Part shown: positions 1 through 30,821 of the stretch, in pieces | Layout: the number at the start of each line of letters is the position of its first letter | How positions within the stretch are numbered: position 1 is the stretch's first letter | Origin: a virus | DNA: 30,821 bases | IMG/VR virus record: IMGVR_UViG_3300025853_000029 | Location: 1 to 30,821 of that record | Reading direction: 5' to 3' (one strand) | The notes under the pieces: generated by a model | Told to the model about the DNA's origin: nothing | The model's input: the letters and a program-made list of their open reading frames with translations, nothing else | Database searches by the model: none | Program-made: the position numbers and the translations under genes

Positions 1-127
1 AACCTTGAACTATTTTGTAATCCTTCTGGGCTTGTTCCGTAATTACTTGTTATTGTTGGGCTTCCTTGTGGTGTCCATCCTTCAAAGTATTCCGAGTACC
101 CTATTTCATTAGTCCTACTCCCCTCTA
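1..127. repeat. Terminal direct repeat, left copy (assembly overlap)
   Basis: These 127 bases are identical to 30695-30821. The fibre gene broken at position 1 resumes in the same frame at 30694, so the repeat marks closure of a circular map of 30,694 bp. A length of exactly 127 matches the largest k-mer often used by short-read assemblers. I therefore read it as an assembly overlap of circular or circularly permuted DNA and not a packaged terminal repeat. Confidence 0.95.
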
Positions 128-866
128 ATTTCAAACTCGGACAACTTGCCCCACCGCTATAGTCAAATCTTGGGGAGTCCTCTAATATACCCGCCAAGCC
201 AGTACTTCCTACGGGGCTTGTAATCCATTCAGTAGCTACCAAACCGATTTCAATTTGAGGCTTTGATAAAACCACATCCCCTAAAGTACCACTTGATGAA
301 CCTACTCCAAACCTAAAAGTTGTACTTGCCGTTTTATTAAAAACAACGCTGTAACGCTTTCCTGCTTGAACATTGTCCGTATAATTTATTTCAACACCAT
401 CCTCATAGGCAAACAAATCTGTTGCAGAAGCTGACCTTTTAATTAAATTATTTAAAGGGAGTGTAGTATTTACCTCATCTACATAAACTGAAACTACAAC
501 TATTCCATTGGTGACTATAGTAGGAGAAAAAATAAACGCCCTACTACTTGCATCTAAAGTTTGAAATCTTATTTGCCCTTCAGTATCGGTTACATCAAAA
601 GTTCCTGTTCCCGAAACAAGTTCACTGCTCCATCCTGTTGGTTTTGTATCGGTTGTAACGCCATCCCATACAGAATTTACAAGCAAATTCTCCCTTCCTT
701 TCTCTATCAGTCCGTTGCTATCAATTCTTGTAGCCGTTAGGTTTGAACCTCTTGAAAATGTAAAATCCCCATTTCCGTTAGTGGGCTTCATGCTATAAGC
801 CTTCCCATCTTTCCCTGCTTCACCGCTTGGTAAGAATACTAAACTTGCATCGTCAAAAAAACTCAT
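1..866 (-). CDS. Tail fibre / spike protein, N-terminal part (cut by window edge)
   Basis: This is the first 288 codons of a gene that crosses the circle junction and ends at 29932. The joined protein is 542 residues. The ATG at 866 lies four bases after the stop of the preceding gene (871). The reading frame is open to position 1. Recognisable pieces are a segment like FSRGSNLTATRID near residues 38-50, a beta-rich carbohydrate-binding-like stretch, and a segment like SPRFDYSGGASCPSLKLEG near the end of this part. These blocks are typical of Bacteroidota phage fibre proteins annotated as head spike fibre or carbohydrate-binding. A receptor-binding role is inferred from this similarity and from position after the connector and before lysis. 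Confidence 0.85.
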   Translation of the reverse strand, partial: MSFFDDASLVFLPSGEAGKDGKAYSMKPTNGNGDFTFSRGSNLTATRIDSNGLIEKGRENLLVNSVWDGVTTDTKPTGWSSELVSGTGTFDVTDTEGQIRFQTLDASSRAFIFSPTIVTNGIVVVSVYVDEVNTTLPLNNLIKRSASATDLFAYEDGVEINYTDNVQAGKRYSVVFNKTASTTFRFGVGSSSGTLGDVVLSKPQIEIGLVATEWITSPVGSTGLAGILEDSPRFDYSGGASCPSLKLEGSRTNEIGYSEYFEGWTPQGSPTITSNYGTSPEGLQNSSR

Positions 867-870
867 ATCG

Positions 871-1887
871 TTAAGGGTTAGTAGTTAAAAAGGTTACATC
901 CGTTAAAAGGCAAGAGCCGCCTAATACGCTACCGCCATCAGCCTCCACTCTACTCACAAAGCTATTTATATCTCCTTGAGGTTGTGAGGGTGCAGAAGAA
1001 CCAATAGAATAAAACGCTCTAATATTTTCTTCAATACCTACACGATTTGCGCTTTCATCCGTATTCCAGAATATCATTTCCGACACTTGGGCGTGTAAGG
1101 ATTGAATAGCATCTAAATTTTTATTGCCTCCTACTCTAAATAATAAAGCCCAATCATTAACATCATTATCGGTGCTATGAACATTGCCGTAAAAATACTG
1201 CTTAATGTCATCCGTACTGCCTCGCTCAATAGTGTAATTCGTGTAAGTACCAATATCCCACCCTAATGCTTGAGTGTAACTTGTTCCCGCTATTCTTATG
1301 CTTGTATTTCTATTCTCATAAACCAATACTCTATTGTCTGCCGTTCCTTGACCATTTAACAAAGAACCAAAAGCATTGGCGTTTGAGGTTGGTCTTATTG
1401 CAAAAGTCATAAAGAACTCATCGCTAAAAGTCTGCTGGGAAGATATATCCATAAACCTTGTTGAGCCGTCAAACTCTACAATAGGCTTACTATTTTGTGT
1501 TATCGTTGAACCGCTTGAAACTATCTTGGGCATATTCGCAAAAGTGCTTTGCGTGAAGTTTCTGCTATTGCCGCTTTGATCAAACCAAGTGCTAACGTAA
1601 GCATCTCCGCTACCGGCAAAGCTCTCTAAAGCTGCGGTATCTAAATCATTACCGCTAAAACCTATGTCCTGGCTGTCCACCCCATCAGTGGTTACTGTTA
1701 TTGCATTGCCGCTATAGTCGCTTGAGAGCTTGCGTAAAGAGTAGGCTGCTATTGCATTTGTATAAGTATCAAGTAATGGCGCACCTCCTAAAGTAGCATA
1801 GACAGATCCCCAACTGATGTTATTATCACGACCTACTCCCCACCAAGTGGACTCATATATTTTTCCGTAGCCTTCTAGATCACTCAT
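871..1887 (-). CDS. Virion adhesion protein with arabinofuranosidase-B/LamG-like domain
   Basis: A 338-residue protein. Residues about 45-125 carry the pattern AAYSLRKL, DIGFSGNDLDTAAL, then STWFDQSGNSRNFTQ, which I recognise from the alpha-L-arabinofuranosidase B catalytic-type concanavalin A-like fold. In phages this fold is common in tail fibres and usually binds surface glycans; catalysis cannot be judged from sequence alone. KPIVEFDGSTRF near residue 135 is the usual LamG-type strand. Its ATG overlaps the stop of a 30-codon gene (ATGA), and the large fibre gene follows four bases after its stop. It is probably a minor tail or fibre component acting outside the cell on host polysaccharide. 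Confidence 0.75.
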   Translation of the reverse strand: MSDLEGYGKIYESTWWGVGRDNNISWGSVYATLGGAPLLDTYTNAIAAYSLRKLSSDYSGNAITVTTDGVDSQDIGFSGNDLDTAALESFAGSGDAYVSTWFDQSGNSRNFTQSTFANMPKIVSSGSTITQNSKPIVEFDGSTRFMDISSQQTFSDEFFMTFAIRPTSNANAFGSLLNGQGTADNRVLVYENRNTSIRIAGTSYTQALGWDIGTYTNYTIERGSTDDIKQYFYGNVHSTDNDVNDWALLFRVGGNKNLDAIQSLHAQVSEMIFWNTDESANRVGIEENIRAFYSIGSSAPSQPQGDINSFVSRVEADGGSVLGGSCLLTDVTFLTTNP

Positions 1888-1976
1888 TGCTTATCTCTCT
1901 TTGCGGCCTTGGATAAGTAAACTCGTAGTTTCTTTACATTGGCCGGTTTTGGTTTGTATGTCTTTATAGTTGCCAT
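1884..1976 (-). CDS. Small basic protein, 30 aa
   Basis: Thirty codons beginning MATIKTYKPKPANVKK and ending KAAKRDKQ. The start lies inside the last codons of the connector gene (13-base overlap) and the stop overlaps the next start as ATGA, so it exactly bridges the two genes. About one third of residues are Lys or Arg. No domain is recognised. The tight coupling at both ends is the main reason to believe it. It may be a small DNA- or virion-associated peptide, but that is a guess. Confidence 0.6.
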   Translation of the reverse strand: MATIKTYKPKPANVKKLRVYLSKAAKRDKQ

Positions 1977-2464
1977 CCGTTAAATGTGCTGTCTTTTGAA
2001 GGATAAACGTCATCGTTCACATTCTGATTGTACTCCGGGAAGAGATTCTGATTGAACGACATATGATCAATGAATCTCCTGGTATAGTATTCTGCTAGGT
2101 TCCTTTCCTTTTCAATCAGGAAGGACAGATCCTCTCTTCCTACGGTCTCTCCGTTTTCTACCTGCTTCTTATATACTCCTCCGTTGCTTGCAGTGAATGC
2201 AGCAAACGGTAAGTATTCAGTCATTGCCCAATGGATCAACATTGGCTGCACGTATGATTCTACCAATGTTTGGTAGTCTCCGGTAAGTGTACCGGCTATT
2301 ATGTCCGTTGATATTCTGTCGTAGAGCTTTGATCCTAAATATTGCTGCACGTGAATCTCCTGGGCAATCTTTATAAATTGTATGAACTTGTCCGTATCCA
2401 CATTCCCTGAAAGAAACGTGTTGCGAACTAGATCGTCTCGTCTTATGAATAATGCTGTAGCCAT
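1964..2464 (-). CDS. Head-tail connector / head completion protein (DUF6712-like)
   Basis: A 166-residue, mostly helical protein that starts in a TAATG overlap with the portal stop. Features include an N-terminal LFIRRDDLVRNTFLSGNVD, then a helical pattern around HVQQYLGSKLYDRI (residues about 38-51) and EYLPFAAFTASNGGV. I recognise this as the connector-type protein encoded next to the portal in many Bacteroidota phages. It is expected to sit under the portal ring and link head to tail. Assignment rests on remembered family pattern plus position beside the portal. Confidence 0.65.
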   Translation of the reverse strand: MATALFIRRDDLVRNTFLSGNVDTDKFIQFIKIAQEIHVQQYLGSKLYDRISTDIIAGTLTGDYQTLVESYVQPMLIHWAMTEYLPFAAFTASNGGVYKKQVENGETVGREDLSFLIEKERNLAEYYTRRFIDHMSFNQNLFPEYNQNVNDDVYPSKDSTFNGWQL

Positions 2465-4326
2465 TAGATACCGGGTTGTATGTCTTTAGGACTCTTTGGG
2501 TTGAGGAATCCTTTGTTCTTCATTTTATTTGGAACTACACTAACCTTGTTAGGATTCGTTGGTGGATCGAAGCCTGCTCTTCGTGCTTGGCTTCGACTTA
2601 CTGTCTTTGCATTAGGAGATCCAGGATCCGGTCTTACTCCGTTTCTGCTCATATAGGTTTTGCGTAGCCATTTGTGGTGGCATCGTGGTCCTCCTTTGTA
2701 GAGCCATATTGAATAGGTTGCAGCTCCTTCCGGTCCGAAGCCGGCATTGACTGCTCTATTATCCAGGGCCACAATATCTTCTTTTCTGTAGACCTTGTTT
2801 GCAGACATCATCTTGCGGCAGAACTCACGTTCCGGAGATTTGCTACCATCATATTGGTAACGGACCAAGAACAATACACCGTCTTTCTCTGCATCCTGCT
2901 CACTCTTTGCTCTTGGACGAGCTGTTCCAGTGCTCGCCAAGCCTATCATCTTATCTAGGGCTTCTTCTTGATCATAGTCGACTTCCCTCTCGTCTACTAA
3001 TTCCCATTCTTCTTCGTTGATCTCCTCTCCTAGATCGATAAGATCATCTGCTGATGCGTTAACTGAATCCTCCGGGACGCAGTTAGGCACCTTCTTGCCG
3101 TCCTTCATCTTTGTGCCTACCATCACATATCCAGGCTCGCAAGGATCGTCTGCATCTTTCAGCTCTGTTCTGCATCCACAGTCTGCTGATAGCTTTTCTC
3201 CAGTCTCTTTCTCTTGCTCTTCTTTTGTTACCGCAGCACTCCGGTCCGTAAACTCTAATGGCTGTAGTGTCTTGAAGTATAGATCTAGGTTTATTCCGTT
3301 GACTGCAAGTATTTGGTCCAGGGCATTGATAATCTGTTCTTGGAATGGACGTATCACTGTATTGTCAAAGAGCAGTGTTGCTGTCTCTATCTCTTCAGCG
3401 TTGTTTCCTAGTCCACTATTGTCCTTTATACCTAGAAGCATTGGAGAGGTAACTCTGTGAGCTACCATCAGCTTTTGCATTGATTCTCCTGATAGGAACT
3501 CGTATTGTGCGGCTGCATCCGACAGCTGCACCGGATCTATTGTTGCAGCAAGCTCTTTGCTCTCATTGAATGCGATGATTGCTCTTCCTGCATTACTTGA
3601 TCCTGACCATTTCTCTGTGATGCGCTGCTCTATCAACATACGCTCCTCCTCATCAGGTACTCCGTTGTTGAAGTTGATAAGCATACTTGGAGCCATTCCA
3701 TTCTTGATGTTATTCAAGTGATAGTTGGCTATCTCCTCTTCTAGTTCAGCGTATGGTATCCCACCTTGATAGTCTACCGGGCTGTAGTAGTAGTATCCTG
3801 CTTTGTATGGTCGGACTACTAGTATCTCTAGGCCTTCGTTGCTTGTACCGAATGCCGGTATGCGATCCGGCATTTTATTCGGAGTGAGCTTGGTCCAATC
3901 AGCACAGTAGTAGTATGCTTCTATCTCTCCTTCTTCGTTCATCTTCTCTGCTCGAAGTGTTTGGATAGGCATATGCTCCACTTGAGCTACCTGACGGTCC
4001 TTGGTGTATATAATCTGAAATGCACACTGGCCCATCATTTTTAGATCTGCTGTGACCTTTCGTAGACAGTCTGAATGTATCAAGGATCGCATTGAAGCGT
4101 ATTCTTGAGGCTTTCTGCTGCTGTCTGTAGCATCTAGTCCTTTTCCGTAGATAAGGTCGCTAATCGCATTTATGATAGCGTTGTTCGTTGGACTACCATT
4201 GTATCTATCTATCAGGTATTGATAGTAGTTGTTATCTGCTCCATACTCTACCCAGTCTTTATTCCGTTGTTCGGTTATTTCAGGCTTGGTATAGCTTGAT
4301 AGACTGATGCTGTGTACCTTCATCAT
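2464..4326 (-). CDS. Portal protein with C-terminal extension
   Basis: A 620-residue protein, expected to form the dodecameric DNA channel at one capsid vertex. Residues about 1-360 are the portal core: NNAIINAISDLIYGKGL, MMGQCAFQIIY, and SPMLLGIKDNSGLGNNAEE near 294-311. Residues about 383-419 form a Cys-rich linker (CGC then CEPGY to VPNCVPE). Residues about 483-560 carry a further domain with PEREFCRKMMSANKVYRKED and AATYSIWLYKGGPRCHHKW, often found fused to or following portals in this phage group; its job is unknown to me. The tail (GFLNPKSPKDIQPGI) is basic. There are two adjacent ATG codons; the first (4326) overlaps the previous stop as ATGA and is preferred. Confidence 0.88.
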   Translation of the reverse strand: MMKVHSISLSSYTKPEITEQRNKDWVEYGADNNYYQYLIDRYNGSPTNNAIINAISDLIYGKGLDATDSSRKPQEYASMRSLIHSDCLRKVTADLKMMGQCAFQIIYTKDRQVAQVEHMPIQTLRAEKMNEEGEIEAYYYCADWTKLTPNKMPDRIPAFGTSNEGLEILVVRPYKAGYYYYSPVDYQGGIPYAELEEEIANYHLNNIKNGMAPSMLINFNNGVPDEEERMLIEQRITEKWSGSSNAGRAIIAFNESKELAATIDPVQLSDAAAQYEFLSGESMQKLMVAHRVTSPMLLGIKDNSGLGNNAEEIETATLLFDNTVIRPFQEQIINALDQILAVNGINLDLYFKTLQPLEFTDRSAAVTKEEQEKETGEKLSADCGCRTELKDADDPCEPGYVMVGTKMKDGKKVPNCVPEDSVNASADDLIDLGEEINEEEWELVDEREVDYDQEEALDKMIGLASTGTARPRAKSEQDAEKDGVLFLVRYQYDGSKSPEREFCRKMMSANKVYRKEDIVALDNRAVNAGFGPEGAATYSIWLYKGGPRCHHKWLRKTYMSRNGVRPDPGSPNAKTVSRSQARRAGFDPPTNPNKVSVVPNKMKNKGFLNPKSPKDIQPGI

Positions 4327-4670
4327 ATCGTTATGTATTCGTTTGCGTTTGCTTTGGCATAAGAAGTATACTGTCCTTGATTCACACTATATCTATCAAA
4401 GTCCGTTTGACCGGTCAAATACATTATTCCTCGATAAACTTCTGTAGCTTCTATTTTAATTACGAAGCTATGAAAAGATTCAATTGTTTTAAAAGTATGT
4501 TCAAATTGAATCACTTCGTAATTGCCTACTGTTGAATGCTCACTGCTTTCAATAGTTACAGTTTCATTCATTTGCTCATCCGTAATCACTATAGTATAGT
4601 TTTGACCTTCTGGTATGCTTCGAGGTAAAACTTTAATGATGTGTGGACTTCTGTTGTTCAGTATGTGCAT
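4323..4670 (-). CDS. Hypothetical virion-region protein, AT-rich insert
   Basis: A 115-residue, beta-rich protein (for example NYTIVITDEQMNETVTIESS and FHSFVIKIEATEVYRGIMYL). No family is recognised. It lies between the tail tube gene and the portal and ends in an ATGA overlap with the portal. A strong terminator (4703-4735) stands just upstream, and the start is embedded in a CAGTTACTTATATATG leader. By eye its sequence is clearly AT-richer than its neighbours (about 27% G+C in the line at 4441-4500), which suggests later acquisition as a moron-like gene. It could be an Ig-like or decoration protein. Confidence 0.7.
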   Translation of the reverse strand: MHILNNRSPHIIKVLPRSIPEGQNYTIVITDEQMNETVTIESSEHSTVGNYEVIQFEHTFKTIESFHSFVIKIEATEVYRGIMYLTGQTDFDRYSVNQGQYTSYAKANANEYITI

Positions 4671-4683
4671 ATATAAGTAACTG
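4668..4683 (-). promoter_or_regulatory. Leader motif CAGTTACTTATATATG (copy 1 of 3)
   Basis: Read on the minus strand the bases are CAGTTACTTATATATG, with the start codon of the 115-aa gene at its end. The same motif precedes the genes at 8196 (one base different in the TTA(C/T)TTATATATG core, plus a changed flank) and 16405 (exact). All three genes follow a gap or terminator, so this may be a phage late promoter or a translation-start element. Confidence 0.5.
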
Positions 4684-4702
4684 CGTTTTTGGGTTTTGTC
4701 CC

Positions 4703-4735
4703 AAAAAAAAAGACCGGCATTTTATTGCCGGCCTT
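4703..4735 (-). terminator. Rho-independent terminator after tail tube gene
   Basis: On the minus strand the arms GGCCGGCA and TGCCGGTC (4733-4726 and 4719-4712) enclose a six-base loop and are followed by nine T. It lies 24 bases after the tail tube stop and so separates the capsid/tail-tube transcript from the insert-portal unit. Confidence 0.85.
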
Positions 4736-4758
4736 TCTTATCTATCTCCTAGGGCTGA

Positions 4759-5310
4759 TTAGGAGTTCGTTCCTTCTACTGGAGTAACGGTTGATGTAGC
4801 CAATCCACCAAATGGTGAGGCTGCTGTTGCACCTGATAGGAAGTTAGCCGGTAATACCTCCTGCGCTGAAAACGTCAGTGTGTATCCGGATAGATCACCC
4901 ATTGCAGCACCAGTAACTATTGTTCCACCGGTTACCTCTGCACCGTGTTCCAAGCCCATCGCAAAACAATTGTCGTTGTAATCTTGTACGAAGATTTGTG
5001 GTCTTCCGTAAGCAAGTAGCTTCACTTCGTTGTTATCTTCCTTACTCAATTTTGGTAGAGTAAGATTCAATGTCTGCTCGAAGAACGTTGTTCCGTTCTC
5101 TCTGCTCGAAGTAATCGCTTGTTCGAATGAGCTATTTCCTTTTAGCTCATATTTGTAAACTGTAAAGTCCGCAGCGAAGTCTGTAATCTCTCCGTCTGTT
5201 CCTAGTGTTGCTGCACCACTATCACCGAAGTCGGCAAAGTATACTGCAGTGATTCCACCTACTACGTCTTTGCAGGGAGCCTTTCGGCCTTGTGTTAAAT
5301 CGCACGCCAT
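4759..5310 (-). CDS. Major tail (tube) protein
   Basis: A 183-residue protein. It matches the tail tube family of Bacteroidota siphophages: the opening MACDLTQGRKAPCKDVVGGI, then YELKGNSSFEQAITSSRENG and TTFFEQTLNLTLPKL (about residues 54-88), VKLLAYGRPQIFVQDYNDNC, and GAEVTGGTIVTGAAMGDLSG (about 123-142). The protein is expected to stack as hexamers to form the non-contractile tube around the tape measure. It lies between two hairpin terminators, in keeping with high independent expression of an abundant virion protein. Its position beside the capsid gene, away from the tape measure, is unusual. Confidence 0.82.
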   Translation of the reverse strand: MACDLTQGRKAPCKDVVGGITAVYFADFGDSGAATLGTDGEITDFAADFTVYKYELKGNSSFEQAITSSRENGTTFFEQTLNLTLPKLSKEDNNEVKLLAYGRPQIFVQDYNDNCFAMGLEHGAEVTGGTIVTGAAMGDLSGYTLTFSAQEVLPANFLSGATAASPFGGLATSTVTPVEGTNS

Positions 5311-5335
5311 TTTATTTCTTTTTTATTCGTTTAAC

Positions 5336-5370
5336 TAAAAAGGGCAAGCAAGCTGTTGCCTACTTGCCCT
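5336..5370 (-). terminator. Terminator between capsid and tail tube genes
   Basis: On the minus strand AGGGCAAG (5370-5363) and CTTGCCCT (5348-5341) form an 8-bp stem with a 14-base loop, followed by TTTTTAG. It sits 25 bases after the capsid stop and is probably a partial terminator that sets the capsid to tail-tube ratio. Confidence 0.7.
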
Positions 5371-5394
5371 CTTGTATTACTTAATACCTACTTA

Positions 5395-6354
5395 TTAATT
5401 GTAGAGTACGATTTCAGATCCGATGCCGTATTGGATACCTGCTGTAAAACGCATTATCACGCGACAGTTCTGTGATCCGTCAAGGTCGGCCATATCTAAT
5501 AACTTCACCTCGTTGTGGTCGCTCAACAATCCAGTACCGAAGAACAAGTTGCTCTTCTGTGCTGCTGCCATTGTATCGTCAGCAAGACCTGGACATACGA
5601 AGATCTTCACACCATCGAAAGCCAAGTTTTGACCTGCTCCGTACCACATTGTGCCTTGGTTTTGGTAACCGTTAGCACCGATAGAACCAACGTTTTCACT
5701 ACCGGCTACGTTTGACAATGCAGCAAATCCACCTAATGCACGTACATAAGCACGAGCAACGTTAGAAGATACGTACAAGTACAAGTCTTCTTTTCCGTAT
5801 ACTGCAGTAGGGATCACATCAACGACCTTACCCATTTCTTCGATAACGTTTGCTGCTGTAACAGAAGTACCAGTCACATCGATAACATCTGAATCTGCTT
5901 CCCATAGTGTTTCGAAACCGTCAAACTCTCCTGGGTTAGCATTAGTTCCTTGCCAAATGTTCTGCTCCATCTTTTGAGCTACTTTAGCAATAACGTGGCT
6001 CAATAAAAAGTCTGCAAAGCTAGGAGGCAATGTATCATATGCGCTGTAGCCCATTTGTACTGCTTCCCAGTCAGAACGGAAGTCTTGCTTACATAATTCC
6101 AAGTTCACCTGAAACTCTTCCGGTGTAAGGATGCGCTCTGTCAAGTCAATCGTTGAAGTATCAGTAAAGTCGCAAGAGCCATTTTTTACAATGCCGTCCA
6201 CTGCGAACTTCTTCATAACCTCTTTGTACTTGATGTTCGGTTTTACGGTGATACCACCGTTCTCAATTGTGTCAGCAGAAAGTAATGCTGCTGAAACATA
6301 CTTACCTGCAAATTCTCCTGAATAAGTCGAGGTAATGTTAGTAGTTGTTGCCAT
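5395..6354 (-). CDS. Major capsid protein (HK97-fold type)
   Basis: A 319-residue protein. I recognise the capsid family of Bacteroidota phages: N-terminal FAGKYVSAALLSADTIENGG, VKPNIKYKEVMKKF, then LTERILTPEEFQVNLELCK (about residues 74-92), a spine-helix region around LPPSFADFLLSHVIAKVAQK, and a C-terminal VIMRFTAGIQYGIGSEIVLY. The HK97 fold is inferred from family. There is no long charged N-terminal delta domain, so assembly probably depends on the separate acidic scaffold upstream (7606-8196). A terminator follows 25 bases after the stop. Confidence 0.85.
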   Translation of the reverse strand: MATTTNITSTYSGEFAGKYVSAALLSADTIENGGITVKPNIKYKEVMKKFAVDGIVKNGSCDFTDTSTIDLTERILTPEEFQVNLELCKQDFRSDWEAVQMGYSAYDTLPPSFADFLLSHVIAKVAQKMEQNIWQGTNANPGEFDGFETLWEADSDVIDVTGTSVTAANVIEEMGKVVDVIPTAVYGKEDLYLYVSSNVARAYVRALGGFAALSNVAGSENVGSIGANGYQNQGTMWYGAGQNLAFDGVKIFVCPGLADDTMAAAQKSNLFFGTGLLSDHNEVKLLDMADLDGSQNCRVIMRFTAGIQYGIGSEIVLYN

Positions 6355-6379
6355 AATCGTTTATAAATTATTTTCTTGA

Positions 6380-6808
6380 TTAACTAAATGTGATTGCTCC
6401 ACTGATCGCTGTTGTTGCTGCTACGTACCAACTGGTCCCATCAGAACATAAATCTGCGAAGTCTCCTTTTACTGCTGTTGTTTCAAAAACAACGTTTTGA
6501 GCACTATTGGCTCTTGAGTGACCTGATGCGTTTTGCAAGTTTCCTTCAAGTAGTCCGGATCCACAGTCAATAGTGAATGCTACTGCCGGTGTATCTTCAG
6601 CCAACACAAACTTTAGCCGGCCTCCTGCAAATGGAGCCGGCATTGTAACTGTACCGCCTGCATCACCACTCAAAAAGAAAACTTCACCGCTATCTGCTGC
6701 AGTAAGTGTTGTTGATGCGCTGATCGTGTTTGTCTCGAGAGCGATTCTCGTTGGAGGGTTTGATATGTTTGATACCGTGTGTGTGGTATCTACGTTTGTT
6801 ACTGCCAT
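6380..6808 (-). CDS. Probable capsid decoration / head fibre protein
   Basis: A 142-residue protein rich in Ala, Thr, Ser and Val, with few charged residues. The stretch STTLTAADSGEVFFLSGDAG, then GTVTMPAPFAGGRLKFVLAE, matches beta-rich decoration-like proteins commonly encoded beside phage capsid genes. It starts one base after the preceding stop and ends 25 bases before the capsid start. It probably decorates the capsid surface. A structural role is well supported by context; the exact attachment is inference. Confidence 0.6.
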   Translation of the reverse strand: MAVTNVDTTHTVSNISNPPTRIALETNTISASTTLTAADSGEVFFLSGDAGGTVTMPAPFAGGRLKFVLAEDTPAVAFTIDCGSGLLEGNLQNASGHSRANSAQNVVFETTAVKGDFADLCSDGTSWYVAATTAISGAITFS

Positions 6809-6809
6809 T

Positions 6810-7220
6810 TTATTTTAAATTAAATTTGCGTAGTCTTATTTCTGCATCTCCGTATGCTTCTTCAACGTCTTGCATCACACGACGGCCATCTGCAACAGCT
6901 GGAATCGTTAAACCTAGTTCTTCTGCTGCTTTAGCTACGTCATCAATTGCTTCGTCTAGCTCATTCATTCCGTAGTTAGCATTGGCTGCTGCTTCTTGCA
7001 TATCGTTATACGCTAGACTGGCACGGTCCATATATTGATCAAAGTCTTGGACGACTGAATTGATTTCGGAAGCTGCGGATCTCATTGATTGGATGATATC
7101 TTCTAGTCTTTCTACAGCAGATAGCTTCACCTCTTGTGAGGCTAGGTCTTCTTTTTCTCTGTGAGCTGCTAGCTCCTCTCGAGCTGTTATCTCATTCCAA
7201 AGTTTGTTTAGTGCTTTCAT
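6810..7220 (-). CDS. Coiled-coil head-morphogenesis protein, paralogue B
   Basis: A 136-residue, nearly all-helical acidic protein, beginning MKALNKLWNEITAREE and containing LASQEVKLSAVERLEDIIQ at about residues 26-44. The rest has heptad-like runs of Ala, Glu and Asp, ending EIRLRKFNLK. It shares N-terminal layout and the motif LASQEVKLS with the next gene upstream (7220-7606); the DNA coding this segment is a 36-base near-identical repeat. It starts in a TAATG overlap. Likely a scaffold-like or internal head protein; the motif could be a processing site for the neighbouring protease. Confidence 0.65.
   Translation of the reverse strand: MKALNKLWNEITAREELAAHREKEDLASQEVKLSAVERLEDIIQSMRSAASEINSVVQDFDQYMDRASLAYNDMQEAAANANYGMNELDEAIDDVAKAAEELGLTIPAVADGRRVMQDVEEAYGDAEIRLRKFNLK
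7120..7155. repeat. 36-base direct repeat, copy in paralogue B
   Basis: This stretch matches 7530-7565 at 35 of 36 positions and encodes the EDLASQEVKLS region of both neighbouring proteins. It supports tandem duplication, or strong selection on the motif. Confidence 0.85.
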
Positions 7221-7606
7221 TAGATATCTAGTCTTTTGTATGCTTGGTATGCATCATTAAATGCTTTGCGTAGGTTATCTCTTCTTTCATTTGCTTCATC
7301 TATTTCTGGAACAGATCCCATTCCTAACGCATCAGCAGCACGAGCAGCATCTACGATTGCTCGTTCCAAATCATTATCGAGCTTTTCTGCATATTCTAAC
7401 TCTGCTCCGTACTGTTGACCAACATATAATACGGCATCATAAGCATCTTTCATTTCTTGCTCCCCTCTCTCCAGTTGACCTTGTAGGTCTTTTGCATCTT
7501 GAGCAAGTTTATTGAGATCTCCTATGAGTGATAGCTTCACTTCTTGTGAGGCTAGGTCTTCTTTTCTTGAGGTCATTTCTGACCATATCTTTTCTACCTG
7601 CTTCAT
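7220..7606 (-). CDS. Coiled-coil head-morphogenesis protein, paralogue A
   Basis: A 128-residue helical protein beginning MKQVEKIWSEMTSRKEDLAS, with QEVKLSLIGDLNKLAQDAKD at about residues 21-40 and long charged helices after it (for example LERAIVDAARAADALGMGSV). It is a paralogue of 6810-7220 and also resembles the C-terminal 100 residues of the protease gene (8260-9456). TAATG overlaps join it to the scaffold upstream and to paralogue B downstream, so all three are probably translated together. The role is inferred to be head assembly. Confidence 0.65.
   Translation of the reverse strand: MKQVEKIWSEMTSRKEDLASQEVKLSLIGDLNKLAQDAKDLQGQLERGEQEMKDAYDAVLYVGQQYGAELEYAEKLDNDLERAIVDAARAADALGMGSVPEIDEANERRDNLRKAFNDAYQAYKRLDI
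7530..7565. repeat. 36-base direct repeat, copy in paralogue A
   Basis: This is the partner of 7120-7155 with a single mismatch (C/T at the twelfth base, a silent third-position change on the coding strand). Confidence 0.85.
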
Positions 7607-8196
7607 TATCTCTGTGAAATTTTAGAAAGCACTCGGTCCAGTGTTGATCCGTTGGCTTTGTGGCCAAACGATCTCATTTTAACTTGCTGATTCTTTTCAG
7701 GATTAGCTTTGATTGGTTTTGCTACCGGCTTTTTAGACGATAACTCTTCCTTCTTCTCTTCAGCCATTTCCTCTTCTTCCTTTGGAGCCATCATTCCTTT
7801 GATCTCTTCAATCATTCCTTTAAGCTCATCGATTGCTGCTCCTAACTCTTCCTTGGTAGCGTATGCCATCTCTTCTTCTTCTTTCTCCTCTTCTGCAGCT
7901 TCTACTTCTTCCTCTTCAGCAGCCGGCGCTTCTTCACCTGCTGCACGTAGCTCTCCGATTATACCTTCTTCAGCTACCACTAGGACTCTACCGTCTTCTA
8001 GTTCGTACTCTCCGATAGGTAAGGCTACTCTTTCATCTTCTGTCACAATGAAGACCGGTTGATCCGCTTCAAATGACTCTGCTTCGATTACTGTTCCGTT
8101 TTCGAGCTTTACTTGCTCGAGCTTGATTTCTTCCTGGGCAGCTAATTCTACGTTGAGAAGATTTGCAATTTTGTTTAAGGTATCTGTCGCTTTCAT
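7606..8196 (-). CDS. Capsid scaffold protein (acidic)
   Basis: A 196-residue protein. The N-terminal part (LNVELAAQEEIKLEQVKLEN, about residues 13-32) leads into a small beta domain (VFIVTEDERVALPIGEYELE, then DGRVLVVAEEGIIGELRA). Residues about 88-160 are dominated by Glu runs and a Met/Lys helix (ELKGMIEEIKGMM). The C-terminus is basic (KMRSFGHKANGSTLDRVLSK). An acidic coiled centre with a basic capsid-binding tail is the usual layout of phage scaffolds. It lies two genes after the tape measure and three before capsid. The leader motif TTATTTATATATG sits at its start. Confidence 0.72.
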   Translation of the reverse strand: MKATDTLNKIANLLNVELAAQEEIKLEQVKLENGTVIEAESFEADQPVFIVTEDERVALPIGEYELEDGRVLVVAEEGIIGELRAAGEEAPAAEEEEVEAAEEEKEEEEMAYATKEELGAAIDELKGMIEEIKGMMAPKEEEEMAEEKKEELSSKKPVAKPIKANPEKNQQVKMRSFGHKANGSTLDRVLSKISQR

Positions 8197-8210
8197 ATAT
8201 AAATAACTAG
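8194..8210 (-). promoter_or_regulatory. Leader motif TAGTTATTTATATATG (copy 2 of 3)
   Basis: This is the second member of the CAGTTACTTATATATG set and runs into the ATG at 8196. The 63-base gap before it, between protease and scaffold, is the only spacer in this part of the operon. That makes it a candidate promoter for the head genes. Confidence 0.5.
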
Positions 8211-8259
8211 CTTGTTAATAGTTGTTTGATTTTTGATCAGTCTTTTTTTTATTCTTGCG

Positions 8260-9456
8260 TTAGTCTTGTAATCTTTCGATTGCATCATACCATAGATTTG
8301 CAGAACGGCTAGTCTCACCGGAATCTTTCATAATATCATCGATTTGAGAAATTAATTTTGCCGGAGCTCCTAATTCTTTTGCTTCTTTTTTTAAAGATTC
8401 AAGCATAGCATATGCTTGACCTGCTAACTTTTCTGCTCTCTTAAAAGAGTTGATTGTAGTTTTTACTTGACTAACAGCTTTGTTGTATGTCTTTTCAGCT
8501 TGTTCATACTTTCCAAAGGCATCGTTTACTTTGTTCATTTCAACTTTTTGTGAACTGGCCTCAAGTTTTCCTAACTCCTTTAATTTAGCACTCGACCAAC
8601 GGAGACCGGCCTTGCCTCCCCATAGCAAGTAGCTAATGGTTCCGCAGGCTTCCGTATCTCCTTCTTGGTAGTATTCTTCTGCTCTCGATAAGTAGCTGTA
8701 CATTCTCTTTATGGTCTCTACTGTGATAGGTTCTTTTTGTGCTAGCTGCTGCGCTCTAATTTTTCCGACCTGCGTTGCACACTTGTTGTTTACCTTTTCA
8801 TTCAGCTCGATGCCTCGTTTCGCATTGTTGCTCACGGCATCCGGGTAGTCGCTGTAGCTCTCCAAGTTCTCTTTTTGTAGCTCCTCACGGATATATTCTA
8901 GCATCTCCTCTGCTTCTGCTTCAGGATCTACTTGTGTTCCCATATTGACCTTGTCTGCAAAGTAACCTTCGATTGAGAATCCTTTTACTTTGCCAGTGGA
9001 GACGTACTTGTCCCATACCTCGTCATTATAGACCTTCATTGATACCATCCAGGTCCCTTCAGGATGATCCATTCCATATGCACGGCTCTTATCTTGCTCT
9101 CCTTCTACGATCCAAGATTCTACAACACTCAATCCTTGTAAGTCGATTTGGTGTTCTAGGGTACTCTTGTTTTGATTGCCTTTTGTGAGGAACATTTCAC
9201 TGACCTTTCTGATCGTATCCTTGCTGAAGTAGATGTAGTATTCATCTTCTCCGTTTTTCCGGTAGATAGTTTTGTTTGGAATCAGTGCCGGTCCCATCAG
9301 GATGCGCTTCTCCGCATCCACTTGGGCTAGTTGTATTTCCTGGTCCTTACTTAATTTTACGAAGTTCTCTTCTATTGCCGGATATTCTACAATAGAGATT
9401 GCCTGCACTCCGGCTAGCATTTCTTCTTCATCTAGGATTAATTCTACGATTCTCAT
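8260..9456 (-). CDS. Prohead protease (XkdF / Peptidase_S78_2-like) with extra domains
   Basis: A 398-residue, three-part protein. Residues about 50-170 resemble the XkdF-like putative serine protease: ILMGPALIPNKTIYRK, FSKDTIRKVSEMFL, LEHQ (H102), and VKGFSIEGYF (S161); these are candidate catalytic His and Ser. Residues about 203-296 hold a domain I have seen after other phage head proteases: YPDAVSNNAKRGIELNEKV, ATQVGKIRAQQLA, CGTISYLLWGGKAGLRWS. Its function is unknown. Residues about 300-398 are a helical tail starting ASSQKVEMNKVNDAF that resembles paralogues A and B downstream; its DNA is AT-richer by eye. The start overlaps the tape-measure stop (ATGA). Confidence 0.75.
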   Translation of the reverse strand: MRIVELILDEEEMLAGVQAISIVEYPAIEENFVKLSKDQEIQLAQVDAEKRILMGPALIPNKTIYRKNGEDEYYIYFSKDTIRKVSEMFLTKGNQNKSTLEHQIDLQGLSVVESWIVEGEQDKSRAYGMDHPEGTWMVSMKVYNDEVWDKYVSTGKVKGFSIEGYFADKVNMGTQVDPEAEAEEMLEYIREELQKENLESYSDYPDAVSNNAKRGIELNEKVNNKCATQVGKIRAQQLAQKEPITVETIKRMYSYLSRAEEYYQEGDTEACGTISYLLWGGKAGLRWSSAKLKELGKLEASSQKVEMNKVNDAFGKYEQAEKTYNKAVSQVKTTINSFKRAEKLAGQAYAMLESLKKEAKELGAPAKLISQIDDIMKDSGETSRSANLWYDAIERLQD

Positions 9457-11348
9457 ATCGATGCTGTTTTTATTCTTTTTCTATCTAGTTCTTGTTGTGT
9501 TGAAACGTCTCCTCCTACTACGTATGCACGTAGTGGCTGTCTTTCCGCTTGTATACTTTGTGCAAGTTGGTTAATTCCACTCGTTCCCACAACATTAAAT
9601 TGTGGAGTGACTGGCCTTCCTCCTCCGGATCCTCCTGGAGAAGTGGTGCTTGGTGTGGATCCTCCGTTGAATTGTTGGCTCTGTATCTGTTTGAGCTTTG
9701 CAATACCAAATGCAGTTGCTAGACCGGCTTGAATAGCCGGGTACGCAGGAAGGATTGCTGTCAGTGGACTCTTTTGTGCTGTAGTATATGCGTTTTGTGC
9801 ACCTTCTATTGTACTTATCACTGTGTTGGCTGCTGATAGTGCTTTTTGCACCTGGAAGGCTCTTCTCTGTTGCTTTTCACTGTCTCCTGCAAAGGCTTCC
9901 GACAATGCACCGATAGCATCTAGGCTCATCTTGGTCAATGCTATAGCATCTGCTCTAGTTTGCTCCTGATTTGCTCGTTTCTCCTCCTCTGTCTCGTAGT
10001 CTATTCTCTTGCTTTCTGATGCGTACTCTTTTTCGAGGAGTAACCTCTCGTCTAGTAGTTCCTGGTAACGTGCAGTGCCCTCTTTTGTGAGGGCTAGCTC
10101 GTCTTCTATGATACTTACTCTTGAGTTCTTGGTTTCTTCTGCAAGTTGCTTCTCTAGCTCTAGTCTTTTGAGTACATTCTCTTCTTGATCTATCGCAGCT
10201 TGTTTCTCTATCTCATTGGCTTCTATGGACGCTTCTTGTTTGGCCCTTTGTATTTCTAGGATCTCACGTTCTAGTGCTTCTTCGTTAGATAGTTGCTCGG
10301 ACTTGAATCCTGCGATTTGAGCCTCTACTGCTACTAGCTCGTTCTGTGCATCTATGAGCTCTCGTTGAAACTCTACGTTCTTCTCATCAAGAGCTGCATT
10401 GGCTTGGGCCTGCTTTAGCCTGATGTTTGCATTGGCTAGCATTGCCTTTTCTTGTTCTTCTAATACTTTCCCAAGATCCTGGTTGGCTTTGATTCTTTCT
10501 GCAATAGAGTTCCTTTCATCGTCTCGGACCTGACGCAGTTGTTCTGCTTGCAGGTCGTACTTCTCTATCAGGCCCTGGTTAATTACATCAGCGAGCTCTG
10601 CTTGCTTATTGAGTTCCGTCATTGCAGTGGCAGCTTCAAACGTCTTCTTGGTATACTCTCCTACTGATCCTGCTACCTTCTTTGTAGTGTCTACGATCTT
10701 ATCAAGAGAACCATCTACTCCGGTGAACATATCAACAGCCTCCTTACCTGCGTTCTTCACGTCTTCTAGTGCTCCGGTAAAGTCACCACTGAATACTTTC
10801 TTCACTGCACTTGCTATGAAGCCTAGTGTATCGAGCATTGAGTTGAACCTCTCTATAAGATTATCCTTTATTGCATTTGCAAAGGATATAAGACTCTCCT
10901 TGGGGTTCTCAAAGATATCCTTGAAGAATCCAGTGATGTTACCGATGTTTCCTTCTATGAACTTTACGAAGTCGCTGAAGGCAATCTGCAGGAAGTTAAA
11001 TGCTGTGTTGAATAGGTCAACGACTCTTTGGTTGTTGTTGAATAGATCATATAGAATCTCCATTGCCTTCTCCACTAGGAAGATGATTCCGGAGGCCTTA
11101 CCTATATTTCCAAATGCTTTGGATAGCTTTCCTACTCCTTTTGCGCTATCGGATGCTGCATCTTCTATACTTTCAACACTATCCTTGGTTTCATCCATTC
11201 TCTTGTTGACATCACCAAGGCCCTTATCGAGGCCTTGGGACATATCCTGAATAGCATCCTTCAGTTCGTTGATTGCATCTACCAAGTCATTGGTAGTCTT
11301 TTCCGCATTCGATTCTACGTCTATCGTTACCGTTTCCTTAATAGCCAT
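9453..11348 (-). CDS. Tape measure protein
   Basis: A 631-residue helical protein. Residues about 1-75 are charged coiled coil. Hydrophobic stretches follow (ASGIIFLVEKAMEILYDLF and ITGFFKDIFENPKESLISFA). Residues about 240-470 form a long Glu/Lys/Gln-rich coiled coil. The end is a membrane-like Ala/Leu segment (SPLTAILPAYPAIQAGLATA) and a Gly/Ser/Pro linker. This layout fits a tail ruler protein. At about 0.15 nm per residue, the length relation known for tape measures predicts a tail near 95 nm. It overlaps a 43-codon gene upstream and the protease downstream (ATGA). Confidence 0.82.
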   Translation of the reverse strand: MAIKETVTIDVESNAEKTTNDLVDAINELKDAIQDMSQGLDKGLGDVNKRMDETKDSVESIEDAASDSAKGVGKLSKAFGNIGKASGIIFLVEKAMEILYDLFNNNQRVVDLFNTAFNFLQIAFSDFVKFIEGNIGNITGFFKDIFENPKESLISFANAIKDNLIERFNSMLDTLGFIASAVKKVFSGDFTGALEDVKNAGKEAVDMFTGVDGSLDKIVDTTKKVAGSVGEYTKKTFEAATAMTELNKQAELADVINQGLIEKYDLQAEQLRQVRDDERNSIAERIKANQDLGKVLEEQEKAMLANANIRLKQAQANAALDEKNVEFQRELIDAQNELVAVEAQIAGFKSEQLSNEEALEREILEIQRAKQEASIEANEIEKQAAIDQEENVLKRLELEKQLAEETKNSRVSIIEDELALTKEGTARYQELLDERLLLEKEYASESKRIDYETEEEKRANQEQTRADAIALTKMSLDAIGALSEAFAGDSEKQQRRAFQVQKALSAANTVISTIEGAQNAYTTAQKSPLTAILPAYPAIQAGLATAFGIAKLKQIQSQQFNGGSTPSTTSPGGSGGGRPVTPQFNVVGTSGINQLAQSIQAERQPLRAYVVGGDVSTQQELDRKRIKTASI

Positions 11349-11469
11349 TCTTCAGTTTCTTTAGAAATTGTTTCCAGTTCTGTGGTTCTTCGTACTTGCC
11401 TTTGGCGATTGCTATGTTCTCTGTTGTAGCTTCTGCATCAGGCAGCATCTCTAATATCTGCTTTATCAT
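11338..11469 (-). CDS. Small protein, 43 aa, before tape measure
   Basis: The protein begins MIKQILEMLPDAEATTENIA and ends QFLKKLKNGY. The start overlaps the stop of the 673-aa gene (ATGA at 11469-11466), and the stop lies 11 bases inside the tape measure gene. It therefore fills an otherwise empty slot with double overlaps, typical of real phage genes. No family is recognised. It might be a small tail-assembly factor. Confidence 0.65.
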   Translation of the reverse strand: MIKQILEMLPDAEATTENIAIAKGKYEEPQNWKQFLKKLKNGY

Positions 11470-13487
11470 ACGTCATTGAGTAATTCTAGCTTCGCCTCTC
11501 CAGTGGTTAGGTTTAGCGATATGTTATTGATCACGTAGTTCCTTTGTTCAATTGTGAGCTTATCGTTTAGCTTCAGGTTTATCATTACTGCTAGTGGCAT
11601 TTGAGCTTTGTAGGTAAACTTTCTTCTACTGGTATCGTAGAGGTCCGTAATGTAGTCTTTCCAATAGGTATCGTATAAACCTTCACTAAATGTCACTCTA
11701 ATGTAAGGATCAATCTCTGATCCAAAATTCAAGGTTTTGGTGACGTCCGGTGCTGTGAGAGCATTGACATTGCTCGGCAAGTGATATGATGTTACCTCAA
11801 CTTCTGTAGGGTTATTTCCACTTGGAATGTAAGCGAATGATTCTCCTGAAGTAACTTGACCGGCAAGATAGAAAATAAGAGGTGATCCGATATAAGGCTC
11901 TAGCTCTCTTGTTACACTCCTGCCTATACCTATAGTTGTTAGTGATCCATCGTGTTGATCCGATAGTCTTTCGAAGAGCATATGGTCATAGCCCACTTCA
12001 ACATCAAGCTCTTCACCATCGAAGGTGAAGTCGGCTCGTAAATCACCATAGCCAATGTCATTCTGTAATCTATACTGTTCACCTAGGATTGCTTCTGTTT
12101 TATTGTATTCAAAATTGATTCTACGATATAGCTGTGGTTTAGCAATATCGACCTCCTGCGTATCAATGTATTCCGTGACTTCGTGTGTTGTGCCTTCTCC
12201 ATACCAATCATCTAGAGGTTCTATGTCATATTTGTTTTCATCTGTTGGCACGATTACTAGGTTGAACGTCTTTACAAGGTTGCTTATAAAATCGCTAACC
12301 TTTTGCTCGGGCAGTTGGTCTGCAATAAACACCTTCCGTGTTACAGATTGGCTTGTAGATCTTGAGACATCAACAATGGTCTTGTATGTTCCGTCAAAGT
12401 AATCAATGTCTAAATCTATCGTGTTTATCGTTATTGGGCTTCCGTTCCAATCATCGGGAACGGATATCCTAAAGTCTATCACATCTCCAAACTGAACCTC
12501 TCCCAATCGTACAAACTGACCGGTTACATCACCACTATGTGGTCTGCTTGTTCGCATCTCTCCGTTTACAAATGCTTGTATCTTGTAGTCCGAGGTTGAT
12601 GTGATATCGTAGCTGTAACCTATGATGTGCTGTCCCGCAACATTAGTCCAATTCGTATTGTCTATCGTTAGGCTATGGCTTGATAAGTCCCAATTACTAT
12701 TTGTCGCTGAAGTAAACTGAATAAGTGTCGGTGTGAACCCAAACTCTTGGTCTTTGAACATATATCCGGCTCTCCTATGACACCACATAAACAACTTACC
12801 AAAGTCAGCCGTTGCAAAGAAATCGCTATCAAAGGTTACATCATACTTGGTCTCAATAGCATCTATAATCTTTTGCAGTTTGACTGCCGGTTTAAGGTCG
12901 TAAAAAAACACTCCGTGTTCATTGTGTCCGGAATGGTAGGATATGTTCTCGGGTTCGTGGTCGCTTCCGCTACTATTGTAGTACCAAGTGCGAACCGGAG
13001 ATATCAATGGGTAGATTACAGCATCTCCCGTACCGGCTACATAATTAACAAGCCCATTGATAAGATTCGTGTCGTTGTATGTATGATCTTGTGCTGATAG
13101 GTCCAGGTCGTTCAACGTGTCTTCTCCAAACAAGTCCTTCAGGGCCGTTGTATTGCTGTAGAATCCTACCTGGTATGCATACGTATTACCCGAGCGTAGT
13201 TGGACGCTCTCGAGCTCTAACACTCCGCTTTTGTAGAGGTTGTTGTTTATCTCTATGAATGCATCTACTCGGAGGCTTGCATCAAAGCCTCCGCTTATAT
13301 CCACATTGTAGTAGTGCTTGAATATCTTGTTGTTTGACTTGCTTGCCGGTAGCGTAAACTGCTTTGTGAAGTCACCAAAGACTTTAGAGATATCATTGAT
13401 GTTCTGCACACTCAAGTTCATCTCTATTGCCTCGTCTTTGAAGAGATCGGCTTTTTGTCCGTCTATGTAGAGGTCTACTTTATACAT
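11466..13487 (-). CDS. Large tail / baseplate-type structural protein
   Basis: A 673-residue, beta-rich protein opening MYKVDLYIDGQKADLFKDEA, with INDISKVFGDFTKQFTLPAS at about residues 31-50. I recognise this N-terminal pattern from tail-tip or baseplate-like proteins of Bacteroidota phages, where it lies near the tape measure. Later parts include QKVSDFISNLVKTFNLVIVP (about residues 395-414) and a C-terminal NDKLTIEQRNYVINNISLNL. The start is inside the last eight bases of the previous gene. It is probably a tail-tip or distal-tail protein; the precise role cannot be read here. Confidence 0.65.
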   Translation of the reverse strand: MYKVDLYIDGQKADLFKDEAIEMNLSVQNINDISKVFGDFTKQFTLPASKSNNKIFKHYYNVDISGGFDASLRVDAFIEINNNLYKSGVLELESVQLRSGNTYAYQVGFYSNTTALKDLFGEDTLNDLDLSAQDHTYNDTNLINGLVNYVAGTGDAVIYPLISPVRTWYYNSSGSDHEPENISYHSGHNEHGVFFYDLKPAVKLQKIIDAIETKYDVTFDSDFFATADFGKLFMWCHRRAGYMFKDQEFGFTPTLIQFTSATNSNWDLSSHSLTIDNTNWTNVAGQHIIGYSYDITSTSDYKIQAFVNGEMRTSRPHSGDVTGQFVRLGEVQFGDVIDFRISVPDDWNGSPITINTIDLDIDYFDGTYKTIVDVSRSTSQSVTRKVFIADQLPEQKVSDFISNLVKTFNLVIVPTDENKYDIEPLDDWYGEGTTHEVTEYIDTQEVDIAKPQLYRRINFEYNKTEAILGEQYRLQNDIGYGDLRADFTFDGEELDVEVGYDHMLFERLSDQHDGSLTTIGIGRSVTRELEPYIGSPLIFYLAGQVTSGESFAYIPSGNNPTEVEVTSYHLPSNVNALTAPDVTKTLNFGSEIDPYIRVTFSEGLYDTYWKDYITDLYDTSRRKFTYKAQMPLAVMINLKLNDKLTIEQRNYVINNISLNLTTGEAKLELLNDV

Positions 13488-14691
13488 ATCTCGTATCGAA
13501 TGCTTCTTCTACCTGGATCGTGTAGTTAATGGTTTTCTCGTTGATTGCTTTTTGCAACCTTGCCGAGCTGCTCACTACATTCACCGGCTTCGTATCTAAC
13601 ATCACTCTCTCACTTATGAGAAGTTGCTTTATTGCTTCTTTATGATCTTCAGATACCCATCCGGTGTTCAGTGTGGTCCGTACTCTTCCGTTTGTGTTGA
13701 ACTTCTTGTATTGTTCTATGTCGGTGTCGTAGGAGACACCGCTATAGGCTACCGTCAGGTTTGACTTTCTAAACTGTTCAGATGTCACCTCTAGATCATC
13801 ATCGCTTCTTTTGAAGAAGTTTAAGAATTCCCAGGTGCCATACTTATTCAGGAATCGTATTGTCTGTGTTGTGTATTTCGGCTCACACTGTTTGATTACT
13901 TTTAGTGTTGCTACTTCTGCAGCTAGGCTGTCCAGTAGCACTATTTCCCATTCATCTTGATTGATCGGTCTGTCTGATGCTGCTCCGGAGTATCCATCGC
14001 TTGTTAGATAAGAGTTGAGGCTCTTTGGTCCTACTGGCAGTCTTGTAATTTGGTTTTCAGGCTGTGCGTTGCCGTGTCTTGACGTTATGTCAAACGTGTG
14101 TTTGAGTACTCCTCCTACTTTGTATCCTACCTCATCTATGGTCTCCGAATCTTTTTCTCCTAGGTATGTAGATACCATTTCGTATCCGTCTGTTTGCACA
14201 TAGACTGTTGAGGTGCTGTTAAGATATCCGTCTGTTGCTGCTGCGTTTGCTCCGTCTTCATATTCGTGATATCCATCACTCACGGCAAAAGTTGCAGAGC
14301 TACCGGTAACATTTGTTATAACCGTTGGCGTAGATACCGAGTAGTAGTTGAGGCTGTAGTCTATATCTACCCATACAACATTCGTGTCTCTCTCTCCTAC
14401 CGGAGCTCCTCTTGTGATGCTCGTATCAAAGACTCCTCCTAGCTCTTCTCTTACCATCGGTGCAATATCAAATGCCACCTGGAATGTATCACCGGAGGTA
14501 TGTGATACAAACTTATCTCTGAATAGTGTATAGTCAGGATTGCTTGGTCTACTGCTGTAGGATCCACTCCATACAAATATTTCTATCGATACATCTACTG
14601 GAGCATCTACTGTCTCTGCTGCTTCTGCAACGGTTATATATATTGGGCTTCTTGCTCCTACTAAATCTGTCGGTGCTACTATTTGTGCCAT
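13480..14691 (-). CDS. Tail structural protein with DGY repeats
   Basis: A 403-residue, beta-rich protein. The C-terminal half carries CEPKYTTQTIRFLNKYGTWE followed by FLNFFKRSDDDLEVTSEQF (about residues 269-307), a segment I know from Bacteroidota phage virion proteins. The middle shows four (S/T)DGY units: SDGYHEY, TDGYLNS, TDGYEMV and SDGYSGA. It starts in a one-base overlap with the neck-protein stop. It is probably a tail or baseplate component acting with the next two genes. No enzyme motif is seen. Confidence 0.62.
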   Translation of the reverse strand: MAQIVAPTDLVGARSPIYITVAEAAETVDAPVDVSIEIFVWSGSYSSRPSNPDYTLFRDKFVSHTSGDTFQVAFDIAPMVREELGGVFDTSITRGAPVGERDTNVVWVDIDYSLNYYSVSTPTVITNVTGSSATFAVSDGYHEYEDGANAAATDGYLNSTSTVYVQTDGYEMVSTYLGEKDSETIDEVGYKVGGVLKHTFDITSRHGNAQPENQITRLPVGPKSLNSYLTSDGYSGAASDRPINQDEWEIVLLDSLAAEVATLKVIKQCEPKYTTQTIRFLNKYGTWEFLNFFKRSDDDLEVTSEQFRKSNLTVAYSGVSYDTDIEQYKKFNTNGRVRTTLNTGWVSEDHKEAIKQLLISERVMLDTKPVNVVSSSARLQKAINEKTINYTIQVEEAFDTRYV

Positions 14692-15218
14692 TAGAATATC
14701 TGTTTAAGTGTGTGCTTCATAAAGTCTTCTATATCGAGCTTGAAGGCTCTTCTAATCTCTACCGGCATCCTCCTGAATCCTAATGTGAATGGCCTGGTGA
14801 AGAAGTAGCTAGGTTTGATACCGTCTCTGTATATCTTGTTTTGTATTGCAAAGGCTAGGGACCGTCTCTTGATAAATCTTCCTTTCTCGTCTCTTATGCT
14901 TTTGAAGCCTCTTCTTACGATCCACTTGTCCAGTGGTCCGATTGGTGGCTTCTTGTTTTTGTAGCTGTATGGAGTATTGTATTTCTTCTTGATACCACTT
15001 ACACCTTTGTCTTGGTATTCTCCGTACTCCTCCATCTTGAAGTCAAAGCTAAAGCTGATTCCTGATTGAGACGCTCTCATATCATATCCAATGGAATCGT
15101 ACAGCTTCTTGCTCACGTTCTTCTTCTTCTTGGTCAAGTTAGCTCGTGCTTGCTGCACGACATACTTGCCAAACTTATCGAAGGTCTCCTGGAGATGTTC
15201 AGGGTTAAACGCAGGCAT
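14691..15218 (-). CDS. Neck / tail completion protein (HK97 gp10-like)
   Basis: A 175-residue basic protein. The central run of Lys and Tyr (TKKKKNVSKKLYDSIGYDMR, about residues 29-48) followed by FDFKMEEYGEYQDKGVSGIK resembles the HK97 gp10 or tail-completion family, which joins the tail to the head connector. The C-terminal half has FTRPFTLGFRRMPVEIRRAF and a final helix. Position after the 157-aa gene and before large tail proteins supports this. Assignment is by pattern and context. Confidence 0.6.
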   Translation of the reverse strand: MPAFNPEHLQETFDKFGKYVVQQARANLTKKKKNVSKKLYDSIGYDMRASQSGISFSFDFKMEEYGEYQDKGVSGIKKKYNTPYSYKNKKPPIGPLDKWIVRRGFKSIRDEKGRFIKRRSLAFAIQNKIYRDGIKPSYFFTRPFTLGFRRMPVEIRRAFKLDIEDFMKHTLKQIF

Positions 15219-15678
15219 TGATTTCGCTGTTTGGTATACTTATATTAAAGGTCACGTCCCATCCGGCTAGCATATTATCGAACCTCTCTACGAATGGTTC
15301 GGCTGTTGGTGCTCCTTCTATTTGATACTTGTCGCTGAAGATTGTACCTCTGCTCAAGCTAGTCCATAGCTCATTGGCTGCTCCGAGCATTGCGTTGTGA
15401 ACGTCCTGCTCGTTATTGTTTCCTCTGAAGAACTCTGCTGTTTCGCTTCTTGGATCGTTCTTGCTAAATTCCACGATGTCTGCAAATAGTATGCTTACGC
15501 TGAACGTTATTACGTGATCGGAGAACGTAGCGTTCTGTATGATCAGGTGAGCTAGTGGGAAGATTGTTTGCTTCGCTAGATCAACCTCTAGGAGGTCTCC
15601 AGTGGTTACGGTGTTGATTGAAGGGCTTGCAACTAATGTTGCTCGTAGCTTCTCTAGTAAGTCGTAGTATCCGGTCAT
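15205..15678 (-). CDS. Probable tail terminator / head-tail joining protein
   Basis: A 157-residue protein starting MTGYYDLLEKLRATLVASPS. A mixed alpha/beta pattern with FPLAHLIIQNATFSDHVITF and a final WDVTFNISIP fits the small alpha/beta tail-terminator type. Its ATG overlaps the stop of the -1-frame extension of the tail chaperone (ATGA at 15678-15675), not the zero-frame stop. That is independent evidence that the -1 frame is the conserved one. A role at the head-proximal tail end is inferred from gene order. Confidence 0.55.
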   Translation of the reverse strand: MTGYYDLLEKLRATLVASPSINTVTTGDLLEVDLAKQTIFPLAHLIIQNATFSDHVITFSVSILFADIVEFSKNDPRSETAEFFRGNNNEQDVHNAMLGAANELWTSLSRGTIFSDKYQIEGAPTAEPFVERFDNMLAGWDVTFNISIPNSEINACV

Positions 15679-16405
15679 TTCTTTATCATCTTCTTTTCGA
15701 GGTCTATCTTCTCTTTTTCAAATTCCAAGTACATCAGTGCTTGGTGTATGGAGATCCTAGTAATGCTCTCAAACTTTGTAACGTCTCCTTGAGCGAGTGC
15801 ATATATGCTTGTGTACCATCCCCATTTCCGTCCGAAGTTTGCTCCGATGCTGTAGTCGAACTCTCCTGATCCTTCTCCAAAGATTGCAGCATAGCTATCG
15901 ATAACTCCGTTCCTAAAGTCCAAAAAAAAACCAATGCTCCGAAGACGCAGTCCATCGTTAGGTTTTTCATTGTATCGCTATACTTGTGGCTGCTCTCATA
16001 GTCTTCTATTCGATACAGCTCTTTTGCTTCACTTACGATTGGCCGGTATAGCACGGCCATCGAATTATGCATTGTTTCCCATTCTACGATTGTCGTGTCC
16101 AGGTCCACATACTCTCCGAAGGTTATATCCTCGAGGTTCGGTATAAATCCGAACTCTTTGTTCTTGATCCTGGTCCTCTGCTTTAGTTGATATTTCTCGT
16201 CAAAGTAAGAGAATAGCTTTCTGCTGATTCTCGTTACTTCTTTGAAGGGCATACTGTTCACTACGATCAGTGGCACCTTGCAGAATATCTCTATAGCCTT
16301 CTGTGCAATAAACATCTCATCGTCACTCTTGAGTGCGAGGAAACGTTGGTATTGCTCCAGGGTTATCTCGTGTAGTCCTTCCGGGATCAGGATTTCTATC
16401 TCCAT
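15675..16405 (-). CDS. Tail assembly chaperone, -1 frameshift product (gpGT-like)
   Basis: The proposed 243-residue product is 161 zero-frame codons, a -1 slip on the T9 run, then 82 codons (LDFRNGVIDSYAAIFGEG to EKEKIDLEKKMIKK). The -1 part contains GRKWGWYTSIYALAQGDVTK and FESITRISIHQALMYLEFEK, a pattern I know from tail chaperone C-termini in Bacteroidota phages. In lambda, gpG and gpGT are made by the same -1 slip and load the tape measure protein. The -1 frame ends in an ATGA overlap with the next gene. A one-base homopolymer error in the assembly would give the same picture. Confidence 0.7.
15734..16405 (-). CDS. Tail assembly chaperone, zero-frame product (gpG-like)
   Basis: The unshifted product is 223 residues. 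Residues 1-161 are shared with the frameshift form and look like a folded domain (for example LHEITLEQYQRFLALKSDDE and FGFIPNLEDITFGEYVDLDT). After the slip site the remaining 62 residues (WTLGTELSIAMLQSLEKDQE onward) are Ser/Thr/Gln-rich and overlap the conserved -1 frame. They may be simple by-product sequence. The start lies in the CAGTTACTTATATATG leader 36 bases after the large terminase gene. Confidence 0.6.
   Translation of the reverse strand: MEIEILIPEGLHEITLEQYQRFLALKSDDEMFIAQKAIEIFCKVPLIVVNSMPFKEVTRISRKLFSYFDEKYQLKQRTRIKNKEFGFIPNLEDITFGEYVDLDTTIVEWETMHNSMAVLYRPIVSEAKELYRIEDYESSHKYSDTMKNLTMDCVFGALVFFWTLGTELSIAMLQSLEKDQESSTTASEQTSDGNGDGTQAYMHSLKETLQSLRALLGSPYTKH
15922..15930 (-). other. 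Candidate -1 ribosomal slip site (T9)
   Basis: On the minus strand the zero frame reads TTG GTT TTT TTT TGG, which contains the heptamer T TTT TTT in the X XXY YYZ register. Slipping back one base keeps both tRNAs perfectly paired and continues TTG GAC TTT AGG into the conserved frame. The site falls at codons 160-161 of the chaperone gene. Confidence 0.7.
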
Positions 16406-16418
16406 ATATAAGTAACTG
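16403..16418 (-). promoter_or_regulatory. Leader motif CAGTTACTTATATATG (copy 3 of 3)
   Basis: This copy is identical over 16 bases to the one at 4668-4683 and again ends in the start codon of the downstream gene, here the tail chaperone. Confidence 0.5.
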
Positions 16419-16441
16419 ATTTTTCGTATTCTGTTTAGAAT

Positions 16442-17599
16442 TTATCTAACTGCATAGCGACCATAATTCGGTCTGCTCATTCTGTTGTATGTCGCATACC
16501 TCATCGCATCTATGGCGTGGTTGTATTTGTCGATAGGTTTGTTTAGGATCTTGCCGTTATGATCCTCTATCCATTTATAGTTACGCATCTCTTTGATCAG
16601 GTTCAGGCTTGACTTGGTGATGTATAGCTTATGTCTTTTGAGCATATCGATTCCTGCCATTACACTGTCCGGTCCTTTTGCTGTTGGTTTGATGTTCCAT
16701 CCGAAGAGCTGTAGTTCCTTGATGCTCTTCGGCTCTGCACTATCTGCAAATATCTCTGCTCTTTTATCTATGTTTAGTCCCTGGAGTGAATGGTGAATGT
16801 CTCTGTTGGTCATTCCGGTTTGGTAGATCTTCTCATCGAAGTATAGGTCTCCTTTGTATTCGTATGCTATCACAAGGGTTGTTGGATCATTAGTGAATCC
16901 GAAGTCCATTCCTGCTGCTACTTGTCTTGCTCCTTCAGGTACCTGGTCCGACTCGTGGTATTGGAAGATGAGTGCTTTGCTTGCTCCTCTTTCTCCTAGT
17001 CCATACACTTGCCAGTATTGCTCGTCTGTTTCCTTCAGTCTTTCTATCTCGTCTATGATCGTCTGTGGGAGGAATGGATTGTCTAGGTATGTTGTTTTGT
17101 GAAACTCTGCATCGTCTCTTGGTATCACCTTATCGTATATCCAGTGGTATTCATCACTAGGGTTGTAGTCAATCACGATCCTGCCATTGGTCCGGAGGAC
17201 GAGCTGCTGCCAATCTTCGTAGTGCAGCTCATTGGCCTCATTGATATACAGCAGGTCTCTTTTGCGACCTCTCACTTTCTGTGGTTGGTCCAGGGATATA
17301 AATTCTACCATATTGCTCCCTAGCATATATTCGTGGGAGCTCTTGTTATGGTGTGCAGGATTGTAGTGGCCTACCTTCTCTAGGATTTCAAAGAAGTCTC
17401 TCATCACTGATGATCTTACTGCAGGGAATGTCTTCCTGCAGATTGTGATTGTTTCTCCTTTAGCTACCGATAGGCAATAGTATATCAGCCATATCAGGAT
17501 GTTGTATGTCTTCCCTGATCTAGTTCCTCCTTGCTCAATGATTATCTTCTTCTGTGCTTGGAGTAGATGTCTGAATACTACATTAGTCTTTAGTTCCAT
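16442..17599 (-). CDS. terL: Terminase large subunit
   Basis: A 385-residue packaging motor with both activities visible. The ATPase half has Walker A GGTRSGKT (residues 24-31) and Walker B LLYINE (116-121, catalytic Glu121). The nuclease half has the three acidic positions of the RNase H-like fold: MDFGFTND (Asp232), FADSAEP (Asp286) and NHAIDAMRY (Asp364). The length and motifs fit the PBSX/Terminase_3 type. It should cut concatemeric DNA and pump it through the portal at 2464-4326. It overlaps the small terminase gene by 17 bases. Confidence 0.95.
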   Translation of the reverse strand: MELKTNVVFRHLLQAQKKIIIEQGGTRSGKTYNILIWLIYYCLSVAKGETITICRKTFPAVRSSVMRDFFEILEKVGHYNPAHHNKSSHEYMLGSNMVEFISLDQPQKVRGRKRDLLYINEANELHYEDWQQLVLRTNGRIVIDYNPSDEYHWIYDKVIPRDDAEFHKTTYLDNPFLPQTIIDEIERLKETDEQYWQVYGLGERGASKALIFQYHESDQVPEGARQVAAGMDFGFTNDPTTLVIAYEYKGDLYFDEKIYQTGMTNRDIHHSLQGLNIDKRAEIFADSAEPKSIKELQLFGWNIKPTAKGPDSVMAGIDMLKRHKLYITKSSLNLIKEMRNYKWIEDHNGKILNKPIDKYNHAIDAMRYATYNRMSRPNYGRYAVR

Positions 17600-17933
17600 C
17601 TATGATTTGGATATTGAAACCATTGTCCGTGTCGTGTTGGATTTCTTGTCTCTCGATATATCCTCTGTTCTTTCCTTTGGTCTTTAGATAGAATATTGTT
17701 GCTGATGTACTTCCGTCTCTAATCTGCTTGTGCAGTTGACTTTCGGCAAAGTCCAATGCTACGTTTTGTATCTCGTCTATCTGCTTTTTGAATTCAGGAT
17801 CGTTGTTGTAGTAATCATAGTATGTCACTCTGCTTACTCCGACCATTTTGCAGGCTTGAGTTACTACTCCAAGGCTCTGTTCCATTGCCTGGACGAGTTG
17901 CCTTTTATTGTGTAAAGATTTGTTAGTTGCCAT
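17583..17933 (-). CDS. terS: Terminase small subunit
   Basis: A 116-residue protein. The N-terminal helix-turn-helix (LGVVTQACKMVGVSRVTYYD, about residues 21-40) followed by YNNDPEFKKQIDEIQNVALD matches the small terminase/HTH type that recognises phage DNA and hands it to the large subunit. It stands at the head of the packaging and virion operon, just after two hairpins (17950-18017), and overlaps terL by 17 bases. Confidence 0.85.
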   Translation of the reverse strand: MATNKSLHNKRQLVQAMEQSLGVVTQACKMVGVSRVTYYDYYNNDPEFKKQIDEIQNVALDFAESQLHKQIRDGSTSATIFYLKTKGKNRGYIERQEIQHDTDNGFNIQIIDGTKD

Positions 17934-17949
17934 AGCGTAAATTAGAAAG

Positions 17950-17980
17950 GCCCGGGAGTGTAAGCGACACTCTCCGGGGT
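17950..17980 (-). terminator. Strong hairpin, probable terminator before terS
   Basis: Arms CCCGGGAGTGT (17951-17961) and ACACTCTCCGGGG (17967-17979) pair with a small bulge around a 5-base loop. On the minus strand the stem is followed by CCTTTCTAATTT, a weak T tract. It lies between the ParB-methyltransferase stop (18038) and terS (17933) and so separates early from late genes. Confidence 0.6.
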
Positions 17981-17992
17981 TACCAAACCAAT

Positions 17993-18017
17993 ACCTTCAG
18001 GGATTTGGGCTGAAGGT
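17993..18017 (-). terminator. Second hairpin in the early-late gap
   Basis: ACCTTCAG (17993-18000) and CTGAAGGT (18010-18017) are exact inverted arms with a 9-base loop. There is no T run, so it may help termination together with 17950-17980, or mark a packaging or regulatory site upstream of terS. The 104-base gap 17934-18037 holds these two hairpins and no gene. Confidence 0.45.
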
Positions 18018-18037
18018 TTAATTTTAAGAACGTTTGC

Positions 18038-19303
18038 TTATACCTCCTCTCCGTTTATTTTAATTATTATGTGTTCGTCTAGTTGCTGCATCCGGTCAAT
18101 GATTACTTGACAGTATTTCGGATCTAATTCTATTCCGTAGCACTTTCTTCCTAGTTGGTGGCAGGCTACCATTGTGCTTCCTGATCCGCAGAATGGATCT
18201 CCTACGATCTCTCCAGGTTTTGAGCTGTTCTTTATCAGGTCACCTACTAGTGGTATAGGTTTCATTGTTGGATGCACATCGTTCTTTGTAGGTTTATCGT
18301 GGTGTATGATCGTGCTAGGTTGCTCGTTTACGCTCTCGAGGAGCTTCACGAGCTCGTCTTTCTTCATCTTACTGAAGTCTACCTCTTGTTCTATAACTGT
18401 TGGGTTTGTTCTGTCGTTGGTGAAGTAGTGTCCTGCACCTTCTTTCCATCCGTATAAGATAGGCTCGTGTTTCCACTGGTAGTCTTGTCTTCCTAGTACG
18501 ATGCTGTTCTTTACCCATATCAGGCATTGCTTGAGTAGCAATCCGCTTCTTTGCCATCCTAACCTAAATGCGTTGCTTGCACTATCAGCGTGGAAGACAT
18601 ACCATCCTCCTCCTTTCTTTGTCTTGTGTGCATTAGCATCGTAGAAGCCTTGGAGGAATTGCATAAAGTCCTCGTCACCCATTTTATCGTTTTGAATCTT
18701 GAGGCCGTTGCTGCCTTCGTAGTCTACATTGTATGGTGGATCCGTGAGCACTAGGTCGTAGTATTCTTCTCCGGTTAGTCTTTCTATCACATCGTAGCTT
18801 GTGCTGTCATCGCATATAAGTCTGTGGAGCTCTTCTCCTGCTTTATGGAAGGTTATCAGGTCTCCTTGCTTTACATACAGCTTTGTTTGTTCTGAAGGCT
18901 CGTAGTTATCGTCTGTGGCTTCTTCTTCATCTAGTTGTGCCCAGTCTTCAGGGAAGTCCATTCCCCATTCAAGAAGATCCTGGGTATCGTATTCGTTTGC
19001 TAGCGCATCCCAATCCCATTCACCGAATGAGCTATTGTCTTTTATGATAAATTCCTTCTGCTGCTCTTCTGTGAGATTGCTTGCTTTGATGATTGGTACC
19101 TCCGATAGTCCTGCTTCGATGCAGGCCCGGAGGCGCATATTGCCTCCGAGGACTACCATATCGTCATTGACCACTATTGGCCGTAGGTCTAGCATCTCCG
19201 GAAACTCTTTGATGCTTTTTACTAGCTTGTCAAACTTATGGCCCTTGATTGTTCTAGGGTTGTTCGGGTTTGGCTGTACGTTGATGATCTTTACTCTCTC
19301 CAT
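18038..19303 (-). CDS. ParB-domain / DNA methyltransferase fusion
   Basis: A 421-residue protein. Residues about 1-90 are a ParB/Srx-type domain (INVQPNPNNPRTI, then VVLGGNMRLRACIEAG at 50-65). The rest is an amino-methyltransferase with DPPY at 188-191, HPTMKP at 344-349, and the SAM-binding motif DPFCGSGST (369-377). The order DPPY before FCGSGS indicates a beta-class N6-adenine or N4-cytosine enzyme. This fusion is common in phages and probably modifies phage DNA against host restriction. It begins in a TAATG overlap with the nuclease gene upstream. A double hairpin follows the stop. Confidence 0.9.
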   Translation of the reverse strand: MERVKIINVQPNPNNPRTIKGHKFDKLVKSIKEFPEMLDLRPIVVNDDMVVLGGNMRLRACIEAGLSEVPIIKASNLTEEQQKEFIIKDNSSFGEWDWDALANEYDTQDLLEWGMDFPEDWAQLDEEEATDDNYEPSEQTKLYVKQGDLITFHKAGEELHRLICDDSTSYDVIERLTGEEYYDLVLTDPPYNVDYEGSNGLKIQNDKMGDEDFMQFLQGFYDANAHKTKKGGGWYVFHADSASNAFRLGWQRSGLLLKQCLIWVKNSIVLGRQDYQWKHEPILYGWKEGAGHYFTNDRTNPTVIEQEVDFSKMKKDELVKLLESVNEQPSTIIHHDKPTKNDVHPTMKPIPLVGDLIKNSSKPGEIVGDPFCGSGSTMVACHQLGRKCYGIELDPKYCQVIIDRMQQLDEHIIIKINGEEV

Positions 19304-20091
19304 TATAATGTATCTTCTATAAAGTAACTGTCAATATCCATTTTGTCTATGAAGAATGTTTTGTACCGGTCCAGGGCCTGCTGCACTTTCTCTCTTCCTG
19401 CTAGGTAGAACTCTTCACTCACGTGATACACTCCTATGTCTAGGCTTCCTTTATCTATTGCTACGAAGTGGAAGTTCTCGTAGGGTATATCGAATAGGTT
19501 GCAGTATAGATATGCTTGCACATCATATCCGTACTTTCGTGCACTGTATCGGAAGGCATTCAGGTCCGTGGTGCTTTTAAGATCTATGATGTGACCGTCT
19601 TGTATTATGTCGGCTTTTGCTCGGAAGGGATAGCCTCCGAGCATATCAACGCAGGGCACCTCGAACTGGGCTTTGTTGAGATAGGAAAGAACCTTCTCGT
19701 TCCGGAGCATTGCATCTTGCAGTCTCCGGATCTCCTCTTCTTCTTTCTTGGTGATTACCTGACTATGTCTCTCCTTTGCCTCTTTGAATGCTTTTGCATT
19801 GCGGCTCTGCACATCTACGACCTCTACCTCATCCATCTTGTGTGGTTCGAGTATTGCCCAGTGGAACAGCTTTCCTATCAGGAGAGCTTTTGAATCATTG
19901 TCTTGACCGTACTTCTGCACATAGTGATATGTCTTTGGGCTAGATAGTAGTTGTTTGATGCTGCTGCTTGAGAGCGCAGCCTTGCCTAGATAGCCATAGT
20001 AGAAGTCATCGTCTATTGCTTGCTCTTCTAGGATTACTTTCTCTTCTTCAGTTCCGTCTAGGAGCTGTATCATTTTTCTACTATAAGCCAT
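19303..20091 (-). CDS. PD-(D/E)XK exonuclease (RecE/Cas4-like)
   Basis: A 262-residue protein of the DUF3799/exodeoxyribonuclease VIII type. Signature pieces are LIGKLFHWAILEP (about residues 71-83), YPFRAKADII (Asp161), HIIDLKSTT (Asp170, Lys172) and YDVQAYLY (Gln192), which together form the nuclease core. The family resects double-strand ends for single-strand annealing recombination. I see no RecT/Beta annealing partner, though the SSB-like protein at 26668-27144 could supply single-strand binding. Its start is 11 bases inside the small membrane gene upstream. Confidence 0.8.
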   Translation of the reverse strand: MAYSRKMIQLLDGTEEEKVILEEQAIDDDFYYGYLGKAALSSSSIKQLLSSPKTYHYVQKYGQDNDSKALLIGKLFHWAILEPHKMDEVEVVDVQSRNAKAFKEAKERHSQVITKKEEEEIRRLQDAMLRNEKVLSYLNKAQFEVPCVDMLGGYPFRAKADIIQDGHIIDLKSTTDLNAFRYSARKYGYDVQAYLYCNLFDIPYENFHFVAIDKGSLDIGVYHVSEEFYLAGREKVQQALDRYKTFFIDKMDIDSYFIEDTL

Positions 20092-20197
20092 TGGTCATTC
20101 CTTGTGCTAGTAGTGCGTTGATGATTGCGAAGGCAACGGATGCCAGGATGAAGATTGTGAATGTTCTGATCACATCTTTGTAAGTGTAGTACTTCAT
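20081..20197 (-). CDS. Small single-span membrane protein, 38 aa
   Basis: MKYYTYKDVIRTFTIFILAS leads directly into a hydrophobic stretch (FTIFILASVAFAIINALLA), giving one membrane helix with a positive N-terminal end. It has its own promoter and AAAGGACTA leader (20198-20253) and overlaps the nuclease gene by 11 bases. Role unknown; single-span early phage proteins often act on host membrane functions, but nothing here shows that. Confidence 0.65.
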   Translation of the reverse strand: MKYYTYKDVIRTFTIFILASVAFAIINALLAQGMTNGL

Positions 20198-20220
20198 TGT
20201 TAGTCCTTTTTTTGTTTGTT

Positions 20221-20253
20221 CTAATATACGTGATTATTAATGTATTACGCAAA
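20221..20253 (-). promoter_or_regulatory. Bacteroidota-type promoter
   Basis: On the minus strand TTTG (20253-20250), a 21-base spacer, and TATATTAG (20228-20221) fit the Bacteroidota pattern TTG...TAnnTTTG with one mismatch. Downstream lies the ACAAACAAAAAAAGGACTA leader shared with the genes at 22112 and 27441. Confidence 0.6.
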
Positions 20254-20254
20254 T

Positions 20255-20650
20255 TTATTCTTCATCTAATCTTGTTGCTAATTCAATCGGAAGCATTGTG
20301 ATCTCTTTTTCTACTTTATTATATCTCTCTCCAAAGTCTGTCTGCTTTGGTAGATGTTTCTTTTCCCATTCAAGATCCTCTAGTGCTGATAGGTTGAATG
20401 AGTATATTCCTTGTGGAGTACTGTTGATGTAGAAGGCTCTTGTTCCATTCTGTTTCGCTCTTTGTATTAGCGCATCGTATTTCTTCTTCTCAAGTATCAA
20501 TTCATCATAGTGAGTTCTTCTGCACTTGAGCTCTATGTCCATTCTGTATCTCAACGAATAGCAGTCAAATGTCGAGTTGTGCTTTTCGCTTTTCTCGAGG
20601 TCCGGTATATATGCTAGCTTAATTATATGAAACAGATCAAGAACCTTCAT
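20255..20650 (-). CDS. Probable PD-(D/E)XK nuclease, 131 aa
   Basis: The core is NSTFDCYSLRYRMDIELKCR (about residues 25-44), where Asp and Glu-x-Lys (E40, K42) fit a PD-(D/E)XK site, followed by RTHYDELILEKKKYDALIQR. The second half (GTRAFYINSTPQGIYSFNLS) looks like the closing beta strands of that fold. I know this protein only as a common hypothetical in related phages. Its position among recombination genes suggests a small nuclease or resolvase. It overlaps the 145-aa gene by 14 bases. Confidence 0.6.
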   Translation of the reverse strand: MKVLDLFHIIKLAYIPDLEKSEKHNSTFDCYSLRYRMDIELKCRRTHYDELILEKKKYDALIQRAKQNGTRAFYINSTPQGIYSFNLSALEDLEWEKKHLPKQTDFGERYNKVEKEITMLPIELATRLDEE

Positions 20651-21074
20651 ACTCTTTGTATAGTTTCTTCAGATCCTGGATGTACCTATTCCATTCCTTT
20701 GGAGAGCAGCTGCACGGTATCCCAAACTTGTGGCTGAATACTCTTGCGTGAATCCGGGACAGTGGCTCCTGGTATTGTTCCTTAATTTCTCGACCATCAA
20801 ACGTCTGAAAGAATTGGTCCAGTGTATTGTATTCGCTTTCCTCTAGACACTCCACTGTTCTCTTATATGGAAACAAGTTGTTGAGGGTTTCCTTTCTTGC
20901 ATCGCATCCGCAATCGATTCCGGTAGCTTCGCTGAACTTTTCTACCACTGCTTTGATACCAGTGGCTGTTGTTATTTTCTCTACCGTATCTCCTAGGCCT
21001 TTGGATCTAGTCTTCTTGCTTCGTGTAGTCTTGGTAGTCTTTTTTGCACTTGATTTTGATTTCTTCCCTGACAT
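20637..21074 (-). CDS. Conserved phage protein with Cys cluster, 145 aa
   Basis: A Lys/Thr-rich basic N-terminus (about residues 1-25) is followed by GLGDTVEKITTATGIKAVVE and GIDCGCDARKETLNNLFPYK. The CGC pattern, with a later CSC (GIPCSCSPKEW), could bind metal. I recognise the family as a conserved unknown in Bacteroidota phages. Its first 68 bases overlap the end of the sigma-like gene, so the basic tail is encoded in doubly coding DNA. Nucleic-acid binding is possible but not shown. Confidence 0.65.
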   Translation of the reverse strand: MSGKKSKSSAKKTTKTTRSKKTRSKGLGDTVEKITTATGIKAVVEKFSEATGIDCGCDARKETLNNLFPYKRTVECLEESEYNTLDQFFQTFDGREIKEQYQEPLSRIHARVFSHKFGIPCSCSPKEWNRYIQDLKKLYKEYEGS

Positions 21075-21525
21075 TTTTCAGTGTGTTAAATATTGCATTG
21101 GAGCTTATCTTGCTCTCATCACTTAATTCTCTTATCGTCTTTCCTTTGCCGTAGTAGATCTCGAAGATCTTCTTATTATACCAATGCATATCTTCGATGC
21201 ATTGACTCATATTCTCTAGCAGGTCCTCTAGGGCCTCCTTGTCATATTCACCTTCTTCGTAAGCTAGGTTTGTAAGCGAGTTGATATCTACTTGTGGTAC
21301 TTGTTTCTTCTTTTGATCGTAGAAGAGATTCCGGAGAGTAACGTAAACGTAGAATGTGTTCACGTCATTGTCTGAATACTTCATCTTTTCTGCTGCTGCA
21401 AACTTGTACATCTTTATGTACATATCTTGGACCAGGTCTTCAGCATCTTCCTTTGATAGTCCAAAGCTGATTGCCATATTCATCCAATCTTGGTGGCGTT
21501 TTGCTAGCAGTTCAAGTTTACTCAT
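21007..21525 (-). CDS. Sigma-70-like transcription factor
   Basis: With the ATG at 21525 (MSKLELLAKRHQDW) the protein is 172 residues. This start has AGGAG nine bases upstream and is preferred over an in-frame TTG at 21543. Residues about 25-70 resemble sigma region 2 (LSKEDAEDLVQDMYIKMYKF), and about 117-157 resemble region 4 with a helix-turn-helix (FEIYYGKGKTIRELSDESKI). It may redirect host RNA polymerase to phage promoters. It is the first gene after a terminator and has a good promoter of its own. Confidence 0.7.
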   Translation of the reverse strand: MSKLELLAKRHQDWMNMAISFGLSKEDAEDLVQDMYIKMYKFAAAEKMKYSDNDVNTFYVYVTLRNLFYDQKKKQVPQVDINSLTNLAYEEGEYDKEALEDLLENMSQCIEDMHWYNKKIFEIYYGKGKTIRELSDESKISSNAIFNTLKNVREEIKIKCKKDYQDYTKQED

Positions 21526-21562
21526 TTGCTCCTGGTCCGTCAATTATTGGACCATTTGCATA

Positions 21563-21593
21563 CCAATATACTCTTTTTGTACATCGCTGCAAA
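21563..21593 (-). promoter_or_regulatory. Bacteroidota-type promoter for the sigma-like gene
   Basis: On the minus strand TTTG (21593-21590), exactly 19 bases, then TATATTGG (21570-21563), one mismatch from TAnnTTTG. It starts within the T tract of the preceding terminator, so termination and re-initiation share sequence. The leader to the ATG at 21525 is about 30 bases. Confidence 0.65.
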
Positions 21594-21624
21594 AAAAAAA
21601 TGCAGCCATTTTCATAGCTGCACT
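21591..21624 (-). terminator. Rho-independent terminator
   Basis: On the minus strand AGTGCAGC and GCTGCATT pair (8 bp, one G-U) around a loop TATGAAAATG and are followed by a run of T (ten in all, 21600-21591). The hairpin overlaps the last codons and stop of the 91-aa coiled-coil gene. Confidence 0.85.
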
Positions 21625-21887
21625 CTTTCTAGTAGTTCTTCTACTTTCTTTTTTAGCTCTTTGTTTTCCTGCTTGAGCTTTTTATTATCCATCTCTAGAT
21701 GTCCATTCTCTATCTGTGCATCTAGGATCCTGCTTTCTATCTTTTGTATTGATGTCATACAAAAGCTGATTGCCGAGTATAGATTCTCGAGTTGTAGTAC
21801 AACAGTATGGTCCTCCTTGTTGTACTCTATCATAGCTCCTATCATAAGAAGCTGCTCCCGAAGAGCTAGTATAGCAAAACCATCCAT
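21612..21887 (-). CDS. Coiled-coil protein, 91 aa
   Basis: The C-terminal third (MDNKKLKQENKELKKKVEEL) is a clear leucine-zipper-like coiled coil. The N-terminal part (FAILALREQLLMIGAMIEYN) is helical and partly hydrophobic. No family is recognised. It starts seven bases after the stop of the 72-aa gene. A frame starting at 21894 overlaps it but has no sensible composition. It is probably an oligomerising accessory protein. Confidence 0.65.
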   Translation of the reverse strand: MDGFAILALREQLLMIGAMIEYNKEDHTVVLQLENLYSAISFCMTSIQKIESRILDAQIENGHLEMDNKKLKQENKELKKKVEELLERVQL

Positions 21888-21893
21888 CGTTCA

Positions 21894-22112
21894 TTACAGT
21901 TTTCTTTCTATCTCATATTCTAGTTCTTCATACACAGTTCCGAGTTCTAGCATTTGACCGGTACTGTTGTAGATGTTTATAACTTCCCAGTAGTCATCCA
22001 TTGGCGGATTGAGATGATCTCCCTTTTGTCCTTCGTGGAAGTCGGCCTCTACATACCAATCGCATCCGGCCACTATCACGTGGCGCAGTTCTTTGTTTCC
22101 TATCTTTATCAT
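21894..22112 (-). CDS. Hypothetical protein, 72 aa
   Basis: A small acidic protein (MIKIGNKELRHVIVAGCDWY, later HLNPPMDDYWEVINIYNS, ending EELEYEIERKL). Alternating polar and hydrophobic residues suggest a small alpha/beta fold. No family can be named. It is preceded by the TTAGAAGAAAC...CAAAGGACT leader, which suggests that it begins an early transcription or translation unit. Confidence 0.65.
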   Translation of the reverse strand: MIKIGNKELRHVIVAGCDWYVEADFHEGQKGDHLNPPMDDYWEVINIYNSTGQMLELGTVYEELEYEIERKL

Positions 22113-22148
22113 AGTCCTTTGTTTGTTTCTTCTAACATCACACTTTTA
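22113..22148 (-). promoter_or_regulatory. Shared early leader (GTTAGAAGAAACAAACAAAGG)
   Basis: The minus-strand sequence runs AAAGTGTGATGTTAGAAG then AAACAAACAAAGGACT up to the ATG at 22112. It aligns base for base, with few changes, to the leader of 27441 and partly to that of 20197. GATGTTAG (22139-22132) takes the -7 position. No clear -33 TTG is seen here, so promoter strength is uncertain. Confidence 0.45.
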
Positions 22149-22265
22149 TTTGATATCTACTAGCTTTTCTACAAATTCTTTTTCATCTGGTGCGAGCTTG
22201 TTTCTCAAGTATAGTTGCACCAGGATGTCGACCATCCTCTTGTAGTTTTGTTTGTTGATGAGCAT
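22146..22265 (-). CDS. Small protein, 39 aa
   Basis: MLINKQNYKRMVDILVQLYL followed by a charged helix ending LVDIK. The start overlaps the nuclease stop as TGATG, giving translational coupling. It is helical and basic at the front and acidic at the back. No family is recognised. The stop lies at the edge of the 22113-22148 leader. Confidence 0.6.
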   Translation of the reverse strand: MLINKQNYKRMVDILVQLYLRNKLAPDEKEFVEKLVDIK

Positions 22266-22801
22266 CAGCTCTGATCCTGCAGTTTCCATAGATCTTCCGG
22301 TTTGTTTATTGGTTTTAGATCTTGGTTCTTGATCTCGTATGTAGGTGCTTTCATCTTAAACTTACTACCGTCATCTCTGTATCGTATGCTGCCTTCCGGG
22401 AAGAAGTCAGCCACCTCCAGTAGTGTTTTCTTGTCTTGGTATCCACATATAGTCAGTGTGCTGTTCTCTTTGTTTAGGCTGCAGAATATATAGAAGTCGC
22501 AATCGAAGTCTTGTTGATATGCTATGAAGTTGTTGACGTAGTGGTCCTGCGGATCTACGGTCCGGCCCATTGTTTTGATGTCAATCTTTCTTCCGTTAAT
22601 CGTTAGATCGTATCCTCCATCAAATCCGTTCAGGTTGAAGTCATCGATGCCTATCATTTGTTTGACCGTATATTCTCCGAGTAGACCAACATATTGCTGT
22701 TCTTTATTGCCGTCTGATATTCCTCTGTTAGCAACGGAATGCGTTAGTAGCGCATTCCATATCCGAATCTTCAGTTCCTTATCTATGTCTAGTCTTATCA
22801 T
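22265..22801 (-). CDS. PD-(D/E)XK-type endonuclease, 178 aa
   Basis: Residues about 38-80 look like a restriction-endonuclease core: VGLLGEYTVKQMIG (Glu43), FDGGYDLTINGRKIDIKTMG (Asp65, then Asp74-Ile-Lys76). The following YVNNFIAYQQDFDCDFYIFC gives the next core strand and helix. I would expect a metal-dependent DNA nuclease. It could degrade host DNA, act as a free-standing homing nuclease, or process phage DNA. Two phage methyltransferases are encoded nearby and could protect phage DNA. Its start is 23 bases inside the upstream gene. Confidence 0.65.
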   Translation of the reverse strand: MIRLDIDKELKIRIWNALLTHSVANRGISDGNKEQQYVGLLGEYTVKQMIGIDDFNLNGFDGGYDLTINGRKIDIKTMGRTVDPQDHYVNNFIAYQQDFDCDFYIFCSLNKENSTLTICGYQDKKTLLEVADFFPEGSIRYRDDGSKFKMKAPTYEIKNQDLKPINKPEDLWKLQDQS

Positions 22802-22964
22802 TGATCGTGTCTTGAAACTTTAGTCCGGCTCTGTAGTCGTTCAGGATCTCCATTGCATCTTCTAATCCATATTGATACTGGATGTGTGCTTTATGTGCTA
22901 GTGATTCTTCGTATGCTGCTTCTATGAGTTGATACGCTTCTCGTAGTGCTTGGTCTCTAGTCAT
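22779..22964 (-). CDS. Helical hypothetical protein, 61 aa
   Basis: MTRDQALREAYQLIEAAYEE followed by more helix (YQYGLEDAMEILNDYRAGLK) and a basic end. The amphipathic pattern suggests a small two-helix protein. It overlaps the nuclease gene by 23 bases and a possible 20-codon gene upstream by 8. No family is recognised. Confidence 0.6.
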   Translation of the reverse strand: MTRDQALREAYQLIEAAYEESLAHKAHIQYQYGLEDAMEILNDYRAGLKFQDTINDKTRHR

Positions 22965-23019
22965 TCTCTATACCGTATTGGTCACGGTCTCTTATCATTA
23001 ATTGTATTAGATTATTCAT
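22957..23019 (-). CDS. Possible mini-gene, 20 aa
   Basis: Twenty codons (MNNLIQLMIRDRDQYGIEND) exactly bridge the 100-aa gene (8-base overlap) and the 61-aa gene (8-base overlap). This double overlap is the pattern of real genes in this genome, but length alone gives little support. It might instead serve only to carry ribosomes across the gap. Confidence 0.35.
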   Translation of the reverse strand: MNNLIQLMIRDRDQYGIEND

Positions 23020-23314
23020 TCACATCTTTATTAAACGCAGCCTTCTCTGATACTTCCTGATCAGGAGTGCACTGTTGGTTATCTGATGTTGAATCTCCGG
23101 TGTCCATCCGAACCGGCTTGCTTGAATCGACAAGTTCACATTGTCGATCATTAGCATCTGTAGGTACTTCTGTATTTCCCTGATGTGTTTCCTCTTTCGT
23201 AGCATCCCTTTGTGTTTTAGTTATTAGATTTTGTTTTATTATTCTTTTTGCAATGCCGTCTCCGATCCGTTGCATTGCTCTACGTCTTCTTCTGTTAGGT
23301 TTATGATCTTTCAT
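23012..23314 (-). CDS. Hypothetical protein with Arg-rich start, 100 aa
   Basis: With the ATG at 23314 (MKDHKPNRRRRRAMQRIGDG), which overlaps the previous stop as TAATG, the protein has a strongly basic first third and an acidic, Gln/Ser/Thr-rich, probably disordered remainder (for example RMDTGDSTSDNQQCTPDQEV). A longer start at 23380 would run through the membrane gene in another frame and is rejected. Possibly a small nucleic-acid-binding protein. Confidence 0.6.
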   Translation of the reverse strand: MKDHKPNRRRRRAMQRIGDGIAKRIIKQNLITKTQRDATKEETHQGNTEVPTDANDRQCELVDSSKPVRMDTGDSTSDNQQCTPDQEVSEKAAFNKDVNE

Positions 23315-23436
23315 TACAAACTGATTGTTGGATGTACATAAACATAGACTAAAGCCAATACACTTAATGCAAATATGCAAATCGTAAACGCTAACAAGTA
23401 AAAAAGAATCTTTGTGGCTTTCTCTTGGTCAGTCAT
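23314..23436 (-). CDS. Small single-span membrane protein, 40 aa
   Basis: MTDQEKATKILFYLLAFTIC followed by IFALSVLALVYVYV: one long membrane helix (about residues 10-34) with a short polar N-terminus. It starts at the repeated CAAAGAGAGATGA sequence and ends in a TAATG overlap. It lies outside the lysis cassette, so a holin role is less likely; host-membrane modulation is possible. No family is recognised. Confidence 0.65.
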   Translation of the reverse strand: MTDQEKATKILFYLLAFTICIFALSVLALVYVYVHPTISL

Positions 23437-23453
23437 CTCTCTTTGGTTTTAGT
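23434..23453 (-). repeat. Start-associated repeat, copy 1
   Basis: On the minus strand this reads ACTAAAACCAAAGAGAGATG, with the start codon of the 40-aa membrane gene at its end. It is a diverged copy: TAAAACC replaces TTAACACC. Confidence 0.7.
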
Positions 23454-23473
23454 ATTGTTGAACTTTTTCTTAT

Positions 23474-23929
23474 CTACAAGGTGGCACTACGTCCGTCAAA
23501 TACAACCACCATACTGTCCTTTGTTCCGCTTTGTGTTTTTCCGTGTTTGTTAAGTGGAAGATAGAAATTACCATCCTTATCCAATTTTCCAAACTTGATC
23601 CTACCTCGTATAAATTCTATTTCGGTTGCGTTTGGTTTTATCCAATCGTGGAATAATTCCGTAGAAGTTGATACAGGAATTAAAAAAACACAAAGTTTAC
23701 CTTTCTTCATTTCTTCAACCCCTTTTTTCACAAACGCCTCTTTTAATTTTCTGCTGTATGGTGGATTTACAAAATTTGATCTTCCCCATTCAATACTTAA
23801 TCCATCAACTACTTCACCCTCACAATAAGGGCAAGGATCAAAATCAAAATTAAACCGATTATCTAATTCCTTGTAAAATTCACGAGGTGTAGCGTAGTTG
23901 TCATCGTTATTTATATGTATTTTTCTCAT
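23474..23929 (-). CDS. Phage DNA N6-adenine methyltransferase (Dam-type)
   Basis: A 151-residue protein of the small phage Dam family (PF05869-like). It shows the opening YATPREFYKELDNRFNFDFD, DPCPYC (31-36), the catalytic NPPYSR (55-60), LCVFLIPVSTSTELFHDWI (about 79-97) and a final strand SMVVVFDG. It should methylate adenines in phage DNA. It sits inside the AT-rich cassette run and carries the same start-associated repeat as its neighbours, so it may have arrived as one of these cassettes. The Cys pair in DPCPYC is common in the family. Confidence 0.88.
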   Translation of the reverse strand: MRKIHINNDDNYATPREFYKELDNRFNFDFDPCPYCEGEVVDGLSIEWGRSNFVNPPYSRKLKEAFVKKGVEEMKKGKLCVFLIPVSTSTELFHDWIKPNATEIEFIRGRIKFGKLDKDGNFYLPLNKHGKTQSGTKDSMVVVFDGRSATL

Positions 23930-23948
23930 CTCTCTTTGGTTTTAAGTT
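23927..23948 (-). repeat. Start-associated repeat, copy 2
   Basis: On the minus strand this contains TTAAAACCAAAGAGAGATG just before and including the start of the methyltransferase gene. It agrees with the other copies through CCAAAGAGAGATG. Confidence 0.75.
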
Positions 23949-24153
23949 AATATCCATAATTTACTTTAACTGCCATTGCTTGATACTTGGCATCTTCACC
24001 AAAACTATCTGCTAACCCTTCCATCACTTTAATAGCAATATCAGTATCAAATTGACATATAATAGAACAACACGCACCTAAATAATCCTCTTTGTCGTAT
24101 TGATTGTCTCTAATAGTTGATATTAGATAGTTTATTTTATCTTGGTCACTCAT
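23947..24153 (-). CDS. Hypothetical cassette protein, 68 aa
   Basis: MSDQDKINYLISTIRDNQYD, then EDYLGACCSIICQFDTDIAI and VMEGLADSFGEDAKYQAMAV. It is helical and acidic, with a Cys-Cys pair and a third Cys nearby. It starts at a full copy of the repeat and ends 17 bases before the methyltransferase start. No family is recognised. AT-rich like the rest of the cassette run. Confidence 0.65.
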   Translation of the reverse strand: MSDQDKINYLISTIRDNQYDKEDYLGACCSIICQFDTDIAIKVMEGLADSFGEDAKYQAMAVKVNYGY

Positions 24154-24172
24154 CTCTCTTTGGTGTTAAAGG
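24151..24172 (-). repeat. Start-associated repeat, copy 3 (full)
   Basis: This is a full 22-base copy, identical to 24410-24431 and 24559-24580. On the minus strand it runs from CCTTTAACACC into AAAGAGAGATG and ends in the start codon of the 68-aa gene. Confidence 0.85.
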
Positions 24173-24241
24173 TGTCAAGCTATCGCCTGACAATGTATTA
24201 TTAAAGGTCAGTTTATTCCCTTACTTGTATCATCTTTGGTG
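24154..24241. other. Non-coding remnant between cassettes
   Basis: This 88-base gap has no convincing gene. A short copy of the repeat (24231-24248) is followed by ATG and only five more codons before a stop. In the frame that copies 5 and 6 would use, a TAG interrupts just before copy 3. It looks like a cassette that has lost its gene by deletion. Confidence 0.5.
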
Positions 24242-24248
24242 TTAAAGG
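24231..24248 (-). repeat. Start-associated repeat, copy 4 (short)
   Basis: On the minus strand this reads CCTTTAACACCAAAGATG. It lacks the four bases GAGA of the full copies. The stop codon TAA of the 56-aa gene lies inside it. The ATG opens only a six-codon frame. Confidence 0.75.
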
Positions 24249-24412
24249 TTAAGTAGCATCCATACACCGAAATATAAGTGTACGATAAGCATTATAGATT
24301 CTACAAGTATGTGACCTATAAAGTCGTTCTTTGTTTTGCTACCTCTTTGCGGTAGTTTAATTCCGTTGCTTACTGCTTTTAGAATTAAGAAAATTGCAAT
24401 TACTTTAATCAT
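24242..24412 (-). CDS. Small membrane-associated protein, 56 aa
   Basis: MIKVIAIFLILKAVSNGIKL, a basic middle (PQRGSKTKND), then a second hydrophobic stretch (SIMLIVHLYFGVWMLLNL). This suggests two membrane helices with a short positive loop. It starts in an ATGA overlap at a full repeat copy, and its stop lies inside the next copy. No family is recognised. Very AT-rich (about 28% G+C in the line at 24361-24420). Confidence 0.65.
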   Translation of the reverse strand: MIKVIAIFLILKAVSNGIKLPQRGSKTKNDFIGHILVESIMLIVHLYFGVWMLLNL

Positions 24413-24561
24413 CTCTCTTTGGTGTTAAAGGTTTTTACTTTCTCTTGTGCGTATTCAGTAGCTATCATTTCAACTAACCACCTGTACTTTTCAAATTCAT
24501 CTATGTCACGAGGCTTTAAGTTTTCGTGCATTCTGTCTGTAATTAAATCTTTTAATGTCAT
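24409..24561 (-). CDS. Small cassette protein ending TFNTKER, 50 aa
   Basis: MTLKDLITDRMHENLKPRDI, then EFEKYRWLVEMIATEYAQEK and the tail TFNTKER. The tail and stop are encoded by the repeat copy that also starts the next gene (ATGA). The protein upstream has the identical tail. The body is helical and charged. No family is recognised. Confidence 0.7.
   Translation of the reverse strand: MTLKDLITDRMHENLKPRDIDEFEKYRWLVEMIATEYAQEKVKTFNTKER
24410..24431 (-). repeat. Start-associated repeat, copy 5 (full)
   Basis: This full copy encodes the TFNTKER end of the 50-aa protein in one frame and provides the leader and ATG of the 56-aa gene in another. Confidence 0.85.
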
Positions 24562-24707
24562 CTCTCTTTGGTGTTAAAGGTTTTGTCTTGTCTTCGTAGC
24601 CATCTTACATACATCTTGGCTGCCCAAGCTCTTCTTTGCTTCTTGAAAGGGTATCTCTTTCTTAACCTCGCATTTGCTATGCGTAGGAATTGGTCCATCT
24701 GTTTCAT
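24558..24707 (-). CDS. Small basic cassette protein ending TFNTKER, 49 aa
   Basis: MKQMDQFLRIANARLRKRYP, then FKKQRRAWAAKMYVRWLRRQ and the tail TFNTKER. About one third of residues are Lys or Arg, so DNA or RNA binding is plausible. I prefer the ATG at 24707, which overlaps the DnaA-like stop as ATGA, over the in-frame ATG at 24731. The tail is shared with the following 50-aa protein through the repeat. Confidence 0.7.
   Translation of the reverse strand: MKQMDQFLRIANARLRKRYPFKKQRRAWAAKMYVRWLRRQDKTFNTKER
24559..24580 (-). repeat. Start-associated repeat, copy 6 (full)
   Basis: This full copy encodes the TFNTKER tail of the 49-aa protein and the start of the 50-aa gene. It is the transcription-upstream border of the array. 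Confidence 0.85.
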
Positions 24708-25279
24708 AGTAGGTTCTTTAATCGTTTGCATTCTTCGTTTAGTCCCTGGGCACGTAGTAGTGCCCTCTGATATTCTTTAGTTAATATACTGTTTTCACTT
24801 TTTAATTGCAAGATTTCTTTCTTGTGACGTTTTTTTAGTGATTCGATTCGTTCTTCATACATTGAGAAGATTGTTTCTTCTATTGCAGCTCCGTTATTAG
24901 GGAGCTGCTTATTTCTTACCACCTCGAAGATCTGATCTTGATATTGGTCCAGGGTTTCTTCTACTTCCGCAGATATCATATTGTAGATGTTCCGGTATCT
25001 CTCATCGCACATCATATTGCTCTCGTGGATCTTTCTTGCGTGAATCACTGTAGCGTGGTCCTTGTTCAGCACTCTACCTATTTCTTTTAGAGACAGCACC
25101 GTCTGTTCTGATACTACACACATAAATGCGTGCTTCCATCGGATGTTTTCTCTGATTCTATTATCTCTTATCTGATTGGCTTGCTGTATCTCTTTCCATA
25201 GTGTTTTTATAAACATCTTTTGGTCGATTGTTATTTGCAATCTAGTTAGAGCTTTCTGTTGTGTATGTGTTGTAACCAT
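24704..25279 (-). CDS. DnaA domain-IV-like DNA-binding protein with coiled coil
   Basis: A 191-residue protein. Residues about 61-85 (VLSLKEIGRVLNKDHATVIH, then ARKIHE) closely resemble the DnaA signature helix-turn-helix that reads DnaA boxes (S..EIG..FGRDH.TV..A). There is no AAA+ ATPase part. Residues about 130-190 form a charged coiled coil (IESLKKRHKKEILQLKSENS). I infer an origin-binding or replication-initiation role together with the helicase two genes upstream. It overlaps the HNH gene by 34 bases. Confidence 0.75.
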   Translation of the reverse strand: MVTTHTQQKALTRLQITIDQKMFIKTLWKEIQQANQIRDNRIRENIRWKHAFMCVVSEQTVLSLKEIGRVLNKDHATVIHARKIHESNMMCDERYRNIYNMISAEVEETLDQYQDQIFEVVRNKQLPNNGAAIEETIFSMYEERIESLKKRHKKEILQLKSENSILTKEYQRALLRAQGLNEECKRLKNLL

Positions 25280-25491
25280 TCTATGTGTTCTTTTTTATCT
25301 CCGTATTCAATGTGGCATTTGCGACATACGGCCATTAGATTTTCTATTTTATCTGCATCAGGATTTCCTCCGATGCCTCGTCTTTTGATGTGGTGAATAT
25401 CAACGGCTCGGGATCCGCACACCTCACATCCGATGAAGTCATCTAGCACGTAACCGAAGTGGTCCATATATATTTTGGTGTGCTTTTTCAT
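25246..25491 (-). CDS. HNH endonuclease-like protein, 81 aa
   Basis: Compact HNH with zinc ribbon: CEVCGS (Cys22, Cys25), VDIHHIKRRGIGG (His33, His34), NLMAVCRKCH (Asn51, Cys56, Cys59, His60). All expected positions are present, so activity is likely. In phages such proteins act as homing nucleases, packaging-associated nickases or recombination nucleases. Here it is translationally coupled (ATGA) to the helicase gene, which favours a replication/recombination role. Confidence 0.82.
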   Translation of the reverse strand: MKKHTKIYMDHFGYVLDDFIGCEVCGSRAVDIHHIKRRGIGGNPDADKIENLMAVCRKCHIEYGDKKEHIEWLQHIHNRKL

Positions 25492-26417
25492 ATCTGTATC
25501 TGTTTTCCCGGTGCTCTTAATCTCTTGATCAGATCTATTCCGTTGATCTCGAATCCAGTGTTTCCTGGTTTGCTCCGGAGGATGATAGGACTCTCCATTG
25601 GTGTTGGTCTTCCTCCGGTTTCCATTTCTTTTACCTTCCTGATGTGCAGGTGACTGTACATCCAGTCTTCACTGTGCTGCGTATACCTATGTATCACTGC
25701 AAAATCTGAAGCCCTATTAACCCACTTACCGCCTCCTTCACTGTCTGCAGCCATTGGTGGTGCAGGGAAGCCTTCGTAGATATGTCCTTTCTTGTTTAGT
25801 CTTCGTAGGGCCTCTGTCACTGCGTGGACGTTTAGCCATATGCTCACGTTGTTTTGTGAGCAGTACAATCTCATCTCACTTGCGGCCATATAGTCGTAGT
25901 CGTGACCGGTTAGTCCGGAGAGTGCTGTCTTGTCTTTGACTAGGCTGTTGTACGGATCTATCAGGAATCCATCGTATTCCCATTCTTCGTGTACCTCCTT
26001 TGCATTCTTTAGGAGTGACTTGTAACTCTGCAGATCGCTTATGTCCATTATCACGAAGAACTGCTGCAGGAACATCAGGCTCGTTTCAAATTGTGCCATC
26101 GTCATTCTCTCCAGGATCTCACCGTTGTAGTATTCGATGAGCTTTTTCATTATCGAGTATGGCTCATTCTCGCTGCTATATATCAGCCATTTGATATCGT
26201 TCTTCAGGCTCTGTATGAGCATCAGGTATAGGATCAAGCTCGTCTTTCCGACATTAGCGTGGCCTAGTATAATGTTAAAGTTTTTTGGCTTGTAGCGAAA
26301 GTATTGGTCTATCGCATCGTGTCCGAAGGTGAATCCTTCTTTTATCCTTCCTTCTTTTACCGCTAGGAGGTCTTCGTGTAGTTTGCTGTATTCAATCGTA
26401 TTCTTCGTCAGTCCCAT
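25488..26417 (-). CDS. RecA/DnaB-type replicative helicase (SF4-like ATPase)
   Basis: A 309-residue ATPase. Walker A GHANVGKTS (52-60), the following IYSSENEP (79-86, with candidate catalytic Glu), and Walker B DGFLIDPYN (149-157) show a RecA-fold motor. SIWLNVHAVTEALRR (about 193-207) fits the sensor region of DnaB/Twinkle-like proteins. There is no primase or DnaB N-terminal domain. It probably unwinds phage DNA and needs host polymerase and primase, since neither is seen in the genome. It overlaps the 60-aa coiled-coil gene by 26 bases. Confidence 0.85.
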   Translation of the reverse strand: MGLTKNTIEYSKLHEDLLAVKEGRIKEGFTFGHDAIDQYFRYKPKNFNIILGHANVGKTSLILYLMLIQSLKNDIKWLIYSSENEPYSIMKKLIEYYNGEILERMTMAQFETSLMFLQQFFVIMDISDLQSYKSLLKNAKEVHEEWEYDGFLIDPYNSLVKDKTALSGLTGHDYDYMAASEMRLYCSQNNVSIWLNVHAVTEALRRLNKKGHIYEGFPAPPMAADSEGGGKWVNRASDFAVIHRYTQHSEDWMYSHLHIRKVKEMETGGRPTPMESPIILRSKPGNTGFEINGIDLIKRLRAPGKQIQI

Positions 26418-26574
26418 TACTATTGTTTATCCGGTCTAGGAGCATATTGTGTTGCTCCTGGAGCTCTATGTATTGCAGTTGCAATATCATATAACTTTGG
26501 GCAAGATCCTTATAGGCTTGATCTTTTCTCCATAGTTGCTCCGAGATCAATCTTTCTAGCTCCTCTTCGTACAT
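26392..26574 (-). CDS. Coiled-coil protein, 60 aa
   Basis: With the ATG at 26574 (MYEEELERLISEQLWRKDQA), which overlaps the stop of the zinc-knuckle gene as TAATG, the protein is one long helix (SYMILQLQYIELQEQHNMLL) with an acidic end. A longer frame opening at 26634 would cover the zinc-knuckle gene and is rejected. It precedes the helicase with overlap and may act as a small helicase loader or cofactor; this is inferred from position only. Confidence 0.65.
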   Translation of the reverse strand: MYEEELERLISEQLWRKDQAYKDLAQSYMILQLQYIELQEQHNMLLDRINNSNGTDEEYD

Positions 26575-26666
26575 TATATGTATTCTATGCAAGTGTCGCA
26601 GGCAAGCTCTTGAGGAAGAACTACCGTGCCACATACGGCACAGTAGTCTTCTTCGTGTAGCTGCAT
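26574..26666 (-). CDS. Zinc-knuckle micro-protein, 30 aa
   Basis: Thirty codons (MQLHEEDYCAVCGTVVLPQE, then LACDTCIEYI) with two CxxC pairs 14 residues apart, a classic zinc-ribbon spacing in a protein consisting of little else. It starts one base after the SSB stop and ends in TAATG with the coiled-coil gene. The four Cys in so short a frame argue strongly for a real gene. Nucleic-acid or protein binding is expected. Confidence 0.7.
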   Translation of the reverse strand: MQLHEEDYCAVCGTVVLPQELACDTCIEYI

Positions 26667-26667
26667 A

Positions 26668-27144
26668 CTAGAATGGCAGATCATCATCTTCCTCTTTAGC
26701 AATTGGAGTAGGTGCTGCTTGTTCTCTGTATTGTGCCGGTGCAGGTGCAGGTGCCGCAGGTGCTTCTTCTTTTCCGTCTAGGATCCATTTTTGGAATAGG
26801 TCTGCTGCTTGCAGTGTTTCCTTGGATTTTAAGCTGTGGATTGCTGCGAACTCTACGGCTGCTTTGAGTGCTACCTGGCGAGAGATTAGTTGGTCCTTAT
26901 TTCCTCCTCCGGACGGATAGCTTCTTTGAGATCCTGCCGAGGATCCTCCTTGGTAGTTAGGATTTTGTTTCTTGATCCGGCTCTTCTCTACATCATATGT
27001 GTAGGTGAGTTCTTGTCCTGCTTGTGGTTCCCATCCTTTCGTGAAGATGTCACCGCTTTGTCCGTTAGACATTGTGAGCTTGTAGATGCTCATTCCGTTC
27101 CATTCTTTTTGGAACAATACGTCTTTGATAGTCGCTGTAGTCAT
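26668..27144 (-). CDS. ssb: Single-stranded DNA-binding protein (SSB-like)
   Basis: A 158-residue protein. The N-terminal third has OB-fold-like strands (KEWNGMSIYKLTMSNGQSGD, then GQELTYTYDVEK). A Gly/Ser-rich linker follows, then a helix around LISRQVALKAAVEFAAIHSL and a Pro/Ala-rich spacer. The last six residues DDDLPF are the acidic tip by which bacterial SSBs recruit repair and replication proteins. The sequence is unlike canonical SSB in the core, so this is a phage-type analogue. Confidence 0.78.
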   Translation of the reverse strand: MTTATIKDVLFQKEWNGMSIYKLTMSNGQSGDIFTKGWEPQAGQELTYTYDVEKSRIKKQNPNYQGGSSAGSQRSYPSGGGNKDQLISRQVALKAAVEFAAIHSLKSKETLQAADLFQKWILDGKEEAPAAPAPAPAQYREQAAPTPIAKEEDDDLPF

Positions 27145-27145
27145 A

Positions 27146-27268
27146 TTATATAAAGTATTTGTTTTCGATGTAGTTTGCTTCTTCTATGAAGCCTTGGTCC
27201 ATTAGCATTGCGTATACTCCATCAGGATCGCTTACTGCTATTAGCATTTCTATTTCTTCCGGTGTCAT
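27146..27268 (-). CDS. Small acidic protein, 40 aa
   Basis: MTPEEIEMLIAVSDPDGVYA, then MLMDQGFIEEANYIENKYFI. It has an acidic two-helix pattern. Its ATG overlaps the stop of the 58-aa gene (ATGA) and it ends one base before the SSB start. No family is recognised. Confidence 0.65.
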   Translation of the reverse strand: MTPEEIEMLIAVSDPDGVYAMLMDQGFIEEANYIENKYFI

Positions 27269-27441
27269 AGCTGTTCCTCCTTTTTTCTTTTGATGTACTC
27301 GTTGATCAGGTCCTGGGTTGTTTCAGGAGCTATCTGCTTGTTTAGATGATAGTCTCTGTAGATGAATCTTCTTGTCAGCTCAAGCTCTTGTTGCAGTGCT
27401 TGAATCTGTGCTTCATAGATTTGTAGTAGTTGTTCAGTCAT
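27265..27441 (-). CDS. Coiled-coil protein, 58 aa
   Basis: MTEQLLQIYEAQIQALQQEL, then ELTRRFIYRDYHLNKQIAPE and a basic end KRKKEEQL. The first half is a clear amphipathic helix. It opens the replication unit, directly after a terminator and a promoter, and its start site could be masked in read-through RNA (inverted repeat 27441-27547). No family is recognised. Confidence 0.65.
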   Translation of the reverse strand: MTEQLLQIYEAQIQALQQELELTRRFIYRDYHLNKQIAPETTQDLINEYIKRKKEEQL

Positions 27442-27461
27442 AGTCCTTTGTTTTGTTTCCT

Positions 27462-27492
27462 CTAACCTAACACTTTAATTTTTAATGCACAA
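27462..27492 (-). promoter_or_regulatory. Bacteroidota-type promoter for replication genes
   Basis: On the minus strand TTG (27492-27490), a 20-base AT-rich spacer, then TAGGTTAG (27469-27462), one mismatch from TAnnTTTG. It begins at the foot of the preceding terminator and is followed by the GAGGAAACAAAACAAAGGAC leader. Confidence 0.6.
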
Positions 27493-27520
27493 GAAAGGCC
27501 CGGATAAAAAACCGGGCCTA
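27488..27520 (-). terminator. Rho-independent terminator after resolvase gene
   Basis: On the minus strand AGGCCCGG and CCGGGCCT (27519-27512 and 27503-27496) are perfect 8-bp arms with the loop TTTTTTAT, followed by TTCTTG. It separates the lysis/resolvase transcript from the replication genes. Confidence 0.8.
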
Positions 27521-27544
27521 ACTCTCTCTACTAAAACAAAGGGA

Positions 27545-27901
27545 CTAACGTAGAAATATTTTGACTATTGAAGTGTCTTTTGTAATGCTTGGATCAGCCA
27601 GGAGTTTAACTTCCTGAACGTGTTTAGGACTATCGTTAGGAATCCATCCGTTATCCACAAGACTATCGCACACAAACTTTGCGACCATAATAGAATTATC
27701 AATATCGTAGCGATAGTTGCACCGTATATGTACTTTGGCAGTTGAGTAACTATCAGCATCATAGCTTTCAAGCTCTCTATCGATTGACTCTTTCCACTTA
27801 TCCTTCTCTCGTTTTCTGAAGGTCCAGTGCTTGCTTGCGTAGAATGCGTTGAGGGACGGAACTTTGCCAACAGTGATCTCAATTTCATTGGTCCATTGCA
27901 T
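27545..27901 (-). CDS. rusA: RusA-family Holliday junction resolvase
   Basis: With the ATG at 27901 (MQWTNEIEITVGKVPSLNAF) the protein is 118 residues, the usual RusA length. The catalytic aspartates are visible in YDIDNSIM (Asp66, Asp68) and in IPNDSPKHV (Asp90), matching the D-x-D and later D of RusA. The enzyme should resolve branched recombination or replication intermediates before packaging. A longer frame from a TTG at 27940 is less likely. The start lies 17 bases inside the 59-aa gene. Confidence 0.85.
   Translation of the reverse strand: MQWTNEIEITVGKVPSLNAFYASKHWTFRKREKDKWKESIDRELESYDADSYSTAKVHIRCNYRYDIDNSIMVAKFVCDSLVDNGWIPNDSPKHVQEVKLLADPSITKDTSIVKIFLR
27651..27659. other. Perfect DnaA-box sequence TTATCCACA
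   Basis: The bases TTATCCACA match the consensus DnaA box. They lie inside the resolvase gene (coding VDNG), and I found no second perfect copy. Chance expectation for one such 9-mer on either strand of 30.7 kb is about 0.2. It is of interest only because the phage encodes a DnaA-domain-IV-like protein. Confidence 0.3.
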
Positions 27902-28064
27902 TGAGTAGTCGTTCTGATTTTTCAGGATCGTACTTTCCAATCTGTTTGTAGATACATCTGCTGATCTCCTTCAGGGCTTCTTTGCCTTCTTGATCTGTTG
28001 TGCTATCATTCCAGTTGGCGTGAATTGATGTATCTATCGCAAGTAGAGTATCTACTATTGTCAT
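27885..28064 (-). CDS. Hypothetical protein, 59 aa
   Basis: MTIVDTLLAIDTSIHANWND, then STTDQEGKEALKEISRCIYK and a C-terminal helix. It is acidic and helical with a single Cys. It starts after an AAAGGGACT leader, 17 bases beyond the spanin stop, and overlaps the resolvase by 17 bases. No family is recognised. Confidence 0.6.
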   Translation of the reverse strand: MTIVDTLLAIDTSIHANWNDSTTDQEGKEALKEISRCIYKQIGKYDPEKSERLLNAMDQ

Positions 28065-28079
28065 AGTCCCTTTAATTAC

Positions 28080-28101
28080 GCTAGGGCTTCAAAGCCCTAG
28101 C
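28080..28101 (-). terminator. Perfect hairpin at the spanin stop
   Basis: GCTAGGGCTT and AAGCCCTAGC are exact 10-base arms with a two-base centre, spanning the last codons and stop of the spanin gene. No T run follows, so it may be an attenuator or RNA-stability hairpin and not a full terminator. Confidence 0.5.
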
Positions 28102-28512
28102 TAGATTAGTTAATACTAGTATAATAGCTAGTAATATAAATAACTTAACTAAACCAAAGGTAGGCTTTTTTTCTTTGTATATCAACTCCGGTACCGATAT
28201 TTCTTTTATTATGCGGATCGTGTCCGGGAGACACTCCGCTTGTATCTGTATCGTGTCGTGTATGCGTTTTATTTCGACTCTAACACCGTTTCTTTCAATT
28301 ATGGTGGTATCTATCCTTTCTAGAATTATCGTGTCTCTAACGGCTCTTTCTTCTGTTATTACGACTGTATCGATTATTTCTTTTCTCTCCTGCACAATCG
28401 TGGGATCCTTTGCAATCGCACGTTTTAGGTGCCACTGGGCACCACAGCCTTGCAGCAGTAGGGCAACACTTACGATCCACAAGCCTCGCAATCGGGATTG
28501 TCTATGCTGCAT
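28081..28512 (-). CDS. Probable unimolecular spanin (lipoprotein plus C-terminal membrane helix)
   Basis: A 143-residue protein with two membrane anchors. A basic then hydrophobic signal (RLRGLWIVSVALLLQGC) ends in a lipobox LQGC with Cys23 as the lipidated residue. A C-terminal helix (FGLVKLFILLAIILVLTNLA, about 119-138) would lie in the inner membrane. The region between alternates polar and hydrophobic residues (RDTIILERIDTTIIERNGVR), suggesting beta strands as in phage T1 gp11. Such proteins bridge and fuse inner and outer membranes in the last lysis step. It is the last gene of the lysis cassette. Confidence 0.75.
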   Translation of the reverse strand: MQHRQSRLRGLWIVSVALLLQGCGAQWHLKRAIAKDPTIVQERKEIIDTVVITEERAVRDTIILERIDTTIIERNGVRVEIKRIHDTIQIQAECLPDTIRIIKEISVPELIYKEKKPTFGLVKLFILLAIILVLTNLARALKP

Positions 28513-28586
28513 TGTTCAGGTTGTTGTTGGTTAGTGAGATCATTGATAAAACTGTCTAGGCTGTCGTTATCGTGAGTGATATTCAT
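28470..28586 (-). CDS. Small Cys-containing protein, 38 aa
   Basis: MNITHDNDSLDSFINDLTNQ, then QQPEQCSIDNPDCEACGS. It is acidic, with three Cys in the last fifteen residues. It starts as ATGA within the stop of the membrane gene and overlaps the spanin start by 43 bases, so the spanin signal region is doubly coding. It has no signal peptide or membrane helix. Function unknown, within the lysis cassette. Confidence 0.55.
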   Translation of the reverse strand: MNITHDNDSLDSFINDLTNQQQPEQCSIDNPDCEACGS

Positions 28587-28738
28587 TTATCTTTTTTATG
28601 CATTATGTACCATCGTTGTGCCGTATATCCTATTGACACAATCAGGAGAGTTATCTTCAGGGCTGCTTCGACTTGTGCAAAGCTAATCGTCATCGTTGCT
28701 GCATTGAGCAGTATCACTTTTACGTCTCCTTCATTCAT
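28583..28738 (-). CDS. Small single-span membrane protein of lysis cassette, 51 aa
   Basis: MNEGDVKVILLNAATMTISF, then a hydrophobic helix (AALKITLLIVSIGYTA, about residues 25-40) and a basic end QRWYIMHKKDK. It overlaps the holin-like gene upstream and the 38-aa gene downstream as ATGA. Size, topology and place suggest a second holin component or antiholin. Confidence 0.65.
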   Translation of the reverse strand: MNEGDVKVILLNAATMTISFAQVEAALKITLLIVSIGYTAQRWYIMHKKDK

Positions 28739-28953
28739 TTTGCAAATTTCTCTAGGCTTGCTATTCCAAAAGATCCTAGAGTTATCAGTACGAAACTATT
28801 GTACGTAAACTCATTAATCTGCAGGTTTCCTCCGCAGGCTCCGGTTATTAAATCTGCTAGCATCACTAGCACCATCACTGCAAACGATAGGAAGCCGATG
28901 ATCGTCTTCTCGTTCCAGTCATTACTATCCTTGAATATCTCTATAAATCGCAT
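28735..28953 (-). CDS. Holin-like membrane protein, 72 aa
   Basis: Two hydrophobic segments are visible: IIGFLSFAVMVLVMLADLIT (about residues 18-37) and FTYNSFVLITLGSFGIASLE (about 49-68), joined by a Gly/Asn loop; the ends are charged. This is a typical two-span small holin layout. It overlaps the endolysin gene by 29 bases. The endolysin has no signal peptide, so a hole-forming partner is needed, and this is the best candidate. Confidence 0.72.
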   Translation of the reverse strand: MRFIEIFKDSNDWNEKTIIGFLSFAVMVLVMLADLITGACGGNLQINEFTYNSFVLITLGSFGIASLEKFAK

Positions 28954-29404
28954 ACGCTATCTTGCTTCTATCTCGTTTTGCTGTTAATACCTGACCTCTG
29001 TTTTTACCTTTCTTCTTATAGCTTACGTGTATCCAGGCCGGTTCCTCGTCTGTTCCAAATTCCCATATCAACTGGTCGAATACCAAGTGGTCCTTCACGT
29101 AATGGAAGAGCTCTGCATTCGTTACTCCACCATATACGTGTGCATCTATATCCAGGGCCTGGCCTTTGCAGTGTTGACTGGTCCGGCTGCTGCCTCCAAT
29201 CTTGCTGTTTAGCTTTTCAGATCTGAATCCTGATGTCACTCCGATTGGTACATCGAAGTGTTCTCTGATTGGCTGAAATACTTTCTTTGCTATAGCCTTC
29301 AGGTTTTCTAACTGTTCTATGTTTGGCTCGTTTTCAATGCCAAACTTAATCGCTGTTGCGGATCTAGTTACCTCCTGGAGAGTGAGGTTCTTGCTTAAAT
29401 TCAT
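28925..29404 (-). CDS. Endolysin, peptidase M15A type
   Basis: A 159-residue protein of the Peptidase_M15_3 family. SGFRSEKLNSKIGG, then SSRTSQHCKGQALDID, gives the zinc ligands His78 and Asp85, and AWIHVSYK gives His126. The family cleaves peptide cross-links or D-Ala ends in cell-wall peptidoglycan. No signal peptide or wall-binding domain is seen, so export depends on the holin-like gene that follows. This is the usual single-domain size for phages of Gram-negative hosts. Confidence 0.9.
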   Translation of the reverse strand: MNLSKNLTLQEVTRSATAIKFGIENEPNIEQLENLKAIAKKVFQPIREHFDVPIGVTSGFRSEKLNSKIGGSSRTSQHCKGQALDIDAHVYGGVTNAELFHYVKDHLVFDQLIWEFGTDEEPAWIHVSYKKKGKNRGQVLTAKRDRSKIAYAIYRDIQG

Positions 29405-29407
29405 AGT

Positions 29408-29563
29408 CTAGTCTGTTAGATATATACTTCCTATTCCTTGAGCCCATAGCGATCCATCGCAGCACTTTCTAGAGTAGGTATTCGTCTCTTTACATAGACA
29501 ACCTCTTCTACCTCCTTTCGGAGAAGTGCGTGAGGGTATGTAATTCTTATCGTTATAGTTCAT
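29408..29563 (-). CDS. Conserved small Cys-rich phage protein, 51 aa
   Basis: MNYNDKNYIPSRTSPKGGRR, then GCLCKETNTYSRKCCDGSLW and AQGIGSI. The GCLC...KCCDGSL...AQGIG pattern is one I recognise as a recurrent unnamed small protein next to phage fibre and lysis genes. Its ATG lies over the stop region of the 124-aa gene (11-base overlap). A longer frame from 29635 reads through that gene and is rejected. Four Cys may form disulfides or bind metal; it may be a virion or fibre-associated piece. Confidence 0.72.
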   Translation of the reverse strand: MNYNDKNYIPSRTSPKGGRRGCLCKETNTYSRKCCDGSLWAQGIGSIYLTD

Positions 29564-29927
29564 CTTCTTCAGGTTCTGGTGGATTGCAATACTCACTATC
29601 AGGATGTAATACGCAGTAAGTCTTGGCGTACTCATCTCTTTGGCTACTGCTTCCGTAGTTATGAATACCCATAGGGGTAGGCCAAACGATAAACTCCTCC
29701 CAAGATTGTAAAGGCTCGGTAGACCAACTTACATCTACTGCGTATTTTGTAGATACTACGGCTTCTTTTATGGTGTTGCCTTCCTCATCATATTGAGGTG
29801 GTGTAATGGTTAGATAGCCTAACTTTACCACCGATTGCGTAAGGTTGCCTTCCTCGTTTCTTAAAAGGTCTATAGCAGCGTTAGCTTCTGCCTCATCTAC
29901 GAACTCGTATTTTCTTGTTATATCCAT
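29553..29927 (-). CDS. Hypothetical fibre-associated protein, 124 aa
   Basis: MDITRKYEFVDEAEANAAID, a middle with KLGYLTITPPQYDEEGNTIK and YAVDVSWSTEPLQSWEEFIV, and an acidic end (CNPPEPEEDEL). The start of the pattern (ITRKYEF..EAEANAAID) is familiar from proteins following tail fibres in Bacteroidota phages. It lies four bases after the fibre stop. It may be a fibre chaperone or minor tail protein; neither is proven. Confidence 0.6.
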   Translation of the reverse strand: MDITRKYEFVDEAEANAAIDLLRNEEGNLTQSVVKLGYLTITPPQYDEEGNTIKEAVVSTKYAVDVSWSTEPLQSWEEFIVWPTPMGIHNYGSSSQRDEYAKTYCVLHPDSEYCNPPEPEEDEL

Positions 29928-29931
29928 CGGT

Positions 29932-30821
29932 TTAAGAGGTTAGCGTTGCAAGGTTTCCATTACTTATACGAGTATCAAACAAAAGCACTCGGTTAACTCT
30001 TTGGTCAGCCTTTATACTGCCATCATAGTTACCAAATCTCACATCATCACAAGCTGGTATTAAATTAGGTGCTGCGGTATTTACTTGCGTTCCGTTAATA
30101 TAAAAGGCCATATCTCTATCATCATAAGCAATAGCACATTTTAGCCTATCGCCTTCAGCAAAGAATGAGGTAGCCGTTGTTATGGTAGCTTGTGTAGAGC
30201 CTCCTTGCTCTACCTTTGCAGTCACTTCGTTTGAGCTTGTTGTTTCAATAGATATAAAATTGCTTGAGGTTGAATCGCTAATAGAAAAGTTTACTTTATC
30301 TGCCTCATCAAAATAAGCATCAAATAAAATAGTACCAGCAGTTTGTCCTATTACCCCACTTTGATTAAGTAAGGTGTTTACATCCGCCTCCCTCGTAACG
30401 CTTCCGCCACTATGGTTAGGTATGTAGGAAGTTTCATAAGTAGCGTTCTCAAATTGCGCTCCGTACACTTCCGCATCCAATCCGCTGCTATCGGTTTTTA
30501 TTTGTAGCGTTGTCGTGTTTGTAGAAAAGTATAAATCTATACGCTGATAAGATGAGGTTAAAGCAGTAGTGCTTGAGGCATTTGCTCCACTATCCGTTAA
30601 TATTAGATTTCCAGTACCTTTAGTGTAAATAGTAAAAACTCCCGATGTATTGGTAACGCTTGTTTCAATATAATCAGAACCATTAGTAAAAACTAACCTT
30701 GAACTATTTTGTAATCCTTCTGGGCTTGTTCCGTAATTACTTGTTATTGTTGGGCTTCCTTGTGGTGTCCATCCTTCAAAGTATTCCGAGTACCCTATTT
30801 CATTAGTCCTACTCCCCTCTA
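29932..30821 (-). CDS. Tail fibre / spike protein, C-terminal part (continues at 866..1)
   Basis: This frame is open from the window end to the stop at 29932. Bases 30821-30695 duplicate the start of the window, so the unique part is 30694-29932. It continues the frame of 866..1, giving 542 residues in total. The part holds LDAEVYGAQFENATYETSYI followed by PNHSGGSVTREADVN, the hallmark of the phage spike-fibre type. After it comes a LamG-like domain (ILFDAYFDEADKVNFSISDS, later LKCAIAYDDRDMAFYINGTQ). The protein is likely the receptor-binding fibre, with C-terminal glycan binding. Confidence 0.82.
   Translation of the reverse strand, partial: EGSRTNEIGYSEYFEGWTPQGSPTITSNYGTSPEGLQNSSRLVFTNGSDYIETSVTNTSGVFTIYTKGTGNLILTDSGANASSTTALTSSYQRIDLYFSTNTTTLQIKTDSSGLDAEVYGAQFENATYETSYIPNHSGGSVTREADVNTLLNQSGVIGQTAGTILFDAYFDEADKVNFSISDSTSSNFISIETTSSNEVTAKVEQGGSTQATITTATSFFAEGDRLKCAIAYDDRDMAFYINGTQVNTAAPNLIPACDDVRFGNYDGSIKADQRVNRVLLFDTRISNGNLATLTS
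30695..30821. repeat. Terminal direct repeat, right copy (assembly overlap)
   Basis: Identical to 1-127; see the left copy. It should be trimmed when the genome is closed. Confidence 0.95.

What the first reader, a model, noticed from the sequence alone, without database searches (positions are those of the whole stretch)
15675..16405. Tail chaperone with canonical -1 slip site T TTT TTT
Seen: T9 in the register GTT TTT TTT TGG; shifting -1 opens 82 codons that contain the recognisable WGWY...LAQGD chaperone C-terminus and end in an ATGA overlap with the next gene. The zero frame instead gives 62 low-complexity residues. Known: lambda gpG/gpGT and many siphophages use this -1 shift. The alternative, a one-base error in a homopolymer, cannot be excluded.
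Basis: partly seen in the sequence, partly recalled or inferred. Interest (0 to 1): 0.6.

Follow-up and report, generated by a model that had tools for sequence, protein, structure and literature searches.

The report
Conserved T-run frameshift in phage gene
A tail-module gene in a large family of phages of marine flavobacteria makes two proteins with the same front and different ends by slipping on a run of nine or more T's; the slip is real and conserved rather than a sequencing error, and the pattern raises the possibility that RNA polymerase, not only the ribosome, does the slipping.

Summary
On the minus strand, ATG 16405 runs in frame to the stop at 15734 (223 aa). T9 (15930-15922) lies in the register GTT TTT TTT TGG, and a -1 shift opens 82 codons ending in an ATGA overlap (243 aa). 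It is not an error: 417 of 419 homologues with readable frames, and four cultured sources (two phages, two host genomes), keep the same arrangement. Two outliers look like one-base homopolymer indels.

(1) The 62-codon zero-frame extension is conserved in most of the family (at least 50 codons in 223 of 268 dereplicated homologues). Synonymous change in the -1 frame is lower where the two frames overlap, so both C-termini appear to be under selection. In known tail-chaperone frameshifts the zero-frame stop lies only about 26-36 nt past the slip. (2) The T run itself is preserved at 9 or more whichever register it is in (266 of 268), although a ribosomal heptamer needs 7. T_TTT_TTC is never used, and no stimulatory RNA structure was found. 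This is what transcriptional slippage would look like, alone or together with ribosomal slippage; sequence cannot decide.

The chaperone role is probable from position and architecture. No chaperone family matched.

The parts
15923..16405 (-). Shared N-terminal 161 codons of both products (zero frame, up to the slip)
   Evidence: Aligned in 24 diverse members down to 24% identity; matches PHROG 32199, unknown function
15922..15930 (-). Slip site: T9 in register G TT|TTT|TTT|T GG, containing the heptamer T_TTT_TTT
   Evidence: Sequence; T run with this heptamer in register in 417/419 homologues, 9 or more T's in 415 of them
15734..15922 (-). Zero-frame C-terminal extension (62 codons plus stop), overlapping the -1 frame
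   Evidence: Extension of 50 codons or more in 223/268 dereplicated homologues; reduced synonymous change in the overlap
15675..15923 (-). -1 frame C-terminal domain (82 codons plus TGA), NFGRKWGWY motif
   Evidence: Conserved from the codon at the slip onward in 24 diverse members; 16 of 25 members match PHROG 38404, unknown function
15675..15678 (-). ATGA overlap between the -1 stop and the start of the next gene
   Evidence: Sequence; also ATGA in many homologues
15205..15678 (-). Next gene, 157 aa, nearly always adjacent
   Evidence: Homologue downstream in 248 of 250 homologues with enough flank, median distance 4 nt; PHROG 30964, unknown function
14691..15218 (-). Second gene downstream, 175 aa
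   Evidence: Homologue downstream in 210 of 230 eligible loci; PHROG 29822, unknown function
16442..17599 (-). Terminase large subunit, directly upstream
   Evidence: Pfam Terminase_3 and Terminase_3C; homologue upstream in 188 of 202 eligible loci
9453..11348 (-). Tape-measure-like protein, with four genes between it and this gene
   Evidence: PHROG 1538, tail length tape measure protein, E 1.2e-13

Best explanation
The gene is a programmed -1 recoding gene of a tail module, probably a tail assembly chaperone. Decoding without a slip gives isoform A (223 aa). A slip on the T9 run, equivalent to reading one extra U, gives isoform B (243 aa), which has the same N-terminal 161 residues and the WGWY C-terminal domain. 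Shown here: the frame transition and the T run are conserved in hundreds of relatives and in cultured isolates, both C-termini appear to be under selection, and no alternative single-frame version was found. Inferred: both isoforms are made at a fixed ratio and work like gpG and gpGT, with the N-terminal part on the tape measure and the -1 domain recruiting tail tube subunits. The slip occurs on the T run. I judge it slightly more likely than not (about 0.55) that RNA-polymerase slippage contributes, because run length is preserved beyond what a ribosomal heptamer requires; ribosomal slippage alone remains nearly as likely.
For: Same -1 relation in 417/419 homologues, run lengths 8-12. N-terminal-only and C-terminal-only queries, which do not select for the run, both give T9 throughout. 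Cultured sources: Nonlabens phages P12024L and P12024S, only about 24% identical, with T9 in the same register; Flagellimonas onchidii and Galbibacter pacificus genomes. Window allele 100% identical in protein in two other metagenome contigs. Synonymous change in the -1 frame 0.132 in the overlap against 0.225 in the non-overlapping tail and 0.296 in the N-terminal part; overlap minus tail -0.093, 95% CI -0.117 to -0.069; in the short-extension group the drop is mainly in the first 10 codons. Register compensation: when the 5' flanking T is lost the 3' side has two or more, never the opposite, over 6 supported independent pairs, median p 0.06. Last heptamer base never C in 100 representatives chosen without regard to the run, although T_TTT_TTC is synonymous in both frames with expected frequency about 16% and is an efficient E. 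coli frameshift motif (PMC4066793). Programmed transcriptional slippage is documented for T runs longer than 8 (PMC3711429). Tail-module synteny with TerL and downstream genes.
Against: No protein, mRNA or reporter data. No match to any chaperone family or solved structure. The gene is not next to the tape measure gene, unlike the usual chaperone position. Two natural T8 members (L273, L275) show that 9 is not absolute. Part of the T9 conservation follows from amino-acid constraint on the flanking codons. The compensation test has few independent events. All tail chaperones characterised so far that I know of use ribosomal slippage. The short-extension control for the synonymous-change test rests on only 14 pairs.
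Confidence: 0.75

Rival explanations
1. Purely ribosomal -1 frameshifting on T_TTT_TTT, as in other tail chaperone genes; the extra T's are there only because of amino-acid constraint or because flanking T's tune ribosomal slippage.
For: The heptamer is in register in 417/417 of the -1-related homologues, including both natural T8 members. U_UUU_UUU is among the efficient E. coli motifs (PMC4066793). The tail chaperone precedent is ribosomal (PMC5009743).
Against: Any T9 run contains an in-register heptamer, so the 417/417 is nearly automatic. Run length is compensated across registers, no T7 was found in a search of all IMG/VR that covers most T7 contexts, T_TTT_TTC is never used, and no stimulatory hairpin or Shine-Dalgarno-like element is enriched.
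Confidence: 0.45
2. The single-frame reading is the true gene and T9 is a sequencing or assembly error, or a frameshift mutation in this contig.
For: Homopolymers are error-prone; two homologues (L279, L395) do look like one-base indels.
Against: Identical frame relation in more than 400 homologues from many assemblies, two cultured phages and two host genomes.
Confidence: 0.01
3. Two separate genes: the -1 ORF is started on its own or by translational coupling, with no fusion protein, as the P12024L annotation suggests.
For: P12024L and P12024S are annotated as two hypothetical genes; PHROGs split the halves into 32199 and 38404.
Against: Conservation of the -1 frame begins at the T run (invariant F three codons in) with no conserved start codon; the run and its register would have no reason to be conserved.
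Confidence: 0.04
4. The gene is a recoded tail or neck protein other than a chaperone, for example a structural connector with two C-terminal forms.
For: No chaperone family hit; position directly after TerL and four genes before the tape measure; the two products are of nearly equal length, unlike gpG and gpGT.
Against: Two-product architecture in the tail module and weak fold similarity to two annotated tail assembly chaperones (prob 0.77 and 0.91, E 0.15 and 0.78).
Confidence: 0.25

Closest known systems
Phage lambda gpG/gpGT and related tail assembly chaperones
   Same: Two overlapping ORFs in the tail module joined by a -1 frame transition; shared N-terminal part, second C-terminal domain in the -1 frame; gene upstream of the tape measure
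   Different: T run instead of G_GGA_AAG (own knowledge); zero frame continues about 56 codons (median) past the slip, against averages of 26 nt (SEA-PHAGES) and 36 nt (Xu set) in known tail chaperones (PMC10885494); no sequence relationship found; located right after TerL
Shigella flexneri mxiE and other genes using programmed transcriptional slippage on A or T runs
   Same: Two ORFs joined by one non-templated nucleotide at a run of U's; documented for T runs longer than 8 (PMC1088944; PMC3711429)
   Different: Phage tail-module gene; the run also contains an in-register ribosomal heptamer in every case; mRNA heterogeneity not tested
Nonlabens (Persicivirga) phages P12024L gp40/gp41 and P12024S homologues
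   Same: Homologous gene pair with the same T9 register directly after TerL
   Different: Zero-frame extension only 25 codons; annotated as two separate hypothetical proteins

Membership tests
Tail assembly chaperone with programmed frameshift (gpG/gpGT type) | Two overlapping ORFs joined by a conserved frameshift, giving an unshifted and a frameshifted product with a shared N-terminus | tested here: met
   417/419 homologues; both half-gene queries agree. This is sequence evidence; the products themselves were not observed
Tail assembly chaperone with programmed frameshift (gpG/gpGT type) | Gene lies between the major tail protein gene and the tape measure gene | tested here: inconclusive
   Upstream of a tape-measure-like gene but separated by four genes and directly after TerL; major tail protein not identified with certainty
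Tail assembly chaperone with programmed frameshift (gpG/gpGT type) | Sequence or fold relationship to a known chaperone family | tested here: inconclusive
   No hit in Pfam, NCBIfam, PHROGs or PDB sequences; only weak Foldseek matches to two annotated chaperones
Tail assembly chaperone with programmed frameshift (gpG/gpGT type) | Binds tape measure and tail tube proteins, needed for tail assembly, absent from virions | not testable with these tools
   Needs experiments
Programmed -1 ribosomal frameshifting | X_XXY_YYZ heptamer in the zero-frame register | tested here: met
   T_TTT_TTT in 417/417, though any T9 run meets this automatically
Programmed -1 ribosomal frameshifting | Stimulatory element (downstream structure or upstream SD-like sequence), common but not obligatory | tested here: not met
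   Folding z-scores near 0 upstream and downstream; SD-like motif 12% against 9% in control windows. Pseudoknots were not tested
Programmed transcriptional slippage | Homopolymer of at least 9 T's conserved as a run | tested here: met
   415/417 homologues with 9 or more; length kept across registers; two natural T8 exceptions
Programmed transcriptional slippage | Heterogeneous mRNA with inserted or deleted U's at the run | not testable with these tools
   No transcript data available

The most novel reading that the evidence does not exclude
The ratio of two tail-assembly proteins in this widespread phage family is set by RNA-polymerase slippage on a T run of 9 or more, rather than by the ribosome alone, and the two products carry alternative, mutually overlapping (dual-coded) C-terminal domains of similar length.
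Probability: 0.4. Interest if true: 0.7.

Novelty: new variant of a known kind. Interest (0 to 1): 0.5.

Why it matters
Programmed frameshifting in tail genes is a textbook ribosomal case. This family offers hundreds of natural variants of one slip site, with registers and run lengths that differ, so ribosomal and transcriptional slippage can be separated directly. It also shows a long overlap in which two C-termini seem to be selected at once, and it corrects annotation: in cultured phages and in PHROGs the two halves are listed as separate hypothetical proteins.

Tried and rejected
Sequencing error: rejected by conservation. Strict T9 conservation: proposed after the first 260 loci, then weakened when wider scans found T8, T10, T11 and T12 members; the surviving statement is 'nine or more, whichever register'. 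Stimulatory RNA structure: folding of regions up to 45 nt upstream and 40-90 nt downstream gave mean z between -0.24 and 0.14, no better than control windows. Shine-Dalgarno-like element: not enriched. Solved-structure relatives: none by profile or Foldseek (best E 1.5); the middling VIA-align matches cover only the helical zero-frame tail and look like generic helical hairpins; for the C-terminal model Foldseek offered no chain. Pfam and NCBIfam gave nothing meaningful. Flavobacterium phage 6H gp10 (one search match R9VW65, assigned to gp10 by its length) was inspected: its frames are interrupted without a T9 run, so it was not used as evidence. Prophage search in the family and phylum of Flagellimonas: only 3 genomes with a match among about 790.

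Full report
What is there. The window is an IMG/VR virus record of 30,821 bases whose main genes lie on the minus strand. The reported feature is exact: ATG at 16405, zero frame of 223 residues to the stop at 15734, T9 at 15930-15922 in the codon register GTT TTT TTT TGG, and after a -1 shift 82 further codons to a TGA at 15675 that overlaps the ATG of the next gene. It is the only A or T run of 8 or more inside a called gene in the window.

It is not an error. The fused protein found 80 loci (of 270 relatives) in IMG/VR, down to about 40% identity, every one with a coding length of 3n-1 and a T run in the same register. To avoid circularity the two halves were then used alone. The N-terminal half gave 80 viral loci and 7 genome loci, the C-terminal half 80 loci; all carry T9 at the junction. 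Cultured sources agree: Nonlabens phages P12024L and P12024S, only about 24% identical, have CTT TTT TTT TAT CAT TTA, and the Flagellimonas onchidii and Galbibacter pacificus genomes carry T9 too. In a census anchored on the WGWY motif, 417 of 419 homologues have the -1 relation with the heptamer T_TTT_TTT in register; the two others (L279, L395) look like single-T indels.

Run length. Run lengths are 8 (2 cases), 9 (306), 10 (101), 11 (6) and 12 (2); these counts mix unbiased queries with scans that asked for given lengths, so the proportions are not population frequencies. The T7 scan missed a minority of possible 5' contexts. The T's are not always in the same place: some clades have none 5' of the heptamer and two to four 3' of it (GGT TTT TTT TTG), others two 5' and none or one 3'. 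The total is 9 or more in 266 of 268 dereplicated members. On a tree built without the slip columns the 5' count changes at least 22 times; in independent pairs, loss of the 5' T goes with extra 3' T's and never the other way, but with only 6 supported pairs the median p is 0.06.

In 100 representatives chosen without regard to the run, the last heptamer base is never C, although TTC/CTR is synonymous in both frames and expected at about 16% from codon usage; a control Phe codon elsewhere shows T and C with 22 changes on the tree. U_UUU_UUC is an efficient bacterial frameshift motif (PMC4066793), so a purely ribosomal site should tolerate it. T runs longer than 8 are a documented substrate of programmed transcriptional slippage in bacteria (PMC3711429; PMC1088944). 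E. coli RNA polymerase has been reported to need at least 7 T's (PMC6260861), so the T8 members do not exclude it.

Against this: any T9 run contains the heptamer, flanking T's are partly fixed by amino-acid constraint (V/L/I codons 5', Leu codon 3'), and the chaperone precedent is ribosomal. No stimulatory RNA element was found for either mechanism. I therefore leave the level of the slip open, leaning slightly to a polymerase contribution.

Both C-termini matter. In known tail-chaperone frameshifts the zero-frame stop lies on average 26 nt (SEA-PHAGES) or 36 nt (Xu set) past the slip (PMC10885494). Here the extension has a median of 56 codons and is at least 50 codons in 223 of 268 members; 44 members, including the P12024 group, have fewer than 45. 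Codon-randomised versions of the -1 frame leave the zero frame open for 50 codons with a median probability of 0.044 over 23 representatives. In independent close pairs, synonymous change in the -1 frame is 0.132 in the overlap, 0.225 in the tail beyond it and 0.296 in the N-terminal part. The reduction spans the overlap in the long-extension group (difference from the tail -0.093, CI -0.117 to -0.069) and is mainly in the first ten codons in the short-extension group, where only 14 pairs were available. This is what selection on the zero-frame tail predicts.

Function. The gene keeps the same neighbours: TerL upstream in 188 of 202 eligible loci, the 157-aa gene downstream in 248 of 250, the 175-aa gene in 210 of 230, with a tape-measure-like gene about 4 kb on in the window. 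The zero-frame model (pLDDT 83, pTM 0.75) matches uncharacterised phage proteins strongly and two annotated tail assembly chaperones only weakly; the C-terminal domain model is helical with moderate confidence. No family or solved structure names the function. A tail assembly chaperone is the likeliest role by position and architecture, not by homology.

Verdict. It is a new variant of a known kind: a recoded tail-module gene with a long dual-coded overlap and an unusually length-constrained T run.

Noticed in passing
L082 6001-6695 (JQ823123.1 23946-24640) and L083 2001-2695: P12024L gp40/gp41 and the P12024S equivalents are annotated as separate hypothetical proteins although they are the two halves of this recoded gene; PHROGs 32199 and 38404 are likewise the two halves.
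   Followed up: yes
L279 and L395: Single-T indels at the slip run relative to their relatives (T8 for T9, T9 for T10) that break the normal frame relation: homopolymer errors or variants in about 0.5% of homologues.
   Followed up: partly
L509: One T10 member has a zero-frame stop only 7 codons after the slip, unlike similar members with about 57.
   Followed up: no
L520 10048-10927 (Flavobacterium phage 6H gp10): Probable structural relative in the tail module of a cultured phage whose reading frame is interrupted without a T9 run; it could use another recoding site or contain sequence errors.
   Followed up: partly
L182: A homologue sits on a contig binned as an Epsilonproteobacteria MAG, while the other named hosts are Bacteroidetes, mostly flavobacteria; possibly a mis-binned phage contig.
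   Followed up: no
window 18038-19303: A 421-aa ORF reads like a ParB-type N-terminal domain fused to a DNA methyltransferase (judged from its sequence by eye, not searched).
   Followed up: no
window 4703-4711, 8243-8250, 21591-21600: The other A/T runs of 8 or more are all intergenic, consistent with avoidance of such runs inside genes.
   Followed up: yes

Follow-up and report, generated by a model that had tools for sequence, protein, structure and literature searches.

Small ORFans are abundant in marine phages, and it is an open question how such genes are gained and remain expressible. It is considered here for a locus of a 30.8-kb IMG/VR virus record (hereafter the window, i.e. the whole stretch of DNA analyzed), in which one short sequence of 22-26 bases recurs at the starts of successive small genes; the repeat and the array that it forms are read on the minus strand. 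A preliminary description of the locus had proposed that this repeat combines ribosome loading with a homology seam for the swapping of accessory genes, most likely anti-host genes. On the evidence presented below, it is quite probable that the repeat is a two-in-one junction, in which a translational stop-start signal is united with a homology seam between swappable small genes.

The copies were confined to a 1.15-kb AT-rich stretch of the window (23433-24583): five ATG-anchored copies and one shortened copy (Table 1). When ATG-anchored sites with ≤4 mismatches in 18 nt were counted, five were observed, whereas 100 dinucleotide shuffles gave 0.01 on average and never more than 1. Three copies (ATG at 24561, 24412, and 24153), described earlier as identical over 22 bases, were found to be identical over 23 (CCTTTAACACCAAAGAGAGATGA); these three junctions are built of AAAC/ACAC, CTTTAACACCAAAGAGAG, and ATGA, and the two shorter copies (ATG at 23929 and 23436) had TAAAACCAAAGAGAGATGA in common. 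The translation of the repeat as the tail TFNTKER, with the stop overlapping the next ATG in ATGA, was found as claimed in the 57-aa and 50-aa genes, and the stop said to lie inside the repeat in a third gene is the TAA of the 56-aa gene within the shortened copy. The AT-richness was also borne out: GC content was 35-36% at 23-25 kb versus 38-46% elsewhere in the window. Among the genes placed behind the repeat, the Dam-type methyltransferase was confirmed by Pfam (PF05869), and the "membrane protein" is a putative one, recognised by its hydrophobicity. The copy said to be empty does open a frame of six codons but is not empty, since it begins a conserved, mobile non-coding element.

Table 1. 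Features of the array and its borders in the window, in the order in which they are read on the minus strand.
Feature	Position	Strand	Remarks
Backbone gene with DnaA C-terminal helix-turn-helix domain, upstream of array	24704..25279	-	Pfam PF08299, E 2.5e-08
Backbone gene, 57 aa (...QFLRIANARLRKRYPFKKQRRAW...), left array border	24558..24731	-	Tail from repeat copy 1; conserved beside array in relatives
Junction repeat copy 1, AAACCTTTAACACCAAAGAGAGATGA	24558..24583	-	Doubles as end of upstream 57-aa gene (TFNTKER*)
Cassette ORF, 50 aa	24409..24561	-	Tail from repeat copy 2; present too in L029/L129
Junction repeat copy 2, same sequence as copy 1	24409..24434	-	Ends 50-aa gene (TFNTKER*)
Cassette ORF, 56 aa, hydrophobic	24242..24412	-	Also in L322, L320, L326, L329 (85-98% nt identity), with different surroundings
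Shortened junction copy, CCTTTAACACCAAAGATG	24231..24248	-	Opens six-codon frame MIQVRE*; TAA stop of 56-aa gene inside
Conserved non-coding part, hairpin TGTCAGG-cgatag-CTTGACA (24173-24192)	24173..24230	-	Fold z = -3.0
Junction repeat copy 3	24150..24175	-	
Cassette ORF, 68 aa	23947..24153	-	L129 version 98.8% identical, with another upstream neighbour
Junction repeat copy 4, variant TTAAAACCAAAGAGAGATGA	23926..23951	-	
Cassette ORF, Dam-type DNA N6-adenine methyltransferase, 151 aa	23474..23929	-	Pfam PF05869, E 5e-18; phrog_111, E 7e-33
Junction repeat copy 5, variant CTAAAACCAAAGAGAGATGA	23433..23458	-	
Cassette ORF, 40 aa, hydrophobic (MTDQEKATKILFYLLAF...)	23314..23436	-	Family of 16 cassette proteins
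Backbone gene (MKDHKPNRRRRRAM...), right array border	23012..23314	-	Conserved after array in relatives

Further genes of the window encode a terminase, an exonuclease VIII-like nuclease, RusA, a helicase, an endolysin, and a sigma-like factor. The last (21007-21525; phrog_1740, E 3.5e-09) is matched by similar genes in the corresponding position of relatives, and is a possible phage transcription switch. The gene at 18038-19303 encodes a ParB N-terminal-like domain fused to an N6/N4 DNA methyltransferase. The DnaA C-terminal DNA-binding domain upstream of the array (24704-25279) stands alone, followed by a long charged C-terminal part, and this gene was kept at the same position in the close relatives read.

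The exact 21-mer of the repeat was present in at least 120 IMG/VR stretches, on contigs of up to 297 kb; the number of matches expected by chance is, by our estimate, well below one. In 0.98 Mb of such loci, 334 sites were found at ≤5 mismatches versus 0 for the reversed motif, with the ATG kept in 93% of the sites and followed by A in 94% at ≤4 mismatches. All of the 40 full records tested contained the repeat (reversed control, 0), with the copies clustered in short stretches, in one orientation, at ATGs, and within the replication/accessory region. The carriers, about 30 to 297 kb in size, included small and jumbo phages alike, and a terminase was recognised in 17 of 50 carriers; these proteins formed at least five groups with <30% identity. 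The closest isolate relatives were Flavobacterium phages by terminase and Maribacter/Cellulophaga phages by helicase. Since the start context also fits Flavobacterium johnsoniae (see below), the host of the carriers is likely a member of the Bacteroidota, probably of the Flavobacteriia, and many of these unrelated phages probably infect marine Bacteroidota. All carrier sequences are metagenome assemblies. Neither the repeat nor the commonest cassette family (MKTPMQELI) was found among the INPHARED isolate phages, and a degenerate search of 84,980 prokaryote genomes yielded 3 contig matches; the bacterial-genome match L126 is probably a misbinned phage contig, because it encodes a phage cassette family. 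Apart from variants of this repeat, no comparable repeat family was found in the array loci. The 14-mer of the repeat was absent from the literature searched, which did not include subscription papers and bioRxiv, and no description was found there. The cassette system is real, widespread, and apparently undescribed.

We next consider what the repeat does at the level of translation. A generic start context, which the preliminary description had named as an outcome that would refute it, was rejected: ordinary starts in the same loci carried ≤0.28 bit per position and were rich in A only weakly, between -11 and -13. A Shine-Dalgarno (SD) element was also rejected, because GAGAG is too near the start codon and ribosomes of the Bacteroidota make no use of SD (PMC9976891). 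In the repeat, A was nearly fixed at -14, -13, -11, -8, -7, -4, and -2. In Flavobacterium johnsoniae, which is without SD sequences, adenines at -14 to -11 and at -6 are positive determinants (PMC6847099); these are matched by the adenines of the repeat at -14, -13, and -11 and by an A at -6, whereas position -3, where A is favored in F. johnsoniae, is G. The strictness at -10, -5, and elsewhere exceeds that of a start context, and could reflect another recognised function.

Stop codons were also part of the junction, since the repeat supplies one for two of the three reading frames. Of the ORFs that stay open until the next repeat, TGA was used by 151, TAA by 67, and the stopless frame by 12. 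In the 321 repeat-to-repeat cassettes, 138 ORFs ended on the TGA of ATGA, overlapping the next ATG by 4 nt, 60 ended on the TAA of CTTTAA, and 12 ran past; a stop inside the repeat was counted for 79/321 preceding ORFs. The mismatch profile was alike in coding, half-coding, and wholly non-coding copies, and because the changes tolerated did not depend on coding, the constraint on the repeat is not one of protein sequence. Ribosome loading was supported indirectly by these results (ATG anchoring, the bias in stop frames, and the same constraint in coding and non-coding copies), and each copy probably provides for ribosome loading and an efficient start of translation. Ribosomal protein bS21 is encoded by four large array-bearing phages (L358-L361; 72-297 kb). 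As a translation factor shared by the carriers, phage-encoded bS21 was rejected: it occurred in 4/50 of them, all ≥72 kb, and not in the window.

Another reading of the repeat is a promoter or operator (recognised, for example, by a regulator or sigma factor of the phage), from which each cassette would have its own leaderless transcript; the conserved bases span about -22 to the ATG, and the window phage has the sigma-factor-like protein (phrog_1740). However, the overlap with the stop of the preceding gene suggests an operon, and several of the constrained positions are translation determinants, so that we consider this reading very improbable.

The stop-start junction was accompanied by a fixed backbone with variable content. 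In relatives found by their helicase, the array sits between a "RIANARL" gene and a "KPNRR" gene. In the 11 contigs containing both flanks, the repeats in between numbered 0, 0, 1, 1, 1, 1, 1, 1, 2, 3, and 5, over 48 to 1378 bp; in 11 further relatives, the second flank was absent from the stretch read, mostly because the contig ends first. In the array-less L150 (about 3541-3640), the two array-flanking genes are fused in frame (...RLRKRQREMKDHKPN...), apparently as the scar of a deletion, at whose end a remnant of the repeat is left. In another lineage, one of large phages, L074 (57 kb) and L023 (212 kb) have two cassettes in common, 100% and 97% identical, in swapped order between the same flanks. 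The comparison with relatives called for in the preliminary description thus gave the outcome foreseen there: the position of the array is kept, while its gene content varies. In a second lineage with an unrelated terminase (L045, L001, and L057), the array adjoins a homologue (RKHxREVxKYLxMLM) of the window gene at 23205-23020.

Since short-read assemblers may have linked unrelated contigs at the 21-base repeat, we considered whether the arrays are artefacts of assembly. The contigs are metagenomic throughout and often end in arrays: a copy lay within 600 bp of the end in 22 of 57 long contigs, versus 2.6 expected. This enrichment is, on the other hand, expected if arrays vary among co-occurring phages, and real variants would leave contigs that end inside arrays. 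Furthermore, 34 pairs of non-identical junction copies recurred in different contigs with both flanks matching, and the stop frames were biased, which makes chimaeras unlikely; the arrays also occupied one fixed backbone position. We regard an artefact as extremely unlikely.

Exchange at the seam was assessed with 582 distinct sites, using pairs (non-independent of each other) that matched over 60 bp downstream, or that matched upstream. Pairs with the same downstream sequence had unrelated upstream sequences in 360 of 403 cases (89%) at repeat sites, versus 466 of 3050 (15%) at ordinary ORF starts; pairs with the same upstream sequence differed downstream in 371 of 406 cases, versus 118 of 2046 at ordinary ORF starts of the same loci. 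The difference from ordinary starts is large in both directions. The 40-aa ORF type of the window is an example: seven members were preceded by seven different upstream types. The clearest case is contig 3300022187_003235 (L029/L129): in the 1,068 bp before the first break, its identity with the window was 99.8%, and all three array differences between the window and L129 fell within repeat copies. Two cassette blocks of L129 are missing from the window, with both breaks in the repeat (the shortened copy and copy 3) and an overlap of 18 bp at each; the third break is located exactly at the end of copy 4, where the window has the Dam methyltransferase. Cassettes with 90-100% identity were common to phages whose terminases are <30% identical, in rearranged order, and L074 and the 297-kb phage L086 had 300 identical bases in common, covering a whole cassette and its repeats. 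At the level of sequence, these comparisons demonstrated the exchange of cassettes at the repeat, and the homology seam proposed earlier gained strong support from the breakpoints in the repeat and from the mismatch of flanks.

The position of the switch was then estimated from the agreement above random at variable repeat positions, among sites sharing the upstream or the downstream cassette. With the upstream flank, linkage was ~0.9 up to -16, and then dropped to 0.46 at position -12 and to 0.09 at position -9. With the downstream flank, it was >0.8 from +3, and decreased to 0.37 at -1, 0.28 at -9, 0.19 at -12, and ~0 by -22. Since both linkages decay across the repeat, ancestry switches inside it, gradually, between about -16 and +3. 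Such crossovers at varying points in the repeat would be produced by homologous recombination along ~20 bp, but not by a recombinase cutting at a single position.

These results bear on two other explanations. If the repeat were a selected translation-start signal only, genes being turned over by illegitimate recombination and the signal kept or regained, it would always be found at an ATG, as observed, and its A-rich pattern does suit initiation in Bacteroidota. However, near-identical strains break within the repeat with 18-bp overlaps, upstream variants are linked over the 5' half and downstream variants more over the 3' end, and the variants of the copies are not simply carried along with the downstream gene; this explanation is quite improbable. 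The other is a dedicated site-specific recombinase, either integron-like or an unrecognised enzyme of phage or host, that moves cassettes at the repeat. The head-to-tail single ORFs in one orientation, with near-identical repeats, resemble integron arrays, and the repeat is conserved beyond the needs of a start site. However, tyrosine recombinase (PF00589; positive in 14/14 control genomes) and serine recombinase were each found in 0 of 50 array-bearing records, many of which are fragments, the repeat is neither symmetrical nor stably folded, and ancestry switches along a gradient over the repeat without a step at a fixed point. Such a recombinase therefore appears unlikely. A RecT-family protein was detected neither in the window nor above the cut-off in the 50 carriers, and RecA was above the cut-off in 4/50 carriers only, all large phages. 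RecT, tyrosine, and serine recombinases were thus rejected as a shared agent, and the agent of recombination may therefore be the host's.

The junction anatomy, the variable content between fixed backbone genes, the breakpoints in the repeat, and the sharing across lineages, all documented above, are the basis of the mechanism that we propose for the two-in-one junction. At the mRNA level, the repeat would end the preceding ORF, via TGA in ATGA or TAA in CTTTAA, and would start the next one in an A-rich, SD-free context suited to Bacteroidota ribosomes; any cassette behind any other would then be translated within one operon. At the DNA level, its 20-26 bp would be the sole homology among otherwise unrelated cassettes, at which homologous recombination (by host RecA or a phage annealing system) could delete, insert, reorder, and exchange cassettes, also between phages sharing a host, unrelated lineages included. 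Homologous recombination is, we infer from the sequences, the probable agent of this exchange.

The cargo consisted of 321 distinct cassettes (median, 221 bp and 67 aa), arranged head-to-tail as single ORFs with one repeat each and in a single orientation; the ORF covered ≥80% of the cassette in 76% of them. The mismatches in cassette ORFs were distributed over the codon positions as 884/555/2004, and because of this bias, the ORFs are considered to be real proteins under protein-level selection. A set of 482 distinct cassette proteins was divided into 214 families, 153 of which were singletons, and most of 70 representative proteins had no match. Recognisable cargo comprised Dam and FkbM methyltransferases, GroES, YqaJ/exonuclease, HNH, metallophosphatase, HTH, and Smr; since most proteins are unmatched and the recognisable cargo is mixed, the case for the anti-host role suggested earlier is weak.

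The largest family, MKTPMQELI (...ESMLEKEKE...TFNTKER), is itself mosaic: 21 different N-halves were paired with 29 C-halves in 35 combinations, with examples in L081 (8187-8629), L313, L262, L110, L325, and others. The halves join at the sequence coding for ESMLEKEKE (GAATCAATGCTTGAGAAAGAGAAAGAG), which is a second, intragenic seam. The predicted model consisted of three helices (mean pLDDT, 84), with ESMLEKEKE in the middle of a long helix and the repeat-encoded TFNTKER as the low-confidence end; structure comparison and a PDB search with this model gave no informative match. On balance, we favor a broader reading as well, in which unrelated lineages (about 30 to 297 kb), probably Flavobacteriia phages, draw on one open cassette pool through an integrase-free stop-start junction and the second seam at ESMLEKEKE.

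Non-coding parts were also mobile. The element beginning at the shortened copy, or its 61-86-base 3' part, was found with 95-100% identity in L006, L028, L029, L038, L082, and L158, and the hairpin element was located before several other genes. An RNA gene was rejected, as an Rfam search of the array gave no match. A composite leader was observed in L029, L036, L044, L050, L053, L073, L082, L113, and L231: the repeat, an ORF of 8-9 codons (MSRCTPHR(K)), and a hairpin (GCAAAT-aa-ATTTGC or GATAAAT-aa-ATTTATC) 2 nt before the next ATG. Paired changes on both sides of this hairpin keep the pairing, and different genes follow.

If the repeat functions as proposed, one short sequence solves both parts of the question raised at the beginning, because a repeat-bearing cassette can join any array and be terminated and restarted correctly there. 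The repeat is also a sequence handle by which hundreds of accessory phage genes can be mined, accounts for contig breaks at arrays, and allows gene flow among unrelated phages with a common host to be measured directly.

Among known systems, integrons consist of head-to-tail cassettes, mostly single small ORFs without known function from an open-ended pool, with one attC per cassette and an integrase. The arrays described here are likewise head-to-tail, with mostly single small ORFs of this sort from an open-ended pool and one repeat per cassette. They differ in that no IntI-type tyrosine recombinase was detected in the carriers (PF00589, 0/50; the records may be fragments), and in that the repeat lacks the folded attC hairpin, is a start/stop signal, and has exchange points spread over it.

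The start-associated sequences (SAS) of Cluster K mycobacteriophages are 13 bp long (GGGATAGGAGCCC), with SD pairing, and are located 3-7 bp before the start; the upstream gene is mostly >50 bp away, SAS are essentially limited to one cluster, and 17-bp imperfect inverted repeats (ESAS) are found just upstream of about half of them (Pope et al. 2011, PMC3203893). Both SAS and the present repeat are short, asymmetric, in one orientation, and at the starts of non-structural genes before different families, and in both, the preceding stop codon can lie within the element. On the other hand, SAS has an SD-like AGGAG, whereas CTTTAACACCAAAGAGAG directly abuts ATGA without SD; the repeat overlaps the previous gene (by 4 nt in 138/321) instead of following a gap of mostly >50 bp; and it occurs in at least five lineages and at exchange points, unlike SAS in one cluster. 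In contrast to ESAS, a perfect hairpin of ≥6 bp was present in the upstream 40 bp at just 31/582 repeat sites. The parallel with SAS drawn in the preliminary description therefore holds as an analogy, but not as an identity of the elements, which differ in motif, spacing, and inverted repeats.

As summarized in PMC4503421 (citing Arbiol et al. 2010; Comeau et al. 2014), PeSL of T4-type phages is a transcriptional unit, with an early promoter and a terminator stem-loop. On that account, both are repeated regulatory elements that double as homology for the shuffling of small genes between phages. By the same summary, PeSL is found within T4-like phages, whereas the present seam is translational and occurs in small and jumbo phages, and the repeat has no terminator stem-loop (fold of the 26-nt repeat, -0.5 kcal/mol; z -0.36). 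The cassette system thus works like PeSL shuffling and looks like SAS, and by definition is neither.
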